Source: Falsiroseomonas stagni DSM 19981 (lineage in GTDB: Bacteria > Pseudomonadota > Alphaproteobacteria > Acetobacterales > Acetobacteraceae). From it: a stretch of DNA of 64,000 nt. The position numbers and the translations under genes are program-made. The first letter of the stretch is position 1; every line of letters begins with the position of its first letter. This document shows, piece after piece, positions 1 to 64,000 of the stretch. The stretch covers positions 248,001 to 312,000 of the forward strand of contig NZ_FOSQ01000003.1 in assembly GCF_900114315.1 (NCBI RefSeq). The letters run 5' to 3'. The notes under the pieces were generated by a model. It ran no database searches, was not told the origin of the DNA, and was given only the letters and a program-made list of their open reading frames with translations.

Positions 1-470
1 TCAGCGGCACCCGCGCCTACCACGCCCTCGTCGGCCGCCGCCTGCAATCGCTGCGGGAGACGCGGCTGCATGGCCTGCCGACGCTGACTGAATATCTGGA
101 ACGGCGCCTCGACCCCGCCGTGGCGACGGTCGAGGCGACGGGCACGCGCATCGCCAACCTCTCCGTCCGTTGCGGCCGCGCGGTGGATCTTCTCCGCGCC
201 CGTGTCGCCGTGGCGCAGGAAGCGCAGACCCAGCAGCTGTTGGGTGCCATGGCCGATACGGGCCGTGCCCAGCTGCGGCTGCAGGAGACGGTGGAGGGTC
301 TCTCCGTCGCCGGCATCTCCTATTACGTGCTGTCGCTGGCGGGCTATGCGCTCAAGCCTCTGCCGCTCGGCGACATCAAGGCGGACATGCTGCTGGCGGT
401 GCTGGTCCCGGTGGTGGCCGGCCTTGTCTGGATCCGCATGCGCCGCAACCGCCGAAAATCAACGGCCTAA
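1..470 (+). CDS. DUF3422 family membrane protein, C-terminal part (5' cut by window edge)
   Basis: The open frame runs in from the window edge (first whole codon at base 3) and ends at TAA 468-470, leaving about 155 residues. The visible part has a helical, charged stretch, then the signature region around LQLRLQETVEGLSV-type residues (here AQLRLQETVEGLSVAGISYY) followed by two hydrophobic segments and a basic tail (RMRRNRRK). This matches the C-terminal end of DUF3422 proteins, predicted inner-membrane proteins of unknown function common in alpha- and betaproteobacteria. The true start lies outside the window. A multi-hairpin repeat follows the stop codon and separates it from the convergent GNAT gene. 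Family assignment is from recalled sequence pattern; function is unknown. Confidence 0.75.
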   Translation, partial: SGTRAYHALVGRRLQSLRETRLHGLPTLTEYLERRLDPAVATVEATGTRIANLSVRCGRAVDLLRARVAVAQEAQTQQLLGAMADTGRAQLRLQETVEGLSVAGISYYVLSLAGYALKPLPLGDIKADMLLAVLVPVVAGLVWIRMRRNRRKSTA

Positions 471-481
471 CTGGCGACGGT

Positions 482-620
482 CCAGGGCCGGCTCGGCCCT
501 GGCGCGGGGGGTGCGGGGGGAGCGGCGCTCCCCCTGCGGACCAAGGTCGGGTGCGGGGGGAGCGGCGCTCCCCCTGCGGACCAAGGTCGGGTGCGGGGGG
601 AGCGGCGCTCCCCCTGCGGC
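482..620 (+). repeat. Multi-hairpin intergenic repeat, copy a, with a 40-bp module repeated almost three times
   Basis: The first stem is ccagggcc/ggccctgg (482-489 with 495-502). A module starting gtgcgggggg then occurs at 511, 551 and 591 with an exact period of 40 bp; the third unit is cut short at about 620. Each unit holds the stem gggggagc/gctccccc with a 3-base loop. It lies between two convergent genes. It shares its layout (ggtccaggg stem, then GGGGGAGC stem) with the repeats near 8.86, 32.0, 45.05 and 62.1 kb. Likely role: bidirectional transcription termination or a REP-like element (inference). Confidence 0.85.
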
Positions 621-623
621 AAT

Positions 624-1106
624 CTAGAGACCTGCCGTGAGGTACCGCACCCGCTTCCCGTTCCGCGGATCCGTCGCTTCTCCCGCCGGCCGGAACCCCA
701 GCCTTTCGTGAAACGCCATGCTGCCCGGGTTGGGCGGGTCGAGGTTCACCTCGCAGGCCAGCGTCGCCAGCCGCGCACCCCGTGCCTGCGCCCGCAGGTC
801 CGCATAGAGCGCCCGGCCCAGGCCCTGGCCCTGCGAATCCTCCGCCACCACCACCCGGTCGACATAGGCGAAGGCGGGAAAGTGCTGGAGGAACCAGCCA
901 TGGTTCGGCCCCTGCGCCGGCGTCTCGTGGCTCAGCGCCAGCAGGAAGGCGGCGGGCGTGCCATCCGCGCCCTCGATCATCCGCGCGCTGAAGGACACTG
1001 CCACCAGCGCGCCGAAATCGGCGGGCGACAGCGCGTTCACCGCCGCCGCATGGGCGTTGTTCAGCGCGTTCAGCGCCGGCAGGTCCGCCGGCGCGATGGC
1101 GCGCAA
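624..1106 (-). CDS. GNAT family N-acetyltransferase
   Basis: A protein of 160 residues with a single GNAT fold. The acetyl-CoA binding motif A is visible as VVVAEDSQGQGLGRALY (R/Q-x-x-G-x-G/A loop), followed by the motif B region with FHERLGF near the C-terminus. The fold transfers an acetyl group from acetyl-CoA to an amine; the substrate cannot be read from the sequence. It starts 10 bp after the grpE stop on the same strand, so it is probably co-transcribed with grpE. It could instead acetylate a small molecule unrelated to protein folding; the grpE link may be positional only. Confidence 0.85.
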   Translation of the reverse strand: MRAIAPADLPALNALNNAHAAAVNALSPADFGALVAVSFSARMIEGADGTPAAFLLALSHETPAQGPNHGWFLQHFPAFAYVDRVVVAEDSQGQGLGRALYADLRAQARGARLATLACEVNLDPPNPGSMAFHERLGFRPAGEATDPRNGKRVRYLTAGL

Positions 1107-1116
1107 GGTGGCCAGG

Positions 1117-1695
1117 CTACTTGCCCGCCACCACCACCATGGCCGGCTTCAGCAGGCGGCCGTGCAGCGTCCAGGCCGGCGTCCAGGCCTGGATGACGGT
1201 GCCGGGCTCCACGCCCTCCGGCGCCGGCTGTTCCGCCATCGCCTGGTGGAATTCGGGATCGAAGGCCTGGCCCTGCGCATCCAGCTTCTGCACGCCGTGG
1301 CGTTCCAGCATGGCGACGAAGCCGCGCTCCACGCCCTCGAACCCGCCGCGCAGCTTGGCCAGCAGCTCGGCCTCGTCCTCCGCCGCGGGCGGCAGGCTGT
1401 CGAGGCCGCGGCGGAGGTTCTCCGCCGTCTCCACCACGTCGCGGGCGAATTTCTGCACGGCGTAGAGCCGCGCATCCTCGGCCTCCCGCTTGGCGCGGGC
1501 GCGGAGATTGGCGTTGTCCGCCTCCGCCCGCAGCCATTTGTCGCGCATCTGGGAAAGCTCGGCCTCCAGCGCCGCGATGCGCTCGGCATCGCTCGGCGGG
1601 GTGCCACCGGGCTGGGTGCCGGCCTGGGCGCCCTCGGTCGTGGTGGCCTCGGCCGCGGCGTCGGCCGGGGTGGGGGTATCCTGCTTGTCGCTCAT
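1117..1695 (-). CDS. grpE: Co-chaperone GrpE, nucleotide exchange factor of DnaK
   Basis: Releases ADP from DnaK in the cytoplasmic Hsp70 cycle. The frame is open back to 1782, but I chose the ATG at 1695 (MSDKQD...), giving 192 residues. The extra upstream residues do not resemble GrpE, whereas an acidic low-complexity N-terminus starting here is typical. A long coiled-coil region (about residues 40-80, EAELSQMRDKWLRAEADNANL) leads into the beta-domain with the family motifs GFEGVERGF, FDPEFHQAM and the closing WTLHGRLLKPAMVVV. Neither hrcA nor dnaK is adjacent: the upstream gene is a chemoreceptor. A possible heat-shock promoter lies near 1781-1809. The GNAT gene follows. Confidence 0.95.
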   Translation of the reverse strand: MSDKQDTPTPADAAAEATTTEGAQAGTQPGGTPPSDAERIAALEAELSQMRDKWLRAEADNANLRARAKREAEDARLYAVQKFARDVVETAENLRRGLDSLPPAAEDEAELLAKLRGGFEGVERGFVAMLERHGVQKLDAQGQAFDPEFHQAMAEQPAPEGVEPGTVIQAWTPAWTLHGRLLKPAMVVVAGK

Positions 1696-1780
1696 GTCGG
1701 TGGTGATCTGGATCTCAGGCCCAACTGGCCAGTAGGGGTGGCGGATCGGGAAGGGGAGGCGTTCGAAACGCGCCGCCCCC

Positions 1781-1809
1781 ACCTAGGCGCCCCGATGCCC
1801 CCAGGCAAG
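1781..1809 (-). promoter_or_regulatory. Candidate sigma-32-like promoter upstream of grpE
   Basis: Reading the minus strand, CTTG (1809-1806) is followed after 18 bases by CCTAGGT (1787-1781). This resembles the alphaproteobacterial heat-shock pattern CTTG-N17-CYTATNT with one clear mismatch and one extra spacer base. It lies about 86 bp before the chosen grpE start. Weak match, listed because grpE is usually heat-inducible. Confidence 0.25.
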
Positions 1810-1857
1810 CACCCGGATGCAGGCATCGGGCGCCGGCACCGGGGCCGGCCCGGCCCG

Positions 1858-3318
1858 TCAGGCCGCGCGCAGCCCCTGCACGGTGGCGCCCAGCATCTGG
1901 CGCAGCGCCGCCGCCCCCTGGTCCAGCCGCCGCGCCGTTGCCTCCAGGGAGGCGACGGCCGCGGTGGTCTCCCCGATCGCCTGTTCGGCGCGGCTGACGG
2001 CGCTGGCCGCGGCATCGGTGCTGCTGGCGACCTGCGCGGCGGTGCCGGCAATCTCCCGCGTCGCGGCGCCCTGCTGTTCCACGGCGGCGGCGATGGCGCC
2101 GGACACCGCATCCAGATCCCCCACCACATCGGTGATGCCGCGGATGGCCTTCACGGCTTCGGCGGTGGAGGTCTGGATGCCGGCGACCTGCTGGCCGATC
2201 TCCTCCGTCGCCTTCGCCGTCTGGGCGGCCAGGGCCTTCACTTCCCCGGCAACCACGGCGAAGCCCTTCCCGGCCTCCCCGGCGCGCGCGGCCTCGATCG
2301 TGGCATTGAGGGCGAGGAGGTTGGTCTGCCCGGCGATGTCGCTGATCAGCCGCACCACCTGGCCGATGCGCGCCGCGCCCTCCGCCAGGCCGTTCACCAG
2401 CGCATCCGTCTCCCGCGCCTGGCTGGAGGCGCGGCCCGCGACCTGTGCGGCGCCCGCCACCTGGCGCGTCACCTCCGACACCGCCGTGGCGAGTTCCTCG
2501 GCCGCTGCGGCCACGGTCTGCACCCCGGCGGCGGCGGCGGCGGTGGCGCGCGCCGCATCCTGCGCGCTGTCGCGCCCGGCCTTGGCCGCCAGGCTCAGCC
2601 CGCCCGCGGCCTGGCCGATCTCGGCTGCCGCCGAGACCACGCCCTCGGCCACGCCGCCGACCTGGGTTTCCACCTGGCCCGCCAGGGTATGGCGCCCGGC
2701 CCGGGCTTCCGCCGTCGCCGCCGCATCGCGTTCCAGGCGCCGGCCGAGTTCCGCCTTCTCCGCCGCCCGGGCGGCTTGCGCATCCAGCAGCGCCGCGCCG
2801 GCCGTGGCGAAGCCCTTCTCCAGCCCGGCGACCAGCGCGATGAGCGCGGCGGCTTCCGCCACCAGGACGCCGGCATGGACGCCCACGCGCAGCAGCGTGC
2901 CGGCTCCGCCGAAGACGACCACCGGCGCCATCTCGTTCAGCAGGGTGTGATGCAGCGCGACGGTCAGGGTGGCGAAGATGATCGCCCGCCGGTCCACCAG
3001 CCCCGCCACCACCGCGAGCGCCGCGAAATAGGCCATGTGCATGTCGATCCGCAGCGATGGCGGCGCCACCCAGACCAGCACGGAAACCTGCACCATCAGC
3101 GCCACCGCGATCACCGGCCGCGCCGCCGCCTGCCCCGGCCCCTTCCTGGCCGCCAGCAGCACCGCCGCCATCGCCAGCGCCGCCAGCGCGCCGCCGCCGC
3201 CCACCTCCGCCAGGCCGCCACCCGCCGCCCAGGCGATGAGCGCGAGGAGGGGCACCATCAGCCCCAGCGCGAACAGCAGGATTCGCGCGGTGTCGCGGCG
3301 CAGCTTGTCGAGATCCAT
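1858..3318 (-). CDS. Methyl-accepting chemotaxis protein with an N-terminal multi-helix membrane sensor
   Basis: A protein of 486 residues. The frame is open to 3348, but ATG 3318 has a strong ribosome site (GAGGAGA, 8 bases upstream). The N-terminal 170 residues contain about five or six hydrophobic segments with only short loops and a conserved-looking [10 protein letters not shown] stretch, so this receptor probably senses within or close to the membrane rather than by a large periplasmic domain. The C-terminal half is a standard MCP signalling domain with the CheA/CheW-binding hairpin tip ([20 protein letters not shown]) and flanking Ala/Gln-rich methylation helices. No che genes are nearby. 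A second MCP of different architecture is at 23949-26267. Confidence 0.92.
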
Positions 3319-3351
3319 CGTGGCAGTCTCCTCAATGCAGGCGGGCATGGT

Positions 3352-3723
3352 TCACGCGAGGCGCGCCGCGCAGGCGGCCCGGCCGAAGGCGACAAGGATC
3401 AGCAACGCGCCGCTTTCCCGGCGCAGCGAGGCGACATCCGCATCGCGCAAGGCGGGGGCGGCCATCGCGATGGTGAAGGGGCCGAGCGGGCGGACCATGG
3501 CCGGGTCCCAGCCCGGCACGCCCAGCACGCCGAGCAGCGCGCGATCCGCGCCAAGCCCCGGTGGGAAGACCATCAGCACCGGCAGGCCGGCGCGTGGCAT
3601 GGCCTGCAGGGCCAGCAGGCCGAGGGTCGCAAGGCCGAGGAGCACCCACGCCCCGCCGGCGGACCGCGATGCGGCGATGGGCGGGCGCGGCGCCGGGGGC
3701 GCCAAAGGGGGCAGCGGGGCCAT
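3352..3723 (-). CDS. Small hypothetical membrane protein
   Basis: A protein of 123 residues. The frame extends upstream, but ATG 3723 has a good ribosome site (AGGGAGA, close spacing) and gives a sensible protein: a Pro-rich N-terminus, one clear membrane segment (GGAWVLLGLATLGLLALQAM, about residues 29-48), then a Leu/Pro/Gly-rich tail with a weaker hydrophobic stretch. It lies 33 bp upstream of the MCP start on the same strand and could be co-transcribed with it. I recognise no family. It could be a conserved accessory of the MCP or an unrelated reading frame. Confidence 0.5.
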   Translation of the reverse strand: MAPLPPLAPPAPRPPIAASRSAGGAWVLLGLATLGLLALQAMPRAGLPVLMVFPPGLGADRALLGVLGVPGWDPAMVRPLGPFTIAMAAPALRDADVASLRRESGALLILVAFGRAACAARLA

Positions 3724-3757
3724 GCATCTCCCTAGGCCGCCCACGATAACCATCCAT

Positions 3758-3809
3758 GAACCATTGCCGCGGACGCGGTTTCGGAACCATTGCCGCGGAC
3801 GCGGTTTCG
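3758..3809. repeat. Perfect 26-bp tandem duplication upstream of murJ
   Basis: The 26-mer beginning gaaccattgccgcggacgc occurs at 3758-3783 and again, without change, at 3784-3809. It sits between the divergent start codons of the small membrane protein gene (3723) and murJ (3842), so it may duplicate a promoter or operator element. Each unit contains the near-palindrome ccgcggacgcgg. Confidence 0.9.
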
Positions 3810-3841
3810 CCCCCCCCGTCTTCCGGACTACACCCGGCCTC

Positions 3842-5383
3842 ATGCTCCGCAGCATCTTCACCGTCGGCGGCTGGACCATGGCGAGCCGCATCCTCGGCTT
3901 CGCGCGGGACATGCTGATCGCCGCCCGCCTGGGCGCGGGCCCGATCGGCGATGCCTTCTTCGTGGCGCTGCGCCTGCCCAACCTGTTTCGCCAGCTCTTC
4001 GGGGAAGGCGCCTTCAACGCCGCCTTCGTGCCCGCCTTCGCCGGCGCCTATGCGCTGGACGGGCCGGCCAAGGCGCGGGCGCTGGCCAATTCGCTGGCGG
4101 GGCTGATGACGCTGTCGCTCAGCGGCCTGGTCGCCATCGGCATCATCTTCATGCCGCAACTGCTCTTCGTGCTGGCACCGGGCTTCGTGGGAGAGGCGCT
4201 GCGCTTCCCGCTGGCCGTGGAACTCACGCGCATCACCTTCCCCTACCTGCTGTTCATCTGCCTGGCGGCGCTGGTCTCGGGCGTGCTGAACGGCATGGAT
4301 CGCTTCGCCGCCGCTGCCGCCGCGCCGGTGTTGTTCAACCTGATCTCCATGGCGGCGCTGCTGGGGCTGACGCCCTATGTCGCGACGCCTGCCCATGCGC
4401 TGGCCTGGGGCGTCGTCGCCTCGGGCCTCGTGCAACTGCTGATGCTGATCGTCGCGGCGCGGGTGGCGGGGATGGTCATCAACCCGCTGTCCCGCCCGCG
4501 GCTGACGCCGGAGGTGCGCGGTGTGCTGCGCCGGATGGGCCCGGGGCTGGTCGGCGCGGGGGTCACGCAGCTCAACCTCGCCATCGGGATCATCATCGCG
4601 TCGCTGCTGCCGGCGGGCGCGGTGAGCTTTCTCTATTATGCCGACCGGATCTCGCAGCTGCCGCTGGGTGTCATCGGCGCGGCGGTGGGCACGGCCCTGC
4701 TGCCGCTGCTGTCGCGGCAATTGCGCACCGGCAAGGCGCTGGCCGCCCATCGCAGCCAGAACCGGGCCATCGAGCTGACGCTGGCCTTCGCCCTGCCGGC
4801 GGCCTTCGCCATGGCCTGCGTCGCGCGGCCCATCATCGGCACGCTGTTCGAACGCGGCGCCTTCGACGCCGCCGCCACCGCCGCGACGTCGATGGCCCTC
4901 GTCGCCTATGCCGCGGGGCTCCCCGCCTTCGTGCTGGTCAAGGCGCTGACGCCGGGCTTTTTCGCCCGCGGGGACACCGCCACCCCCGTGAAGGTGGCCT
5001 TCTTCGTGGTGGCGCTGAACCTGGCGCTCAACCTGGTGCTGACGCGGTACCTGTCGCATGTCGGCATCGCGCTCGCGACCTCGCTCGCCTCCTGGGTGAA
5101 TGTGCTGGTGCTGGGCTGGCTGCTGGTGCGCCGCCGCCGGCTGGTGCTGGACCGCCGGCTGCGCCGCGCGGTGCCAAGGCTGGTCGCCGCGGCGCTGGTC
5201 ATGTCCGCCGTGCTGCTGGCGCTGCAGGCCGCGATCTTCCCGCTGGACCACGGGCTGGCCCGCTTCGGGGGCCTTGCCGTGCTGATCGGCGCGGGGCTCG
5301 TGACCTATTTCGGCGCGGCCCAGGCGCTGGGCGGGCTCGACCTGCGGGAGGCGTTGCGCAGCCTCAGGCGGCGGAAGGCGTAG
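3842..5383 (+). CDS. murJ: Lipid II flippase MurJ (MviN)
   Basis: Flips the peptidoglycan precursor lipid II across the inner membrane. The protein has 513 residues, normal for MurJ, with about 14 hydrophobic helices of the MOP exporter superfamily. The N-terminal signature is clear: TMASRILGFARDMLIAARLGAG, then DAFFVALRLPNLFRQLFGEGAFNAAFVPAF, with the conserved arginines of the central cavity. Although the frame is open from 3035, the ATG at 3842 begins exactly at the family N-terminus (MLRSIFTVGG). A 26-bp tandem repeat ends 32 bp upstream. The next gene on this strand is a GST after 72 bp, probably a separate unit. Confidence 0.97.
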   Translation: MLRSIFTVGGWTMASRILGFARDMLIAARLGAGPIGDAFFVALRLPNLFRQLFGEGAFNAAFVPAFAGAYALDGPAKARALANSLAGLMTLSLSGLVAIGIIFMPQLLFVLAPGFVGEALRFPLAVELTRITFPYLLFICLAALVSGVLNGMDRFAAAAAAPVLFNLISMAALLGLTPYVATPAHALAWGVVASGLVQLLMLIVAARVAGMVINPLSRPRLTPEVRGVLRRMGPGLVGAGVTQLNLAIGIIIASLLPAGAVSFLYYADRISQLPLGVIGAAVGTALLPLLSRQLRTGKALAAHRSQNRAIELTLAFALPAAFAMACVARPIIGTLFERGAFDAAATAATSMALVAYAAGLPAFVLVKALTPGFFARGDTATPVKVAFFVVALNLALNLVLTRYLSHVGIALATSLASWVNVLVLGWLLVRRRRLVLDRRLRRAVPRLVAAALVMSAVLLALQAAIFPLDHGLARFGGLAVLIGAGLVTYFGAAQALGGLDLREALRSLRRRKA

Positions 5384-5455
5384 CGGCCTGTCGAAACGTG
5401 CCTGGCCCGCGCGTCATCCCCCCGGACGCCGATCCTGGCGCCGAGGAGACCGCCC

Positions 5456-6085
5456 ATGCCCCCCATCGAGATCATCGGCATCCCGCAGAGCAACTTCGTC
5501 TGGGCCACGCGCATCGCGGCCGGGGAAAAGGGGCTGGCGCCTGTGAACCTGCCCCTGCCGCCCGGCCACGCCGAGGTGATGGCCCTCCACCCGTTGGGCC
5601 GCATCCCCGTGCTGCGGCAGGGCGGCCTGGTGCTGGCGGAATCCCGCGCCATCATGGCTTTCATCGACCACGCCTTCGACGGACCGCCCCTCATGCCGCG
5701 CGACCCGCGCGCCGGCGCGCTGGCGGAGCAATGGGTCTCCCTCATCGTCACGGCGGCGGAGCCCGTGCTGATCCGGCAGCATCTGTTCGCCTACCTCTTC
5801 CCCGGCACCGCCGATGGCCGGCCGGACCCCGCGCGGGTGGCGGCGACCCTGCCGGCGCTGGATCGCCATTTGGCCATGCTGGATGCCGCGCTGGCGGAGG
5901 GCTTCGCGGGCGGCGCCGCCTTCACCCTGGCCGATGCCTATCTGGTGCCGATCCTCTACTGGCTGCGCGGCCTGCCGGAGGCGGGCGCGCGCATCGCCGC
6001 GGCGGGGCACCTCGGCGGCTATCTCGACCGCATGCTCGCCCGGCCCGCCGTGGCGGCCACGGTGCCGCCGCCGCTGCCGCGCTGA
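5456..6085 (+). CDS. Glutathione S-transferase family protein
   Basis: A protein of 209 residues with an N-terminal thioredoxin-like domain (IEIIGIPQSNFVWATRIAAGEKGLA; HPLGRIPVL with the cis-proline; LAESRAIMAFID, the glutathione-binding ES motif) and an all-helical C-terminal domain containing FTLADAYLVPIL. A ribosome site (GAGGAGA) precedes the ATG. The catalytic Ser/Cys expected near residue 13 appears as S12-N13 (PQSNFVW). Probably a cytosolic detoxifying or thiol-exchange enzyme; substrate not readable. Stands alone between murJ and the convergent L,D-transpeptidase-like gene. Confidence 0.9.
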   Translation: MPPIEIIGIPQSNFVWATRIAAGEKGLAPVNLPLPPGHAEVMALHPLGRIPVLRQGGLVLAESRAIMAFIDHAFDGPPLMPRDPRAGALAEQWVSLIVTAAEPVLIRQHLFAYLFPGTADGRPDPARVAATLPALDRHLAMLDAALAEGFAGGAAFTLADAYLVPILYWLRGLPEAGARIAAAGHLGGYLDRMLARPAVAATVPPPLPR

Positions 6086-6093
6086 GCGGTCTC

Positions 6094-6624
6094 TCAGCCC
6101 TCCAGCACCGTGATCCCGCGCAGCCCCGCCGCCAGCACGGTGCGGAGGTCGCGCGGGGCCAGGGCGACGCAGCCCTCGGTCGGGGAGAAATCCTCGCGCG
6201 CCACATGCAGGAAGATCGCGCTGCCCCGGCCGCGCTCCACGGGGGCATCGTTCCAGCCGAGTACGCCGATCACGTCATAGACCGCATCGTCGCGCCACAG
6301 CCGCTCATGCGATCCCCCGAAGGGCAGTTGCACCGGGCGGTTGTAGGCGCGGTCGCCCGCATCGTCGCACCAGCCATCGGTGGGCGACAGCGGCTCCACC
6401 GGCACCGCGCAGCGCGGCGGCGGGCCGCGATCGGCGCGGTAGAGCACGCGGCGCAGCGCCATGCTGGCCGCTGGCGTCGCGCCATCGCCCTCCTGCTTCG
6501 CCGTGGCCGGGCGGACGCCGCCCTTGCCCAGCGCGCAGGGCAGCACGAGCCCATCCAGGATCAGCAGCCCGCGCCTGCCATCACCCTGCGGCTGGACGCG
6601 GGCGAAGCCGGACTCGCCCGGCAT
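6094..6624 (-). CDS. L,D-transpeptidase (YkuD)-like protein
   Basis: A protein of 176 residues. The C-terminal part carries the YkuD active-site pattern, with His140 and Cys152 in HVAREDFSPTEGCVAL; the upstream GVLGWND and RGSAIFLH strands are also typical. Classical members cross-link peptidoglycan 3-3 or attach lipoproteins. The N-terminus (GRRGLLILDGLVLPCALGKGG) lacks an obvious signal peptide, as in the short YkuD-like proteins of alphaproteobacteria, so location is uncertain. It overlaps the ribA stop by one base (TGATG), implying translational coupling to riboflavin synthesis, a link I cannot explain functionally. Confidence 0.85.
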   Translation of the reverse strand: MPGESGFARVQPQGDGRRGLLILDGLVLPCALGKGGVRPATAKQEGDGATPAASMALRRVLYRADRGPPPRCAVPVEPLSPTDGWCDDAGDRAYNRPVQLPFGGSHERLWRDDAVYDVIGVLGWNDAPVERGRGSAIFLHVAREDFSPTEGCVALAPRDLRTVLAAGLRGITVLEG

Positions 6625-7835
6625 CAGGCCAGCAGGTGACCGAAGCGGCGCGCCTTGGTCTCCAGATAGGCGTCGTTCACGCCATTGGCCTCGAACTGAT
6701 GCGCCTCCCGCCCCTCCACCCCGATGCCGCAGGCCGCGAGGCCCGCCAGCTTGTCGGGGTTGTTGGTCAGCAGCCGCACCCGGGGGATGCCGACCGCGCG
6801 CAGCATCTCCGCCGCCACCCAGAAGTTCCGCTCATCCGCGCCATAGCCCAGGGCCCGGTTGGCATCGAGCGTGTCGAGCCCCGTATCCTGCAGCGCATAG
6901 GCGCGGAGCTTGTTCACGAGGCCGATCCCCCGCCCTTCCTGCGCGAGGTAGAGCAGCACGCCGCCTGCCGGGTCCTTGGCCATGCGGGCGATGGCGCCGC
7001 GCAGCTGGGGACCGCAATCGCAGCGGAGGCTCCCCAGCAGGTCACCGGTGAAGCATTCGGAATGGATGCGGGCCAGCGGCGCCGTGCCGGCGGCGAGCGC
7101 CGCTTCCGGCTGGCCGACCAGGATGGCCAAATGTTCGATCCCGCCATCGGCGGCGCGGAAGGCGACGATCCGGGCCTCCGGCGCATCCTCCAGCGGCACG
7201 CGCGCCTCCGCCACGCGCGCCAGAGTCAGGGCGGCGCCGGTGGGGTAGGACAGGATATCGGCGGCATCGACCGTCAGCAGGCCGGCCCGGAGGGAAGCGG
7301 CCTCCGTCGCCGGGGCGGCGACCAGGGCGGGCAGGAGGCGCGCCAGCTTGGCCAGGCCGATGGCGGCCAGGGCGTGCGGCGGCAGGGTGGCGCGCTCGGG
7401 CTCCACCGGCAGCAGGCGTTCGGCCGTCGGGTCCGCCAGGCTCTTCAGCGCGGCGGGATCCATCAGGCCGGGGGGCAGGCGCAACGCCACCACGCCCATC
7501 TCCGGCGGCGAACCGGCATTGGCCGCCGCCAGCGCCTGCGGCACCGGGCGCTGCAGCACCGCGGCCGCGCGGACGGGCGCCAGCAGCAGCAGCGCCGGGC
7601 CGATCGCGGCGGTCGCGATGTCCGACAGCCCCCGGGCGGACACCATCTCCGCCGCCGCGACCAGGATCGCGCCTTCCGGCCCGCGCACCAGCACCGGCGT
7701 GCCCCGGCGCAATTCGCTGGCAACCCGGTGCACGGCGCGCAGCGCCGCCACCTGCGCATCGCCAGGGGCGGGTTCGGTGTTCGGGCCGACGCCGTGATCG
7801 CGCAGCTGTGATGCGAGGGGGGCGGAGTTTTTCAT
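6624..7835 (-). CDS. ribA: GTP cyclohydrolase II with an N-terminal extension (RibA)
   Basis: Opens GTP to the first pyrimidine intermediate of riboflavin synthesis, releasing formate. From ATG 7835 (MKNSAPL) the protein has 403 residues, twice the length of free-standing RibA. The catalytic domain is residues 210-403: zinc ligands Cys261, Cys272 and Cys274 (ECFTGD...RCDC), then the GTP site (YLAQEGRGIGLVNKL). Residues 30-200 look like a degraded DHBP-synthase-like domain (RGTPVLVRGPEGAILVAAAEM) without the acidic metal-binding DRENEGD motif of RibB. So it is probably monofunctional despite RibBA-like architecture. No FMN riboswitch was seen upstream. Confidence 0.93.
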   Translation of the reverse strand: MKNSAPLASQLRDHGVGPNTEPAPGDAQVAALRAVHRVASELRRGTPVLVRGPEGAILVAAAEMVSARGLSDIATAAIGPALLLLAPVRAAAVLQRPVPQALAAANAGSPPEMGVVALRLPPGLMDPAALKSLADPTAERLLPVEPERATLPPHALAAIGLAKLARLLPALVAAPATEAASLRAGLLTVDAADILSYPTGAALTLARVAEARVPLEDAPEARIVAFRAADGGIEHLAILVGQPEAALAAGTAPLARIHSECFTGDLLGSLRCDCGPQLRGAIARMAKDPAGGVLLYLAQEGRGIGLVNKLRAYALQDTGLDTLDANRALGYGADERNFWVAAEMLRAVGIPRVRLLTNNPDKLAGLAACGIGVEGREAHQFEANGVNDAYLETKARRFGHLLA

Positions 7836-7946
7836 CGTCTGGCGTTCCGGAATTCGCCCATAGGCGCGCCCGAATGTGGCGTGCGGAAGGCGTTTGGGAG
7901 GGGGCCGGCCCCCAAGAAAATCGTTCTGCCCGTCAAGCCGGGGTGA

Positions 7947-7966
7947 TCGTGACCTAATGGTCACGA
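7947..7966. promoter_or_regulatory. Perfect inverted repeat, likely operator, between ribA and the response regulator gene
   Basis: tcgtgacc - TAAT - ggtcacga: 8-bp arms, fully complementary, around a 4-base spacer. It lies in the 278-bp divergent region, 112 bp from the ribA start and 148 bp from the regulator start. The geometry suits a dimeric helix-turn-helix regulator, but which gene it controls is not visible. Confidence 0.55.
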
Positions 7967-8113
7967 GGCTTGCTCCCCGCATGACGCCTCGGGCAAGATT
8001 GGGACGATCCGATCGCGTGTCGCGTCCCGAAATCGCGAGATTCAGGCACGGCTGCGTGAAACCGATGCGCACCGCGCCCGTTGTGAAGGCGCCTCACAGA
8101 TACGGGAGCTACC

Positions 8114-8833
8114 ATGGCCGGTCCACGCCCCATCCTCGTCGTGGACGACGACGAAGCCCTCCGCCAGACCCTGGCGGAACAATTGGCTCATGACGGTGAA
8201 TTCGTTGCCTCCGAGGCTGCCACGGCCGCCGAAGCCCTGGCCAGGCTGGCCGCGGAGGATGCGCGCTTCGATGCCATCGTCCTCGACATCGGCCTGCCGG
8301 ACGGGGACGGGCGCGAACTCTGCGCCCGCCTCCGCAAGCAGGGCCTGCGCATGCCGATCCTGATGCTGACCGGTGCCGATGGCGAACAGGACATCGTCCG
8401 CGGCCTCGATTCCGGGGCCAACGACTACATCGCCAAGCCCTTCCGGGTCAGCGAACTGATGGCCCGCCTGCGCGCCCAGCTCCGCGTCTTCGACAACAGC
8501 GAGGACGCGGTGTTCACGGTGGGTCCCTATACCTTCCGCCCCTCCGCCAAGCTGCTGCTCGAAGCGGCCCGCAACCGGAAGATCCGGCTGACGGAGAAGG
8601 AGGCGGCGATCCTGAAGTACCTCTACCGCGCCGGCGGGCGCCCGGTCGGGCGGCAGATCCTGCTGAACGAGGTCTGGGGCTACAACAGCGCGGTCACGAC
8701 CCACACGCTGGAGACCCACATCTACCGCCTGCGCCAGAAGATCGAGCCGGATCCGTCCAATGCCCGGCTGCTGGTGACGGAAGGCGGCGGGTACCGGCTG
8801 GACCCGGCAGCGGGGCGGGCGCAGGCGGCGTAA
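8114..8833 (+). CDS. OmpR/PhoB-type response regulator, orphan
   Basis: A protein of 239 residues. The receiver domain (1-125) has the acidic pocket DDD at 11-13, the phosphoacceptor Asp58 (IVLDIGLPDGDG), Thr in MLTGAD and Lys in YIAKPF. The C-terminal winged-helix domain (about 135-230) has the typical RLTEKEAAILKYL and recognition-helix region THTLETHIYRLRQKI. A good ribosome site (GGGAG) precedes the ATG. No histidine kinase is adjacent, so the partner lies elsewhere. A palindrome at 7947-7966 upstream may mediate autoregulation or belong to ribA. A hairpin repeat follows the stop. Confidence 0.95.
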   Translation: MAGPRPILVVDDDEALRQTLAEQLAHDGEFVASEAATAAEALARLAAEDARFDAIVLDIGLPDGDGRELCARLRKQGLRMPILMLTGADGEQDIVRGLDSGANDYIAKPFRVSELMARLRAQLRVFDNSEDAVFTVGPYTFRPSAKLLLEAARNRKIRLTEKEAAILKYLYRAGGRPVGRQILLNEVWGYNSAVTTHTLETHIYRLRQKIEPDPSNARLLVTEGGGYRLDPAAGRAQAA

Positions 8834-8850
8834 GGCCCGCGGGTGTCGAG

Positions 8851-8905
8851 AAGGGGGAGCGCTGCTCCCCCTTGACCCCCTCGCCAGGGTCCGAGGGGAC
8901 CCTGG
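8851..8905 (-). repeat. Multi-hairpin intergenic repeat, copy b (reverse orientation)
   Basis: Two stems: aagggggagc/gctccccctt (8851-8860 with 8864-8873, loop gct) and ccagggtcc/ggaccctgg (8884-8892 with 8897-8905, loop gagg). Read on the minus strand it gives the same order as copies a and d: ggtccaggg stem, GGCGAGGGGG linker, then the GGGGGAGC stem. It lies between two convergent genes, consistent with a two-way terminator. Confidence 0.85.
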
Positions 8906-8965
8906 ACCGCCGGATTTGCCAGTACTGATGACGGTCAGGGACTGGCGAAGGGGGGGCGGCGAGCC

Positions 8966-9610
8966 TCACTCGAACCGGCAGGCCTCGTCGAAGCTCAGCC
9001 GCGGGCCGCGCGGCGGCAGCGCGGCGGGTTCGCCATGGCCGAGTGCCACCAGGAAGTTCGACTTCCACCGCGTGCCGGCGAAGAACAGATTGTCCAGCTG
9101 GTAGTTGTCGAAGCCGCTCATCGGCGCGGCATCCAGCCCGACCGCCCGCGCCGCCATGATGAGGTAGGCGCCCTGCAGCGTGCCGTTTCGAAGCGCCGTC
9201 GTATCCGCCAAGGCGGGATTGTCGGCATACCAGCCGCGCAGCTCCGCGCCGGGGAACAGGAAGCCCAGCTTGTCGTAGAAGGCCTGGTCATGCGCCACGA
9301 TGCAGACCACCGGCGCCTTCATCGTCTTCTCGACATTGCCGGGCGACAGCACCTGCTTCAGCCGGGCCTTGCCTTCCGAGGTCCGGATGAAGACGAAGCG
9401 CGCCGGGCTGCAATTGGCGCTGGTCGGCCCCATGCGGAGAAGGTTGTACATCTCCTCCAGCTTCGCCTCCGGCACCGGCCGGTCCTGCCAGGCGTAGTGG
9501 GTCCGCGCCTCCCGGAACAGGATATCGAGCGCCTGGCCATCCAGCACGGGCGCGGGCTGGGGCGCGGGCTCCGGGATCGGCGGGACGGCGGCGGGGGCTT
9601 GGTCGGTCAT
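8966..9610 (-). CDS. rutE: RutE-like malonic semialdehyde reductase / nitroreductase family
   Basis: A flavin (FMN) oxidoreductase of 214 residues. After a Pro-rich N-terminal stretch of about 20 residues, the sequence closely follows E. coli Rut[77 protein letters not shown] and the closing PRLSFDEAC. RutE reduces malonic semialdehyde to 3-hydroxypropionate in pyrimidine degradation. No other rut genes are near, so the physiological substrate here could differ (general enal or semialdehyde detoxification). Two hairpins separate it from the upstream nfu gene. Confidence 0.82.
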
Positions 9611-9619
9611 GGAAGGCGG

Positions 9620-9669
9620 CTCCGGCAGGTCTCTGCCGGAGGGAGATAGGCCGGCGCGGCGCGCCGGCC
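9620..9669 (-). terminator. Tandem hairpins after the Nfu gene
   Basis: Downstream of the nfu stop on the minus strand are two strong stems: ggccggcgc/gcgccggcc (9649-9657 with 9661-9669) and ctccggcag/ctgccggag (9620-9628 with 9633-9641). No clear T-run follows, so this may be a terminator or an RNA-stabilising structure. The second stem reaches to within 10 bases of the next start codon. Confidence 0.5.
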
Positions 9670-9679
9670 AATGCGGCCG

Positions 9680-10246
9680 TTATGCCTCGACCTGCTCCAC
9701 CCGCACCACTTCCGGCACGTAGTGGCGCAGCATCGTCTCCACCCCGTGCTTCAAGGTGGCGCGGGAGGAAGGGCAGCCGCTGCAGGCGCCCTGCATGCGC
9801 AGCCGGACGATGCCCTCGCGGAAGCCGCGGAAGACGATGTCCCCGCCATCCGCGGCCACGGCCGGACGCACGCGGGTGTCCAGCAATTCCTTGATCTGGG
9901 CGACGATCTCGCCGTCCTCGGCCTCGAAATCCTCGGCCTCGGCGGCTTCGTCCTCGCCTTCCATGGTGGGAAGGCCGGCCAGGTAGTGCTCCATGACGGC
10001 GCCCAGCACGCGGGGCTTGAGCAGCTGCCAGTCCGCATCCTCGGTCTTCGTCACGGTGACGAAGTCATTGCCCAGGAAGACGCGGGCGACATCGCCCACG
10101 GCGAAGATGCGCGCGGCCAGCGGCGAACGGCCATCGGCCTCCGCCACCGCGGTGAAGTCGGCGGTGCCACGGCCGCCCATGACATCCCGACCCGGGATGA
10201 ATTTGAGGGTGGCCGGGTTCGGCGTGCTTTCGGTTTCGATGAACAT
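9680..10246 (-). CDS. NifU/NfuA-type Fe-S cluster scaffold or carrier protein
   Basis: A protein of 188 residues with two domains: an N-terminal Nfu_N domain (about 1-90, TPNPATLKFIPG) and a C-terminal NifU domain (about 112-185) with the cluster-binding CxxC, Cys155 and Cys158 (GACSGCPSS). An acidic linker (EDEAAEAEDFEAEDGE) joins them. Such proteins deliver [4Fe-4S] clusters to apoproteins in the cytoplasm. Possible clients in this window include SdhB and the NuoB-like subunit at 32108-32689 (inference). Length and architecture are those of alphaproteobacterial NFU1-like proteins. Confidence 0.93.
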   Translation of the reverse strand: MFIETESTPNPATLKFIPGRDVMGGRGTADFTAVAEADGRSPLAARIFAVGDVARVFLGNDFVTVTKTEDADWQLLKPRVLGAVMEHYLAGLPTMEGEDEAAEAEDFEAEDGEIVAQIKELLDTRVRPAVAADGGDIVFRGFREGIVRLRMQGACSGCPSSRATLKHGVETMLRHYVPEVVRVEQVEA

Positions 10247-10341
10247 CGGGACTGGTTTCCGCGCTTGACTGGCGATACCCGACCTATGTGGTCCGTTTTA
10301 CCGTCCCGCGCAACGGCAGCCCGATGGCGGGCGCGTGGCCT

Positions 10342-10851
10342 TCACGTCACGCGTTCCAGTTCCGCATCGCTCAGCGCGCCCGGCACGATGGTCATCGGCA
10401 CCGGCAGCTTGGCGGCGTAGCGCCCGGTCAGCGCCGCGATCAGCGGGCCGGGGCCCGATCCGTCCGTCGAACTCGCCAGCACCAGGATGGAGATGCGGGG
10501 GTCCTCCTCCAGCAGCGCCAGAAGTTCATCCCGCGGCTCGCCCTCCCGGATCAGCAGGATGGGCAGGCCGCCGGTGATGTCGTTCACCTCCGCCGCCAGG
10601 GTGGAAAGCAGTTTCTCCGCCTCCTCCCGCCGCTCCTCCGCCATCAGCGCGCCGATGCCGGCCCATTCGACCTGTCCGGCGGGCTCCACCACCCGCAGCA
10701 GGGCCACGCGGCCGCCGGATTTCTTGGTGCGCAGCGCCGCGTAGCGCAGCGCGACGCCACGCTCCGGGCTGTCATCCACCACCACCAGGAAGACGCGGTC
10801 GCGCCGGGCCTTGGCCGCCGCCGCCGTCTCATCCGCCCGATCATCCGGCAT
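10342..10851 (-). CDS. Universal stress protein (UspA family)
   Basis: A protein of 169 residues starting at ATG 10851, which overlaps the stop of the preceding TIGR02186 gene by one base (TGATG). The fold begins at DRVFLVVVDDSPE (the Asp of the ATP site) and ends with ILVLASSTDGSGPGPLIAALTGRYAAKLPVPMTIVP, close to the nucleotide-binding G-x2-G-x9-G(S/T) pattern of Usp proteins. Last gene of the tauE-TIGR02186-usp operon. It may sense ATP or stress for the transporter; that link rests on gene order only. Confidence 0.88.
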   Translation of the reverse strand: MPDDRADETAAAAKARRDRVFLVVVDDSPERGVALRYAALRTKKSGGRVALLRVVEPAGQVEWAGIGALMAEERREEAEKLLSTLAAEVNDITGGLPILLIREGEPRDELLALLEEDPRISILVLASSTDGSGPGPLIAALTGRYAAKLPVPMTIVPGALSDAELERVT

Positions 10852-11624
10852 CAGCCCCTCCGGAACAGCACGCTGCCGATCCAGCCGGCGAAGGCCGCCA
10901 GCAGGATGCAGGCCAAGCCATACAGCACGGGCTGCCCGCGCGCGACGTCGGCGATCCAGGCCGCCGTGCCGCTGCGTACCACATCCATGCGCAATTCCTG
11001 CCGCGCCACCACGCGGCCTTCCCGCACCAGCATCACCTGGATCTGGTAGGCCCCGGTCGCGACCGTTGCCGGCAGCGGCAGCCGGGCGTGGAACAGGCGG
11101 CCGCCGGAGACCTCCACCGGCTTCACCTGGTCCACCCAGAGCCCCGCATCCTGCTTCAGGCTGGCCAGCGCCGCGCGGAATTGCGGCCCCCGCGCGCCCA
11201 GCTGCACCAGCGGCATCAGGTCGAGCCCGAGGCGGAGATCCTGCCGTTCCACCCCGTCCAGCAGCGTCGCCACCGGGCTGGTGGAGGCCAGCGCCCAATA
11301 GGTCGGCACCCGGTTGAAGCGGGCGGAGGGGCCGTTGATCCAGGCGCCCAGCATCTCGACCTTCTGCCGCACGACGATGGAGGTGGTCGGGCCCGTGGCC
11401 AGCACCACCACCTCATCCCCCTGGGCGCCGATCAGGCGTTCGGTCGCGCCGAAGACCAGGATCTCGCCCCCCGTGAAGGCGGTCGTCACCTCGATGGTGG
11501 AGACGGAAAGCTGCGCGGCGAGCGATGGCGGCGCCAGCGTCGGCGGCGCGGCGGGCGGTGGCGGGGCGACCTGGGCGGCAGCGGGCGAGGCCAGCGCCAG
11601 GAACAGCAGCAGCGCGCGAATCAC
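10851..11624 (-). CDS. TIGR02186-type periplasmic/membrane protein paired with a TauE transporter
   Basis: A protein of 257 residues starting at GTG 11624, which overlaps the tauE stop as GTGA. The longer frame from 11675 would sit inside tauE. It has a signal peptide (MIRALLLFLALASPAAAQ), a large exported domain with the family-typical LSVSTIEVTTAFTGGEILVFGA and LRLGLDLMPL, and one C-terminal membrane helix (PVLYGLACILLAAFAGWIGSVLF). The family is uncharacterised but commonly sits beside sulfite/sulfonate exporters of the TauE type. The topology suggests a periplasmic partner anchored next to the transporter. Confidence 0.82.
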   Translation of the reverse strand: MIRALLLFLALASPAAAQVAPPPPAAPPTLAPPSLAAQLSVSTIEVTTAFTGGEILVFGATERLIGAQGDEVVVLATGPTTSIVVRQKVEMLGAWINGPSARFNRVPTYWALASTSPVATLLDGVERQDLRLGLDLMPLVQLGARGPQFRAALASLKQDAGLWVDQVKPVEVSGGRLFHARLPLPATVATGAYQIQVMLVREGRVVARQELRMDVVRSGTAAWIADVARGQPVLYGLACILLAAFAGWIGSVLFRRG

Positions 11625-12529
11625 GGCGCCGGGCCGATGACGAAAAGCTGCTCCGGCACCCGCAGCAGGTCCCACAGCAGCGCCAGCGCGACGGACAGCA
11701 CCAGCGCGCCGAGCAGCGCGCGCGTCTCCTCCCCCCGCAGCTTCGTGCCCATCGCGGCGCCGATCTGCGCCCCCACCACGCCGCCGGCCAGCAGCAGCAG
11801 GGTCAGGACGATGTCGACGCTGCCGACCTGGATGGCCTGCAGGAAGGTGACGTTGGCGGTGACGAAGACGACCTGGAACAGCGACGTGCCGATGACCACG
11901 GCCGTCGGCATGCCGAGCAGGTAGATCATCGCCGGCACCAGCATGAAGCCGCCGCCCACGCCCATGACGGCGGAGAGCAGGCCGATGGCGAAGCCGATCA
12001 GCAGCGGCGGGATGACGGAGATGTAGAGGCGGGATTTGCGGAACCGCATCTTCAGCGGCAGCCCGTGCATCCAGAAATGCTCATGCAGCCGCCGCGGCCG
12101 CGCGCGGCGTCGCCGCAGGATGGCCGTCAGGCTTTCCCGCACCATCAGCCCGCCGACCGTGCCGAGCACGACGACGTAGAAGATGGCGACGGCCAGATCG
12201 ACCTGCCCCGCCCGCCGCAGCCAGGCGAACAGCTGCACGCCCAGCACCGACCCCGCGAAGCCGCCCACCAGCAGCACGGTGCCCATGCGGACATCGACAT
12301 TGCCGCGCCGCCACTGCGCCATCAGGCCCGAGACGGACGCGCCAAGGGTCTGGTTCGCGCCGGAGCCGACGGCGACGGGGGCGGGGATGCCGATCAGGAT
12401 CAGGATGGGCGTCAGCAGGAAGCCGCCACCGACGCCGAACAGGCCGGATAGCCAGCCCACGCCAAAGCCGATGCCCAGCAGCAGCAGGGCATCAACCGAC
12501 ATCTCGGCGATCGGCAGATAGACCTGCAT
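11621..12529 (-). CDS. TauE/SafE-family anion transporter
   Basis: An integral membrane protein of 302 residues with about eight helices in two repeats. Each repeat carries the family glycine-rich motif: GVGWLSGLFGVGGGFLLTPIL near residue 23 and IGLLSAVMGVGGGFMLVPAM near residue 185. A basic loop ([14 protein letters not shown]) links the halves on the cytoplasmic side. Members export or import sulfite, sulfoacetate or other small organic anions; the substrate is unknown. First gene of a three-gene operon with the TIGR02186 protein and a Usp. A second, unrelated TauE homologue is at 16732-17481. Confidence 0.9.
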   Translation of the reverse strand: MQVYLPIAEMSVDALLLLGIGFGVGWLSGLFGVGGGFLLTPILILIGIPAPVAVGSGANQTLGASVSGLMAQWRRGNVDVRMGTVLLVGGFAGSVLGVQLFAWLRRAGQVDLAVAIFYVVVLGTVGGLMVRESLTAILRRRRARPRRLHEHFWMHGLPLKMRFRKSRLYISVIPPLLIGFAIGLLSAVMGVGGGFMLVPAMIYLLGMPTAVVIGTSLFQVVFVTANVTFLQAIQVGSVDIVLTLLLLAGGVVGAQIGAAMGTKLRGEETRALLGALVLSVALALLWDLLRVPEQLFVIGPAP

Positions 12530-12729
12530 CGCGACTCACTCTTCCCGGGGGACATGGCGGGAATGCGGCGGTGTGGACCCGGAAGCCCGGCGCCGCAAGT
12601 TTCCGCCCGGAAAAAATCCGGCTCTCCGGACCACAACCTGCGGAAGAACCATCGCCTCGCCCGAAACCCCCCGAACCCGCCATCCCGGGCTGCGTTGCCT
12701 GCGGGCATTCAAGCCGAGGGGTTCTTTCC

Positions 12730-13659
12730 ATGCAGACCACTATCGCCACCGCACAGGGCATGCCTGCCCAAGGGATGACGGGCGGCATCGCCGCCGAGGG
12801 CGCGCCCGCCCTGCCCAGCCGCATCTCCTGGGGCGCCGTCATCGCCGGCGGCGTCGTCGCCGTCGCCGTGGGCGCCATGCTCAATGTGCTCGGCCTCGCC
12901 ATCGGCGCCACCACGATCGACCCCGTGACGGTGGGGGAGACACCATCGGCCGGCACCTTCGGCATCGCCGCCGGCCTCTGGCTGCTGGTCGCCAACCTCA
13001 TCGGCCTGGCCGCCGGCGGCTATGTCGCGGCGCGACTGTCGGGGACGGCGGATGACACGGATGGCGTGCTGCACGGCCTGTCCGTCTGGGCGATCGGCTT
13101 CCTGATCTCCGCCGTGCTGCTGGGCAACGCGGCGGCCGGCGCGGCCGGCGGCATCAGCCGCATGGTCGGCAGCGCTGCGCAGGGGCTGGGCCAGGGCGCC
13201 GGCGAGGCGATTGCCGCCGTCGCCCCCGCCGCGCGCAGCATCGATCCGCGCGCCATGGCTGAGCGGCTGCAGACGGGCCTGCAGACCGGCGGCGACCCGG
13301 CGACGATGACCAACGACCAGCGCCGCACCGAGATGGCGCAGATCATCGCCAGCCGCGTCACCAGCGGCACCGCCGACCAGGGCGCGCGGGATCGCCTGGC
13401 ACAGCTGGTCGCCGCCGAATACGGCGTGGCGCCGGAGGAAGCCCGCACGCGCGTCGATCGCCTGGAAGCGGAAGCCACCCGCGTGGCGCAGGAAGCCGAG
13501 GCGCGCGCCCGCGCCGCTGCCGATGCGGCGGCCAATGGCGCGGCGGTCGGGGCCTACTGGATCTTCGCGGCCATGCTGCTCGGCGCCGTCGCGGCGGTGT
13601 TCGGGGCCCGCACGGGCACCCGCAACACGGTGCGTGCCATGGATCGCCGCCTGGCCTGA
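12730..13659 (+). CDS. Alphaproteobacterial membrane protein of unknown function (often labelled PhnA-like)
   Basis: A protein of 309 residues from ATG 12730 (GAGG 10-13 bases upstream). It has two or three hydrophobic segments near the N-terminus (AVIAGGVVAVAVGAMLNVLGLAIGA; AGLWLLVANLIGLAAGGYVAAR; HGLSVWAIGFLISAVLLGNAAAG), then a long Ala/Arg/Glu-rich region that looks helical and possibly coiled-coil (about 170-265), and a final membrane segment. The GYVAARLSGTADDTDGVLHGL stretch recurs in proteins often annotated PhnA-like, though nothing supports a phosphonate role. The 200 bp upstream, shared with divergent tauE, show no feature I can name. Confidence 0.75.
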   Translation: MQTTIATAQGMPAQGMTGGIAAEGAPALPSRISWGAVIAGGVVAVAVGAMLNVLGLAIGATTIDPVTVGETPSAGTFGIAAGLWLLVANLIGLAAGGYVAARLSGTADDTDGVLHGLSVWAIGFLISAVLLGNAAAGAAGGISRMVGSAAQGLGQGAGEAIAAVAPAARSIDPRAMAERLQTGLQTGGDPATMTNDQRRTEMAQIIASRVTSGTADQGARDRLAQLVAAEYGVAPEEARTRVDRLEAEATRVAQEAEARARAAADAAANGAAVGAYWIFAAMLLGAVAAVFGARTGTRNTVRAMDRRLA

Positions 13660-13668
13660 CGCAGACTT

Positions 13669-13692
13669 CCCGGGTGCCGCAAGGCACCCGGG
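13669..13692. terminator. Bidirectional hairpin terminator with GCAA loop
   Basis: cccgggtgcc - gcaa - ggcacccggg: a perfect 10-bp stem with a stable tetraloop, between the convergent gene ending at 13659 and the cytochrome gene ending at 13696. There is no T-run on either side. Confidence 0.7.
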
Positions 13693-13695
13693 CCT

Positions 13696-14283
13696 TCAGT
13701 CGAGATGGGCCAGGAAATGCGCCAGCGCCGCGATATGCGCGTTGCTGAGCCCGATCACCGCCGAGTTCATCTGCGTGTCCACGCCGGCGCGGGTGCCGTC
13801 GCGATACCCGATCATCGCCTGCACCAGGTAATCCTCCCGCTGCGCGGCCACGCGGGGAATCTGGGCCCGGCCCCCATAATCCGCGACATGGCAGGTCGCG
13901 CAGTGCCGCGGGCCGGTCAGCGCCTGGCCGGCGGCGAACAGAGCCTCATCCTTCGGCGTGCGATCATCCGGCGGGCCGGGGGGCAGGCTGGCGAAGAAGG
14001 CGGCCAGGTCCTCGATATCGCGGTCCGGCAGCCCCTGCGCGAAGGGGTTCATCGCCGGGGCGTGGCGGATGCCCTCCCGCAGCAGGATCATCTGCACGGT
14101 GATGAAATCCGCCGGCTGCCCGGCGAGGGAGGGCACGCCCGGCACCTGGCTGCGGCCATTGTCGCCATGGCAGTTCACGCAGCGATGCGCGGCAAGGTCC
14201 GCGCCCCGGGCCGCATCCGCGGCCCGGGCCATCTCAGGCACGGCGGCGGCCAGCAGGGCCGCCGCCAGCAGTCGCAGGAGCAT
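13696..14283 (-). CDS. Diheme cytochrome c, c4-like
   Basis: A protein of 195 residues with a signal peptide (cleavage after about ARA, residue 21) and two covalent heme sites, CVNCH at 35-39 and CATCH at 128-132. Each site is followed by plausible Met axial ligands, in the c4 arrangement of two similar domains. Periplasmic electron carrier. Its ATG at 14283 overlaps the stop of the sugar dehydrogenase (GTG 14286 directly upstream is an alternative start), so it is probably the electron acceptor of that PQQ enzyme, passing electrons to a terminal oxidase (inference from coupling). Confidence 0.92.
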   Translation of the reverse strand: MLLRLLAAALLAAAVPEMARAADAARGADLAAHRCVNCHGDNGRSQVPGVPSLAGQPADFITVQMILLREGIRHAPAMNPFAQGLPDRDIEDLAAFFASLPPGPPDDRTPKDEALFAAGQALTGPRHCATCHVADYGGRAQIPRVAAQREDYLVQAMIGYRDGTRAGVDTQMNSAVIGLSNAHIAALAHFLAHLD

Positions 14284-15506
14284 CACTGGCGATAGGTGAT
14301 GCGATAGATCGCACCCATCTGTTCATCCGCCACCAGCAGCGCACCGTCCCGCGCCACCTGCACATCCACCGGCCGGCCGAGGAAGCGCTGGTTGGCGTCG
14401 TCACGCAGGCCGGTCATGAATTCCTCCACCCGCGTCACATTGCCCTGCGCGTCCAGATGCGCGACCGCGACATCGAAGCCCGAGAGCCGTTCCCGGTTCC
14501 AGGACCCGCGGCGGGCGATGAAGATCTGGTTGCGGTACTGCTCGGGGAACATCGTACCCGTGTAGAAGCGCATGCCGAGGGCCGCCGTATGCGGTCCGAG
14601 CAGCGCCGCGGGCTGCACGAATTCGCTGCAGGCCCGCCCGGCGTTGAATTGCGGGTCCGCGCTGCCGGCGGAGCAGTAGGGGAAGCCGTGATCCTCCCCG
14701 CTGCGGCGGATGCGGTGCAGCGTGTCGTTCGGCCAGTCATTCCCCGCCCAGTCGCGGCCATTATTGGTGGCCCAGAGTTCGCGCGTGACGGGGTGGTGCG
14801 CCATGCCGACGCTGTTGCGGACGCCGCGCGCCTCGATCCGGCGGTCGCTGCCATCCGGGTTGAAGGAGACGAGGAGGGCGAACTTGTCGCGATCCGTTTC
14901 GCAGACGTTGCAGTTCACGCCGACATTCGTATAGATCCGGCCATCCGGGCCGAGCGACGCGAATTTCCAGTGGTGGTTGCCGGCGTGCTCCTGCTCCGTC
15001 GGCAGGCCGAAGGCGGCGGTCAGCTCGACCGGCGCCGGGATGTTGTCGAGGTTGGCCTCGATGTTGTCGTAGCGCAGCACGCGGTTGACCGCGATGACGA
15101 ACAGGCTGTTGCCGACCATGACCAGGCCGTTCGGCTGCGCCAGGCCCTGCGCCACGATGCTGGTGCGGGTCGTGCCATCCGCGTTGCGCCGGACGGCATA
15201 GACCCGGCCGATGGCGCGGGACCCGGCGAAGATCGTGCCGTTCGGCCCTTCCGCCATCATCCGCGCGCCGGGGATGCCATGCGCGTAGATCTCCGCCTGG
15301 AACCCCGGCGGCAGGCGCAACGCGCCCACCGGCACCTGGTCCGGCGGCGTCACCGTCAGGCGCGGTGCATGGGGGGCGAGGGTGGAACCCTCCGGCCTTC
15401 CGACCGCCCAGCCCGGTACCGGGGCGGGTGCGGGGGCCTGGGCAAGTGCCGGAAATGTGGCCAGCGCGGCGAGGAAGCCGGCCGCCAGAAGCGATGTGCG
15501 GACCAT
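14283..15506 (-). CDS. PQQ-dependent sugar dehydrogenase, L-sorbosone dehydrogenase-like
   Basis: A protein of 407 residues from ATG 15506, which has a clear AGGGAGAG ribosome site; the upstream open frame is not needed. The signal peptide ends near ALA/QA (residue 23). The mature part is a beta-propeller of the glucose/sorbosone dehydrogenase family: FQAEIYAHGIPGARMMAEGPNGTIFAGSR, HHWKFASLGPDGRIYTNVG, NSVGMAHHPVTRELWATNNGRDW and the closing RPVDVQVARDGALLVADEQMGAIYRI. The conserved His and Arg around the PQQ pocket appear present. Oxidises an aldose or aldehyde in the periplasm; the exact sugar is unknown. Coupled to the diheme cytochrome downstream. Confidence 0.88.
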   Translation of the reverse strand: MVRTSLLAAGFLAALATFPALAQAPAPAPVPGWAVGRPEGSTLAPHAPRLTVTPPDQVPVGALRLPPGFQAEIYAHGIPGARMMAEGPNGTIFAGSRAIGRVYAVRRNADGTTRTSIVAQGLAQPNGLVMVGNSLFVIAVNRVLRYDNIEANLDNIPAPVELTAAFGLPTEQEHAGNHHWKFASLGPDGRIYTNVGVNCNVCETDRDKFALLVSFNPDGSDRRIEARGVRNSVGMAHHPVTRELWATNNGRDWAGNDWPNDTLHRIRRSGEDHGFPYCSAGSADPQFNAGRACSEFVQPAALLGPHTAALGMRFYTGTMFPEQYRNQIFIARRGSWNRERLSGFDVAVAHLDAQGNVTRVEEFMTGLRDDANQRFLGRPVDVQVARDGALLVADEQMGAIYRITYRQ

Positions 15507-15609
15507 GTATCTCTCCCTTCCGGTGCGCTCTTCGGATGGCCACCGGGATGGGGGAGCATGGCGCAGCACGACCGGGGAGTGCAATCGGTTGCCCCGGTCA
15601 TTCCGCGGT

Positions 15610-16035
15610 TCAGATCGGGTCGCGCGTCGGCCCCGTGCCGCCGGTGGCGTCATCGGCGGCGCCCGCGCCACCCACGACCGGCTTGTCGCCCATCCGCTGC
15701 CCGCCGCCGCGCCCGGCTTCCGCCGCGCCGAGCATGGTGCGCTGGCCCTGGGTCGCTCCGGTCATGGCGGGGTTCATGGCCGGGTTCATCGCATGGTCCA
15801 GCCCCTCCGCCTGCCAGGCGCGCCTGGCCTGGGCCGCGGGCATCGAAAGCCGCACCGTCCCCGCCGCGACCGAGGCGATGCTCTCGCCCGGGACGTAGTG
15901 GTGCTGCCCGCTGCCGTCCCGCGCCAGCTTGATCCGGTCGCCCTCGAGGTGATCGACCGTGCCGATTTCCTCCCCATCGCTGCCGAGGACCTTCATGTGT
16001 TCCTGCACCTGGTGCAGCGGGCCGTGATGCGTCAT
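15610..16035 (-). CDS. DUF2171 domain protein
   Basis: A protein of 141 residues from ATG 16035, which has a near-perfect AGGAGGT site. The N-terminal 65 residues form a DUF2171 domain, a PRC-barrel-like small beta fold: EHMKVLGSDGEEIGTVDHLEGDRIKLARDGSGQHHYVP. The remainder is low-complexity and rich in Met/Asn/Pro/Gly (HAMNPAMNPAMTGA), probably disordered. Proteins with this domain are often stress- or stationary-phase-related small cytoplasmic proteins; the function is not established. It stands alone, divergent from the DUF938 gene. Confidence 0.85.
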   Translation of the reverse strand: MTHHGPLHQVQEHMKVLGSDGEEIGTVDHLEGDRIKLARDGSGQHHYVPGESIASVAAGTVRLSMPAAQARRAWQAEGLDHAMNPAMNPAMTGATQGQRTMLGAAEAGRGGGQRMGDKPVVGGAGAADDATGGTGPTRDPI

Positions 16036-16138
16036 CGCGTTACCTCCTGGGCGCCCATGGGGGCGCCTGGACTGGAACGGGACACGCCCGGCCCGGTTGC
16101 CGGTTGACGCGAAAGCGCCACGGGCCGAGAGGCGAGGG

Positions 16139-16735
16139 ATGAGCGACGATCCCCGCCGATACGCCCCCGCCACGCTGCGCAACCGCGACCCCATCCTGGC
16201 GGAACTCCGCCGCCTGCTGCCGCCGCGCGGCCTGGTGCTGGAAGTCGCCAGCGGCACCGGCGAGCACGTCGCGCATTTCGCCGCCGCGCTGCCGGCGCTG
16301 GACTGGCAGCCCACGGACCTCGACCCCGACAACCGCGCCAGCATCGCCGCCTGGTGCGACGGGCTGTGCCATGTGCGGGACCCGATCGCGATGGATGCCA
16401 GCGCTTCATGGCCGGTTCCCGCCGCCGATGCCGTGCTCTGCATCAACATGATCCACATCGCCCCCTGGGCGGCGACGGAGGGGCTGATGGAGGGCGCCGC
16501 CCGCGCCCTGCCGTCGGGCGCGCCCCTCATCCTCTACGGCCCCTATCGCCGGCAGGGCGTGCCGACCGCGCCGAGCAACGAGGAATTCGACGCCAGCCTG
16601 CGCGCCCGCGACCCCGCCTGGGGCCTCCGCCAACTGGAGGATGTGGCCGCGCTGGCCGCCGCGCGGGGATTCGGCCCGGCGGAGGTCACGGCCATGCCCG
16701 CCAACAACCTGATCGTCGTGTTCCGGCGGGCATGA
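16139..16735 (+). CDS. DUF938 SAM-dependent methyltransferase-like protein
   Basis: A protein of 198 residues from ATG 16139 (the open frame begins at 16097 but lacks a site). The Rossmann SAM-binding loop is LVLEVASGTGEHVAHFA near residues 31-47, followed by the acidic TDLDPDN motif and CINMIHIAPW, all typical of DUF938. Cytoplasmic; substrate unknown. Its stop overlaps the next start as ATGA, so it is translationally coupled to a TauE-type transporter. Confidence 0.9.
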   Translation: MSDDPRRYAPATLRNRDPILAELRRLLPPRGLVLEVASGTGEHVAHFAAALPALDWQPTDLDPDNRASIAAWCDGLCHVRDPIAMDASASWPVPAADAVLCINMIHIAPWAATEGLMEGAARALPSGAPLILYGPYRRQGVPTAPSNEEFDASLRARDPAWGLRQLEDVAALAAARGFGPAEVTAMPANNLIVVFRRA

Positions 16736-17481
16736 CCCTGCCCGAGGGCATTCCGCTCGCGGCGCTGGTCGTGGCCTCGCTGGCGAGCGGCATCGCCCGG
16801 GGTTTCTCCGGCTTCGGCGCCGCGCTGGTCTTCATGCCGATGGCTGCCTTCGCGGTCGGGCCGCGCCTGGCCGCGCCGCTGCTGCTGGTGATCGATTTCC
16901 TGCCGATGATCCTGCTGCTGCGCGGCGCCTGGCCGCTGGCGGACAAGGCGGAGGTCGGCTGGCTCAGCCTCGGCGTGCTGCTGGGGCTGCCGATCGGCAT
17001 CGCGGCACTGGCGCTGGCCGATCCGCTGGCGCTGCGCTGGCTGGTGGCGGGGGTGATCCTGGCGCTGCTGGTGCTGGCGGCCTCCGGCCTGCGCTTTCCG
17101 GCCACGCCGCATCGGGGGGCCGCGGTCGGCGTCGGATCGGTGGCGGGGGTGCTGGCCGGGGTTGCGCTGGTGCCGGGGCCGCCGGTGATGGCCTGGCTGC
17201 TGGGGCGGCATCTGCCGCCGGCGCAGCTGCGGGCGGTGTTCAACCTGTTCCTGGCGGCCAGCGGCTTCCTGACCGCGGCCGGCTTCGCCATCGCGGGCCT
17301 GTTCAGCGCCGCGCTGCTCGGTCCGCTGCTGGTGGCGGCGCCGACCTATGCGGCGGGCACCTGGATCGGCACGCGCCTCTTCACCGTCATGTCGCCGGTC
17401 GTCTTCCGCCGCGCCTGCTACGCGATGATCGCGGCCTCCGCCCTGCTGTCGCTGCCGCTGCTCGATCCTTATCTGCGCTGA
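16732..17481 (+). CDS. TauE/SafE-family membrane transporter (short form)
   Basis: An integral membrane protein of 249 residues with seven or eight hydrophobic helices. The first repeat carries ASGIARGFSGFGAALVFMPMAAF, the TauE glycine motif, and the second VAGVLAGVALVPGPPVMAWLLG. Probably moves a small sulfur-containing or organic anion. The ATG overlaps the TGA of the DUF938 gene, so the two are co-translated. It is divergent in sequence from the TauE protein at 11621-12529. A strong hairpin follows 4 bp after the stop. Confidence 0.87.
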   Translation: MTLPEGIPLAALVVASLASGIARGFSGFGAALVFMPMAAFAVGPRLAAPLLLVIDFLPMILLLRGAWPLADKAEVGWLSLGVLLGLPIGIAALALADPLALRWLVAGVILALLVLAASGLRFPATPHRGAAVGVGSVAGVLAGVALVPGPPVMAWLLGRHLPPAQLRAVFNLFLAASGFLTAAGFAIAGLFSAALLGPLLVAAPTYAAGTWIGTRLFTVMSPVVFRRACYAMIAASALLSLPLLDPYLR

Positions 17482-17485
17482 AACG

Positions 17486-17519
17486 CGAAGGGGCCCGCCG
17501 TCGCCGGCGGGCCCCTTCG
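17486..17519. terminator. Strong hairpin terminator between tauE-like gene and sdhB
   Basis: cgaaggggcccgccg - tcgc - cggcgggccccttcg: a perfect 15-bp stem. The genes on both sides end here (17481 on plus, 17540 on minus), so it probably terminates both transcripts. The 3' side on the plus strand ends cttcgt, with a short U content only. Confidence 0.8.
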
Positions 17520-17539
17520 TCAGTGCAAGGCGGGGCCGG

Positions 17540-18322
17540 TCAGACCTGGCGCTCGGCCAGCATCTTCTTGATCTCGCCGATCGCCTGGCCGGGGTTCAGC
17601 CCCTTCGGGCAGGTCCGGGCGCAGTTCATGATGGTGTGGCAGCGATAAAGCTTGAACGGGTCCTCCAGCGCATCCAGCCGCTCGCCCGTCGCCTCGTCGC
17701 GGCTGTCCGCGATCCAGCGATAGGCCTGCAGCAGCACGGCCGGGCCGAGGTAGCGGTCCCCGTTCCACCAGTAGGAGGGGCAGGCCGTGGAGCAGCAGAA
17801 GCACAGGATGCATTCCCACAGCCCGTCGAGCTTGGCGCGCTCCTCCTTGCTCTGGAGGCGCTCGCCATCCGGCGGCGGGGGGGTGTCGGCCTTCAGCCAG
17901 GGCTCCACGCTGCGGAGCTGCGCGTAGATCTGGGACAGGTCGGGCACCAGGTCCTTCACCACCGGCATGTGCGGCAGCGGGTGGATGCGGACCTCGCCCT
18001 TCACATCCTCGATCGGCTTCAGGCAGGCCAGCGTGTTCAGCCCGTCGATGTTCATCGAGCAGGAGCCGCAGATGCCTTCCCGGCAGGACCGGCGGAAGGT
18101 CAGCGTGGTGTCGACCTCGTTCTTGATCTTGATGAGGGCATCAAGAACCATCGGCCCGCAGGCGTCGAGGTCGATGTCGTAGGTATCCGTGCGCGGGTTC
18201 TCCCCGTCATCCGGATTCCAGCGATAGATCTTGAAGCTGCGCACCTTCTTCGCGCCATGCGGCGCGGGATAGTGCTTGCCCTTCGAGATCGTCGAATTCT
18301 TCGGCAGCGTGAACGTCGCCAT
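17540..18322 (-). CDS. sdhB: Succinate dehydrogenase iron-sulfur subunit
   Basis: Carries electrons from the flavin in SdhA to ubiquinone at the SdhC/SdhD site (complex II, TCA cycle). The protein has 260 residues. The [2Fe-2S] ligands are in [15 protein letters not shown] and the following LACLKPI; the [4Fe-4S] and [3Fe-4S] ligands are in [16 protein letters not shown] and [18 protein letters not shown]. All expected cysteines are present. Last gene of the sdhCDAB operon, 14 bp after sdhA; a strong hairpin follows. Confidence 0.98.
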
Positions 18323-18336
18323 GATCCATCGGGCTC

Positions 18337-20154
18337 CTAGTACACGCGGGCCTTGGGGGGGAAGACCTGCACTTCATTGGTCAGGGTGCGCATCTTCACG
18401 TCGCGGTAGTCGAGCTTGACGTTCCGCTTGTCGTCCACCCAGGCGAGGGTGTGCTTCATCCAGTTCTGGTCGTCGCGGTCGGGGAAATCCTCATGCGCAT
18501 GCGCGCCGCGGCTTTCCTTGCGGGCATCGGCGCCGACCACGGTGGTCAGCGCGTTGCCGATCAGATTGTCCAGTTCCAGCGCTTCCAGCAGGTCGCTGTT
18601 CCAGATCAGGCTGCGGTCGGCGATCTTGATGTCCTCGTAGCCCGCCGCGACCTTGTTCATCTTCTTCACACCCTCGGCCAGCAGTTCCGTGGTGCGGAAC
18701 ACCGCCGCGTGCTCCTGCATCGTCCGCTGCATCTGCAGGCGGACGTCGGAGACGGTGGAAGACCCCTTGGTGTGGCGGATCTTGTCGAAGCGGGCGAAGG
18801 AGGCTTCGCCCGCGCCCGGCGGCAGCGGCGCCTGGGTCGCGCCCGGCTTGATCGTCTCCGCCGCCCGGTGCGCCGCGGCGCGCCCGAAGACGACGAGGTC
18901 CAGCAGCGAATTGGTGCCGAGGCGGTTGGCGCCATGGACGGAGACGCAGGCGGCCTCGCCCACCGCCATGAGGCCGCGCACCACGCGATCCTGGTCACCC
19001 GGCGTCGGGTTCAGGACCTCGGTGTGGATGTTCGTGGGGATGCCGCCCATGTTGTAGTGGACGGTGGGGAGCATCGGGATCGGCTCCTTCGTCACATCCA
19101 CGCCGGCGAAGATTTTTGCCGTTTCGGAAATGCCCGGAAGGCGCTCGTGGAGAAGATCGGCGCCGAGGTGTTCCAGGTGCAGGTGGATGTGGTCCTTCAG
19201 CGGGCCGACGCCGCGGCCTTCCCGGATCTCCACCGACATGGCGCGGGAGACGACGTCGCGGGACGCCAGGTCCTTTGCTGTCGGCGCGTAGCGCTCCATG
19301 AAGCGCTCGCCTTCGGAGTTGGTGAGGTACCCGCCCTCGCCGCGCGCGCCTTCCGTCACCAGGCAGCCGGAGCCGTAGATGCCGGTCGGGTGGAACTGGA
19401 CGAATTCATTGTCCTGCAGCGGCAGGCCGGCGCGCAGCGCCATGCCGCCACCATCGCCCGTGCAGGTATGGGCGGAGGTGCAGGAGAAATAGGCGCGGCC
19501 ATAGCCGCCCGTCGCCAGCACCACGGACTGGGCGCGGAAGCGGTGCAGGGACCCGTCCTCCAGGCACCAGGCCGTCACGCCGCGGCACACGCCCTCATCA
19601 TCCATGATGAGGTCGAGGGCGATGTATTCGACGAAGAACTCGCAATTGGCCTTCAGCGCCTGCTGGTACAGCGTGTGCAGGATGGCGTGGCCGGTGCGGT
19701 CCGCGGCGGCGCAGGCGCGCATCGCGGGCGTCTTGCCGTAATCCTGCATGTGGCCGCCGAAGGGGCGCTGGTAGATCTTGCCATCCTCGGTGCGGCTGAA
19801 GGGCACGCCGAAATGCTCAAGCTCGATGATCGCGGGAATGGCTTCCCGGCACATGTATTCGATCGCGTCCTGGTCACCCAGCCAGTCCGACCCCTTCACG
19901 GTGTCGTACATGTGCCAGCGCCAGTCATCCTCGCCCATGTTGCCGAGGGCGGCGCCGACGCCGCCCTGCGCCGCCACCGTGTGGCTCCGCGTCGGGAAGA
20001 CCTTGGTGATGCAGGCGGTCTTGAGGCCGGAGGCCCCCATGCCGAAGGTGGCGCGAAGCCCCGCGCCGCCGGCGCCGACCACGACCACGTCATAGGTATG
20101 ATCGACGATGCGGTAGGCACCGTTGCCGATCGAGGGCTTCGAGATGGCGTTCAT
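18337..20154 (-). CDS. sdhA: Succinate dehydrogenase flavoprotein subunit
   Basis: A protein of 605 residues, the usual length. The FAD-binding Rossmann motif is [13 protein letters not shown] (GxGxxG at 27-32). The covalent flavin histidine is His58 in [16 protein letters not shown]. The dicarboxylate site includes the [18 protein letters not shown] and [16 protein letters not shown] regions. Oxidises succinate to fumarate on the cytoplasmic face. Lies between sdhD and sdhB. Maturation in bacteria can involve SdhE or the SDHAF4 family; an SDHAF4-like gene occurs at 53685-54029. Confidence 0.98.
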
Positions 20155-20226
20155 CAGCTGTGCCGTCCATTCATCAGGCGGGGCCCCGTAGCCCGCGCCA
20201 CCAGATCATCAACTAGGCGCGGCGTG

Positions 20227-20634
20227 TCAGACCGCAATGCGCAGAACGGCCAGCGCGGCCGCCAGCGCCAGCAGCGTGCAGGCGAACTTCACCGCGAGCA
20301 CGGCGGCCATCTTGCGGCCCTCCGGCTTCACATAATCCTCGATCACCACCTGCAGCCCGGCCGCGATGTGGTGGAAGGTCAGGCCGATCAGGGCCAGCAG
20401 CAGCACCGCGTTCAGCGGATGCCCGATCCAGGCCTGCGCCACATGATGCGGCATGCCGGCGGAGGTCGCGAGCGAGGCGATGAACCAGATTGTCAGCGGC
20501 AGCAGCGCGATGGAGGTGACGCGCTGCCCCCACCAATGCGCGACGCCGGACTTGGCGGAACCGGCCCCCCGCACGCGGCCGAGCGGCGTGCGAAGCTGGG
20601 CCTGGCGGGGGGATTCGCCCGTGGAATGCGACAT
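20227..20634 (-). CDS. sdhD: Succinate dehydrogenase membrane anchor subunit
   Basis: A protein of 135 residues with three membrane helices. The N-terminal AKSGVAHWWGQRVTSIALLPLTIWF stretch and the second-helix TFHHIAAGLQVVIEDYV carry the conserved Arg, heme-region His and quinone-site Asp/Tyr typical of alphaproteobacterial SdhD. Located 11 bp downstream of sdhC and 72 bp upstream of sdhA in the operon. Confidence 0.95.
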   Translation of the reverse strand: MSHSTGESPRQAQLRTPLGRVRGAGSAKSGVAHWWGQRVTSIALLPLTIWFIASLATSAGMPHHVAQAWIGHPLNAVLLLALIGLTFHHIAAGLQVVIEDYVKPEGRKMAAVLAVKFACTLLALAAALAVLRIAV

Positions 20635-20645
20635 CTTGCCTTACC

Positions 20646-21089
20646 TCACCAGGACATCAGCAGCGCGAGCCAGGTAGCCGCCGTCAGCACGCCCGTGCCG
20701 ACCAGCACCGCACGGCCCGTCTTGTAGACGGTCGGGATGTCATAGCCCCAGCCCGCATCCCACAGCAGGTGGCGAACCCCCGCCAGGGTGTGGAACCAGG
20801 CCGCGCCCGTCAGCCCCATCAGGAACAGGATGCCGATGAAGGAACCAAGGAACCATTGAACCGTGGCGAAAGCCTCCGGCCCCGATGCCGCGGCCACCAG
20901 CCACCAGACCATCACAGCCGCGCCCACGGACCAGATCACGCCCGTGATGCGATGGCTGATCGACAGCGCGCTCGTCATCTGCAGCATGTCATAGACCTGC
21001 AGATGCGGCGACAACGGGCGGCGCACCGGCGTGCCATCCGACCGGCGACCGACCATGGTCGCCTCCCGCGAATCCTGCATTATCGACAT
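20646..21089 (-). CDS. sdhC: Succinate dehydrogenase cytochrome b556 subunit
   Basis: A protein of 147 residues. The frame is open to 21224, but ATG 21089 has GAGGAG ten bases upstream; later in-frame ATGs at 21080 and 21056 are possible. The signature RPLSPHLQVYD opens the family domain, followed by SISHRITGVIWSVG (quinone-site Ser/Arg) and WFHTLAGVRHLLWDAG (heme ligand His). Three membrane helices. First gene of sdhCDAB; a good sigma-70-type promoter with an overlapping palindrome lies about 65-90 bp upstream. Confidence 0.95.
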   Translation of the reverse strand: MSIMQDSREATMVGRRSDGTPVRRPLSPHLQVYDMLQMTSALSISHRITGVIWSVGAAVMVWWLVAAASGPEAFATVQWFLGSFIGILFLMGLTGAAWFHTLAGVRHLLWDAGWGYDIPTVYKTGRAVLVGTGVLTAATWLALLMSW

Positions 21090-21152
21090 GCGGCGCCCGC
21101 TCCTCATGGCACGCCCGGCGTCGAGGCTGGGCGCGCGCTCACCTGTGGATGC

Positions 21153-21181
21153 TTTTATGGTGCACCGCGCCATAGCGTCAA
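21153..21181 (-). promoter_or_regulatory. Probable sigma-70 promoter of sdhCDAB
   Basis: On the minus strand: TTGACG (21181-21176), 17-base spacer, ATAAAA (21158-21153). The -35 is near consensus and the -10 is acceptable for a GC-rich alphaproteobacterium. It would give a leader of about 55-60 nt before the chosen sdhC start. Confidence 0.6.
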
Positions 21182-21190
21182 CGCGGTGCA
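21161..21190. promoter_or_regulatory. Inverted repeat overlapping the sdh promoter -35 box
   Basis: tgcaccgcg (21161-21169) - 12 bases - cgcggtgca (21182-21190): perfect 9-bp arms flanking and touching the -35 box. The position suits a repressor or activator that adjusts complex II synthesis. The regulator is not identifiable from this window. Confidence 0.5.
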
Positions 21191-21253
21191 ACATGGACAG
21201 GCGTCCATCTGACAAATCGTGCATGAAGGCGACAGGAATGATATCCTATTGCC

Positions 21254-21478
21254 ATGCGCAAGCCCGAGCCCCGCACGCTGCCGCGCTTCGCCCCCCGCCG
21301 CCCGGTCGCGCCTGGGACCGCCCCTGGGACCGCCCCTGGGGCCGCCCCTGGGGCCGCCCCCGGCCCGGAGGCGCCCGCACGCCACCCGCGCCCTCGCCTC
21401 GCCCGCGCGCTGGAGGTGCTGCACAAGCTGCTGACGGGTGGTGCGGCGCTTGGCGCCATCCTCCGGCTGCTCTTCTGA
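21254..21478 (+). CDS. Small Ala-Pro-Gly-repeat protein (hypothetical)
   Basis: A reading frame of 74 residues with a basic N-terminus, four imperfect copies of a 12-bp unit (coding APGT/APGA), then a more ordinary amphipathic C-terminus (ALEVLHKLLTGGAALGAILRLLF) that could associate with membrane. No clear Shine-Dalgarno site; an AT-rich stretch (ggaatgatatcctattgcc) directly precedes the ATG. It lies between divergent sdhC and the FAD oxidoreductase. Could be a real small protein or a chance frame around the repeat; the C-terminal codon use looks coding-like. Confidence 0.4.
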   Translation: MRKPEPRTLPRFAPRRPVAPGTAPGTAPGAAPGAAPGPEAPARHPRPRLARALEVLHKLLTGGAALGAILRLLF

Positions 21479-21535
21479 ACCGGCCGGAACCCCCCTTCCT
21501 TGCCGCCGCCGGAAGGCCCGCCTACCGTCTTGTTG

Positions 21536-22795
21536 ATGGAGACGCCACGACGCCGCGGCAAGCGGGCAACAGGCAGGGTAGCGGTGCTCGGGGCGGGCAT
21601 CACGGGCTGCTCGACCGCGCTGTTCATGGCGCGGCAGGGCTACAGCGTGACGCTGTTCGACCAGGCGCGTCAGCCCTTCGAGGGATCGAGCGGCTGGAAC
21701 GACGGCAAGCTCCATCTCGGCTATCTCTACGCCGCCGATCCCAGCCTGGGCACCGCGCGGCAGCTGCTGACGGGCGGCCTGCTGTTCAAGGACATCGTGG
21801 AGGAGCTGCTCGGCGGCTCCATCGCCGGCGCCACCACGCCGCGGGACGAGATCTTCCTGCTGCATCGCGATTCGGTCGTCCAGCAGCAGGGGATCGAGGC
21901 CTATTTCCGCCGGGTCTCCGACCTGGTCCGCAGCCATCCCGATGCCGGCCGCTACTGGGACGACGCCGCCCGCCGCGGCGCCACGCCGCTGACGGCGGCG
22001 GAGGCCGCGCAGACCGCGCCGGAGGGCGGCGCCATCCTCGGCGCCTGGCGCCTGCCGGAGCGCAGCGTCTCCTCCCGCTGGATTGCGCGGCGCTACATCG
22101 CCGCACTCGCCGCCGAACCGAAGATCGAGCTCCGCACCGGCAGGCGCGTGCTGGGCGTCCGGCCGGAGGGGGAGGCGGGGCTGGAGGGCAGCCTCGATGG
22201 CCCCTTCCGGGTCGAGACCGATGCCGGCACGGACGGCCCCTTCACCATTGTGGTGAACGCGCTGTGGGAAGGCCGCTGCGTGATCGACCAGGGAATCGGC
22301 CTTGGGCCCCTGCCGGAAGTGACCCACCGCTATCGCTACGCGCTGTTCGTCCACACCGCCCGGCCCGTGGCGCAGGACAACGCCCTGATCGGGACGGGCC
22401 CCTTCGGCGATGTGAAGGCCTATGGCGACCGGGATTTCTACCTGTCCTGGTATCCCGCGGGCCTGGTGGCGGAAGGCCGCGACCCCGCGCCGCCGCCCGT
22501 GCCGGCGATGGATGAGGCCGCGCGCCAGGCCCTCGCCCACCGCATCCTGGACGGCCTGGCCGAACACCTGCCGGCGGTGCGCCGCGTGGCCGATGGCGCG
22601 GCGCATATGGACGTCCAGGGCATCTGGGTCGTCGCCCCGGGCAGCGGCCCCCTGCACGACCCCGCCGCCGGGCTCCATCGCCGCGACCGCTTCGGCATCC
22701 GCCGCACCGGCCGCTACATCTCCGTCGACAGTGGCAAGTTCAGCACCGCGCCCTGGATGGCGCGCGAAGTGGCGGCGATGTTCCGGGGGGGGTAG
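21536..22795 (+). CDS. FAD-dependent oxidoreductase (DAO-like)
   Basis: A protein of 419 residues from ATG 21536; a TTG at 21500 in the same frame is less likely. The N-terminal dinucleotide fold is VAVLGAGITGCSTALFMARQGYSVTLFDQ, with Gly-x-Gly-x2-Gly and the terminal acidic residue binding FAD ribose. The middle contains SSRWIARRYIAALAAEP and FTIVVNALWEG, in the style of the D-amino-acid oxidase/glycine oxidase superfamily. C-terminal YISVDSGKFSTAPWMAREVAAMF resembles the second FAD contact. Substrate unknown. Not obviously linked to the convergent asd-like gene 24 bp downstream. Confidence 0.85.
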   Translation: METPRRRGKRATGRVAVLGAGITGCSTALFMARQGYSVTLFDQARQPFEGSSGWNDGKLHLGYLYAADPSLGTARQLLTGGLLFKDIVEELLGGSIAGATTPRDEIFLLHRDSVVQQQGIEAYFRRVSDLVRSHPDAGRYWDDAARRGATPLTAAEAAQTAPEGGAILGAWRLPERSVSSRWIARRYIAALAAEPKIELRTGRRVLGVRPEGEAGLEGSLDGPFRVETDAGTDGPFTIVVNALWEGRCVIDQGIGLGPLPEVTHRYRYALFVHTARPVAQDNALIGTGPFGDVKAYGDRDFYLSWYPAGLVAEGRDPAPPPVPAMDEAARQALAHRILDGLAEHLPAVRRVADGAAHMDVQGIWVVAPGSGPLHDPAAGLHRRDRFGIRRTGRYISVDSGKFSTAPWMAREVAAMFRGG

Positions 22796-22819
22796 GGGGC
22801 GCCTGCTCCTCCAGCCGCT

Positions 22820-23863
22820 TCAGTCGTCGAGCAGCTTCCGCGCCACCAGTTCCTCGGCGATCTGCACCGCGTTCAGGGCCGATCCCTTGCGGAGGTTGTC
22901 CGTGACGCACCAGAAGGCGAGGCCGTGCGGCACCGTCAGGTCGCGGCGCAGGCGGCTGACATAGACCGTGTCCTCGCCCGCGATCTCGGCCGCGGTGGCG
23001 TAGCCGCCATCCTCCCGCCGATCCAGGATGATGACCCCCGGCGCGTCCCGCAGCGCGGCCCGTGCCTGCGCCTCGCTCACCGGGCGTTCGAAGGCCACGT
23101 GCACGGCCTCCGCATGGCCGATGAAGACCGGCACGCGCACGCAGGTCGCCATCACCGCGATGTCGGGGTCGAGGATCTTCCGCGCTTCCGCCGCGAGCGC
23201 CCATTCCTCCCGCGTCGCGCCGTCATCCATGAAGTCGCCGATATGGGGGATGCAGTTGAAGGCGATCTGCTTCGGGAACTGCTCGCCCGGCGGGGTCTCG
23301 TTCACATAGACGCCGCGGGTCTGGGTCCAGAGCTCGTCCATCCCCTCCCGCCCGCCATTGGAGGCGGACTGCCCGCCATCGGAGACGGATTGGTAGGTGG
23401 AGACGACGACGCGCCTGGCCTTGCCGATATCGTGCAGCGGCTTGAGGGCGACCAGCATCTGGATGGTGGCGCCGGTGGGGTTGCCGATGATCCGCCGCTT
23501 GCTGAAGCGGGTGATGGCGTTCGCGTTCACCTCCGGGATCACCAGCGGCACGTCGGCTTCCATGCGGAAGGCGCTGCTGCAGTCGATCACGACGCAGCCC
23601 TGGCCCGCGGCGCGCGGCGCGTGCACCTGGCTGACCGCCGCGCCGGCGGCGAAGAAGGCGATGTCGGTGTCGGAGAAGTCGTAGCTTTCCAGGCTGCGGA
23701 CCTTCAGCACCTCATCCTCGCCGAAGGATACTTCCTGCCCGCCGCCGCGCCCGGCGGACAGCGCCACGGCCGCATCCACCGGAAAGGACCGTTCCGCCAT
23801 CGTCTTGAGGATTTCCCGCCCCACCGCGCCGGTGGCGCCGACGACCGCGACCTTCATGCCCAT
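22820..23863 (-). CDS. asd: Aspartate-semialdehyde dehydrogenase homologue lacking the catalytic cysteine
   Basis: A protein of 347 residues aligning throughout with the class of ASADH that reduces beta-aspartyl phosphate (lysine, threonine and methionine synthesis). The NADP fold GATGAVGREILKTM is intact, as are Q158 (VVSTYQSVS), R243 and H250 (CVRVPVFIGH). However, the nucleophile motif normally read NPNCST is N128-P-T-G131-A-T here, so both the phosphate-binding Asn and the catalytic Cys are absent. The N of VIDNTS is Cys95, and a seven-residue insertion (about 166-172, SASNGGR) lies in the next loop. A new Cys204 is present (FNCIPH). It may be a pseudo-enzyme or an altered-activity paralogue; the codons (AAC CCC ACC GGC GCC ACC) read unambiguously. 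Confidence 0.9.
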   Translation of the reverse strand: MGMKVAVVGATGAVGREILKTMAERSFPVDAAVALSAGRGGGQEVSFGEDEVLKVRSLESYDFSDTDIAFFAAGAAVSQVHAPRAAGQGCVVIDCSSAFRMEADVPLVIPEVNANAITRFSKRRIIGNPTGATIQMLVALKPLHDIGKARRVVVSTYQSVSDGGQSASNGGREGMDELWTQTRGVYVNETPPGEQFPKQIAFNCIPHIGDFMDDGATREEWALAAEARKILDPDIAVMATCVRVPVFIGHAEAVHVAFERPVSEAQARAALRDAPGVIILDRREDGGYATAAEIAGEDTVYVSRLRRDLTVPHGLAFWCVTDNLRKGSALNAVQIAEELVARKLLDD

Positions 23864-23948
23864 GCTGCGGCTCCTGCCTGGAAGGGGAGGGGCGGCTTAG
23901 GCGGTTAAGCCGGAGGGGGCAAGCAGAGACCCCCTCCGGCCGGTCGGG

Positions 23949-26267
23949 TCACAGCGCCCGTACCGCCCGCAGGAACCCGTCCGTCTTGGCGCGCAGCAGT
24001 TCCGCCTGGCTGGCCAGCGCGCCGCTGTCGTCGCGCACCGCGCTGGCGGCGCCGCCGGTGGCGTTGGCCGCGCCGCGGATGCCCTCGATCCCGGATGCGA
24101 CCGTCTGGGTGGCTTCCGCGACCTGTGCCGCGCTGCGGGCGATTTCCTGCGTGGCCGCACCCTGCTGTTCCACGGCGGCCGCGATGGCGGTCGCGATCTC
24201 GCTGGTGCGTTCCACGGTCGTGCCGATGCCGCGGATGGCGGCCACGGCCCGGCTGGTGGCCTGCTGCATCTGGCCGATCTGCTGGCCGATCTCCTCCGTC
24301 GCGCGGGCGGTCTGCCCGGCCAGCGTCTTCACCTCGCTCGCCACCACGGCGAAGCCCTTGCCGGCGTCGCCGGCGCGCGCGGCCTCGATCGTCGCATTCA
24401 GGGCCAGCAGGTTGGTCTGGCCGGCGATGTCGCCGATCAGCCGCACCACGTCCCCGATGCGGGCCGCCGCTTCGGACAGGCCCTGCACGGTGGTGTCGGT
24501 GGCGCGGGTCTCCGCCACGGCCTGGCTCGCCACGCTGGCGGCTTCCGAGACCTGGCGGGAGATCTCGGTGACCGAGGCCGCCATCTCCTCCGCTGCCGCC
24601 GCGACGGCCTGCACATCCGCCTGCGCGCGCCCGCCCGCCGCGGCCACGGCCGCCGCCTGGGTGCCGGATGTCTCGGCCGAGGCGCTGAGCCCGACCGCGG
24701 ATTGCCGCAGGCGCTGCGCGCTTTCCGCCACCGCGCCGACGACCTGGCCGACCTCCGTCTCGAAGGTATCGGCCAGGCGAACCTTTTCCGTCGCCACGCT
24801 CCAGCACAGCATCGTGGCGGTATAGGCGCCGGCCGCGTCGCGGATGGCGGAGATGCGGAGTTCCAGCACCTCCTCCCCCATCTTGATGCGGGCGGTGTGC
24901 GGCAGGCGGGCCGGGTCGGACAGGATCGCGCGCTGGTGGCCGGGGTTCTTGTGGAAGATGTCGATGGACTGGCCGATCATCTCATCCGCCGCGCAGGGCA
25001 TCATTGCCGCCAGCTTGTCCACCAGTTTCCGCGTCTCCGCGTTCATGTAGGTCATGCGGAAATCGTTGTTGGGGTCCGCGGACATCACCGCGGTCGGCAG
25101 CTGTTCGATCATCTGCTGCTGGGCGAAGGCCCGGCCGGTGGTCACGCGCAGCGTCTCCAGCGCCTCCGCGATCGAGCCGATCTCGTCGCTGCGGCCGCGA
25201 TGCGGCACGGCGATGGTCGCGTCGCCATCGGCGATCCGGCGCATCACGCCGGACAGGCGGCGTAGCGGCGTGCCGATCAGGCGGGACAGCAGCAGGCCGG
25301 ACAGGATCAGCACCACCGCGATGGCCAGCCCGGCCCAGATCGTGCCCTGGCGGGCGGCCTCGGCCTCCTCCGCCACGGCGGCGCGCTGCGCGGCGGAAAT
25401 GCGCAGCGCCGCTTCCGTCACGGCGCCGATCGTCTCCCGCATCGCCGCGCGGGCGGGCTCCACCTGTTCGCGACGGGTCTTCGCGATCTCCTCGCCCGCC
25501 ACCAGCACCTTGTTCGAGGCCTCGCCCACGGCGATGGCGCGGTCCATCAGGCGGTTGATGTCGTCCTTCACGCGGGGCGGCGCTTCGATGGACGCCAGGC
25601 CGCGGCCATGCACGCGGCCCTGCGCGATCCCGCGGCGGATGCGGCGGACCTGCGCTTCCTCCCCGGTCGCCAGCAGGCGCTGGATGCCCAGCCGCGTATC
25701 GTTCACCGCGGCGTGCACCGTCATCAGGCGCTGGCGGGCATCCTCCTGCTGGTCGGCCGGCACGTCGAAGCCGATTGCTGCCGCCACCGCCTCGAACAGG
25801 CTGTCATAGTCGCTGCTGCGCGGGAAAAGCTCATTGTCCCGGGCCTGGATCATCTGCAGCCGCAGTTGCGAGACGCGTTCCAGCGCCTGGCCGTAGCTGG
25901 CCGCCGCCCCATCCAGCCGCTGGATCGCCGCCGTCATCTCTGGCCGGTTGAGCCGCTGCCCGGCTTCCCGCACCACGCTGCGCCCCTGCTCCAGCGCGGT
26001 CGCGATCCGCTGCCAGGCCGGCGCCTGTTCGGCCTCCAGGTGCAGCAGCAGCAGGTCGCGCTCCAGTACCGCCACCTCGCGCAGCGCGTCGGCACCCTCC
26101 TCCAGCCGGTCCATCGCCGCCTCGGTCTCCGCCGAGGCCGCCTGTTCCGCGATGATGCCGGTGGTGGCGCGCCACACCAGGCCGGTCAGCACGGCCAGCA
26201 TCGCCAGGGTGAGCAGGGCCGAGGCCGCGAGCTTCCTGCCCACGGTGAAATCCGGGATGAGTCGCAT
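23949..26267 (-). CDS. Methyl-accepting chemotaxis protein with periplasmic helical sensor, HAMP and PAS
   Basis: A protein of 772 residues. First membrane helix about 11-31, a long helical periplasmic region about 32-310 (four-helix-bundle style, rich in Leu/Arg/Glu), second helix about 313-335, then HAMP ([21 protein letters not shown]), a PAS domain about 390-500 ([26 protein letters not shown]) and the signalling domain with the tip [20 protein letters not shown]. The PAS motif resembles the type-II chemoreceptor PAS that can bind FAD or heme, suggesting aerotaxis or redox sensing as well as periplasmic ligand sensing (inference). Not in an operon with che genes. Confidence 0.94.
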
Positions 26268-26335
26268 TATTTTCGAGCTTCCGGGCAGAGTTTCGCCGGG
26301 AAAATCTCAGACCCATCTTGCCGGACAGTGAATGA

Positions 26336-26372
26336 CGGGCAGTTGTGACTGCCCGCCTCACGGTTGTGTGAG
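26336..26372 (-). terminator. Two small hairpins after the TAXI receptor gene
   Basis: ctcac/gtgag (26357-26361 with 26368-26372) and cgggcagt/actgcccg with loop tgtg (26336-26343 with 26348-26355), downstream of the stop at 26384 on the minus strand and upstream of the MCP start. Plausible terminator; stems are modest. Confidence 0.5.
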
Positions 26373-26383
26373 TCGGGCTGGCC

Positions 26384-27376
26384 TCAGCCCTGCACCAGGC
26401 TGTCCGGCACCGCGTGGCCGGCTTCGCGCAGGTAGCGCGCCGCGCCGGGGTGGAAGGGCAGGAAGGTGTTCTTCGTCCAGTTCTCCGCCAGCGTCTCCGA
26501 CGCCGCGGCGATGGCCTGGCGGAATCGGGCATTCTGGCCCAGCACCGACTTCGTGATCTCATAGGCCAGGTCGTCGGAAAGGCTGCGGTGGCTGATCGCG
26601 AAATTGTACATGCCGACGATGTTCAGCGGCTTTTCCTGCTTCCGGTAGGTGCCCATCGGCAGCGTGCCCGGCGACAGTTCCGGGAATTGAGTCGTCAGGC
26701 GCCGCACTTCATCCGCCGTGAAATCCAGGTAGTTCACATCGGCCTGCACCTCGATCTCGCTGAAGGCCGGCACCGGCACGCCGGAGGCGAAGAGGAAGCA
26801 ATCCAGCAGCCCGTCCTGGATCTGCCCCACCAGGTCGGACGCCGAGCCGTAGCGCACCGCGGAAGGCCGCACCCCCAGCGTGTTCAGGATCTGCGGGTAG
26901 TAGGTGCCCGGCGTGCCGCCGCGCGGGCCGACGCCGACGGAACGCCCGCCGAGCTGCGCATGCCCCGTGATCCCGCTGCGCTTCAGAGCGATGCCATGGA
27001 AGGGCGTGTCGTACATCGGGAACAGCGCGCGAATGTCGCGGAAGCGGTTGCCCTGGGTCCAGTCGCCCTGGCCGTTCCAGGCCTGCAGCGCGACGCCCAT
27101 CGTCACCATCCCCAGCTCCACCTCCCGCCGGTTCACCAGGATGATGTTCTGGTTCGGTCCCTGCGTGGTGCGGTAGGAAATCGCGACGCCCGTCGCCTCC
27201 TGCGCCATCTGCCCCCAGGCCGGGCCATAGAGTGCGTAGGTCCCCCCCGGCGCCGCCGTGCCCATCGTCAGCGCCCGCGGCCAGGATGCGTTGCGCGGCT
27301 GGGCCAGGGCGGGGCTGGCGAGCCAGGACGCCGTCAGGCCGAAGGCCGGGGCGGCAAGAATATGGCGGCGACGCAT
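26384..27376 (-). CDS. TAXI-family TRAP transporter solute-binding protein
   Basis: A protein of 330 residues from ATG 27376 (site GGAGGAAG). A Tat-like or Sec signal peptide (MRRRHILAAPAFGLTASWLASPALAQ) is followed by LTMGTAAPGGTYALYGPAW, the diagnostic N-terminal TAXI motif, and later GGRSVGVGPRGGTPGTYYPQIL and DALVNGL-type ligand-binding segments. It would bind a carboxylate such as an amino acid or dicarboxylate in the periplasm and present it to a fused TRAP membrane protein. No such permease is adjacent; the TRAP permeases at 39.9-42.0 kb belong to the DctQ/DctM type, so this binding protein is an orphan here. Confidence 0.92.
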   Translation of the reverse strand: MRRRHILAAPAFGLTASWLASPALAQPRNASWPRALTMGTAAPGGTYALYGPAWGQMAQEATGVAISYRTTQGPNQNIILVNRREVELGMVTMGVALQAWNGQGDWTQGNRFRDIRALFPMYDTPFHGIALKRSGITGHAQLGGRSVGVGPRGGTPGTYYPQILNTLGVRPSAVRYGSASDLVGQIQDGLLDCFLFASGVPVPAFSEIEVQADVNYLDFTADEVRRLTTQFPELSPGTLPMGTYRKQEKPLNIVGMYNFAISHRSLSDDLAYEITKSVLGQNARFRQAIAAASETLAENWTKNTFLPFHPGAARYLREAGHAVPDSLVQG

Positions 27377-27503
27377 GACGCTTCCTCCGTTTGTTGCTTG
27401 TATCCCGCCCGCATTACAGCCGGAACATCCGCCGGGGCAAGCCCAAGGGGCTTGCGCGCAAGGGGGCTTGCGGGGACTCGGCCGCCGGCCACATGCCGTG
27501 GCA

Positions 27504-27929
27504 ATGCTGCACCTGCTGAAACTCTGCGTCGGCCCGAAGGAGGTGGCGGAACTCGCCGCCAACCAGGCGCGCCGCGCTGCGCTCGACCCGCCGCTGCGCC
27601 ACCAGACGCGCATGGTGCCGAAGCGTGCGGCGGAATTGCTGGATGGCGGGTCGCTCTACTGGGTGGTCGCCGGCTTCATCCGCGTGCGCCAGCGGATCCT
27701 GGATGTGCGGGAGGAACGCTGGGACGACGGTTCCGCCTGCGCCGGCCTGGTGCTGGAGCCGGAACTGGTGCTGGTGGAGCCGCGGCCGCAGAAGCCCTTC
27801 CAGGGCTGGCGCTACCTGGAACCGGCCGCCGCGCCCCCGGATGCGCCGCGTGGCGGCGTGGCGGCGACGGGGCTGGAAGCCCTGCCGCCCGCGCTCCGCC
27901 GCGAACTCCAGGCGCTCTGCCTCATCTGA
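27504..27929 (+). CDS. DUF1489 family protein
   Basis: A protein of 141 residues starting at ATG 27504 (GTG 27498 is an alternative). The family features are clear: LHLLKLCVGPKEVAELA, HQTRMVPKRAAELLDGGSLYWVVAGFIRVRQRILDV, LVLEPELVLVEPRPQKPFQGWRYL. DUF1489 proteins are small cytoplasmic proteins restricted largely to alphaproteobacteria, with no assigned function. It lies divergent from the TAXI gene and stands alone. Confidence 0.92.
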   Translation: MLHLLKLCVGPKEVAELAANQARRAALDPPLRHQTRMVPKRAAELLDGGSLYWVVAGFIRVRQRILDVREERWDDGSACAGLVLEPELVLVEPRPQKPFQGWRYLEPAAAPPDAPRGGVAATGLEALPPALRRELQALCLI

Positions 27930-28096
27930 CGAGACAGCGGGTGAAGGACACCCGCCAAACGTCTTGGATTACGTGGATTTCAGTTGCGCCCCATCCTGCC
28001 GTGAGGGGCGTGGGTGCACCCTGCGGGTCACTCGAAGGCGTTTCCCCCCGGGCGCCAGCGACGCCAGCCCCATGTCCCGGATTCAGGAACGCACCC

Positions 28097-28360
28097 ATGC
28101 GCATGTCCCTTCGCCTCCTGCTCGCCGCCGCCGCCATCAGCGCGCCGGTGCTGCTGACGGCCCCCGCCAGCGCCAACAGCCCCATCGCCCCCAACGGCAC
28201 GCCGTATGAGGAAGTGGCCGCGGCCCGTGACGGCCAGCCGCAGACCCGCGCCCAGCGCCGCCAGCGCCGCGAAGCCGCGGCCGCCCGCCGCCACCGCAAC
28301 GCCCAGCGCGCCGCCGCGCGCCGCGCCCGCCCGGCCCAGACCCCGGCCGGCCAGGGCTGA
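28097..28360 (+). CDS. Small secreted, Arg/Ala-rich basic protein (hypothetical)
   Basis: A protein of 87 residues: a convincing signal peptide (MRMSLRLLLAAAAISAPVLLTAPASA) followed by a 60-residue mature part that is strongly basic and rich in Arg, Ala and Gln (RAQRRQRREAAAARRHRNAQRAAARRARPA). ATG 28097 has AGGAA nearby. No family recognised. Such short exported polybasic proteins could bind the anionic cell surface or nucleic acid (speculative). A hairpin follows the stop. Confidence 0.6.
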   Translation: MRMSLRLLLAAAAISAPVLLTAPASANSPIAPNGTPYEEVAAARDGQPQTRAQRRQRREAAAARRHRNAQRAAARRARPAQTPAGQG

Positions 28361-28385
28361 GCCGCCTCTGACGGGCTGACATTTC

Positions 28386-28407
28386 GGCGCCCCGCCACAG
28401 GGGCGCC
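28386..28407 (+). terminator. Hairpin after the small secreted protein gene
   Basis: ggcgcccc - gccaca - ggggcgcc, 25 bases after the stop codon at 28360, followed by cgctttcgg. A simple stem with a weak pyrimidine tail. Confidence 0.5.
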
Positions 28408-28514
28408 CGCTTTCGGCGCTGGCCATTTCCCGGCAGGCCATCGCCGACGAGGCCGATCTGGTGGAGACCCCAGGCCCTTGCGGCCTTCGGCCCCCGCCCG
28501 GGGTCGGCCCCTTC

Positions 28515-28550
28515 GGGCCGGTCGCAGCAATGCGACCGGCCCTTTCTTTT
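28515..28550 (+). terminator. Textbook intrinsic terminator ahead of the FAD oxidoreductase gene
   Basis: gggccggtcgca - gcaa - tgcgaccggccc (12-bp stem) followed directly by tttctttt. This is the best rho-independent terminator in the window. It lies 165 bases after one stop codon and only 60 bases before the next start, preceded by other short GC-rich inverted repeats (28470-28510). It may end a small RNA or act as an attenuator for the downstream gene. Confidence 0.8.
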
Positions 28551-28610
28551 GCCCACCCTTGGCCGCCACACCCGATCCGCGCCACCATCGCCGCCTTGCA
28601 GGAGATGCGC

Positions 28611-30050
28611 GTGCCGATCACCCGCCGGGATGCCCTGACCACCGCCGCGTCGCTTCTGCCGGGACTCGCCGCCGCGCAGGGCACGCTGCCCCGCGTGGTC
28701 ATGAACGATGCCAGCCGCCTGAACCCCACCCCCGTCGCCCGGCACTGGCGCCCCGCCACCGATCGCGCCGGGCAGTGGCACGAATCGCTCCGCGCCGAAC
28801 TCCGCGAAGCCGCGGCTGCCCGCCGCCCCGTCGTGGTCGGCGCCGCCCGCCATTCCATGGGCGGGCAATCCCTGGCGCGGGACGGCACCGGCATCACGCT
28901 GACGGCGCCCTGGTTCGAGCTGGACCGCGCCAACGGCCTCGCCCGTGTCTCCGCCGGTGCCACCTGGTCGGAGATCATCGCCTGGCTGGACCCGCAGGGC
29001 CTGTCCCCCAAGGTCATGCAGTCCAACGCCGATTTCGGCGCGGCCGCCACCTTCAGCGTCAACGCCCATGGCTGGCCGGTACCGCATGGCCCCTTCGCCA
29101 GCACCGTCCGGTCCTGCCGCGTCATGCTGGCGGATGGCACCATCCTGGAGTGTTCGCGGGACCGGAACGCGGAGCTGTTCGGCCTCATGGCCGGGGGCTA
29201 CGGGCTGTTCGGCGTGATCCTCGATCTCGATATCGAGGTCACGCCCAACCTGATGCTGCGCCCCTATGCCCAGCTCCTGCCCGGCGCGGATTTCGCCGAT
29301 GCCTTCATGCCGCTGGTGGCGCGCGATCCCACCGTCTCCATGGCCTATGGCCGCCTGTCCGTGGCGCGGGAGACGCTGTTCGACGATTCGATTCTGACGG
29401 TCTATCGCGCCGCCGCGCCGCAGCCCGTGCCCCTGCCGCCGGCGGCCACCCACGGCGCCATGACCGGCATCTCCAACACCATCTACCGCCAGCAGATCGG
29501 CAGCGAGACGGCGAAGCGCCTGCGCTGGGTGGCGGAAACCCGCCTGGTGCCCGCCATCGGCACCGGCCTCGCCACCCGCAACACGCTGATGAACGAACCC
29601 GTCTCCAACCTGGCGAATACGGCGCGGCGCCGCACCGACATCCTGCACGAATACTTCGTGCCGCCCGACCGCTTCCGGGATTTCCGCCAGGCCTGCCGGG
29701 ACATCATCCCGCCGGCCGCCACGGAATTCATCAACGTGACACTGCGCTATGTCGGCACGGACGACACCAGCGTGCTCTGCTACGCGCCAGCCCCGCGCAT
29801 CGCGGCGGTGATGTCCTTCTCCCAGGACATCTCGGCGGAGGGAGAGGCCGACATGCTGGTGATGACGGAGGCGCTGGTGGAGCGCGTCATCGCCCTCGGC
29901 GGCGCCTTCTACCTGCCCTATCGCCTGCATGCGCGGCGGGACCAGATGCACCGCGCCTATCCCCGCGCGGCCTTCTTCGCCGATCGCAAGCGGCACTACG
30001 ACCCCGGCCTGCTGTTCCGCCACGCGCTGTGGGACGGCTATCTTGCGTAG
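28611..30050 (+). CDS. Tat-exported FAD-binding oxidoreductase (VAO/PCMH, D-arabinono-lactone-oxidase-like)
   Basis: A protein of 479 residues. I prefer GTG 28611 because AGGAG lies 6 bases upstream; the ATG at 28605 would touch that site. The N-terminus is a twin-arginine signal (ITRRDALTTAASLLPGLAAA). The FAD-binding PCMH domain follows: PVVVGAARHSMGGQSLARDGTGITL, then GATWSEIIAWLDPQG and the GGYGLFGVILDLDIEV loop. The C-terminal YLPYRLHARRDQMHRAYP and FADRKRHYDPGLLFRHALW match the substrate-domain end of sugar/aldonolactone oxidases. Exported folded with its cofactor to the periplasm. First gene of a cassette with three membrane or periplasmic proteins; substrate unknown. Confidence 0.85.
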   Translation: MPITRRDALTTAASLLPGLAAAQGTLPRVVMNDASRLNPTPVARHWRPATDRAGQWHESLRAELREAAAARRPVVVGAARHSMGGQSLARDGTGITLTAPWFELDRANGLARVSAGATWSEIIAWLDPQGLSPKVMQSNADFGAAATFSVNAHGWPVPHGPFASTVRSCRVMLADGTILECSRDRNAELFGLMAGGYGLFGVILDLDIEVTPNLMLRPYAQLLPGADFADAFMPLVARDPTVSMAYGRLSVARETLFDDSILTVYRAAAPQPVPLPPAATHGAMTGISNTIYRQQIGSETAKRLRWVAETRLVPAIGTGLATRNTLMNEPVSNLANTARRRTDILHEYFVPPDRFRDFRQACRDIIPPAATEFINVTLRYVGTDDTSVLCYAPAPRIAAVMSFSQDISAEGEADMLVMTEALVERVIALGGAFYLPYRLHARRDQMHRAYPRAAFFADRKRHYDPGLLFRHALWDGYLA

Positions 30051-30079
30051 CGTACCGACGAAGATCGTTCCTTCCATGC

Positions 30080-30170
30080 GGCCGCCGAAGGCGGCCGAGG
30101 CTGCGAATGCAGCCCGCCGGAAGTCCGGCGAGCCAAGCCGGCGGAGCCGGCGCGTCGCGCCGGAGGCGCG
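30080..30170. repeat. String of five consecutive short palindromes
   Basis: Back-to-back stems: ggccgcc/ggcggcc (30080-30096, loop gaa), ggctgc/gcagcc (30099-30114, gaat), cgccgga/tccggcg (30115-30130, ag), gccggc/gccggc (30137-30151, gga), cgcgcc/ggcgcg (30156-30170, gga). It fills the gap before the next start codon at 30204. A related string is at 40447-40534. Confidence 0.8.
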
Positions 30171-30203
30171 CCTACGGCCCCTCACGTCTGAGGGCAAGTC
30201 AAG

Positions 30204-30608
30204 ATGAACCCGCGCCTCGCCGCATCCCTGCTGGCCGCCGCGCTGTTCTTCGCGGCCATCACCAACTACGTGCCCGCCTTCGTCGATGCGGAAGGCCGGG
30301 TCTTCGGGCTCTTCCGGCTCGACATCTACAAGGATGCGCTGCACCTCGCCTCCGCCCTCTGGGCGCTGGCGGCCGTGCTGCTCGGCCGCGCGGCCTCGGT
30401 CTCCTTCCTCCGCCTCTTCGGCACGCTCTATTTCCTCGACGGTATCTGCGGCGTGCTGACGGGGGCGAGCTTCCTCGACCTCAGCCTCTTCATCCACGGC
30501 ATCGCCCGCGACATGCCCTGGATGATCAGCATCCTTTCCAGCGTGCCGCATCTGCTGCTCGGCGGCTTCGGGATGGCGACGGGATGGCTGGGCGCGCGCC
30601 GCGGATGA
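30204..30608 (+). CDS. Small four-helix membrane protein, DUF4383-like
   Basis: A protein of 134 residues with four hydrophobic helices. The second segment (FRLDIYKDALHLASALWALAAVLLG) and third (FLRLFGTLYFLDGICGVLTG) resemble the helix pattern of DUF4383 small membrane proteins, though I hold that loosely. A GAGGG site precedes the ATG. The stop overlaps the next start as ATGA. Member of the cassette started by the FAD oxidoreductase; possibly an electron-transfer or anchoring partner (inference). Confidence 0.75.
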   Translation: MNPRLAASLLAAALFFAAITNYVPAFVDAEGRVFGLFRLDIYKDALHLASALWALAAVLLGRAASVSFLRLFGTLYFLDGICGVLTGASFLDLSLFIHGIARDMPWMISILSSVPHLLLGGFGMATGWLGARRG

Positions 30609-31696
30609 GGCGCCGGCCCTGGAGTCGGTTGGGGCGCTGGGCGCGGCGCCTCGCGCTCGTGCTGCTGCCCGTGCTGCTGCTGGCCGCCGCCCCCGTGGTG
30701 GTCGTGGAACGCGCCTGCCTGGCGGAGGAAGCGGACCGCGCGCCGCCCCCGCCCCGCTACGACCTCGGCGGTGCCGAATGGCGCCGCGCCGCCGGCGACA
30801 GCTTCCTCACCTACCCCGAATGGTTCATCGTCCATGCCTATGAGGACATGGCCGGCGTCGCGCGCCAGGCCTCCGAATCGGATTTCGACTACCTGGCCTC
30901 CATCGCCGGCTTCTGGCGCAGCCTCTGCCAGGCGACGCGGGAGGCCGGGCGCACCGGCGCGATGACGGCGGACCAGGCCACCACCAACCACGTCATCGGC
31001 ATCAGCTTCACCGCGGAGATGGCGGTGATCGGCGCCTATGAACGCACGATCGGCGCGCTGACCGCCTGGATGCGCGGCCCCCGCCGCACGCCGGAGGATG
31101 AATTCGCGCTTCGCGTGGCGGAGGATTACGCGACCTTCCTCCGCCAGGTGCCCTGGTACGAATACCCCTTCGGCACGGAGCTTTCCCGCCTCTGGCAGGA
31201 AACGCCCTTCGGCGAGGTCAGCGTGCTGCGCAGCGCGGAACGCCGCCTCTGGCTCAGCGCGCTCTATGGCGGGCGGGCGATCTATGCGGAGGCGATCGGC
31301 GCCCTGGCCGGCGTGGCGCCGGCGGCGCTGCGCATCCGCAGCGTCATCGCGGGTGGCGATCCCGAGTCCGACCCGCGCATCACGGTGCTGCACCGGTTCG
31401 AGGATGGCGCCACCCTCATCGAGACCCCCCGCTATCGCGCCCTGACGGACATCCTGGCCGGCATCGCAGGGCGGGGCGGGGAGGTGCGGGAGATCGCGGG
31501 CAATCCGCGCATTCTCGTCACCGTGCTGGCGCCGGCGGGCGTGGCCCTGCCGGGCGAGCCCGTCTTCGCCCTGCCCATCCAGTCCCGCCCGGGCTGGCGG
31601 CGCCTCGGCCTGGATGTCGAGGTTCCGGCCCTGGCGCGGCTGATGCGCGACGCCGCGGTGGCCGGCGCCACCTTCGAACACGCCTATGACTATTGA
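30605..31696 (+). CDS. Periplasmic, membrane-anchored hypothetical protein
   Basis: A protein of 363 residues from ATG 30605, coupled to the previous gene (ATGA). A basic N-terminus (MRRRPWSRLGRWARR) precedes a single membrane helix (LALVLLPVLLLAAAPVVVV), then a large soluble domain that would be periplasmic. Recurrent features are TYPEWFIVHAYEDMA, SDFDYLASIAGFWRSLCQ, TNHVIGISFTAEMAVIGAYERTIGAL and WYEYPFGTELSRLWQE: many aromatic residues and conserved-looking acidic pairs, and no cofactor motif that I recognise. Known family not identified. Probably works with the upstream FAD oxidoreductase and small membrane proteins. Confidence 0.75.
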   Translation: MRRRPWSRLGRWARRLALVLLPVLLLAAAPVVVVERACLAEEADRAPPPPRYDLGGAEWRRAAGDSFLTYPEWFIVHAYEDMAGVARQASESDFDYLASIAGFWRSLCQATREAGRTGAMTADQATTNHVIGISFTAEMAVIGAYERTIGALTAWMRGPRRTPEDEFALRVAEDYATFLRQVPWYEYPFGTELSRLWQETPFGEVSVLRSAERRLWLSALYGGRAIYAEAIGALAGVAPAALRIRSVIAGGDPESDPRITVLHRFEDGATLIETPRYRALTDILAGIAGRGGEVREIAGNPRILVTVLAPAGVALPGEPVFALPIQSRPGWRRLGLDVEVPALARLMRDAAVAGATFEHAYDY

Positions 31697-31976
31697 CGGC
31701 ACCCTCCGCCTGCTGCGCGGCGCGGCGCTCGCCCTGGCGGCCTGGTTCGGCGGCATGGCCGCGCTGGCGCTGGTGGTGAACCCGCCCGGCGCCATCGCCT
31801 TCGGGCCTTCCGCCGCGCTGGCCCGGGCGGTGGGGGCGACCGATGCGGCGCTGCTGGAATCCGGGACCGGCTTCGTGCTGCTGCGGGACGAGGCGCCGGG
31901 ACTGCCGGGGCGGCTCTATGCGAATGGGGCGTGGTTCGTGTGGCCGGCGCTGCCGAAGGGGTGCCTGCGGCCTTGA
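31686..31976 (+). CDS. Small membrane protein (hypothetical)
   Basis: A protein of 96 residues whose start overlaps the end of the preceding gene by 11 bases. One clear N-terminal helix (LLRGAALALAAWFGGMAALALVV), then a short Gly/Pro-rich domain (ESGTGFVLLRDEAPGLPGRLYANGAWFVWPALPKGC) that probably faces the periplasm and ends in an unpaired Cys. Last gene of the FAD-oxidoreductase cassette; repeat copy c follows immediately after the stop. Confidence 0.6.
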   Translation: MTIDGTLRLLRGAALALAAWFGGMAALALVVNPPGAIAFGPSAALARAVGATDAALLESGTGFVLLRDEAPGLPGRLYANGAWFVWPALPKGCLRP

Positions 31977-31977
31977 T

Positions 31978-32105
31978 GGGGAAGGCGCTGCCTTCCCCAT
32001 ACCCCATCCGCCAGGAGGCAGAGCCTCCTGGACCATCGTCAATCATCTCCCGGTCCAGGGTCCGGCTGGACCGTGGCGGGGGTGCAGGGGGCAGCGCCCC
32101 CTGCA
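31978..32105 (+). repeat. Multi-hairpin intergenic repeat, copy c (four stems)
   Basis: Stems in order: ggggaaggc/gccttcccc (31978-31998), ccaggaggc/gcctcctgg (32011-32031), ggtccag/ctggacc (32052-32072), tgcagggggc/gccccctgca (32083-32105). The first half matches the reverse complement of copy e: the same ggggaaggc stem, the linker ACCCCATCCGCC and the tail CTGGACCATCGTCAA. The second half matches copies a, b and d. It lies between convergent genes and ends 3 bases before the hyfI stop codon. Confidence 0.9.
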
Positions 32106-32107
32106 GT

Positions 32108-32689
32108 CTACGCCTGCGGCTCCGCCGCCGCCCCCGCCACAACCCGCTTCGGCTCATCCTGCGCCCCCAGCAGCGCCAGCAGCCCTTCCAGCAGTTGCGC
32201 CGGTGCCGGCGGGCAGCCCGGGATCACCAGGTCCACCGGCAGCACCGGCGTCACCCCGCCCTCCACCGCGTAGCTGCCCTTGAAGACGCCGCCATCCGCC
32301 GCGCAATCGCCGACGGCCACCACCCAGCAGGGCTCCGGCGTGCAGGCGCGGGTGCGTTCCAGCGCCTCCCGCATGTTGCGCGTCACCGGCCCCGTCACCA
32401 GCAGCACATCGGCATGGCGGGGGGAGGCGACGAAGCGCAGCCCGAAGCGCTCCAGGTCATAGAGCACGCCAGCCAGCGCATTCACCTCCAGCTCGCAGCC
32501 ATTGCAGGACCCCGCATCGACCTGGCGGATGGAGAGGCTGCGGCCGAGCCTGGCGCGCGCCGTTGCCTCCACCCGCGCGGCCAGCGCCTCCACGACCTCA
32601 TCGGGCGGGGGCGTCGCGGGTTCGGTCAGGGGCCTGCCGACCAGCCCCTGGGCGAGTCGGGGCCAGAGCAGGCGGCGGAAGGTCTTCAT
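32108..32689 (-). CDS. hyfI: NuoB/HyfI-like Fe-S subunit of a hyf-type complex
   Basis: A protein of 193 residues with the four cysteines that hold the proximal [4Fe-4S] (N2-type) cluster: Cys62 and Cys65 (AGSCNGCELEVNAL), Cys129 (VGDCAADGG) and Cys159 (IPGCPPAPAQL). Homologous to the small subunit of group 4 hydrogenases and to NuoB. In such complexes it docks to the large subunit and membrane arm. Last gene of the cluster; its ATG overlaps the upstream small gene (ATGA). The cluster is intact here even though the large subunit lacks the usual NiFe motifs. Confidence 0.9.
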   Translation of the reverse strand: MKTFRRLLWPRLAQGLVGRPLTEPATPPPDEVVEALAARVEATARARLGRSLSIRQVDAGSCNGCELEVNALAGVLYDLERFGLRFVASPRHADVLLVTGPVTRNMREALERTRACTPEPCWVVAVGDCAADGGVFKGSYAVEGGVTPVLPVDLVIPGCPPAPAQLLEGLLALLGAQDEPKRVVAGAAAEPQA

Positions 32690-32922
32690 GCCGTGCGTGC
32701 CATCCGAAGCAGGTCGTTGCCCTCGGGATCGCGCAGCAGCAGTTCCGTGCCCGGCGGCACGCGCTCCACGATCCAGCCGATCTCGTCCAGCGCATGGGCG
32801 CGGTCGCTATAGGCCCAGTGCTCCAGCACGCCGCGGCCCGGCCCCGGCTTGAACAGGGTGACGGTGAACTGGCCCGTGGCGCCGCGGGCGGCGCTGGCCT
32901 TGCTGTGGGCGCGACCGCTCAT
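32686..32922 (-). CDS. Small uncharacterised protein inside the hyf-like operon
   Basis: A protein of 78 residues beginning MSGRAHSKAS, soluble, with no cysteines and no membrane segment. The core reads FTVTLFKPGPGRGVLEHWAYSDRAHALDEIGWIVERVPPGTELLLRDPEGNDLLRM, which looks like a compact alpha/beta domain. It is translationally coupled to hyfI by ATGA, and 75 bp separate it from hyfG. It sits where hydrogenase-4 operons place the ferredoxin-like HyfH but is not ferredoxin-like. Either a lineage-specific subunit or an assembly factor. I recognise no family. Confidence 0.7.
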   Translation of the reverse strand: MSGRAHSKASAARGATGQFTVTLFKPGPGRGVLEHWAYSDRAHALDEIGWIVERVPPGTELLLRDPEGNDLLRMARTA

Positions 32923-32997
32923 CCGCCGAACACAGCGGAAGCGCCGGCGCCTGTCACCCGAAACCTCCGCGATGTCACAGGTCCCTCTCCGCGATCT

Positions 32998-34512
32998 TCA
33001 CAGATCGACCCCGCTGTAGGAGCAGTTGAAGGATTTGTTGCAGAGCGGGAAATCGGCGACGATGTTGCCCTCGATAGCCGCTTCCAGCAGCGGCCATTGC
33101 AGCCAGGACGGGTCGCGCGGGAAGACGGCGCGGATCAGCCCGCCATCATCCAGCGCCATCCAAGTGACGATCTCGCCCCGGAACCCCTCGACCACGGCGA
33201 TGCCCTCGCCGCCCTTCTGCGGCAGCGATTGGTGGATCTCCCCGCCGGGCGCCGCCGCCAGCGCCTCCCGCACCAGGGCGATGGAATCGGACAGTTCCGC
33301 GATCCGCACGCGCACCCGCGCATCCACGTCGCCCTCGGTCCGGATGGCGGCCTCGGGCACCAGCGATTCGTAGGGTGCGTGGGGCAGGGCGATGCGCGCA
33401 TCGAAGCCGCGGCCGGAGGCCCGCCCCACATACCCCCCCGCCGCGAAGGCGGCCGCCAGCGCCGGCTTCAGGAAGCCCGTGCCCACCACCCGGTCCTGCA
33501 GGCTGGCATGGCTGTCATAGATGGAGACCAGCGCCGGCATTTCCGCCTCCACCGCCGCCAGCGCGGCGAGGATCGCCTCCGTGCCGCCCGGCAGCATCTC
33601 CATCGCCAGCCCGCCCGGGATGACGCGGTCCATCAGCAGGCGGTGGCCGAAGGCGGCGGCGTTCGCGCGCAGCACGCCTTCCCGCAGCAGGCCGCAGCGG
33701 GCATGGGGATAGGCGAAGGCCGCGTCGTTGCAGATGAAGCCCCAGTCACCCAGGTGGTTGGCGATCCGCTCCAGCTCCAGCATCGCCAGCCGCAGCCACA
33801 CCGCGCGCGGCGGCGGCGTGGCGCCCGTCGCGGCTTCGGCGGCAAGCGCGAAGGCCAGCGCATGGGCCACGGTGGTATCGCCGGACAGGCGCGCGGCGTA
33901 GCGCGCGGCGGCGCGGGGGGACTTGCCCGTCATCAGCCCGATCGTGCCCTTGTGGGTGTAGCCGAGCCGCTGTTCGAGCCGGACCACCACCTCCCCCTGC
34001 ACGGTGAAGCGGAAATGCCCGGGCTCGATGATCCCGGCATGGACGGGGCCGACGGGAATCTGATGCCAGCCCTCGCCCTCGATGGGCAGGAATTCCGGCT
34101 GCTCCGCCGGCAGGGTGCGCCGCGCGGGCCGGGCGGCGTTCGGCCCCGTCACCGGCCAGCGCCCATGGTCCAGCCAGGGGCGGAGATCGACGCCGCCTTC
34201 CGCGCTGTAGGACCAGAGGTCGCGGATCATCCGCTCGAACCGCACCGCGCCGGGGCGGGCGGGGGAGAGGGCGGGGTAGCGCCCGTCCTGCACCGGCGTC
34301 GTCGCCAGCAGCAGCGTGTTCCCGGCCTCATCCAGGAAGGCCGCATGGACGAAGCCCGGCTCCGCCCAGAAGGACAGCAGGGCGAGGCTCGGTTCCGTCC
34401 GCAGCGCATCGCGCAGATCGCCGAAGGCCGCCGGTGCCAGCAGGTAGCGTTCGAAGGGCGCGCATCCCTGCGCCGCGCCGCGCCGGATCCAGGCGGAGGC
34501 CGCGCCGCTCAT
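32998..34512 (-). CDS. hyfG: HyfG-like large subunit (30/49-kDa fusion) without NiFe ligands
   Basis: A protein of 504 residues from ATG 34512, overlapping the hyfF stop (ATGA). The N-terminal part (about 1-125) is the 30-kDa/NuoC-like domain; the rest is the 49-kDa/NuoD-like domain (HQIPVGPVHAGIIEPGHFRF, LEQRLGYTHKGT). In NiFe hydrogenases the next motif is R-V-C-G-x-C; here residues 208-217 are RLSGDTTVAH, with Ser and Thr at the cysteine positions. The C-terminal DPCxxC is also absent: the protein ends DFPLCNKSFNCSYSGVDL, with two Cys in other positions. So the NiFe site cannot form as known, placing this with energy-converting hydrogenase-related (Ehr) complexes. Confidence 0.9.
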   Translation of the reverse strand: MSGAASAWIRRGAAQGCAPFERYLLAPAAFGDLRDALRTEPSLALLSFWAEPGFVHAAFLDEAGNTLLLATTPVQDGRYPALSPARPGAVRFERMIRDLWSYSAEGGVDLRPWLDHGRWPVTGPNAARPARRTLPAEQPEFLPIEGEGWHQIPVGPVHAGIIEPGHFRFTVQGEVVVRLEQRLGYTHKGTIGLMTGKSPRAAARYAARLSGDTTVAHALAFALAAEAATGATPPPRAVWLRLAMLELERIANHLGDWGFICNDAAFAYPHARCGLLREGVLRANAAAFGHRLLMDRVIPGGLAMEMLPGGTEAILAALAAVEAEMPALVSIYDSHASLQDRVVGTGFLKPALAAAFAAGGYVGRASGRGFDARIALPHAPYESLVPEAAIRTEGDVDARVRVRIAELSDSIALVREALAAAPGGEIHQSLPQKGGEGIAVVEGFRGEIVTWMALDDGGLIRAVFPRDPSWLQWPLLEAAIEGNIVADFPLCNKSFNCSYSGVDL

Positions 34513-35978
34513 CCCACCATCCTCGCGCCGTCCCGCAGCAGCGCGGCCAGCCCGGCCGGCGCGGCCAGTGCCAGCAGCGCCGCCAGCACCAGGTGCAGCC
34601 AGGTGGGGATGCTGGCCCATAGCAGGCCGCCGGGCAGGGCGAAGGCGCCCTCCGCCGGGCGATCGGGCGTCGGCTCCCCCAGGCACAGCCGCTGCATCGC
34701 CGTCACCAGCGCGCCCCCCGCCACCAGCAGCCCGAGCCCCAATGGCAGCAGCAGCCAGGGCTGCGATGCCGCCGTTGCCACCACCATGGAGAATTCGGAC
34801 AGGAACAGCGTGAAGGGCGGCAGCCCCGCCAGCGCCGCCATCGCCAGCGCCAGCGCCCAGCCCAGCCCCGGATGGCTGGTGGCGAGCCCGCCGATATCGG
34901 CGATCTTCTGGCTGCCCTTCAGATGCGCCGCAGCCCCCACCGCGAAGAAGGCCGCGGACTTCACCAGCGAATGCCCCAGCATGTGCAGCAGCCCCGCCAG
35001 GCTGGCCGCCGGCCCGCCGATGCCGAAGGCGAAGGTCGCCAGGCCCATATGCTCGATGCTGGACCAGGCCAGCAGCCGCCGCGCATCCCGCCGCCGCCAC
35101 AGGGCGAAGGCGGCCAGCAGCAGGGACAGCAGCCCGAAGGCCACCAGCAGCGGCCCCGGCGGCAGCGCGCCGGGATGCGCGCCGACGATCGCCTTGGCCC
35201 GCAGCACCGCGAACAGCGCCGCGTTCAGCAGCAGCCCGGACAGCACGGCGTTGATCGGCAGCGGGCCCTCGGCTTCCGCATCCGGCAGCCAGGAATGCAG
35301 CGGCGCCAGCCCCGCCTTGGTGCCGTAGCCCACCAGCAGGAAGACGAAGGCCAGCGACAGCACGCCGGGATCGCAGCGCGACGCCACCGCCACCAGCGCG
35401 CCCCAGGACAGGCCGGGATCACCCGTCCCCACCACCGGCTGCGCCGCCAGGTACAGCAGGATCGTGCCGAACAGGGCGAGTGCGATGCCGACGCCGCAGA
35501 GGATGAAGAACTTCCACGCCGCCTCCACCGCCGCGGCCGTGCCATGCACCGCCACCATCAGGACGGAGGCGAGGGTCGCGATCTCGATCGCCACCCACAT
35601 GACGCCGAGATTGTCCGACAGCAGCGCCAGGTATTGCGCGCCCATGAAGACCTGGAAGGCCGCGTGATAGGCCCGCGCGCGCAGATCGTCGAAGCGCTCC
35701 GCCGCCACCGTGGCGAAGGAAAAGCAGGCGGTGGTCAGCCCGATGACGGCGCCGACCAGCACGAAGGGCAGGTTCAGCGCATCCGTCCGCGTCCAGCCCT
35801 GCTGCCCGAACTCCTCCCCCATCACCACCAGCGCCAGCACCAGGCTGGCGGCGGCAACGCCGACATTGACCGCCGCCGGCAGGCGGCCCCGCTGGCCATC
35901 CCCATGGGGCATCAGCGCCAGCACCACGGCGCCGCCCCAGGGCAGGAAGACGATCAGCCAGGGCAGGTGCAATTCCAT
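34509..35978 (-). CDS. hyfF: HyfF-like antiporter-type membrane subunit
   Basis: A protein of 489 residues from ATG 35978, overlapping the hyfE stop by one base (TGATG). About 14 membrane helices of the Mrp/NuoN family. The conserved region VGYGTKAGLAPLHSWLPDAEAEGPLPINAVLSG carries the Lys and His of the proton channel, preceded by the acidic VAIEIATLASVL (Glu in TM5) and followed by SSIEHMG and HMLGHSLVKSAAFF. Predicted to move protons or sodium, coupled to redox chemistry in HyfG/HyfI. Confidence 0.92.
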   Translation of the reverse strand: MELHLPWLIVFLPWGGAVVLALMPHGDGQRGRLPAAVNVGVAAASLVLALVVMGEEFGQQGWTRTDALNLPFVLVGAVIGLTTACFSFATVAAERFDDLRARAYHAAFQVFMGAQYLALLSDNLGVMWVAIEIATLASVLMVAVHGTAAAVEAAWKFFILCGVGIALALFGTILLYLAAQPVVGTGDPGLSWGALVAVASRCDPGVLSLAFVFLLVGYGTKAGLAPLHSWLPDAEAEGPLPINAVLSGLLLNAALFAVLRAKAIVGAHPGALPPGPLLVAFGLLSLLLAAFALWRRRDARRLLAWSSIEHMGLATFAFGIGGPAASLAGLLHMLGHSLVKSAAFFAVGAAAHLKGSQKIADIGGLATSHPGLGWALALAMAALAGLPPFTLFLSEFSMVVATAASQPWLLLPLGLGLLVAGGALVTAMQRLCLGEPTPDRPAEGAFALPGGLLWASIPTWLHLVLAALLALAAPAGLAALLRDGARMVG

Positions 35979-36643
35979 CACCCCCCCCGCAGCCGGTCGA
36001 GGAGGGAGGTGTCCAGGGTCTCCAGCCGGTCCCGGATCTGGAAGACGACGACGCCGGCGACGACGGCCACCATCAGCACCAGCGCGGCGGTCGACAGTTC
36101 CACCACCAGCGGCATGCCCGTCACGCCGACGGCGGCCAGGATCAGCCCGTTCTCCAGGCTCATCAGCCCGATCACCTGGCTGATCGCGTTGCGCCGCGTG
36201 ATCATCATCAGCATGCCGAGCAGCACGACGGAGAGTGCCAGCGCCATGTCCTCCCGCGTCAGGGCCTGCGCCTGGCCGGCGGTGATGGGCAGGATGACGA
36301 GGACGGAAAGCCCCACCAGCGCCACCGCGGCCACCAGCGATGCGCCGACGCCCAGCGCCGTCTCCACCGTGCGATGCAGGCCAAGCCGCCCGAGCAGCAG
36401 CCGCAGCGCCAGCGGGATGGCGACGGCCTTGGCGACGAAGGCGATGGCGGCCGTCACATAGAGCCCCGCCGCCCCCTGGATGTAGCCCTGCCACGCCGCC
36501 GCCGCCGCCAGCAGCGCGCCCTGCACCGCGAAGGCGCTGATCACCGCATCCAGCCGCCGCTGGTACAGCAGCACGAAGGACAGCAGCAGCACCCCGCCGC
36601 CGAGGAGATGCGCCACGTCATAGGCGGGCGTGCCGAAGCTCAT
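35978..36643 (-). CDS. hyfE: HyfE-like (MrpC/NuoK-type) membrane subunit
   Basis: A protein of 221 residues with six or seven membrane helices. The N-terminal half is family-specific (AHLLGGGVLLLSFVLLYQRRLDAVISAFAVQGALL). The C-terminal half is NuoK/MrpC-like: ALSVVLLGMLMMITRRNAISQVIGLMSLENGLILAA, with the conserved Glu in the last segment. Part of the hyfBCEFG membrane arm; 10 bp after hyfC. Confidence 0.92.
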   Translation of the reverse strand: MSFGTPAYDVAHLLGGGVLLLSFVLLYQRRLDAVISAFAVQGALLAAAAAWQGYIQGAAGLYVTAAIAFVAKAVAIPLALRLLLGRLGLHRTVETALGVGASLVAAVALVGLSVLVILPITAGQAQALTREDMALALSVVLLGMLMMITRRNAISQVIGLMSLENGLILAAVGVTGMPLVVELSTAALVLMVAVVAGVVVFQIRDRLETLDTSLLDRLRGG

Positions 36644-36653
36644 GCCCCGCCCC

Positions 36654-37613
36654 TCATGCGAGACTCGTGGAAACGAACAGCAGCAGCGCGCCCAGCAGCC
36701 CCAGCAGCAGCGCGGCGCCGAGGAATTCAGGCACCCGGAAGACGCGCATCTTGGCGATGGCGCTTTCGAACACCGCCAGCGCCAGGCACAGCACGCCCAT
36801 CTTGGCGATCCAGGCCAGCAGCCCGACCACCCAGCCCAGCGGCGCCCAGCCCGGGGCCGCGGTGCCGAAGGGGAAGAAGATGGCGGCCAGCAGCGCGAAC
36901 CACAGCGTCAGCCGCATCGCCGCCGCCGCATCCCACAGCGCCAAATGGCGGCCGGAGGCTTCCAGGATCATCGCCTCATGCACCATGGTGAGTTCGAGGT
37001 GGGTGGCCGGGTTGTCCACCGGGATGCGCGCATTCTCCGCCACCGCCACCGCCAGCAGCGCCACCAGGGCGAGGCCGAGCGAGACGCGCAGGCCGAGCGT
37101 GCCTTCCTGGAACGTCATGGCGATGGCGTCGAGCCCCGTGGTCCCCGCCAGGATGGCGAAGGACATCACCGCCAGCAGCAGCGCCGGTTCCGCCAGCGCC
37201 GCGAAGGACATTTCACGGCTTGCGCCAAGCCCGCCGAAGGCGGTGCCGACATCGAGGCCCGCCAGCGCCATGCAAACCCGCCCCAGCGCCAGCAGCCCGG
37301 CGATGACGATCAGGTCGCCAAGCCCCGCCAAGGCCATGCCATGGGCGAAGGAGGGCACCAGCGCCGCGGCCGCCAGCGCGGCGGCGGCGCCGACATAGGG
37401 CGCGCCCCGGCTGATCCAGCTCGCATTCTCCGCCAGCACCGGCCGCTTGCGCAGCAGCTTGAGAAAATCCCGCAACGGCTGCAGCGGGCTGGCGCCGACG
37501 CGCCCCATCATCCGCGCCTTCAGCCAGCGCACCACGCCCACCACCAGCGGCGCCGCCACCAGCAGCAGCGCCAGGTGGATCGCCTGGGTCAGCACGCCCA
37601 TGACGGCCGTCAT
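36654..37613 (-). CDS. hyfC: HyfC/HycD-like (NuoH-type) membrane subunit
   Basis: A protein of 319 residues from ATG 37613, overlapping the hyfB stop by one base. NuoH family: the RVGASPLQPLRDFLKLLRK motif near residue 40 binds at the junction with the peripheral arm, followed by the conserved ENARIPVDNPATHLELTMVHEAMILEASG, with acidic residues on the cytoplasmic side. Eight membrane helices. This subunit connects the HyfG/HyfI arm to the proton-pumping subunits. Confidence 0.93.
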   Translation of the reverse strand: MTAVMGVLTQAIHLALLLVAAPLVVGVVRWLKARMMGRVGASPLQPLRDFLKLLRKRPVLAENASWISRGAPYVGAAAALAAAALVPSFAHGMALAGLGDLIVIAGLLALGRVCMALAGLDVGTAFGGLGASREMSFAALAEPALLLAVMSFAILAGTTGLDAIAMTFQEGTLGLRVSLGLALVALLAVAVAENARIPVDNPATHLELTMVHEAMILEASGRHLALWDAAAAMRLTLWFALLAAIFFPFGTAAPGWAPLGWVVGLLAWIAKMGVLCLALAVFESAIAKMRVFRVPEFLGAALLLGLLGALLLFVSTSLA

Positions 37614-39646
37614 CACCGGGCCTCCAGCCAGGCGATCAGCGCCAGCAGCGCCACCAGCGTGCCGAAGGGCAGCATCAGGCACTGGGCGAGGGTCAAATCC
37701 CGCAGCCTCTCCACCTGCGCGGAGATCGCATCCCGCAGCCGCGCCACCGGCGCCAGCACCAGCGCATCCGACGGATCGGCGAAGCCGGCCTCGATCCGCG
37801 CCGGGGCGGGGTCGCCGGGCGGGGGCATGGCCACCCGCGCATGCGCCGCCAGCAGCGGCGTGCCGAGGATCTGCCGCAGCGGCTGGCCGAACCCCGCGGC
37901 GCTGGGCTGGGTCACCGGGTCGCCGCAGACCAGGTGCTGGGGCGGCGCCATGAAGCCGCCATCCCAGGCCGGGCTGCGCGCCACGCCGGCGGGCGTGCGC
38001 CGCCGCACCGCGTACCAGATGCCCGCGCCCAGCACCGCCAGCAGCGCCGCGATGCCGATCGGCAGGTAGGCGCCGGCGCCATCGCCCACCACCACCCCGG
38101 CAAGGGTCGCGCGTTCCGTCACATCCTGCCGCACCAGCCGTTGCAGGGCGCCCTCCGCCAGCGCCAGCATCGGCCCCGGCAGCAGGCCGAACAGCACGGT
38201 CAGTCCCGCCGGCAGCAGCAGCGCGACCCGCGCGGGCCAGGGCCCATCCTCCGCCCCCGCCGCGCGGGGCGTGCGCGGGCGGCCCAGGAACACCAGGCCG
38301 AACAGCCGCACCATCGCCGCCGTGGCGAGCGCAGCCGACAGCGCCGCCAGCGCCGCCACCCCCAGCGCCAGCACCTGGAAGCCGAGGTCACCCACCCGCC
38401 AGGCCGAGAGCAGCGCCTGCAGCAGCAGCCATTCGCTGGCGAAGCCCGACAGCGGCGGCAGGCTGGCCGCCGCCCCCACCCCCACCAGCATGGCCGCCGC
38501 CGTCCAGGGCATCCCCTGGATCAGCCCCCCCAGCCGATCGAGGCGACGGGATGCGGCGCCGACCTGCACCTCCCCCATGCCGAGGAAGAGCAGCGTCTTG
38601 AACAGCCCGTGATTGAGGATGTGCAGCAGCGCCGCCCCCGCCGCCAGCCCCGCCAGCGCGCCCAGATCCGCGCCCCGGAAGGCGCAGGCCAGGCCGAGGC
38701 CGATGACGATCAGCCCCACATTCTCCACGGAGGAACAGGCCAGCAGCGTCTTCCCGTCCTCCTCCACATTGGCGCGCAGCGAACCGATCACGGCGGAGGC
38801 CGCGCCCATCACCAGCAGCGGCACGCCCCACCAGATCGGCTGCGCCGGGCCGCAGAGGTCGAGCAGCAGCCGCGCCAGCAGATAGACCGCGACCTTGGTC
38901 ATGGCGCCCGACATCAGCGCGGTGACATGGCTGGGCGCGGCCGGATAGGCGATGGGCAGCCAGGCATGCAGCGGCACGAGCCCCGCCTTGGCACCGGCAC
39001 CCACCATCACCAGCAGCAGGATCACCGCGGCGCGCGGCCCTTCCGGCGGCATGGCGCGGATCGCCGCGAAGCTGACATCGCCGCCCGGCGCCGCCAGCAG
39101 CCCGATGGCGGGCACCAGGCAGATGCCCGACAGGATGGCGAAGACCAGGTAGAGCCTGGCCGCGCTGCGGTTCTCCCCCTGGTCATGATCCGCAGCCACC
39201 AGCACCCAGGAAGCGAGGGACATCGCCTCGAACCCCAGCAGCAGGGTGAAGCCGTCGGCGGCCAGCAGGGTCAGCGCCATGGCCGCCAGGAACAGTGGAT
39301 AGGCGGCCAGCACCCGCACCGGCGCCTGGTTGGCATGGGACAGGGCGAACAGCGCCGAACAGGCGCCGACCAGCCCCAGCAGCATCAGGAACCAGGCCGA
39401 CAGCCCATCGAGCGCCAGCAGCAGCGGCGCGAAGCTGCCCGGCATCAGCGGCCGGGGCGCGACCGGCCCGCCCAGCAGCGCCCCCAGCCCGCAGGCCGCG
39501 AAGACCAGCGCCGCCAGCAGCGCCCCCCCATGCACGATCATGCCGACCGGCAGCCGCCGCCCGCCCGCCGGCATCTGCGCCGCCAGCACCGGCACCACGG
39601 CCAGCACCACCAGCAGAGCCAGCGTGAGGGAGAGCGCCGTCAGCAC
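37613..39646 (-). CDS. hyfB: HyfB-like large antiporter-type membrane subunit
   Basis: A protein of 677 residues, the usual length of HyfB/HycC. It starts at GTG 39646; no ATG with a good site was found nearby. It has about 16 membrane helices of the NuoL/M/N family with the channel motifs LGFEAMSLASWVLV (TM5 Glu), VGAGAKAGLVPLHAWLPIAYPAAPSHVTALMSGAMTK (Lys/His), SSVENVG and HILNHGLFKTLLFLGMG. The C-terminal extension (SPAWDGGFMAPPQHLVCG, then a final helix) is HyfB-specific. First gene of the operon, divergent from the TRAP dctQ gene across 218 bp with no recognised motif. Confidence 0.93.
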   Translation of the reverse strand: MLTALSLTLALLVVLAVVPVLAAQMPAGGRRLPVGMIVHGGALLAALVFAACGLGALLGGPVAPRPLMPGSFAPLLLALDGLSAWFLMLLGLVGACSALFALSHANQAPVRVLAAYPLFLAAMALTLLAADGFTLLLGFEAMSLASWVLVAADHDQGENRSAARLYLVFAILSGICLVPAIGLLAAPGGDVSFAAIRAMPPEGPRAAVILLLVMVGAGAKAGLVPLHAWLPIAYPAAPSHVTALMSGAMTKVAVYLLARLLLDLCGPAQPIWWGVPLLVMGAASAVIGSLRANVEEDGKTLLACSSVENVGLIVIGLGLACAFRGADLGALAGLAAGAALLHILNHGLFKTLLFLGMGEVQVGAASRRLDRLGGLIQGMPWTAAAMLVGVGAAASLPPLSGFASEWLLLQALLSAWRVGDLGFQVLALGVAALAALSAALATAAMVRLFGLVFLGRPRTPRAAGAEDGPWPARVALLLPAGLTVLFGLLPGPMLALAEGALQRLVRQDVTERATLAGVVVGDGAGAYLPIGIAALLAVLGAGIWYAVRRRTPAGVARSPAWDGGFMAPPQHLVCGDPVTQPSAAGFGQPLRQILGTPLLAAHARVAMPPPGDPAPARIEAGFADPSDALVLAPVARLRDAISAQVERLRDLTLAQCLMLPFGTLVALLALIAWLEAR

Positions 39647-39864
39647 GGCAGGCGGGCGAAGCGCATCACGGCCGCGACGATACGCAGCCCGGCGGCGGGA
39701 CAGAAGGGGGAGGGTGGTTCATGGACATCTCGCAACGGTCCTGCCCCGTCCTGGTTCCTTCCCGGGAAAGTCCCCTTGGCCTCGGGGGACCACCGGCGCT
39801 AGATGACGCCACTCGGCGCCCCCGGCGCCCAACCCATCGAAATCCAGGGAGTGCGCCCGTCTCC

Positions 39865-40416
39865 ATGGGCCCCTTGCTCGCCTTCAGTCGCGCGGTCGAT
39901 GCCATGAACACCGCCTTCGGCCGCCTGGCCGATTGGCTGGTGCTGCTCGCCTGCCTCATCAGCGCCGGCAATGCCTTCGCGCGCTACGGCTTCTCCTCCG
40001 GCTCCAACGCCTGGCTGGAGGTGCAGTGGTACTTCTTCGCCGGCGTCGTGATGCTGGGCGCCGCCTATACTTTGTTCCGGAACGAACATGTGCGCGTGGA
40101 CCTGATCTACGGCTCGATCAGCGAAAGGGCGCGGCTGTGGGTGGATGTGGTCGGCATCGCGCTGTTCCTGCTGCCCGCCATGGTGCTGCTGGCCTGGATG
40201 ACCTGGCCCTTCTTCGTGGAGAGCTGGATGCGGGCGGAGACCTCCTCCTCCCCCGGCGGCCTCATCCGCTGGCCGGTGAAGCTGCTGCTGCCGCTGGGCT
40301 TCGCGCTGATGGCGGTGCAGGGGCTGTCGGAGCTGGTGAAGCGCGTGGCGCTGCTGCGCGGCATCCGGCTGGAAGACGGCCGCATCCACGCCAGCTACGC
40401 CCGGCCCGAGCAGTAG
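39865..40416 (+). CDS. TRAP transporter small permease (DctQ type)
   Basis: A protein of 183 residues from ATG 39865; the frame is open from 39721, but the family N-terminus begins here. Four membrane helices: LADWLVLLACLISAGNAFARYGF, WYFFAGVVMLGAAYTLFRNEHVRVDLIY (the conserved E-H-V-R-V-D motif), VVGIALFLLPAMVLLAWM and LLLPLGFALMAVQGLSEL. Partners the large permease 138 bp downstream. No DctP binding protein is adjacent, so substrate is unknown. The mannitol/chloroaromatic subfamily is suggested by the partner. Confidence 0.9.
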   Translation: MGPLLAFSRAVDAMNTAFGRLADWLVLLACLISAGNAFARYGFSSGSNAWLEVQWYFFAGVVMLGAAYTLFRNEHVRVDLIYGSISERARLWVDVVGIALFLLPAMVLLAWMTWPFFVESWMRAETSSSPGGLIRWPVKLLLPLGFALMAVQGLSELVKRVALLRGIRLEDGRIHASYARPEQ

Positions 40417-40446
40417 GCCCGGGATGGAAAGACGTTTTCTTTTTTC

Positions 40447-40534
40447 GGCCGCCAAGGGCGGCCCGCGCACAGCGCTCGCTTCTGGCCCGATTCCACGGCG
40501 CGTCGGCGCGCAAGGCAAGGCCGCGGATGCGGCC
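40447..40534. repeat. Short-palindrome string between dctQ and dctM
   Basis: ggccgcc - aag - ggcggcc (40447-40463) preceded by the pyrimidine-rich gacgttttcttttttc, smaller stems, then ggccgc - ggat - gcggcc (40519-40534). It resembles the string at 30080-30170, where ggccgcc/ggcggcc is likewise preceded by agatcgttccttcc. It may be a terminator or processing site setting the dctQ:dctM ratio, or a dispersed repeat. Confidence 0.65.
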
Positions 40535-40554
40535 GCCCGCCACTTGAGGGCACG

Positions 40555-41997
40555 ATGAACATCTTCTCCTTCATCGCATCGATCCCGCATGAGGACCTGA
40601 TGCCCCCGCTGATGTTCGCGGGGCTCATCGTCTTCCTGCTCATCGGCTTCCCGGCCGCCTTCTCCCTCGCGGCCGTCGGCCTGTTCTTCGGCTTCATCTC
40701 GGTCGCGCTGGGCTTCTTCCCGGAAGCCTGGATGTTCAACCTGCCGCTCCGCATCTTCAACATCCTGTCGAACGACCTGCTGCTGGCGATCCCCTTCTTC
40801 ACGCTGATGGGCGCCATCCTGGAACGCTGCGGCCTGGCGGAGGACCTGCTGGAAGGCACCGGGCAGCTCTTCGGCAAGGTGCCGGGCGGGCTCGCCTATG
40901 CGGTCATCCTCGTGGGCGCGATCCTCGGCGCCATCACGGGCACGGTCGCGGCCAGCGTCATCGCCATGGGCATGATCAGCCTGCCCATCATGATGCGCAC
41001 GGGCTACGACATGCGCATCGCGACCGGCGTCATCGCGGCATCCGGCACCATCACGCAGGTCATTCCGCCCTCCCTCGTGCTGATCGTGCTGGGCGACCAG
41101 CTCGGCCAGAGCGTCGGCGACATGTATGCCGGCGCCATCGGCCCCTCCCTCCTCCAGCTCGCGCTGTTCATCGCCTTCATCGCGCTGGTCAGCATCTTCG
41201 CGCCCCACAAGGTGCCGCCTTTGCCGGATGATCTGCTGGAGCCGCGGACCTGGCGCCTCTGGTGGCGCGTGCTGAAGGGCATGGTGCCGAGCGTCGTGCT
41301 GATCTTCATGGTGCTCGGCACGATCTTCATGGGCCTCGCCACGCCGACGGAAGCCGGCGCCATGGGCGTGGTCGGCGCCATCGCGCTGGCCGCCATCAAC
41401 CGGCGCCTGACGCGGCCGCTGGTGCGCGAAGCCATGGGCACCACCATGCGCATCACCAGCATGGTCATCTTCATCCTGATCGGCGCCACCGTCTTCTCCC
41501 TGGTGTTCCAGGGCGTCGATGGCGGCATCTGGATCGAGCACCTGCTGGCGCAGCTGCCGGGCGGCCAGACCGGCTTCCTGATCTTCGTCAACATCTTCAT
41601 CTTCTTCCTGGCCTTCTTCCTCGACTTCTTCGAGATCGCCTTCATCGTCATCCCGTTGTTGGCTCCCGTCGCCAAGAATCTGGGCATCGACCTGGTGTGG
41701 TTCGGCGTCCTCATCTGCATCAACCTGCAGACCAGCTTCATGCACCCGCCCTTCGGCTTCGCGCTGTTCTACCTGCGCGGCATCGCGCCGAAATCGGTGC
41801 TGACGCGGGACATCTACTGGGGCGCGGTGCCCTGGCTCGGCCTGCAACTCATCCTCGTCGCCATCGTGATCTTCTGGCCGGAAAGCGTGACCTACTGGCT
41901 GGACCGCGCGCCGCGGCAGGACCCGAGCACGGTCATCATCGACCTGCCGCCGCCCCCTGCGCAGCCGGACATGCCGGCGGTGCCGATCTTCCAGTAG
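40555..41997 (+). CDS. TRAP transporter large permease (DctM/FcbT3 type)
   Basis: A protein of 480 residues with 12 or more membrane helices. Family motifs: FTLMGAILERCGLAEDLLEG, GAILGAITGTVAASVIAMGMISLPIMMRTGYD, ASGTITQVIPPSLVLIVLGDQLGQSVGDMY and GLATPTEAGAMGVVGAI. The LGDQLGQSVGDMY stretch and the C-terminal INLQTSFMHPPFGFALFYLRGIAP are typical of the FcbT3 group annotated for mannitol/chloroaromatic acids. Imports an organic acid using the sodium gradient. The acidic/Pro-rich tail (DLPPPPAQPDMPAVPIFQ) is unusual. No SBP gene nearby. Confidence 0.92.
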   Translation: MNIFSFIASIPHEDLMPPLMFAGLIVFLLIGFPAAFSLAAVGLFFGFISVALGFFPEAWMFNLPLRIFNILSNDLLLAIPFFTLMGAILERCGLAEDLLEGTGQLFGKVPGGLAYAVILVGAILGAITGTVAASVIAMGMISLPIMMRTGYDMRIATGVIAASGTITQVIPPSLVLIVLGDQLGQSVGDMYAGAIGPSLLQLALFIAFIALVSIFAPHKVPPLPDDLLEPRTWRLWWRVLKGMVPSVVLIFMVLGTIFMGLATPTEAGAMGVVGAIALAAINRRLTRPLVREAMGTTMRITSMVIFILIGATVFSLVFQGVDGGIWIEHLLAQLPGGQTGFLIFVNIFIFFLAFFLDFFEIAFIVIPLLAPVAKNLGIDLVWFGVLICINLQTSFMHPPFGFALFYLRGIAPKSVLTRDIYWGAVPWLGLQLILVAIVIFWPESVTYWLDRAPRQDPSTVIIDLPPPPAQPDMPAVPIFQ

Positions 41998-42007
41998 GGG
42001 GCTTCCC

Positions 42008-42463
42008 GTGATCCTCACCCCGATCGCCCATGTCCGTGGCGGCAGGGCGGAGCCCATCGACGATGGCTGGGACGCGGTGGAGGCGTCGATCCTGCTGGAT
42101 CCCGCCCAGCTCGGCCCCGATGCCGCGCAGGGGCTCGATGCCTTCAGCCACGTCACGGTGGTCTTCGTCTTCGATCGCATCGATCCCGCGACGGTGGAGC
42201 GCAATGCCCGCCACCCCCGCGGGCGCCAGGACTGGCCCCGCGTCGGCATCCTCGGCCAGCGCGGATCGCCGCGCCCCAACCGGATCGGCGTCACCACCTG
42301 CGCGCTGCTGGGCGTCCAGGGGATGGAACTGCGGGTGCGGGGGCTGGATGCCATCGACGGCACGCCGGTGCTCGACATCAAGCCGCACATGACGGGCTTC
42401 GACCCGCGCGGGCCCGTCCGCGAACCGGACTGGGCGGTGGAGATCATGCGGGGCTACTGGTAG
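42008..42463 (+). CDS. trmO: TrmO/TsaA-type tRNA methyltransferase-like protein
   Basis: A protein of 151 residues, start GTG 42008, 10 bp after dctM. TrmO proteins N6-methylate t6A37 in tRNA-Thr using SAM. Visible family blocks are LTPIAHVRGGRAEPIDDGW (opening), LDAFSHVTVVFVFDRI, RPNRIGVTTCALLGVQGMELRVRGLDAIDGTPVLDIKPH. The last matches the RPNPIG...LDGTPVLDIKPY core. It lacks the C-terminal extension of E. coli TrmO, as is common for short UPF0066 members, so its exact substrate is less certain. Confidence 0.85.
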   Translation: MILTPIAHVRGGRAEPIDDGWDAVEASILLDPAQLGPDAAQGLDAFSHVTVVFVFDRIDPATVERNARHPRGRQDWPRVGILGQRGSPRPNRIGVTTCALLGVQGMELRVRGLDAIDGTPVLDIKPHMTGFDPRGPVREPDWAVEIMRGYW

Positions 42464-42488
42464 GGCGCCAGATGGAGCGGATCCCCGC

Positions 42489-43460
42489 TCATCGCAGCGC
42501 CCAATCCCCCCAGATCGCCTTCGCGGTCTCCGTCCTCTCCTGCCGTTCCTTCAGGTGATTCGGCTTGCCCTTGCCGCCCGCCGCATTGGGGCCGAGGTTG
42601 ATGGCCTGGCTGACCTTCAGCGCATCATCCATATCCGCATGGTCGTTCAGCTTGTGCCGGGTCCAGAACCAGGCCGCGGTCTTGAGGGCGATTTCCGCGT
42701 CCTTCGACACCAGCTGCGGCTGCGCCTCCAGCGGCAGGTCGAGCGCCTTGCCGGCCTCCCGGTAGTTGCCGCGCCCGGTCAGCTGGATCAGCCCCCGCCC
42801 GCGATAGGTCCAGCCATCGCCGGATTCGACGCCGCCATTGCCGTTGCGGTTGGCATAGACGGTGTTGGCCAGTTCCTGCGGCTTCCTCTTCTCCGCCACG
42901 TCGCTGTCGGCCAGCGCCTGCTCCAGCGCCTTCTTCTCCTCCGGCGTCTTGGGCTCCCCTGCCTTCAGCTTGATGGCGTCGTGGCGGGTCTTCTGGTCCT
43001 CCGGCAGGAAGGACTTCGCCTGTTCCTCCGTCAGGTACCTGCCATGGGTCGCCAGCAGCCCCGCCAGGGTGCTGAAGACGAAGCCTTCGTCCAGCTTCTG
43101 GAACGACGAACTCTCGATGCAGCATTGCGCCAGGAAGTGGGAAAGCCGCAGCCCGCTGCGGCTGATCTCATGGAACCACAGCGCGCCGGATTTCGATGCG
43201 GCGACCAGCGCGTCGAAGACGCGGCGCTGCGTGCCGGGCAGGGTCTTGCCCTGGCCCACCAGCCGCAGCAGGTCTTCCTCCGTGATCGGCACATCGGCCA
43301 GCTGCTGGACCGGCCCGGCCACGTCCCCCGGCGGGAAGCAGCTGATGGGCAAGTGGCAGCCGAGCCCCGGCCGGGGCATCACCGCGGGGCAGACATCGCC
43401 GAGCGGGTTGGCCCGCCAGCCATCGCCCTCGAAGCCGAACAACCCCCCTGGCAGGCCCAT
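42489..43460 (-). CDS. Glycoside hydrolase family 19 (chitinase/endolysin-type) protein
   Basis: A protein of 323 residues; ATG 43460 is preferred over GTG 43463. The GH19 domain covers about residues 85-320: LSHFLAQCCIESSSFQKLDEG with the candidate catalytic acid Glu, VYANRNGNGGVESGDGWTYRGRGLIQLTGRGNY with the second Glu region, and AWFWTRHKLND. A charged Lys/Glu-rich insertion (TPEEKKALEQALADSDVAEKRKPQE) interrupts the domain. The N-terminal 60 residues are not signal-like. GH19 enzymes of this type cleave peptidoglycan or chitin and occur as phage lysins or antibacterial effectors; no phage or secretion genes are nearby. Confidence 0.88.
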   Translation of the reverse strand: MGLPGGLFGFEGDGWRANPLGDVCPAVMPRPGLGCHLPISCFPPGDVAGPVQQLADVPITEEDLLRLVGQGKTLPGTQRRVFDALVAASKSGALWFHEISRSGLRLSHFLAQCCIESSSFQKLDEGFVFSTLAGLLATHGRYLTEEQAKSFLPEDQKTRHDAIKLKAGEPKTPEEKKALEQALADSDVAEKRKPQELANTVYANRNGNGGVESGDGWTYRGRGLIQLTGRGNYREAGKALDLPLEAQPQLVSKDAEIALKTAAWFWTRHKLNDHADMDDALKVSQAINLGPNAAGGKGKPNHLKERQERTETAKAIWGDWALR

Positions 43461-43502
43461 CACCGACGCTCCCGCTCCACAAGCCGAGCATAGGCGGGGC
43501 GG

Positions 43503-44333
43503 CTACAGCATCGCCAGCGCCTGCTTGCGCCGGGGCGGCGGGAAGGCCGCGTCGAGTTCCGCCAGCTCCGCCGGCGTCAGCACCAGCTCCCGCGCCGCCG
43601 CATTCTGCCGGACATGGTCGGGGTCCGCCGCCTTGGGGATCGCGATGACACCGGGCCGCGCCAGCACGAAGGCCAGCGCCACCTGGGCGGGCGTCGCGCC
43701 ATGCCGGGCGCCGATCGCGCGCAGCGCGGGGTGGCGCAGCAACGCACCGCCCTGGCCGATGGGGGAATAGGCCATCACCGGCATGCCCCGCGCGCCGCAG
43801 AAGGGCAGCAGGTCGAACTCCACGCCGCGCGCCCCCAGGTTCCATAGCACCTGGTCCGTCGCGCAATCCGGCAGGTCACGCCCCAGCTCCTCCAGGTCAT
43901 CCACATCCAGGTTGGAGACGCCCCAGCGCGCGATCTTCCCCGCCGCGACCGCCTTCTCCATCGCTGCCACCGTCTCCGCCAAGGGCACGCCGCCGCGCCA
44001 GTGCAGCAGGTAGAGGTCGATCCGTTCCACGCGGAGCCGCTTCAGGCTCGCCTCCAGCGCCAGCGGCAGCGTCCGCGCGCCGGCATTGTGCGGATAGACC
44101 TTGGAGACCAGGAAGCACTCATCCCGCCGCCCCGCGATGGCCTCCGCCACCACCTGCTCCGCGCCGCCCTCGGCGTACATCTCCGCCGTGTCGATCACGG
44201 TCATCCCCAGATCGAGCCCCAGCCGCAGCGCGGCCGCTTCCGCCCGCCGGTCGGACCCCCGTTCCCCCATGTACCAGGTACCCTGGCCGAGGGCGGGCAC
44301 CGCCGTGCCATGGGCGAATGTCACCTGTTTCAT
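43503..44333 (-). CDS. Aldo/keto reductase
   Basis: A protein of 276 residues with the complete AKR catalytic tetrad: Asp48, Tyr53, Lys78 and His111 (VIDTAEMY, VSKVYP, LLHWRG). The NADPH-binding end IAIPKAADPDHVRQNAAA carries the Lys/Arg that contact the 2'-phosphate. The ATG has an AGGAGG site. Cytosolic NADPH-dependent reductase of aldehydes or ketones, similar in form to the YeaE/2,5-diketogluconate reductase group; substrate not known. Divergent from the small secreted protein gene at 44369. Confidence 0.94.
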   Translation of the reverse strand: MKQVTFAHGTAVPALGQGTWYMGERGSDRRAEAAALRLGLDLGMTVIDTAEMYAEGGAEQVVAEAIAGRRDECFLVSKVYPHNAGARTLPLALEASLKRLRVERIDLYLLHWRGGVPLAETVAAMEKAVAAGKIARWGVSNLDVDDLEELGRDLPDCATDQVLWNLGARGVEFDLLPFCGARGMPVMAYSPIGQGGALLRHPALRAIGARHGATPAQVALAFVLARPGVIAIPKAADPDHVRQNAAARELVLTPAELAELDAAFPPPRRKQALAML

Positions 44334-44368
44334 GGAACCTGAACCTCCTTTCGCCTATCTTCGTCGTC

Positions 44369-45022
44369 ATGAAGACCGCAGCAAGCCACGCCCTTCTCCT
44401 CGCCCTGCTGGCCGCCCCAGTGGCCGCCCCCGTGGCGGCCCAACCGGTGACGACCCCCGCCGCGGTCCCGCCGGAGGAGATCGGCAGCTGGCGCCTGTCC
44501 TGCATCACGGACCGGATGACGGACCGCGCGGATTGCCTGCTGCGCCACCGCGAACCGGTGGAGCGCGCGCAGGGGGGCGGTGGTTCGTCCCTGGTGCTGG
44601 AAGTGCAGGACCGTGGCGGCCGCCTGGTGCCCGTGGTCACCGCCCGCGACCTGACGCTGGAAGCCGCCGGCCGCGGGTTGCTGGCCGTGACCGGCAGCGC
44701 CCAGCTCCGTTTCCCCCCCAACCGCTATTTCGAGATGCCCTGCACGCTGGAGGGCCGGACGCTCGCCTGTGCCCCCAAGCCGGAGGATGCGGCGCGCGCC
44801 GCGGAAGAACTCCCCGCCGCCGGCGCCGCCCTGGTCCGCGTCACCGGCCTCGGCGCCGCGACCGCGCAGGCGGAGCCGGTGGAGTTGCGGCTGGAGCGCA
44901 CCCGCGATGCCCTGGCCCGCTACCGCGCCCGGGTGCCGGAGGGCACGGCCCCCCAGCCCCAGCCCAGCGGCCTGACGCTGCCGGAAATCCTCGGCCGCGT
45001 GCAGCGCCTGTTCGGCAACTGA
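44369..45022 (+). CDS. Exported hypothetical protein, IalB-like architecture
   Basis: A protein of 217 residues from ATG 44369. Signal peptide MKTAASHALLLALLAAPVAAPVAAQ, then a single domain with IGSWRLSCITDRMTDRADCLLRHRE and, later, RYFEMPCTLEGRTLACAPK: two pairs of cysteines that could form disulfides. The layout (W-x-C...C, beta-rich middle with SLVLEVQDRGGRLVPVV, second Cys pair) recalls invasion-associated locus B proteins of alphaproteobacteria, but I cannot claim membership. Likely periplasmic. Repeat copy d follows the stop. Confidence 0.75.
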   Translation: MKTAASHALLLALLAAPVAAPVAAQPVTTPAAVPPEEIGSWRLSCITDRMTDRADCLLRHREPVERAQGGGGSSLVLEVQDRGGRLVPVVTARDLTLEAAGRGLLAVTGSAQLRFPPNRYFEMPCTLEGRTLACAPKPEDAARAAEELPAAGAALVRVTGLGAATAQAEPVELRLERTRDALARYRARVPEGTAPQPQPSGLTLPEILGRVQRLFGN

Positions 45023-45029
45023 TGACGGT

Positions 45030-45081
45030 CCAGGGCCGGCTCGGCCCTGGCGAGGGGGCACGGGGGAGCAGCGCTCCCCCG
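45030..45081 (+). repeat. Multi-hairpin intergenic repeat, copy d (minimal two-stem form)
   Basis: ccagggcc/ggccctgg (45030-45050) and cgggggagc/gctcccccg (45061-45081, loop agc) joined by CGAGGGGGCA. The leading gacggtccagggccggctcg is identical to the start of copy a. It lies between convergent genes (stops at 45022 and 45084), with almost no other sequence in the gap, so it must serve as the terminator for both if one exists. Confidence 0.88.
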
Positions 45082-45083
45082 TC

Positions 45084-46013
45084 CTAGACGACCTTCGCCG
45101 GATCGGTGTTGCTCCCGCACACCACCACCGCCACCCGCGCCCCTGCCGGCGGCACGAAGGCCCCGGTGGTCAGCGCCGCCAGCGCCGTCGCGCCTCCCGG
45201 TTCCGCCACCGCCCGCATCGCCTGCCACAGCCGCTTCTGCGCATCGAGGATCGCCGCATCCGGCACCAGCACGGCGCGGGCGACATGGTGCCTGGCGACC
45301 TCGAACATCAGCGCGCCCACCTGCCGCGCCCCCAGGCTGTCCGATGCCAGGCCGCCGACGGGGCAGGGGACGGGCCTGCCTTCCCGCAGGGCGGTGGCGA
45401 GCGTCGGGCAGCCCTCGGGCTCCACGCTGATGACCTCCGCGCCGCGGCCGGCATACCAGGCGGCGATGCCGCCGATCAGCCCGCCGCCGCCGGTCGCCAC
45501 CAGCACATGCGTCGCCTCCGGCGCGTCCTGCCACAATTCCAGCCCGACCGTGCCCTGGCCCGCCAACACCTCCGGCTGGTCATAGGCATGGACGATCATG
45601 GCGCCGGTTTCCGCCGCGCGCGCCTCGCTCGCCTCCCGCGCCTCGTCATAGGCCTGGCCGACCTGGTGCAGCGTCGCGCCATAGGCGCGGATGCGGTCGG
45701 TCTTGGCGGCGGGCGTCGGCACCGGGCAGAACACCTCCGCCTTGTGGCCGAGCGCCCGGGCGGCATAGGCGACGGCCGCGCCGTGGTTGCCGCCCGAGGC
45801 GGTGGCGACGCCGGCCGCCGGCACCGGCAGGGACAGCATCCGGTTGAAGGCGCCGCGCGGCTTGAAGCTGCCGGTGGCCTGCAGCAGTTCCAGCTTCAGG
45901 ATCAGGGGGATATCCAGCCCGAGGTCGCCCCCCGCCATCCGCATCACCGGCGTGCGCCGGACATGGGGGGCGATCCGCCCTGCTGCCGCCTCGATATCCG
46001 CCGCCTCAATCAT
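45084..46013 (-). CDS. PLP-dependent threonine/serine dehydratase-like enzyme
   Basis: A protein of 309 residues from ATG 46013 (MIEAADIEAA). Fold type II PLP enzyme: the Schiff-base lysine is in ATGSFKPRGAFN, the substrate loop in ASGGNHGAAVAYAARALG, the PLP phosphate-binding glycines in LVATGGGGLIGG and the closing Ser/Cys region in VVVCGSNTD. It lacks the C-terminal ACT regulatory domain of biosynthetic IlvA, so it is a catabolic or serine-racemase-like form. Probably cytosolic deamination of threonine or serine. It stands alone, divergent from hprK. Confidence 0.9.
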   Translation of the reverse strand: MIEAADIEAAAGRIAPHVRRTPVMRMAGGDLGLDIPLILKLELLQATGSFKPRGAFNRMLSLPVPAAGVATASGGNHGAAVAYAARALGHKAEVFCPVPTPAAKTDRIRAYGATLHQVGQAYDEAREASEARAAETGAMIVHAYDQPEVLAGQGTVGLELWQDAPEATHVLVATGGGGLIGGIAAWYAGRGAEVISVEPEGCPTLATALREGRPVPCPVGGLASDSLGARQVGALMFEVARHHVARAVLVPDAAILDAQKRLWQAMRAVAEPGGATALAALTTGAFVPPAGARVAVVVCGSNTDPAKVV

Positions 46014-46161
46014 CGCCACGCTGCCATTCCCCGATGCAGGCGCGCAGGCTGGCAGCGACGCCCTTGCCCGGCAACCGCCACAGGGCGGCGCGGGTTCATT
46101 TGACTCCCGCCACCTTTCTGCCATGGTCCGCCCGCCATGAATTGGGGGTCTTCGGACCGCT

Positions 46162-46608
46162 ATGCCGCTGCACGGGTCCTGCGTGGCCCTGGATGATGAT
46201 GGCGTCCTGATCCTGGGCCCCTCGGGCGCCGGGAAGTCCGATCTTGTCCTTCGCCTGATCGGCCTCGGCTGGACCCTCGTCGCCGATGACCAGGTGGAGG
46301 TCGCGGCGGACCAGGGCGCGCTGATCGCCTCCTCCCCCGCCCCGCTGCGCGGCATGCTGGAAATCCGCGGCCTCGGCCTGATGCGGGACCTGCCCGCCGC
46401 CGCCAGCACGCGCCTTCGCCTGGCGATCCAGCTGCGGGACACCCATCCGCCCCGCCTGCCCGAACCCGCCGCCTGGACCGCGCACCAGATCGCCCTGCCG
46501 CTGGTCGCGCTGCGGGGGAAGGAGCCTTCGGCGCCGGACAAGGTGGCCTTCGCCCTGAAAGCCGCCTGTGGCCGCGCCGCGATGGCCGCCGGGGCCTTCG
46601 CCCGGTAA
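46162..46608 (+). CDS. hprK: HPr kinase/phosphorylase, short alphaproteobacterial form
   Basis: A protein of 148 residues, lacking the N-terminal domain of Firmicutes HprK, as is normal in alphaproteobacteria. Walker A GPSGAGKS at 19-26, VADDQV (catalytic Asp) and the HPrK signature region LEIRGLGLM. It phosphorylates or dephosphorylates a serine of HPr, tuning the regulatory PTS. First gene of hprK-rapZ-EIIA-HPr-ptsI; its stop overlaps the rapZ start (TAATG). The target Ser83 is present in the HPr encoded downstream. Confidence 0.94.
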   Translation: MPLHGSCVALDDDGVLILGPSGAGKSDLVLRLIGLGWTLVADDQVEVAADQGALIASSPAPLRGMLEIRGLGLMRDLPAAASTRLRLAIQLRDTHPPRLPEPAAWTAHQIALPLVALRGKEPSAPDKVAFALKAACGRAAMAAGAFAR

Positions 46609-47570
46609 TGGACACGCTGCCGCCCCCCGCCCGCCCGGTGGTCCTCGTCACCGGCCTCTCCGGCGCCGGCAAGGCCTCCATCCTCCGTACCCTGGAGGAT
46701 CTGGGGTTCGAGACGGTGGACAACCCGCCCCTGACGATCATCGAGGAACTGGTCGGCGATGGCGCGACACCGCTGGCCATCGGGGTCGATGCCCGCACCC
46801 GGGGCTTCGATGCGCCGGACGTGCTGCGCGTGGTCGCCCGCCTGCGGCTGCGCCCCGATGTCGCGGTCAGCCTGGTCTTCGCGACGGCGGAGGCACCCGT
46901 CCTGCTCCGCCGCTATTCGGAAACACGCCGCCGCCATCCGCTCGCGCCGGGTGGCACGCTCGGCAGCCGGGTGGAGGAGGGGATCGCCCGCGAATCCGCC
47001 CTGCTGGCGCCGCTGCTGGATGCGGCCGATGTCGTGCTGGATACCTCCGACATGCCGCTGCCGGATCTGCGGCGGCAGATCGAACAGCGCTTCCGTCCGG
47101 CCAATGCGGCGGGGCTCGGCATCGGCATCCTTTCCTTCGGCTTTCCCAAGGGATTGCCGCGGGAAGCGGATCTGGTGCTGGACGTCCGCTTCCTGCGGAA
47201 CCCGCATTACGACCCGGTGCTGCGCCCCATGACGGGTCGCGAATCCCAGATCGCGGCATTTGTCGAGGCCGATCCCGCCTTCCTCCCATTCTGGGACCGC
47301 ATGACGGGCCTGCTGGACCTGCTGTTGCCCCGCTACGTCGCGGAGGGGAAGAAGTACCTGACGCTCGCCTTCGGCTGCACCGGGGGCCGTCACCGCTCCG
47401 TGCTTGTGGCGGAGCGCATGGCATCCCATTTGACCTCGCTGGGTTGGCGGGTGGACCTGATCCACCGCGAACTCGCTTCCTCGGCCGCCAACCATGCCCC
47501 CGCTGCGCAGGGGGCGGTCGCTGGAGAAAATCCTGTTGCGGGGCGGGAGGCCCTGTCGCACTCATCATGA
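46608..47570 (+). CDS. rapZ: RapZ-type nucleotide-binding protein (RNase adapter family)
   Basis: A protein of 320 residues. Walker A VTGLSGAGKAS near 14-24 (the usual final Ser-Ser is Ala-Ser), Walker B-like ADVVLDTSD, and the C-terminal domain with ILSFGFPKGLPREADLVLDVRFLRNPHY and AFGCTGGRHRSVLVAE. In E. coli RapZ guides RNase E to the sRNA GlmZ and senses glucosamine-6-phosphate; in alphaproteobacteria the RNA partner is not established. The C-terminal tail (SSAANHAPAAQGAVAGENPVAGREALSHSS) looks disordered. Overlaps the EIIA start (ATGA). Confidence 0.94.
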   Translation: MDTLPPPARPVVLVTGLSGAGKASILRTLEDLGFETVDNPPLTIIEELVGDGATPLAIGVDARTRGFDAPDVLRVVARLRLRPDVAVSLVFATAEAPVLLRRYSETRRRHPLAPGGTLGSRVEEGIARESALLAPLLDAADVVLDTSDMPLPDLRRQIEQRFRPANAAGLGIGILSFGFPKGLPREADLVLDVRFLRNPHYDPVLRPMTGRESQIAAFVEADPAFLPFWDRMTGLLDLLLPRYVAEGKKYLTLAFGCTGGRHRSVLVAERMASHLTSLGWRVDLIHRELASSAANHAPAAQGAVAGENPVAGREALSHSS

Positions 47571-48034
47571 TCGGATTGGTCCTCGTTACCCACGGCCGCC
47601 TCGCCGAGGAATTGCGTCTCGCCATGGAACACGTGGTGGGCCCGCAGACCTCGGTCGCGACCGTCTGCATCTATCCCGAGGACAAGCTGGAAACGCGGCG
47701 GGAGGACATCCGTGCCTCCATCGCCGGCGTGGACCAGGGCGATGGCGTGGTGGTGCTGACGGATATCCTGGGCGGCACCCCCTCGAACCTAGCCTTCCAG
47801 CTCTGCGACCACCGGACGGTGGAAGTCATCGCCGGCGTCAACCTGCCGCTGCTGGTGAAGCTCGCCAAGATCCGCGGCTCCGAACCGCTGGCGGAGGCGG
47901 TGGTCCATGCGACCGCCGCCGGCCGTAAATACATCGCCTGCGCGGCCGACATGGCCGATGGCACGAAATCGAATGGCACCCCCCCCGATGGCTCCTCGAA
48001 TGGCCATGCGCGCGACGCCGGAGGCACTGCATGA
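47567..48034 (+). CDS. PTS system mannose-type EIIA component
   Basis: A protein of 155 residues from ATG 47567. EIIA-Man fold with the phosphoacceptor His9 (LVLVTHGRLAEEL), LTDILGGTPSNLAF and the C-terminal domain. The last 30 residues are Gly/Ser/Asn-rich (MADGTKSNGTPPDGSSNGHARDAGG). With no EIIB/C/D sugar permease in sight, it should act as the terminal phosphoacceptor of a regulatory PTS, as in other alphaproteobacteria. It overlaps rapZ and HPr by 4 bases each. Confidence 0.93.
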   Translation: MIGLVLVTHGRLAEELRLAMEHVVGPQTSVATVCIYPEDKLETRREDIRASIAGVDQGDGVVVLTDILGGTPSNLAFQLCDHRTVEVIAGVNLPLLVKLAKIRGSEPLAEAVVHATAAGRKYIACAADMADGTKSNGTPPDGSSNGHARDAGGTA

Positions 48035-48408
48035 ACGAATGGCCGGATGAAGCCGGGGAGGCGAAAGCCAGCCCCCAGCCGGGCGCTGCCCTGATGGCGC
48101 AGGGCGAAGGCCCCTGCGGTTGCGACCCCGCCGGCGGATTGGTCATGCGCAAGACGATCAAGATCATCAACAGCCGCGGCCTGCACGCCCGGGCGGCGGC
48201 CAAGCTGGTCACCGTCGCCGAACGCTTCTCCGCCTGCGTCAACGTCTCCCGCCACGGGCAGACGGTGCCGGCCTGCTCCATCATGGGCCTCATGATGCTC
48301 GGTGCCGGGCAGGGCAGCGAGGTGGTGGTGGAGGCCGAGGGCTGGGACGCCAAGGAAGCGATGGACGCCATCGCCGGCCTGATCGAAGCTGGCTTCCATG
48401 AAGACTGA
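48031..48408 (+). CDS. ptsH: HPr phosphocarrier protein with an N-terminal extension
   Basis: A protein of 125 residues starting at ATG 48031 (ATGA with the EIIA gene). HPr itself begins near residue 39 (MRKTIKIINSRGLHARAAAKLV). His52 is the EI-phosphorylated residue (His15 in E. coli) and Ser83 is the HprK target (Ser46). The first 37 residues are acidic and contain a CGC motif (EGPCGCDP), unusual for HPr. An internal ATG at 48145 would give the canonical 87-residue HPr but has a poor site. The coupling favours the long form. Ser and His sites both being present implies dual control. Confidence 0.93.
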   Translation: MNEWPDEAGEAKASPQPGAALMAQGEGPCGCDPAGGLVMRKTIKIINSRGLHARAAAKLVTVAERFSACVNVSRHGQTVPACSIMGLMMLGAGQGSEVVVEAEGWDAKEAMDAIAGLIEAGFHED

Positions 48409-48420
48409 CAAGCGGGCGGG

Positions 48421-50277
48421 ATGAAGACGGACAAGCCCGACAAGGCGGATGCGAAGGCCAGCCTGGCGGCCGACCGGCGTGCCGCGCGCCGGGTGAAGGA
48501 AACCGTCATCCGGGGCATCGCCGTCTCCCCCGGCATCGCCATCGGCCCGGTCTTCGACACCACCGAACCCCCCGCGGAAGCCCCGCGGCGCAGCATCGCG
48601 GAAACCGCGGTGGATGCGGAAAAGCAGCGCCTGGCCGCCGCCGTCGCCGCCAGCCGCAAGCAGGTCGCCAAGCTCAAGATGCGCCTCGGCGTGCTGCCGG
48701 AGGAAGCGCAGGAGGAACTCGAACCCCTCCTCGACGCCTATGCCATGATGCTGGGTGATTCCCGCCTGATCCGCGGCGCCCGCAAGCGCATCGAATCCGG
48801 CCTGCTGGCGGCGGAAACCGCCGTGGCGGACGAAGCCGACGCGATCGCGGAGGTGATCCTCTCCGCCAAGGATGACGACAAGGCCGGGCTGCGCCGCCGT
48901 GCCGGGGAGGTGCGGGAGATCGCCCGCCGCCTGACCCGCAATCTCACGCAAAACCCCTTCCGCAGCTTCAAGGACGTGCCCGAAGGCGCGATCCTGGTGG
49001 CGGAGGAAGTGACCCCCGCCGACGCCGCCCTGCTCGACCCCACCCGCATCGCCGGCGTCGCGACGGAGGAAGGCGGCGCCGATGGCCACACCGCCATCAT
49101 GCTCCGCGCGCTCGGCATCCCCGCCGTGCTCGGCGTCCATGGCCTGACGGAAGCGGCGCGGCGCGGGGACCAGATGGTGCTGGACGGCGCCGCCGGCACC
49201 ATCGCGCTGCACCCCACCCCCGCGACCCTGGTCTGGGCCAAGGACCAGGTCGGCGTCTATGCGCGGGAACGCACCAAGCTCGCCAAGCTCCGCCGCCTGC
49301 CCTCCATCACCACGGATGGGGAGGAGGTGGAACTGCTGGCCAACATGGAGATCCCGGCCGAACTCCCCCTGATCGCCCAGGCCGGCGCCCAGGGCATCGG
49401 CCTGCTGCGCACCGAATTCCTGTTCATGAACCGGGAGGATCTGCCGGACGAGGATGCGCAGGTCGCGGCCTATGCGCCCATCGTCGAAGCCATGGCCGGC
49501 GACCCCATCACCATCCGCGTCCTCGACTGGGGTGGCGAGAAGGAGATGGAGGCGCTGGCCGCCGGCGTCCCCGCCCAGACCAGCGCCAACCCGGCCCTCG
49601 GCCTCCGCGGCATCCGCATGCTGCTGAAGCGCCCGGAACTGCTGGAAGCGCAATTCGCCGCCATCCTCCGCGTCGCCGGCCGCGCCCCCGAAGGCGCGGT
49701 GCGCGTCCTGCTGCCGATGGTGACGATCCCCGCCGAGGTGAAGGCGGCGCGGGAGGTCTATGACCGCGTGGCGCGACGCCTCCGCCGGCGGGGTGAGAAG
49801 CTGCCGGAGAAACTCCCCGAGCTCGGCGCGATGATCGAGACGCCGGGCGCGGCACTCGCCGCCGATGCCATCGCGCTGGAAGCCGATTTCTTCGCCATCG
49901 GCACCAATGACCTGGCCATGTACACGCTGGCGGTGGACCGCGGGGATGCGGAGGTCGCCCACCTGTATGACCCGCTGCACCCGGCCGTGCTGCGCCTGAT
50001 GCAATTCGCGACCGAGGCGGCGCTCCGGCTGCGCATGCCGGTTTCCGTCTGCGGGGAGATGGGCGGCAACCCCCGCCTGGTGCCCCTGCTGCTGGGCCTG
50101 GGCATCCGCTGCCTGTCGATGAATGCCAGCGCGATCCCGCGGGTGAAGCAGGCGGTCCGGTCGCTCGACATCGGCGATTGCGCCCGCTTCGCCCGCCGCG
50201 TGATGGAACAATCCGACCCCGCCCGCATCCGCGAACTGGTCGATGGCTTCGCGACCGGCGTGACGGAGCGCGGCTGA
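48421..50277 (+). CDS. ptsI: PTS enzyme I (phosphoenolpyruvate-protein phosphotransferase)
   Basis: A protein of 618 residues. The first 28 residues are a charged extension; the EI N-domain follows (IRGIAVSPGIAIGPVF), with active His223 in EGGADGHTAIMLRALGIPAV. The C-terminal PEP-binding domain carries IGLLRTEFLFMNR, IRVLDWGGEKE, MVTIPAEV, MIETPGAALAADAIALEADFFAIGTNDLAMYTLAVDR and the catalytic Cys in SVCGEMGG. No GAF domain, so it is not the PtsP/EI-Ntr form. It takes phosphate from PEP to HPr; here the chain seems to end at EIIA. Confidence 0.95.
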   Translation: MKTDKPDKADAKASLAADRRAARRVKETVIRGIAVSPGIAIGPVFDTTEPPAEAPRRSIAETAVDAEKQRLAAAVAASRKQVAKLKMRLGVLPEEAQEELEPLLDAYAMMLGDSRLIRGARKRIESGLLAAETAVADEADAIAEVILSAKDDDKAGLRRRAGEVREIARRLTRNLTQNPFRSFKDVPEGAILVAEEVTPADAALLDPTRIAGVATEEGGADGHTAIMLRALGIPAVLGVHGLTEAARRGDQMVLDGAAGTIALHPTPATLVWAKDQVGVYARERTKLAKLRRLPSITTDGEEVELLANMEIPAELPLIAQAGAQGIGLLRTEFLFMNREDLPDEDAQVAAYAPIVEAMAGDPITIRVLDWGGEKEMEALAAGVPAQTSANPALGLRGIRMLLKRPELLEAQFAAILRVAGRAPEGAVRVLLPMVTIPAEVKAAREVYDRVARRLRRRGEKLPEKLPELGAMIETPGAALAADAIALEADFFAIGTNDLAMYTLAVDRGDAEVAHLYDPLHPAVLRLMQFATEAALRLRMPVSVCGEMGGNPRLVPLLLGLGIRCLSMNASAIPRVKQAVRSLDIGDCARFARRVMEQSDPARIRELVDGFATGVTERG

Positions 50278-50312
50278 CCCTCAACGACTGGCGTATCGCT
50301 GTCCCGTTCCCC

Positions 50313-50900
50313 ATGGATGTCGCTGCCGGCCGTCCCGGGCCCGCCTTCTACCTCGCCGGTGATTCCTTCCCGGATGATGTCGGGGTGGAACGCGCGCTCG
50401 CCCCGCGCCTGACCCCCCATATCGGCGGCTGGATCGGCCAGGAGGCGCTTGCCGGGACCCCGGGCGGCTTCGACCCCGGCATCGCCGCCCGGAGCGCGCA
50501 GCTGGAAGCCGCGCTGCCCGATGGCCCGGCGCTGCGGCGCGTGGTGCTGATCGGCCGTTCCTCCGGCGCCCGGGTGGTGACGGAGGTCGCCTGCCGCCGC
50601 CCCGTGCGGGCGGTCATCTGCCTCGGCTATCCCTTCCGCCGGCCGGGCGCGGCGGAGGAGCCGGCGCGTTTCGCCCATCTCGCCGGGATCGCGGTGCCGA
50701 CGCTGATCCTGCAGGGCAGCCGCGACGCCTATGGCACCCCCGCGGCGGCGCGGCGCTATGCCCTGTCGGACCGGATCCGGGTCCAGGCGCTGGATGCCGA
50801 TCACCGGCTGCGCCTCGCCGCGCCCGACTGGGACGCGGCCTGTCGCCTGATCGTGGCGTTCTGCGCCCGTGCCGGCGCGCCGGACGACCTCACGGATTGA
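50313..50900 (+). CDS. Alpha/beta-hydrolase-fold protein
   Basis: A protein of 195 residues from ATG 50313, 35 bp after ptsI; a slightly earlier non-ATG start is possible, since LTLNDWRIAVPF precedes it in frame. Catalytic triad candidates: Ser in the nucleophile elbow VVLIGRSSGARVVTEVA, Asp in LILQGSRDAYGTP and His in LDADHRLRL. The layout resembles the dienelactone-hydrolase/TEX30-KANL3-like small hydrolases. Probably cytosolic esterase-like; substrate unknown. May be co-transcribed with the PTS genes. Confidence 0.8.
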   Translation: MDVAAGRPGPAFYLAGDSFPDDVGVERALAPRLTPHIGGWIGQEALAGTPGGFDPGIAARSAQLEAALPDGPALRRVVLIGRSSGARVVTEVACRRPVRAVICLGYPFRRPGAAEEPARFAHLAGIAVPTLILQGSRDAYGTPAAARRYALSDRIRVQALDADHRLRLAAPDWDAACRLIVAFCARAGAPDDLTD

Positions 50901-51002
50901 TGATCCGGCCGGGGGCCTCGCCGCTTTCCCGCCGCGATCATGCCGCCGGGGCGCCGCTTCACCCCCTGACCCTTCGCGGACTGTCACGGAAAGGGGATCG
51001 CC

Positions 51003-51206
51003 ATGCCGCCCATCCGCCGCGCCGCCGCCACCGGGCTGCTCGCCCTCTGGCTCTCACCCCTGCCGGCAGAGGCCGGGGGCCCGACCGCGCCGACGGAAGC
51101 CGCCGTGCCGGCCGGGGAGTGCCGTGGCCAGGCGCCGCTGGAGGCTTGGCGGGAGAGCCAGCGCTGCCGGCCTGCCCGGGATGCCGGGCCGGAAAAGGCC
51201 GGATAG
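51003..51206 (+). CDS. Small exported protein (hypothetical)
   Basis: A reading frame of 67 residues with a GGAAAGGGG ribosome site and a signal peptide (MPPIRRAAATGLLALWLSPLPAEAG). The mature peptide is about 42 residues, Pro/Ala/Glu-rich, with two cysteines (GECRG...SQRCRP) that could form a disulfide. No family recognised. Could be a real micro-secreted protein or chance coding; the site and signal peptide make it plausible. Confidence 0.5.
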   Translation: MPPIRRAAATGLLALWLSPLPAEAGGPTAPTEAAVPAGECRGQAPLEAWRESQRCRPARDAGPEKAG

Positions 51207-51280
51207 GGTGCAATCGGGCTGGCGTCGGCCCTTATGTTCGTTCTATGTTCTGACCATCACGGGGCGCACCGCGCCTGGCG

Positions 51281-51325
51281 GCCTGTTGCCTTGGCGCCTG
51301 TTGCCTTGGCGCCTGTTGCCTTGGC
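51281..51325. repeat. Three perfect 15-bp tandem copies
   Basis: gcctgttgccttggc occurs at 51281, 51296 and 51311 without change. It lies in the 225-bp gap between the small exported protein gene and the convergent EAL gene. An AT-rich stretch follows at 51338-51420, with the palindrome aatcgcgatt (51358-51367) and the near-repeat taaaacggct/taaacggct (51376-51394). Base composition here is unlike the rest of the window. Confidence 0.9.
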
Positions 51326-51431
51326 GAGGGTCCGGCATTTGTCCAAAGCCGCCCTCGAATCGCGATTAAATGCACTAAAACGGCTTAAACGGCTAAATCC
51401 GTCGTAGCCTTGAAATCGTCGTACCGGGTGA

Positions 51432-52163
51432 TCACGCTGCCCCATCCGGCACCACCGGCACCGGCAGGACGCCAACCCCCGGGCGGGCGAAGAGGTAGCC
51501 CTGCATGGCGCGCACGCCCATGGCCCGCAGCGCCCGCATCTCGCCCACCGTCTCCACGCCCTCCACCACCGGCACCAGCCCGAAGGAATTCAGCTGCGCC
51601 AGGGTCAGCCGCACCTGCTCCAGCCGTTGGGGGTCAAGGTCGAGGCCCATGATGACCTCCCGCGCGATCTTGGCGCCGTCCGGCCGCCAGGCCATCAGCA
51701 GGGGCATCCGCGCATGGCCGGTGCCTACATCGTCCAGCGCGATGCGCAAGCCCCGCCGCTGCAAGGCGCCGAGTTCGAGGGCCAGCGCCTCCGGGTCCTC
51801 CACCGCCTCCATCTCGCTGATCTCGAAGACCAGGCGGTCCATCGGGAAGCCCAGCGCCGCCGCGTCATCGGCGGTGCGGCGGACGCCGTATTCGGGGTGG
51901 GAGACGCAGCCGGGATAGAGGTTCAGCGTCAGCGCCGCCGTCGTGGCCGGCAGGCCGAGGCGCAGCGCCTCCTCGATCGCCGCGCGCCGGATATCGGCAT
52001 CCACCCGGTAGCGGTCGGGCAGCGGGACGGCGGCCAGCACGCTGCCCGCCGATTGCCCGGCACGGCCCCGCACCAGCGCTTCCTGCGCGATGGTCAGGCC
52101 GGTCTCGACATCCACGATGGGCTGGAAGGCGATGGCGAAAGGGGGGGCCAGGGTGGAGGTCAC
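51432..52163 (-). CDS. Stand-alone EAL-domain cyclic-di-GMP phosphodiesterase
   Basis: A protein of 243 residues consisting almost only of the EAL domain. The residues needed for metal binding and catalysis are present: E28ALVR32, Asn81, Glu114 (FEISE), Asp144-Asp145 (ALDDVGTG), Lys165, Glu201 and Glu204 (VVEGVET) and Gln221 (QGYLF). It is therefore expected to hydrolyse c-di-GMP to pGpG. There is no sensory domain, so regulation would be by expression or a partner protein. The short N- and C-termini end in Pro/Val-rich residues. Divergent from the MFS gene. Confidence 0.93.
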   Translation of the reverse strand: MTSTLAPPFAIAFQPIVDVETGLTIAQEALVRGRAGQSAGSVLAAVPLPDRYRVDADIRRAAIEEALRLGLPATTAALTLNLYPGCVSHPEYGVRRTADDAAALGFPMDRLVFEISEMEAVEDPEALALELGALQRRGLRIALDDVGTGHARMPLLMAWRPDGAKIAREVIMGLDLDPQRLEQVRLTLAQLNSFGLVPVVEGVETVGEMRALRAMGVRAMQGYLFARPGVGVLPVPVVPDGAA

Positions 52164-52268
52164 GGTACCCTACTCTGTTCCACAACTTGTCCGGACACGC
52201 CAGCGTTCCGGCGCCCTGGCCCGTGTCGCCGGGTTGCGCAACAGGCCGCCGGGCCGCACATCCCGGTC

Positions 52269-53453
52269 ATGGCATCCCCCGCCGGCACCGGCCGATTGAT
52301 CCTGATCCTCGGCCTGGCCTGCTTCGCCGCCAACCTGGCCATGCGGTCGCTCGACCCGCTGGTGGGCGTGCTGGCCGGCGAATTCCGCACCACGCCGGAG
52401 ACGGTCGCGCTGCTCGCCACTGCCTTCTCGCTGCCCTATGCGCTGGTGCAGCCGGTGCTGGGGCCGGTGGGCGATGCGGTGGGCAAGCGCCGCGTCATCC
52501 GCGCCTGCCTGGTGGTGCTGGCCCTCGCGCTGGTCGCGCATCTCTTCGTCACGGACCTCGCCACGCTGGCGGTGCTGCGGATGATCGCCGGTGGCGCCGC
52601 GGGCGGCACCTTTCCGCTCTGCATCGCCACCATCGGCGACCGGGTGCGGATCGAGGACCGGCAGCTCGCCCTCTCCCGCCTGCTGGTGGCGGGGCTGACG
52701 GGGTCGGCCGCCGGCGCGCTGCTCGCGGCGGCGCTGGAGCCGTATCTGGGCTGGCGGGGCGTCTCCCTGCTCTGCGCCGCGGCGGCGGCGGGGGCCGTGC
52801 TGGTGCTGCGGCCGGATGCGGGGGAGGCGCCGGTGGAACCGCGCCGGCTGAACCTGGGGGAGGCGCTGGCCCGCTACCGCCAGCTCTGGTCGCTCCGCGC
52901 CGCGCGGGTGCTCTATGGCAGTGTCTTCCTGGAGGGGATGATGGTCTTCGGCATCTTCCCCTTCATCGCCCCCCTGGTCATCGAACGCGGCTTGGGCGGG
53001 CAGCGGGAGGCCGGGCTGGCCGTCGCCGCCTTCGCCGCCGGGGGCTTCCTGTTCGCCGCCCTGGCGCCGGCCATGCTGCGGATCGGCGGGCAGCGGCTGA
53101 CGCTGCGCTATGGCGGCTTCGTCGCGGCATCCGGGATGGTCGCGCAGGCGCTGGCCCCCAGCGCCTGGGTGCTGGTGGCGGGCTGCCTGGTGCTGGGGCT
53201 CGGCTTCTACATGATGCACAGCGCGATCCAGACCCGGGTGACGGAGGTCGCGCCCATGGCCCGCGGCAGCGCGGTGGCAATGCATGCCTTCTGCTTCTTC
53301 ATGGGCCAGTCGCTCGGTCCCGCCGTGATGGGGCTGGGCCGCGGGGCGCTGGGGGCGGAGCCGCCGCTGTTCATCGCCGCCGCGGGGCTGGCCTGCCTCG
53401 GCCTGTTCCTGGCCCGGCCCGGGGATCGGCCAGGTCGCCCGAAACCGGGTTGA
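52269..53453 (+). CDS. Major facilitator superfamily transporter
   Basis: A protein of 394 residues from ATG 52269, with 12 hydrophobic helices. MFS landmarks: the loop 2-3 motif GPVGDAVGKRRVIRACLV (G-x3-D-x-G-K/R-R), a Gly-rich TM5 (GLTGSAAGALLAAALEPYLGWRGVSLL, drug/H+ antiporter motif C-like) and the repeated loop at RIGGQRLTLRYGG. Probably an efflux or uptake permease driven by protons; the motif C resemblance hints at export. Substrate unknown. Confidence 0.88.
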   Translation: MASPAGTGRLILILGLACFAANLAMRSLDPLVGVLAGEFRTTPETVALLATAFSLPYALVQPVLGPVGDAVGKRRVIRACLVVLALALVAHLFVTDLATLAVLRMIAGGAAGGTFPLCIATIGDRVRIEDRQLALSRLLVAGLTGSAAGALLAAALEPYLGWRGVSLLCAAAAAGAVLVLRPDAGEAPVEPRRLNLGEALARYRQLWSLRAARVLYGSVFLEGMMVFGIFPFIAPLVIERGLGGQREAGLAVAAFAAGGFLFAALAPAMLRIGGQRLTLRYGGFVAASGMVAQALAPSAWVLVAGCLVLGLGFYMMHSAIQTRVTEVAPMARGSAVAMHAFCFFMGQSLGPAVMGLGRGALGAEPPLFIAAAGLACLGLFLARPGDRPGRPKPG

Positions 53454-53460
53454 GGTTCGC

Positions 53461-53686
53461 GATTCGCCCCGTTGCTGGAACGCAGGGTGAATCGGAACAG
53501 GCAGGGGCCGCGCAAGCAGCCGTCGAATCAATGCCCTGGCCCGAGTCGCCGGAACGAATCGCTGACCCCCGCCGGATGTTCGCGTACCACAATATCTGGG
53601 GGGCTCGTTCCGATTCGCGGCACAACGGCGTTCCCCGATCCGCGGCCCGAGTCGCGCCCGAGTCGCGGAACGCCTTGAACCGACTC
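53461..53686. other. Dense cluster of nine GANTC (CcrM methylation) sites
   Basis: GANTC occurs at 53461, 53489, 53525, 53543, 53556, 53612, 53649, 53660 and 53682, nine sites in 226 bp, where about 0.6 would be expected at 70% GC. The gap also holds a distant inverted repeat (gaatcggaac at 53489, gttccgattc at 53607) and repeated cccgagtcgc. The last site overlaps the stop codon of the SDHAF4-like gene. The interval lies between the ends of two convergent genes, so it is not an obvious promoter. Confidence 0.9.
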
Positions 53687-54029
53687 AGAAATCCGTCGCG
53701 CGGCCCTTCTGTTCCCAGTCGCCATAGCGCGTGGGCTCCGGCCCCTTCGGCCCGCCGATCTCCTTCGGCAGCACCATCCGAATGGGCTTGTCGGAGGGCG
53801 GATCACCCACTGGCGCCGGCGGCTTCTCTCCCGGCAGGGGCATGTCGCCATCCGGCGGCGGCTGGATCACCGGCGGCGGCTCGGAAGGCGGCTGGCCAGG
53901 GGGCGGCCCAGGGGGCGGCCCGAGGGGCGGCCCAGGGGGTGGGCCAGGGGGTGGGCCGGGCGGGTCGCTGGGCGGGATCGGAAGTTGCTGGGCCATCGGG
54001 CCGTGATTGGCATCGGTCATGCCCCACAT
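53685..54029 (-). CDS. DUF1674 / SDHAF4-like succinate dehydrogenase assembly factor with a polyproline arm
   Basis: A protein of 114 residues from ATG 54029, which has AGGAGG 7 bases upstream. The last 31 residues carry the full DUF1674 signature, with EIGGPKGPEPTRYGDWE at 90-106 followed by KGRATDF, the region that in SDHAF4 binds flavinylated SdhA and aids complex II assembly. Residues 19-75 are almost all Pro and Gly in PPGPPPG-like units, far longer than in normal family members and encoded by near-tandem 12-bp DNA repeats. Translation of so many prolines would need EF-P. The sdh operon is 33 kb away in this window. Confidence 0.88.
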   Translation of the reverse strand: MWGMTDANHGPMAQQLPIPPSDPPGPPPGPPPGPPLGPPPGPPPGQPPSEPPPVIQPPPDGDMPLPGEKPPAPVGDPPSDKPIRMVLPKEIGGPKGPEPTRYGDWEQKGRATDF

Positions 54030-54102
54030 GTAGGACCTCCTCGCGCAGGTGCAGACCCCTTCAACGCATCGCGCGGCGGAAAGACGGAGGCACCGGGCGA
54101 TC

Positions 54103-55083
54103 ATGAGCGGATATCTGCGGACGGCCGTGCTGCTGGCGGCGATGACGGCGATCTTCGTGGGCGTCGGCTTCGTCATCGGCGGCCAGCAGGGCATGGTCAT
54201 CGCCTTCCTGGTGGCCTGCGGGATGAATGTCTTCGCCTGGTGGAACAGCGACCGCGTCGTGCTCGGCATGCACAACGCCCAACCCATCGGCCCCGCGGAT
54301 GCCCCGCGGCTGTTCGCCATGACGGAGGCGCTGGCGGCACGGGCGGGGCTGCCCATGCCGGCGCTCTACGTGATCCATGAGGACCAGCCCAACGCCTTCG
54401 CCACCGGCCGCAGCCCGGACCGCGCCGCGGTCGCGGTCAATACCGGCCTGCTGGACCTGATGCCGGAGCGGGAGGTGGCGGGCGTGATCGCCCATGAACT
54501 CGCCCATATCCGCAACCGCGACACGCTGATCATGACCATCACGGCGACCATCGCGGGCGCCATCGGCATGCTGGCGCAGTTCGGCTTCCTCTTCGGCAGC
54601 CGCAACAGCGAGGGCCGGCAGAACCCCTTCGGCCCGATCGGCGCCATCCTGCTGGTGGTCCTGGCCCCCATCGCCGCGATGATCGTGCAGATGGCGATCA
54701 GCCGGTCCCGGGAATATGAGGCCGACCGCGTCGGCGCCGAGATCGCCGGCGACGCGGAGGGCCTGGCCAACGCGCTGATGCGGCTGGAGGGCTACAAGCA
54801 GGGCCGGGTGAACGAGGCCGCGGAAGCCAACCCCGCCTCCGCCCATGTCTTCATCATCAACCCGCTCTCGGGGCTGCGGATGGATGGGCTGTTCTCCACC
54901 CACCCCAGCACGGCCAACCGCGTGGCCGCGCTGCAGGCGCTGGCGGGGCGCATCGGCCCGCCGCCCGGCGGTGGCGGCATGGCCGCGCCGCCGCGGCGGA
55001 TGCCCCAGTCCGGGCCCGCACGGCCCTCGGTGCAGCCCGGGCCCTGGTCCGATAGTGGCGGAAGGCGGAACCCATGGGGCTGA
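54103..55083 (+). CDS. htpX: HtpX-type membrane zinc metalloprotease
   Basis: A protein of 326 residues from ATG 54103. Two N-terminal membrane helices ([38 protein letters not shown]), the zinc site HELAH ([15 protein letters not shown]) with the third ligand Glu in [15 protein letters not shown], and two further helices between. It degrades damaged membrane proteins at the inner membrane, together with FtsH. The C-terminus has a Gly/Pro/Arg-rich tail (about 285-326) beyond the catalytic domain. Divergent from the SDHAF4-like gene across 73 bp. Confidence 0.95.
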
Positions 55084-55124
55084 TGCTTCGTTGGCCACGG
55101 CATCCCGACCGAGGACCACCGGCC

Positions 55125-55445
55125 ATGCCAAGCCCCGGCGCCTGGCGCCGCCTGCCGATCCTGGTGCGCTTCCTGCTGTCCCATGCCGCGATCGGCTTCG
55201 GGATCGCCGCCATCGCCACCACCGCCTTCGTGCTGGCGAACCCCGGCGGCGCCGGGGGCATCCTGCTGACCGCCGCCGGGCATTGGTGGCCGGTGTTGGT
55301 GCTGTGGTTCTTTCTCGGCCTCACCTTCGGCAGCGCGCAGATCGGCGCCGCGACCGTGCTGCTGGCGGACCGCCCGGCGAAGTCGCGGCCCCCGGGCGGC
55401 GGCGGCCGCGCCCCCGCCTTGGTGCCGATCCCGGTCCGGCGCTGA
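55125..55445 (+). CDS. Small two-helix membrane protein (hypothetical)
   Basis: A protein of 106 residues from ATG 55125 (GAGG upstream). In-frame ATGs at 55074 and 55083 would overlap the htpX end and add a Pro/Arg-rich leader, so the start is uncertain. Two membrane helices: VRFLLSHAAIGFGIAAIATTAFVLA and HWWPVLVLWFFLGLTFGSAQIGAATVLL. The pattern recurs in small alphaproteobacterial membrane proteins with no assigned function. Convergent with dedA, 3 bp apart. Confidence 0.65.
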   Translation: MPSPGAWRRLPILVRFLLSHAAIGFGIAAIATTAFVLANPGGAGGILLTAAGHWWPVLVLWFFLGLTFGSAQIGAATVLLADRPAKSRPPGGGGRAPALVPIPVRR

Positions 55446-55448
55446 GGA

Positions 55449-56054
55449 TCAGCGCGGCTTGCGGATGCGGGTGGACCAGATGTGCCAGAAATACGTGCCG
55501 AGGATGCCGGCCACCACGACATAGGCGAAGGGCTCCAGCCACCCTTCCACCTGGTCGTAATGGTCTTCCATGAAGTAGCCGGCGCAGATCAGGAAGGTGA
55601 TCCACACCGTGCTGCCGATGGTGGTGTAGAGGTAGAACAGGCCGCGCGGGATGCGGATCAGCCCGGCGGGGATGGAGATGACGGTGCGGATGCCGGGCAG
55701 CAACCGGCCGAAGGACAGCGCGAAGGGGCCGTATTTGCGCAGCGTATCCTCGGCCTTGCGGAGGTCATCCTCCCCCACCGCGAACCAGCGGCCGTAGCGG
55801 CCGACCATGGGCCGGATGCGGTCCGCGCCGATGGCGCGCGACAGCTCGTACCAGAAGACATTGCCCAGCAGCGTGCCGACGATGCCGGCGATCAGCGCCA
55901 GGGTGAAGGACATCTGCCCCCGCGCCGCCGCGAAGCCCGCGAGCGGCATGATCACCTCCGACGGGATGGGCGGGAACAGGTTCTCCAGGAACATCAGGAA
56001 CAGCACGCCGGGCCAGCCGCCGGCGGCCACCACGTTCGTCACCCACTCGATCAT
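55449..56054 (-). CDS. DedA family inner-membrane protein
   Basis: A protein of 201 residues of the SNARE-associated/DedA family. Motifs: FLENLFPPIPSEVIMPLAGFAAARG (re-entrant loop with the essential acidic residue), GTLLGNVFWYELSRAIG and FGRLLPGIRTVISIPAG with the conserved arginines. DedA proteins act as lipid carriers or scramblases, for example recycling undecaprenyl phosphate. The ATG overlaps the stop of the ArnT-like gene (ATGA), so the two lipid-linked functions are co-translated: the pair would suit recycling of the polyprenyl carrier used by the glycosyltransferase (inference). Confidence 0.93.
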   Translation of the reverse strand: MIEWVTNVVAAGGWPGVLFLMFLENLFPPIPSEVIMPLAGFAAARGQMSFTLALIAGIVGTLLGNVFWYELSRAIGADRIRPMVGRYGRWFAVGEDDLRKAEDTLRKYGPFALSFGRLLPGIRTVISIPAGLIRIPRGLFYLYTTIGSTVWITFLICAGYFMEDHYDQVEGWLEPFAYVVVAGILGTYFWHIWSTRIRKPR

Positions 56055-57730
56055 CCACCGACTCCGTACAGCACGATCGCCACCCGGCGGCCGCGGGAAT
56101 AGTTGAAGCCCGCCACGGTCCCGCGTTCCTGCGGCACCAGGCCGAGGGCCGCCGCTTCCGTCCGGAAACGCGCTTCCTCCCGGTCCGATACGGCGGCGAG
56201 GCGCCCGGGTTCCCCGGCCAGGAAGCGGGCCGCTTCCTCGCCGCCGCGCAGCAGGCGGATCTCACCGCCCAGCGCGAACATCAGGCTGGGCTCGTGGTAG
56301 CCCGTGATGCCGAAGCGTTCATCGGGCAGCCCCGGCGCGGCCTGGTGGACCAGCGCCGCCAGGCGCGGCGAGATCCAGGGCGCCGTCAGCCGCGGCAGCA
56401 CGCCCTCCAGCACCACGGCCTGCAAGGGCACCGCCAGCAGCACCGCCAGCAGCGCGGCCCTTGCCGGCGCGCCATCCCGCAGCACCAGCCAGACCCCCGC
56501 GGAGAACAGCGCCGCCGCCGGCACGGCCAGCAATGCGACCAGGGAGACACGGCCATCCGCCAGCACCGGCAGCGCCACCGCCACCGCCGCGATGCCGAAG
56601 GCCACCAGGATGGCGACCACCAGGGAGAAGACGGAAAGCCAGCGCGGCGCCTGGCGCCGCAGCGGGTCCAGCGCCCAGGCGGCCGCCAGCAGCATCAGCG
56701 CGGGATAGGCCGGCATGGCGTAGTGCGGCAGCTTCGTCGTCACTGCCTCGAACATCAGCCAGACGGGCACGGCCCAGGCGAGCAGGAAGCGCGTGGCGGG
56801 CTGCAGCCGGTCCGCCCAGGCGCCGGGGGCGGCGCGCAGCACCAGGAAGGCGGCCGGGAACGCCGCGATGCCGAAGCTGAGGAAATAATAGCCGGGCGGG
56901 CCCCAATGATTCTCATCCGCGCCGCCGACCTTGTTCAGCATGTCGCTGCCCAGGGCATCGGCGATGAAGCGGCCCTCGGTCGCGATGGTGACCGCGATGA
57001 ACCAGGGCGCGGCCGCCAGCACCATCAGCGGAATGCCCCAGCCCGGGCGCAGGGCGCGCAGCCAGGGCGCGCCGGATTTCCACCCGCGATCGGCGGCGAA
57101 CAGCGTGATTCCCGCCAGCAGCGGCACCGCGGGCCCGATCGGCCCCTTCAGCAGCACCGCGCCGCCCAGCATCAGCCAGAACCCCGCCGCCTGCCTGGCG
57201 CTGAACTGCCCCGGCGCCAGATAGGCCCGCCCCATCAGCCCCATCGCCACCACGATGGTGCCGAGCAGCGCGGCATCGGTCTTGGCGATATGCGTCTCGA
57301 CGCCCAGGACGAAGCACCCCGCCAGCATGGCCGCGCCCAGGAAGGCCGCCCGCCGCCCGACCAGGGACCGGCCGAACTGCGCCGTCGCCAGCACCGCCAG
57401 CATCGCGCCGAGGAGGGAGGGGATGCGATAGGCCCAGATATCGGCCCGAGTGCCGAGGCGCAGGCCCTCCAGCACATGCACCGAGGTGGCCTGGGCCCAG
57501 TGGATGCCCGCGGGCTTCTTGTTGCGCTCCACCTCGCCCAGCCGGATGCGGACATAGTCGCCCGTCTCCACCATCTGGCGGCTGGCCTGGGCGAAGCGGC
57601 TTTCGTCGCGGTCCCCGGCAGGGATGGTGAAGAAGCCCGGCAGCCAGAGCAGCAGACACAGCAGCGCGAGCCAGCGAAGCGGGCGGCGCGTCTCCGGCAG
57701 CCTGTCGAGGAAATCGCGCAGCGCTTGCAT
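56051..57730 (-). CDS. ArnT-like (GT83/PMT family) lipid-linked glycosyltransferase
   Basis: A protein of 559 residues with about 12 membrane helices. The first periplasmic loop has the catalytic acidic motif FFTIPAGDRDESRFAQASRQM, followed by NKKPAGIHWAQATSVHVL, typical of ArnT/PMT-type enzymes. The periplasmic C-terminal domain is present (about 430-559). Transfers a sugar from a polyprenyl phosphate carrier, in ArnT aminoarabinose to lipid A. No arn synthesis genes are seen, so donor and acceptor are unknown. First of a two-gene operon with dedA; divergent from rsmB (48 bp). Confidence 0.88.
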   Translation of the reverse strand: MQALRDFLDRLPETRRPLRWLALLCLLLWLPGFFTIPAGDRDESRFAQASRQMVETGDYVRIRLGEVERNKKPAGIHWAQATSVHVLEGLRLGTRADIWAYRIPSLLGAMLAVLATAQFGRSLVGRRAAFLGAAMLAGCFVLGVETHIAKTDAALLGTIVVAMGLMGRAYLAPGQFSARQAAGFWLMLGGAVLLKGPIGPAVPLLAGITLFAADRGWKSGAPWLRALRPGWGIPLMVLAAAPWFIAVTIATEGRFIADALGSDMLNKVGGADENHWGPPGYYFLSFGIAAFPAAFLVLRAAPGAWADRLQPATRFLLAWAVPVWLMFEAVTTKLPHYAMPAYPALMLLAAAWALDPLRRQAPRWLSVFSLVVAILVAFGIAAVAVALPVLADGRVSLVALLAVPAAALFSAGVWLVLRDGAPARAALLAVLLAVPLQAVVLEGVLPRLTAPWISPRLAALVHQAAPGLPDERFGITGYHEPSLMFALGGEIRLLRGGEEAARFLAGEPGRLAAVSDREEARFRTEAAALGLVPQERGTVAGFNYSRGRRVAIVLYGVGG

Positions 57731-57778
57731 GGCGCGGCCCTAGCACGGCGCGGGCCGGGGGGCCATAAAGCGCCGCTC

Positions 57779-59071
57779 ATGCCCCCCAGCACCCCCACGC
57801 GCACCCCCCGACGCACCCAATCCGGCAAGCAGGCGCCCGGCGTGCTGACGCGCAACGCCGCCCTCTCCCTGCTCGCCGCCGTCTTCGAACGCCGCCGGCC
57901 GATCGAGGAGGCCCTCGATGCCCTGCCCGCGGCGCTGGAGGCGCGGGACCGCGGCGCCGCCCACCGCATCGCCGCCGCCGTGCTGCGCCGCGCCGGCAGC
58001 CTGGACGCCGTGCTGGAACCCTTCCTGCGCCGTGAACCGCCGCCGGTGGTGCGCGCCGCGCTGCGGATGGGGGCGGCCGAGTTGCTCCTTCTCGGCACCC
58101 CCGCGCACGCCGCCGTCGCCGCGACGGTGGAGGTGGTGCCCCGCCCCTTCGCCGGCCTGGTCAACGCCGTGCTCCGCAAGGTGGCGGCCGAGGGGTCGCT
58201 GGATGGGCTGGATGCGGAGCGGCTGGATACGCCGCCCTGGCTCTGGTCCACCTGGCACGCCGCCTATGGCCCCGCCGTGCGCGCCATCGCCCGCGCCCAC
58301 CAGGTGCCCGCGCCGCTCGACATTTCCCTGAAGCCGGGCGCGACCCCGCCGGAAGGCGCCGTGGAACTGCCGACCGGCAGCTGGCGCCTGCCCGCCGGCA
58401 CCCGCGCCGCTGACCTGCCCGGCCTGGCGGAGGGCCTTTTCTGGGTGCAGGACGCCGCCGCCGCCCTGCCTGCGAAGCTGCTGGCGGTGAAGCCCGGCGA
58501 ACGCGTGGCGGACCTCTGCGCCGCCCCCGGCGGCAAGACCGCGCAACTGGCCGCCGCCGGCGCCGCCGTGACGGCGGTGGAACGCGACCCCCGCCGCGCC
58601 GCCAGGCTGCGGGAGAACCTGGCGCGCCTCGGCCTGGATGCCGTCGTGCTGGAAACCGATGCCGCGACCTGGCAGCCCGATGGCGCCGGCTTCGATGCCG
58701 TGCTGCTGGACGCCCCCTGTTCCGCCACCGGCATCATCCGCCGCCACCCGGACATCCCCCACCTCAAGCGCGTGGCGGACATCACGGCGCTGGCGGAGAC
58801 GCAGGCGCGGCTGCTGGAACAGGCGACCCGCCTGCTGCGTCCCGGCGGGCGCCTCGTGCTCGCCACCTGTTCCCTCCAGCCGGAGGAAGGGGAGGCGCAT
58901 CTGGCCCGCGCCGCGGCGCTGGGGCTGGTGGCGGACCCGATCACGGCCGCGGAGCTGCCGGGGCTGGAGGAGGCGATCACGCCCCGCGGCACGCTGCGGA
59001 CGCGGCCCGACCTCTGGGCCGATCGCGGCGGGCTGGATGGCTTCTTCGCCGCGCGTTTCCTGCGGCTCTGA
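57779..59071 (+). CDS. rsmB: 16S rRNA m5C967 methyltransferase RsmB
   Basis: A protein of 430 residues from ATG 57779. The N-terminal NusB-like RNA-binding domain (about 22-150, RNAALSLLAAVFERRRPIEEAL; NAVLRKVAAEG) is followed by the catalytic domain: SAM site CAAPGGKT at 247-254, and the two cysteines of the m5C mechanism, Cys314 (LDAPCSATG) and Cys364 (LATCSLQPEEGE). Methylates C967 in 16S rRNA. Ribosome-site evidence is weak, but the start fits the family. Confidence 0.95.
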   Translation: MPPSTPTRTPRRTQSGKQAPGVLTRNAALSLLAAVFERRRPIEEALDALPAALEARDRGAAHRIAAAVLRRAGSLDAVLEPFLRREPPPVVRAALRMGAAELLLLGTPAHAAVAATVEVVPRPFAGLVNAVLRKVAAEGSLDGLDAERLDTPPWLWSTWHAAYGPAVRAIARAHQVPAPLDISLKPGATPPEGAVELPTGSWRLPAGTRAADLPGLAEGLFWVQDAAAALPAKLLAVKPGERVADLCAAPGGKTAQLAAAGAAVTAVERDPRRAARLRENLARLGLDAVVLETDAATWQPDGAGFDAVLLDAPCSATGIIRRHPDIPHLKRVADITALAETQARLLEQATRLLRPGGRLVLATCSLQPEEGEAHLARAAALGLVADPITAAELPGLEEAITPRGTLRTRPDLWADRGGLDGFFAARFLRL

Positions 59072-59171
59072 GGGGATTGGGCGGAAAATCCTTCTCATCC
59101 GCCCCGCCACTGGCGTGATCCGAAAAAATTTGTTCTAAAGTTCCGGTATCGTGACCCGGGACACCCAAGGC

Positions 59172-59639
59172 ATGGCCGCCGCCGAACTCGACCGCATCGA
59201 CCGTGAGATCCTCCGCCTGCTGATGCAGGACGCCGCCCGTTCCCTGGCGGAGATCGCCCAGGAAGTGGGGCTGACCCCCACCCCCTGCTGGAAGCGCATC
59301 AAGCGGATGGAGGAAGCGGGGGTCATCACCGGCCGCGTGGCGCTGGTGGATGCCACGCTGGTCGGGCTGCCGATCTCCGTCTTCGTCTCGATCGAGACCG
59401 GCGACCATTCCGCCGACTGGATCGCCCGCTTCGCCGCCGCCGTGGACAGCCTGCCGGAGATCGTGGAGTGCTGGCGGCTGGGCGGCGATGTCGACTACCT
59501 GCTGCGCGTCGTCGTGCCGGACATGGCGGGCTACGATGCGTTCTACCGCCGTTTCGTTGCGGCGGTGCCGAGCCTGCGCAAAGTGACCGGCCGCTTCGCG
59601 ATGGAACGCGTCAAAAGCACGACCGCCCTGCCGATTTGA
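59172..59639 (+). CDS. Lrp/AsnC family transcriptional regulator
   Basis: A protein of 155 residues from ATG 59172; GTG 59151 in frame would add seven residues. The N-terminal helix-turn-helix is LDRIDREILRLLMQDAARSLAEIAQEVGLTPTPCWKRIKRME. The C-terminal RAM domain contains the effector-binding VECWRLGGDVDYLLRVVV. A Cys in the recognition helix region (TPCW) is typical of the Lrp branch. The upstream gap has an AT-rich patch (cgaaaaaatttgttctaaag) suitable for self-binding. Likely controls an amino-acid gene; candidates nearby are not obvious. Confidence 0.93.
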   Translation: MAAAELDRIDREILRLLMQDAARSLAEIAQEVGLTPTPCWKRIKRMEEAGVITGRVALVDATLVGLPISVFVSIETGDHSADWIARFAAAVDSLPEIVECWRLGGDVDYLLRVVVPDMAGYDAFYRRFVAAVPSLRKVTGRFAMERVKSTTALPI

Positions 59640-59702
59640 GGGGGTGCGAGCCCCCCCGCCCGGTTTCCCCGCGGGGCGGTGGCGGGTAGAAGCGGAACTG
59701 AC

Positions 59703-60362
59703 ATGTCCTCTTCACGCCCCATCCGCATCGCGCCCTCCCTCCTCGCCGCCGATTTCGCGCGGCTGGGGGAGGAGGTTGCTGCCATCGAGGCCGCCGGCGC
59801 CGATTGGCTCCACCTCGACATCATGGACGGCCATTTCGTCCCCAACATCTCCTTCGGCCCGTCGGTGGTGAAGGCGCTGCGCAAGCATGCGCGGATGCCC
59901 TTCGACGTGCATCTGATGATCGCGCCGGCGGACCCCTACCTCGCGGCCTTCGCCGATGCGGGGGCGGACCTCATCAGCCTGCACCCGGAAGCGGGGCCGC
60001 ATCTGCACCGGTCGCTGCAGACGATCCGGGCGCTGGGCAAGAAATCCGGCGTGGTACTGAACCCCGCGACGCCGGTCGGCGTGGTGGCGGAGGTGATCGA
60101 CCTGGTGGATCTGGTGCTGGTGATGTCGGTGAACCCCGGCTTCGGCGGGCAGTCCTTCATCCGCACCCAGCTTTCCAAGATCGCGACCTTGCGCGGCATG
60201 ATCGAGGCCTCCGGCCACGACATCGCCCTGCAGGTCGATGGCGGCGTGACGGCGGTGACGGCGAAGGATTGCATCGCCGCCGGCGCCGATGTGCTGGTGG
60301 CGGGCACCGCGGTGTTCGGAACGTCTGACTACGCCGCCGCCATCGCCGGCCTGCGCGGATAA
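59703..60362 (+). CDS. rpe: Ribulose-phosphate 3-epimerase
   Basis: A protein of 219 residues from ATG 59703. A TIM barrel with the metal and catalytic residues in [17 protein letters not shown] (His/Asp), FDVHLMI (His) and the second Asp in [17 protein letters not shown] and the phosphate-binding end VLVAGTAVF are also present. Interconverts ribulose-5-P and xylulose-5-P in the pentose phosphate pathway. Followed after 11 bp by the heparinase-like gene. Confidence 0.96.
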
Positions 60363-60373
60363 AGGGAGACGCC

Positions 60374-62041
60374 ATGATCGGGGGGGTCCTTCGCGGCGCG
60401 CGCCGCATCCTGGCGAATCTGAAACCGATCAAGGTGCCGGACGGGCCCGCGCGGTCCTTCCGCGACCTCTGGCCCGGCGATGCCGCGCGGGGCGCCCGCC
60501 TGCTGCGGGGCGAGTTCGAGGTGCAGGGCACCGTCCGCCCGCTGCGGCCGCAGGATGCGGATGGTGGCCCCGGCGATTGGGGCGGCGGCGGCGGTTCCGC
60601 CGCCTGGCGCAGCGCGGCGCATGGCTTCGCCTGGCTGCGGGACCTCCGCGCGCTCGGCACCGATGCCGCGCGCCTGCGCGGCCGGGCGCTGACGGCGGAT
60701 TGGCTGGCGCTCGCCAGCCATGAGGCGCTGGCCGAGGCCCCCGAAGTGGCCGGCGCCCGCATCTCCGCCTGGCTCGGCCATTGGGACTTCCTGGCCGCGA
60801 CGGCGGAGGACGGGTTCCGCAAGCAGTTGATGCAGCGGCTTGCCCAGGATGCCCGCGGCGTGGTGGCCGGCCTGCCGGCGGAGGCAGCGCATCGCGGCGC
60901 GCTGGTCGCGCTGAAGGGCGGCATGGCAGCCGCCGTGGCGCTGGAGGAGGAGACCTGGCTCGCCCGCTGCGTCCGTTTCCTGCCGCAGGAGCTGGAGCGC
61001 CAGTTCAACCCGGATGGCGGCCATGTGGAGCGCAGCCCGACGGCGCAGCTCCTCGCCCTCCAGGACCTGATCGAGATCCGCAACCTGCTGCATGGGGCGG
61101 GGATCGAGGCGCCGTCCCAGCTGGCCGGCACGCTGGACCGCGCCGCGCCGGCGCTGCGCCTGCTGCGCCACGCCGATGGCGGCCTCTCCCTGTTCAACGG
61201 GACGCGGGAGGAGCAGGCCGCGATCATCGACCTGGTGCTGACCCAGGGCCAGTCCCGCGGCCGCGCGCCGACCCACCTGCCGGAAACGGGCTTCCAGCGC
61301 CTGTCGGCCAGCCGCACCCTCGTCATCGCGGATTGCGGCGCGCCGCCCACCGCGCGGCGGGATGCGACGCCGGGCGGGTTGCCGCGCGGTGCCGACCGCA
61401 ACGCCCATGCCGGGACCCTGTCCTTCGAGATGTCGGTGGGCCGCGACCGGCTGATCGTGAATTGCGGTGCCGCCCCGGCGGCGGAGGGGGAGTGGCGCGA
61501 CGCGCTGCGCGCCACCGCCGCCCACTCCACCCTGGTGCTCGCCGATACCAATTCCAGCGAGTTGAAGCCCGAGGGGCTCGGCCGCCGCGTGGAGCAGGTG
61601 GAGGCCGACCGGCAGGAGGCCAATGGCGCACAGTGGCTGGAGGCCAGCCATGATGGCTGGGTCCGGCAATTCGGCCTGCGGCACCGCCGGCGGCTCTATC
61701 TCTCGGAATCCGGCGACGATCTCCGTGGCGAGGATGTGCTGGAGGCCGAGCGCGACGTGGCCGTGCCGAGCTTCGCCGTGCGCTTCCACCTTCATCCCGC
61801 GGTGGTGGCCAGTCTGCAGCAGGATGAGCAGGGGGTGCTGCTGCGCCTTCCCTCCGGCGTCGGCTGGCGGCTGCGGGTGAAGGGCGCGCGCGTCGCGATC
61901 GAGGAGAGCATCTACCTGGCCGCGGAGCCGCGCCGGAGCCAGCAGGTGGCCTTGTACGCGGAAGCCGGCGCGAACAGCCTGCAATGGGCGATCGTGCGGG
62001 CCAGCATGGGCACGCCGGGCGGGGCGGAGGCGGAGGAGTAG
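60374..62041 (+). CDS. Heparinase II/III family protein
   Basis: A protein of 555 residues. An N-terminal alpha/alpha-toroid part (FAWLRDLRALG; EAPEVAGARISAWLGHWDFL; LERQFNPDGGHVERSPTAQLLALQDLIEIRNLL, where the His/Tyr-Glu catalytic groove lies) is followed by the beta-sandwich (FEMSVGRDRLIVNCGAAPA; AHSTLVLADTNSSEL). Polysaccharide lyase or hydrolase of uronic-acid-containing glycan. The order rpe-heparinase-purH is familiar from alphaproteobacteria, where the target polymer is unknown. No signal peptide is obvious, so where it acts is unclear. Confidence 0.9.
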   Translation: MIGGVLRGARRILANLKPIKVPDGPARSFRDLWPGDAARGARLLRGEFEVQGTVRPLRPQDADGGPGDWGGGGGSAAWRSAAHGFAWLRDLRALGTDAARLRGRALTADWLALASHEALAEAPEVAGARISAWLGHWDFLAATAEDGFRKQLMQRLAQDARGVVAGLPAEAAHRGALVALKGGMAAAVALEEETWLARCVRFLPQELERQFNPDGGHVERSPTAQLLALQDLIEIRNLLHGAGIEAPSQLAGTLDRAAPALRLLRHADGGLSLFNGTREEQAAIIDLVLTQGQSRGRAPTHLPETGFQRLSASRTLVIADCGAPPTARRDATPGGLPRGADRNAHAGTLSFEMSVGRDRLIVNCGAAPAAEGEWRDALRATAAHSTLVLADTNSSELKPEGLGRRVEQVEADRQEANGAQWLEASHDGWVRQFGLRHRRRLYLSESGDDLRGEDVLEAERDVAVPSFAVRFHLHPAVVASLQQDEQGVLLRLPSGVGWRLRVKGARVAIEESIYLAAEPRRSQQVALYAEAGANSLQWAIVRASMGTPGGAEAEE

Positions 62042-62057
62042 GGTGGCTGTGGCTGCC

Positions 62058-62218
62058 CGGGGGGAACGCTGTTCCCCCCGTACCCCCCATGCCAAGGGCC
62101 CCCTCCTTGACGGTTTGGGGCCCCTTGGAACCCTTCAATTGACGATGGTCCAGGGGGGTCTCCCCCCCAAATCTTCCACATGGGGCGGATGGGGTGGGGG
62201 GAAGGCAGCGCCTTCCCC
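62058..62218 (-). repeat. Multi-hairpin intergenic repeat, copy e (four stems)
   Basis: Stems on the plus strand: cggggggaac/gttccccccg (62058-62080), an imperfect ccaaggg.../...cccttgg (62092-62128), gggggg/cccccc (62153-62167) and ggggaaggc/gccttcccc (62198-62218). Its reverse complement aligns with copy c over the first stem, linker and CTGGACCATCGTCAA tail, while the central stem differs in both arms. It is the only copy between genes of the same direction and ends 9 bases before the next start codon. Confidence 0.88.
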
Positions 62219-62227
62219 ACGGCGCAC

Positions 62228-63343
62228 GTGAAAATCCTCGAAATCACCAACGTCGATTTCTCGTTGCGCCACTTCCTCCTGCCCCTGATGCGCGGCCTGC
62301 GGGACCGGGGGCATGAGGTGGTGGGCGTCTGCGCCGAGGGTCCCTTGCTGGACCTCCCCCGCGCCGAGGGTTTTCGCATCGCCCCCGTTCCCATGGCGCG
62401 CAGCCTGAACCCTGTGGCGCAGGCGCGGGCGCTTTCGGCCCTTGTCGCCCTGATGCGGGCGGAGAAGCCGGACCTTGTCCACGCCCATATGCCGATCAGC
62501 GGCTTGCTGGCGCGCACCGCCGCGCGCGTCACCGGCGTGCAGCGGATCGCCTATACCTGCCACGGCTTCCTCTTCAACCAGCCCGGCCCCTGGTGGCGAG
62601 GCACCCTTGCCCTCAACCTCGAACGCGCCGCCGGCCGCATCACGGATACCTTCCTCACCGTGAGCGCGGAGGAGGCGGAGGATGCGCGGCGCCTCGGCAT
62701 CCACCCGCACGCCACCGCCGTGCTGAACGGGCGCGACCCCGCCCGCTTCCGGCCGGACGCGGCGGCGCGGGCGCGGCTGCGGGCGGAACTCGGCGCGGGG
62801 CCGGCGGATTGCGTCGTCATCGCCGTCTCCCGCCTCGTCCGCCACAAGGGGATTCCGGAGTTGCTGGCCGCGGCGCCGCCGGGCTGCACCTTGTGGATCG
62901 TCGGCGAACGCCTGCCCTCCGACCATGGGGAGGATCTGGAGCCGCATTTCGCGCGCGCGGCGGCGGCGCTCGGCCCGAGGCTGAAGCGCCTGGGCTACCG
63001 GCACGACATCCCGGCGCTGATGGCGGCGGCCGATGTCTTCTGCCTGCCCTCCCACTTCGAGGGCCTGCCCATGTCCATCATCGAGGCGATGCTGACCGGC
63101 CTGCCCGTGGTGGCGACCGATATCCGCGGGCCGCGCGAGCAGGTGGTGGATGGCGAGACCGGGCTGCTGGTGCCCCCCGCCACCGTCGAACCGCTGGCCG
63201 ATGCCCTCTCGCGCCTCGCCGCCGATCCCGCGCTGCGCGCCGCGATGGGGGAGGCCGGCCGCGCCCGGGCGCTGGACCGTTTCGATGAGGCGAAGGTCGT
63301 GGCCCGCAGCATTGCATTGCTGGAAGGCACCAAACGCGGTTGA
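62228..63343 (+). CDS. GT4 family glycosyltransferase
   Basis: A protein of 371 residues, start GTG 62228 ([11 protein letters not shown]). An ATG at 62180 in the same frame lies inside the repeat and gives an unlikely leader. GT-B fold: N-terminal [43 protein letters not shown], then the donor-binding C-terminal [36 protein letters not shown] with the E-x7-E signature. Retaining transferase using a nucleotide sugar, probably for a surface polysaccharide. It lacks a convincing ribosome site; repeat copy e runs up to its start. Confidence 0.9.
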
Positions 63344-63363
63344 TGCCCCGGGGGGAGGGGTCT

Positions 63364-64000
63364 ATGCCGCGCCGCATGAGCCAGACCCTCCCCGTCCGCC
63401 GCGCGCTGCTCTCCGTCTCCGACAAGACGGGCATCGTCGAATTCGCCCGCTTCCTCGTCGCCCAGGGCGCCGAGATCCTCTCCACCGGCGGCACCGCCAG
63501 CGCCATCCGCGCGGCCGGCATCCCGGTGAAGGATGTGTCGGAGCACACGGGTTTTCCTGAGATTCTCGATGGCCGGGTGAAGACACTGGTGCCGCAGGTG
63601 CATGGCGGGCTGCTCGGCCGGCGGGACCTGGCCGACCACCTCGCGCAGATGGAGGCGCACGCCATCGCGCCGATCGACCTCGTCGCCGTGAACCTCTACC
63701 CCTTCGAGGCGACCGTCGCTAAGGGTGCCGAGTTCGAGGACTGCATCGAGAATATCGACATTGGCGGGCCCGCGATGATCCGCAGCGCCGCCAAGAATTT
63801 TGCTTCCGTTGTCGTCATCACGGAGCCCGAGCAGCTTTCCGAAGTGCGGGTGGAACTGGAAGACGGCGGCACCACGCTGGCACTGCGCCGGCGCCTTGCC
63901 CAGGCCGCCTATGCCCGCACGGCGGCCTATGACACCGCGATCTCCACCTGGTTCGCGGGCGAGAACAAGGATGTCTTTCCGCAGCGCCTGGCGGTCGCCG
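63364..64000 (+). CDS. purH: Bifunctional AICAR transformylase/IMP cyclohydrolase PurH, N-terminal part (cut by window edge)
   Basis: 212 residues are visible from ATG 63364 (GGAGG five bases upstream; ATG 63376 is an in-frame alternative). The IMP cyclohydrolase (MGS-like) domain is clear: [62 protein letters not shown] and [24 protein letters not shown]. Catalyses the last two steps of IMP synthesis. The transformylase domain lies beyond the window. Confidence 0.97.

Follow-up and report, generated by a model that had tools for sequence, protein, structure and literature searches.

A cysteine-less aspartate-semialdehyde dehydrogenase homologue at the ancestral asd locus of Falsiroseomonas stagni and its counterparts in related genera

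The stretch of Falsiroseomonas stagni DSM 19981 DNA analysed here (the window, 64,000 nucleotides) encodes a homologue of aspartate-semialdehyde dehydrogenase (ASADH) that has a glycine in place of the catalytic cysteine. The locus raises the question of why the gene for a biosynthetic enzyme is kept once the nucleophile of its product is gone. The real finding is that the Cys has been lost repeatedly in place, nearly always in genomes with a backup gene, and that selection still acts on the altered copies.

A full-length ASADH homologue without the nucleophile

The window protein matches both Pfam domains of the family (PF01118 and PF02774, the NAD-binding and dimerisation domains) and scores above the cut-offs of the ASADH (asd_B) sequence models, with 428.5 bits for the PRK14874 equivalog (cut-off 223) and 388.5 bits for the TIGR01296 equivalog (cut-off 324.2). 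The predicted model, built from 42 aligned sequences, has a mean pLDDT of 87, compared with 78 for an earlier model from 13 sequences. In Foldseek it aligns with V. cholerae ASADH II (2qz9) with TM scores of 0.88/0.91 and 45% identity. The modelling predicts an intact ASADH fold, with an unreliable region at residues 162–170, where the insertion listed in Table 1 lies.

Table 1. Features of the asd locus in the window
Feature	Coordinates	Strand	Basis or occurrence
Cys-less ASADH paralogue, 347 aa, ancestral ('V') asd copy	22820..23863	minus	ORF, Pfam, NCBIfam, alignment, fold
NPTGAT at codons 128–133, replacing nucleophile motif NPNCST	23465..23482	minus	counted from start codon at 23863
7-residue insertion after STYQSV, residues ~161–167	23363..23383	minus	alignment; coordinates counted by hand
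Promoter-like TTGCC-N16-CCTA, 5' of Cys-less gene	23898..23922	minus	pattern search; coordinates counted by hand
Methyl-accepting chemotaxis protein (MCP; HAMP + MCPsignal), directly upstream	23949..26267	minus	neighbour comparison
NMT1_3 (TAXI-type) protein, upstream neighbour	26384..27613	minus	conserved in 12/13 genus loci
Succinate dehydrogenase (sdh) genes, marking ancestral asd locus	17540..21224	minus	10/13 genus loci, some other genera
FAD-dependent oxidoreductase (DAO), convergent neighbour	21500..22795	plus	in 4 genus loci

An initial annotation, made from the letters alone, had described an ASADH homologue with Gly131 for the catalytic Cys and with the Asn of NPNCST also gone. The alignment bears this out, since the full-length open reading frame reads NPTGAT, with C131 replaced by Gly and N130 by Thr. 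As it had also stated, Q158 (in STYQ, residues 155–158), R243, H250 and the NADP-motif glycines are present; we take H250 to be the acid/base His and R243 the substrate Arg. The protein also retains E219, R100, S97 and T133. The initial annotation had missed the replacement of K222 by Ala and the altered S37 and S40. In the family, K222 marks the place of the phosphate-binding Lys and N130 is the phosphate-site Asn, so that both members of this pair, like the catalytic Cys, are missing from the window protein. Because the thioester route needs a Cys, the window protein should not make aspartate semialdehyde, and we infer from its residues that this chemistry is beyond it.

Position 131 is Cys in all 158 intact family rows, which were selected for carrying Cys and count four genes twice, and in none of the 35 Cys-less rows described below. 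NPNCST is likewise read in 80/80 named relatives, these being the best 80 of 586 from the scan and a biased sample of the family. Among the Cys-less sequences the replacing residue is Ala (11), Pro (11), Ser (7), Gly (5) or Asp (1). Conservation of NPTGAT in relatives, which had been proposed as a check, is not what we find: the 35 sequences carry 28 different six-letter motifs, and what they have in common is the absence of the Cys, not any new motif. The insertion after STYQ is real, with seven residues, but it is confined to this genome (1/193 aligned rows).

The protein could still be an ASADH if a shifted cysteine, Cys95 here and Cys128 in others, carried out the thioester chemistry. Of the two cysteines that the initial annotation had put forward, Cys204 is not new, being found in 99/158 intact rows and in V. 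cholerae 2qz9. The VIDC at residues 92–95 is present as described, but Cys95 is rare, occurring in 4/35 Cys-less copies (3 genera; L032, L199, L283 and L291) and in 0/158 intact rows. Cys128 is found in seven Cys-less copies from two genera (L040–L044, L200 and L276) and also in 0/158 intact rows; new cysteines near the lost one thus appear repeatedly, at residues 95 and 128. This pattern speaks for a shifted nucleophile, but 24/35 Cys-less copies have neither Cys95 nor Cys128, which removes it as a general answer. K222 is moreover mostly lost in 6/7 genera and H250 in 5/7, and 34/35 of the genomes have an intact asd of another type. We consider a shifted cysteine very unlikely to do the job.

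The standard family models call the Cys-less copy an ASADH well above their cut-offs, so pipelines are likely to annotate it as active, and genome-scale metabolic models may count the wrong asd gene as the active one.

Distribution of Cys-less copies and of a second asd gene

The window genome (6.38 Mb, 44 contigs) holds three PF02774 genes, namely the window gene, a candidate that we presume to be argC, and a canonical asd on another contig. The canonical gene, which we call c-type, reads NPNCTT, and its product is 44% identical to the window protein. The search for a second asd with an intact motif, which the initial annotation had suggested, thus finds one, and the window gene is indeed a second, non-canonical paralogue. 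The c-type gene could supply aspartate semialdehyde in place of the Cys-less copy. With NPNCTT it is present in 15/15 genomes of the window genus. In the family sample, 24/200 genomes have a c-type gene, at 72–100% identity, and the next matches reach 54% or less. An ASADH of a third type, reading NPNCVA or NPNCAA and about 50% identical to the c-type (L232, L233, L235, L240; L202–L204), is the second copy in the four intact genomes of genus g4 and occurs in other genomes as well. The Cys is kept in all 37 c-type and third-type rows that were read (34 different genes). An ASADH-like copy with VANCST lies in a long open frame in L047 (725 aa; from G007, a genome listed with 7% contamination) and in L259 (from G240).

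All 15 genomes of the window genus (g1) were searched. Full-length orthologues are found in 13 of them, including that of the window, and the other twelve proteins are 64–87% identical to the window protein. Twelve of the 13 lack the Cys, and only G014 is intact (NPNCST). The other motifs are NPNGST (G012), NPTGAT (the window), NPSPGS (G001 and G007), NPSPAS (G010), IPHPAT (G008), NPLDAI (G004), CPAPLA (G002), CPSALA (G009), CPGSAA (G013), CPGGMA (G005) and CPGSVS (G003). In G011 the gene is split over two contig ends and its N-terminal part reads SPCGIA; it is counted outside the 35. The search of the draft genome G006 did not find the ancestral copy.

Across the family, we find 35 full-length Cys-less copies in seven genera: 12 in g1, 11 in g4, 5 in g45, 3 in g16, 2 in g29, and 1 each in g102 and in g91, a genus with a single genome. 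For g1, g4 and g45 the search covered every available genome (15, 15 and 21), and the other four were reached through an evenly drawn sample of 200 family genomes. The survey covered recognisable homologues, and badly decayed copies would be missed. Most of the genomes are drafts, which might suggest a sequencing or assembly error at the Cys codon, but the loss is seen in 35 separate genomes of seven genera, and these differ in the residue and the codon that they carry there. These numbers refute such an error, whose probability we regard as negligible.

The motif of the ancestral copy could be read in 159 of the 200 sampled genomes, including all 24 with the c-type gene. In the remaining 41 it is unread (unlisted, too short or without a match); none of these has the c-type gene, and some have the third type. 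Where the c-type gene is present, 13 ancestral copies are Cys-less and 11 intact (24 genomes); where it is absent, one is Cys-less (in G104) and 134 are intact (135 genomes). Loss of the Cys is thus associated with presence of the c-type gene (Fisher P 8e-12 over the 159 genomes, uncorrected for relatedness). The split is complete in g4, where 11 Cys-less genomes have the c-type gene and four intact ones have the other second type, NPNCVA. It is incomplete in g45, in which several intact genomes also have the c-type gene. In three g45 genomes (G137, G058 and G225) no more than about 13 kb separates the Cys-less copy from the c-type gene.

The one exception among the 35 genomes with a Cys-less copy is G104, a 560-contig draft in which we found the Cys-less gene (NPSPAA; L199, L403) and no other asd; one further partial Semialdhyde_dh match is argC-like. 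Either this draft is incomplete or the strain makes aspartate semialdehyde otherwise. In the draft genome G073, which has only the third-type asd, the ancestral copy was not found. The Asd of Caldovatus aquaticus, one of the named species in the family, is identical to that of G061 (family label Roseomonadaceae). Literature searches, with most subscription journals outside their coverage, found no report of a Cys-less ASADH in this family.

Gene neighbourhoods and the number of losses

In the window the order of genes is MCP, Cys-less gene, DAO, sdh. Within the sdh block, Pfam confirms Sdh_cyt at 20646–21224, and the other sdh gene names are presumed. We do not regard the DAO gene as belonging to the system. 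We compared neighbours in 39 loci, among them 12/12 of the Cys-less loci in g1, 4/11 in g4, 3/5 in g45, 2/3 in g16, 2/2 in g29, 1/1 in g102 and 1/1 in g91.

Cys-less copies and their intact congeners have matching neighbours in g1, g4, g45, g29 and g102. In g1 the MCP gene lies directly upstream on the same strand in 13/13 full-length loci, and the sdh genes follow asd in 10/13. The 13 include the locus of the intact G014, so the MCP neighbour does not single out the Cys-less form. In g4 the Cys-less copies and both intact ones examined precede the same sdh genes. The Cys-less copies of g29 and of two of the three g45 loci adjoin a block of genes c9, c11 and c14, presumably pqq genes, as do those of intact congeners; the third g45 locus (G137) has only other neighbours in common (c41, c15 and c16). 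The Cys-less and the intact copy of g102 both adjoin the same MCP and c10/c12 genes. These matching flanks suggest that an old gene has been altered at its own locus, and alteration of the ancestral asd in place is the most likely origin of the Cys-less copies.

The number of separate losses is estimated from the gene tree (67 rows, with G007b, G011N, G011C and G007c left out here and in the dN/dS comparisons below), which forces four changes of label between Cys-less and intact. If a lost Cys never returns, the tree implies at least five losses, in g16, g29, g102, G012 and the rest. Counting the genera that have intact congeners (with g1 twice) and adding g16 and g91 gives about eight. Within g1, G014 and G012 are sisters, with support of 98/74 and 99/93 in two trees, which implies two or more losses of the Cys in this genus unless G014 regained it. 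The tree also unites the Cys-less copies of g4, g45 and g91 in a group beside those of g1, which leaves the number of separate losses uncertain. Taken alone, this grouping would allow horizontal spread of one dead gene, but the flanks shared by dead and intact congeners oppose it. The grouping of dead copies probably reflects long-branch attraction, although a dead allele may instead have reached the same locus by recombination.

Constraint on Cys-less copies, possible function and precedents

As a reference for the pattern of loss, we used the 144 columns conserved at ≥97% in the 158 intact rows. For 71 of them no Cys-less genus shows a majority loss. Majority loss reaches 7/7 genera at N95, S97, C131 and T133 (the window protein keeps S97 and T133), 6/7 at S40, S72, N130, S132, K222 and E252, five at H250 and four at S37; R100 and Q158 are lost in only two genera each. 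Forty of the 144 columns, including R243, R39, K198 and N203, are kept in all 35 Cys-less sequences. By region, the always-kept columns are 27/75 of the invariant columns in the dimerisation domain, 11/51 in residues 1–127, 1/8 in the nucleophile stretch and 1/10 in the C-terminal helix. The mean number of genera with a loss is 3.88 at eight positions that we take to be catalytic (100, 130, 131, 158, 219, 222, 243 and 250) and 1.40 at the remaining 136 columns (P 0.0015 by permutation, for positions picked after the loss table had been seen). R243, kept in all 35, is a clear exception among the eight.

The ASADH scaffold could now run another reaction, either NAD(P)(H)-dependent or non-redox, that needs no cysteine. 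R39, R243, G15 and G42 are kept in all 35 copies, several active-site residues are retained in the window protein, and the copies are under purifying selection, all of which would be compatible with a new enzyme. A conserved new active site is nevertheless not what the pocket looks like, since hardly any two species share its motif (28 motifs among 35 sequences) and since S40, S72, N95 and S97 are mostly lost in at least six of the seven genera and S37 in four of them. We regard a new enzyme as unlikely.

Selection was estimated with simple Nei–Gojobori dN/dS over all pairs within a dS window, so that pairs are not independent. At dS 0.10–0.36 the median dN/dS is 0.193 for Cys-less pairs (14 pairs, 0.101–0.324) and 0.234 for intact pairs (88 pairs, 0.016–0.495); at dS 0.10–0.45 the medians are 0.233 (30 pairs, maximum 0.598) and 0.325 (468 pairs, maximum 0.606), respectively. 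The ratio for close Cys-less pairs is thus no higher than that for intact pairs. Three pairs in which both copies are Cys-less give 0.084 (G002–G009), 0.141 (G001–G010) and 0.086 (G042–G128). The ratio is higher for the deeper pairs of g1 (48 pairs, dS 0.1–0.6), with a median of 0.461 and values of up to 0.661, which may be inflated by saturation or possibly reflect an episode of fast change. Part of the history of the Cys-less copies may have passed under relaxed constraint; intact pairs also reach 0.61. All 35 Cys-less frames are 334–347 residues long, six of them taken only up to the end of the match. Across 13 non-overlapping Cys-less pairs we count 479 residue differences, a number at which unconstrained frames should have gained about 14 stops (nonsense/missense ratio ~0.03). 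The non-catalytic or regulatory role that the initial annotation had offered as one option fits this purifying selection.

These values also bear on whether a redundant old gene is merely drifting under weak leftover constraint since the c-type gene took over. Such slow decay would be in keeping with the link between Cys loss and the c-type copy, with the graded erosion from G012 (NPNGST) to G003 and G005, with dN/dS of up to 0.66 in the deeper pairs, and with the failure to find the ancestral copy in G006 and G073. It sits poorly with 35 full-length frames, with dN/dS in close pairs no higher than in intact ones, and with 40 columns kept throughout. Also against decay is the promoter-like element TTGCC-N16/17-C[CT]TA, which lies just upstream in 12/14 loci of the window genus (500 shuffles averaged 0.06 and never exceeded 2, for a pattern chosen after the loci had been seen). 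We judge decay to be improbable as the main explanation.

The reading that we prefer, and to which we give about an even chance, is that the window gene encodes a pseudoenzyme: with the chemistry taken over by the c-type gene, what it retains is a function of the ancestral ASADH that needs no catalysis. The gene would be the ancestral asd of the Alphaproteobacteria, still in its original place, and would have lost the ASADH reaction once a c-type asd could provide it. The ancestral protein would already have had a second function that needed a folded, probably dimeric protein and not catalysis, and the Cys-less copy would have retained only this function, a case of subfunctionalisation. Dead copies are kept in several lineages and repeated invention of a new role is implausible, so a second role that is ancestral is the simpler assumption. 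As a guess, the Cys-less copy might use the dimerisation domain that it has kept to serve as a scaffold, or as a partner that regulates an enzyme of the aspartate pathway; the c-type ASADH would be the first candidate. The pseudoenzyme reading is weakened by genomes in which the gene is apparently absent (G006 and G073, both drafts), the partner model by G104, which has the Cys-less copy only unless its draft is incomplete, and a pure scaffold by kept catalytic residues (R243 in 35/35) that exceed what a scaffold needs.

Stated more broadly, the ancestral ASADH may have a conserved function independent of catalysis, and lineages of one family in which a second asd relieved it of the chemistry would have shed the active site independently, at least five and perhaps eight or more times; we hold this tentatively, at somewhat less than an even chance. 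If it is true, the family provides a replicated natural experiment that separates enzyme and non-enzyme functions at the same locus, the 40 residues that none of the 35 dead copies has lost mark the needs of the second function, and ordinary single-copy Asd proteins elsewhere moonlight too. An essential biosynthetic gene appears to have been emptied of its active site repeatedly and independently, and intact sister species are available for comparison. Whether a central metabolic enzyme has a second, non-catalytic job thus becomes a directly testable question.

Among known systems, the window protein resembles bacterial ASADH (asd_B; V. cholerae ASADH II, 2qz9/2r00) over its whole length, in both Pfam domains, in exceeding the equivalog cut-offs, in its predicted fold, and in the NADP-motif glycines and R243. 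It differs in having no nucleophile Cys, N130, K222, N95, S37 or S40 and in the seven-residue insertion peculiar to it.

A second likeness is to Usg/USG-1 (E. coli usg; P. aeruginosa structure 2hjs), which shares with the window protein both the homology to ASADH and the lack of the catalytic Cys. E. coli, which has a real asd besides usg, reads VPDSLT at the nucleophile motif of Usg, and the protein is annotated as a putative semialdehyde dehydrogenase. The window protein scores below the cut-offs of PRK08040 (244.9 of 273 bits) and PRK05671 (242.7 of 284 bits), which we take to be the Usg models. The E. coli locus is pdxB-usg-truA, in contrast to MCP, gene, DAO and sdh in the window, and Usg lacks the Arg kept in the window protein (VVQAP in Usg, CVRVP here). 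With scores below these cut-offs and a different locus, we do not file the window protein as a Usg. The locus and the intact congeners suggest separate origins for the two, and E. coli Usg is an independent precedent showing that this kind of Cys-less ASADH exists. Deletion of usg in Salmonella is reported to have a phenotype, but in the same study the usg mutant came to resemble the wild type when it carried a truA plasmid (PMC6358828), so the deletion may act through the neighbouring gene.

Other cases are known in which a dead paralogue regulates an active one (PMC6221367, PMC10211241). The example described in the first is the AdoMetDC prozyme of T. brucei, a catalytically dead paralogue beside an active enzyme (PMC6221367). 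The window gene resembles the prozyme in being a dead paralogue beside a presumably active gene, here the c-type gene with NPNCTT. It differs in that a heterodimer with the enzyme is established in T. brucei, whereas such a complex is hypothetical for the pair described here. The prozyme is thus a model of how the window protein might work, and not one of its relatives.
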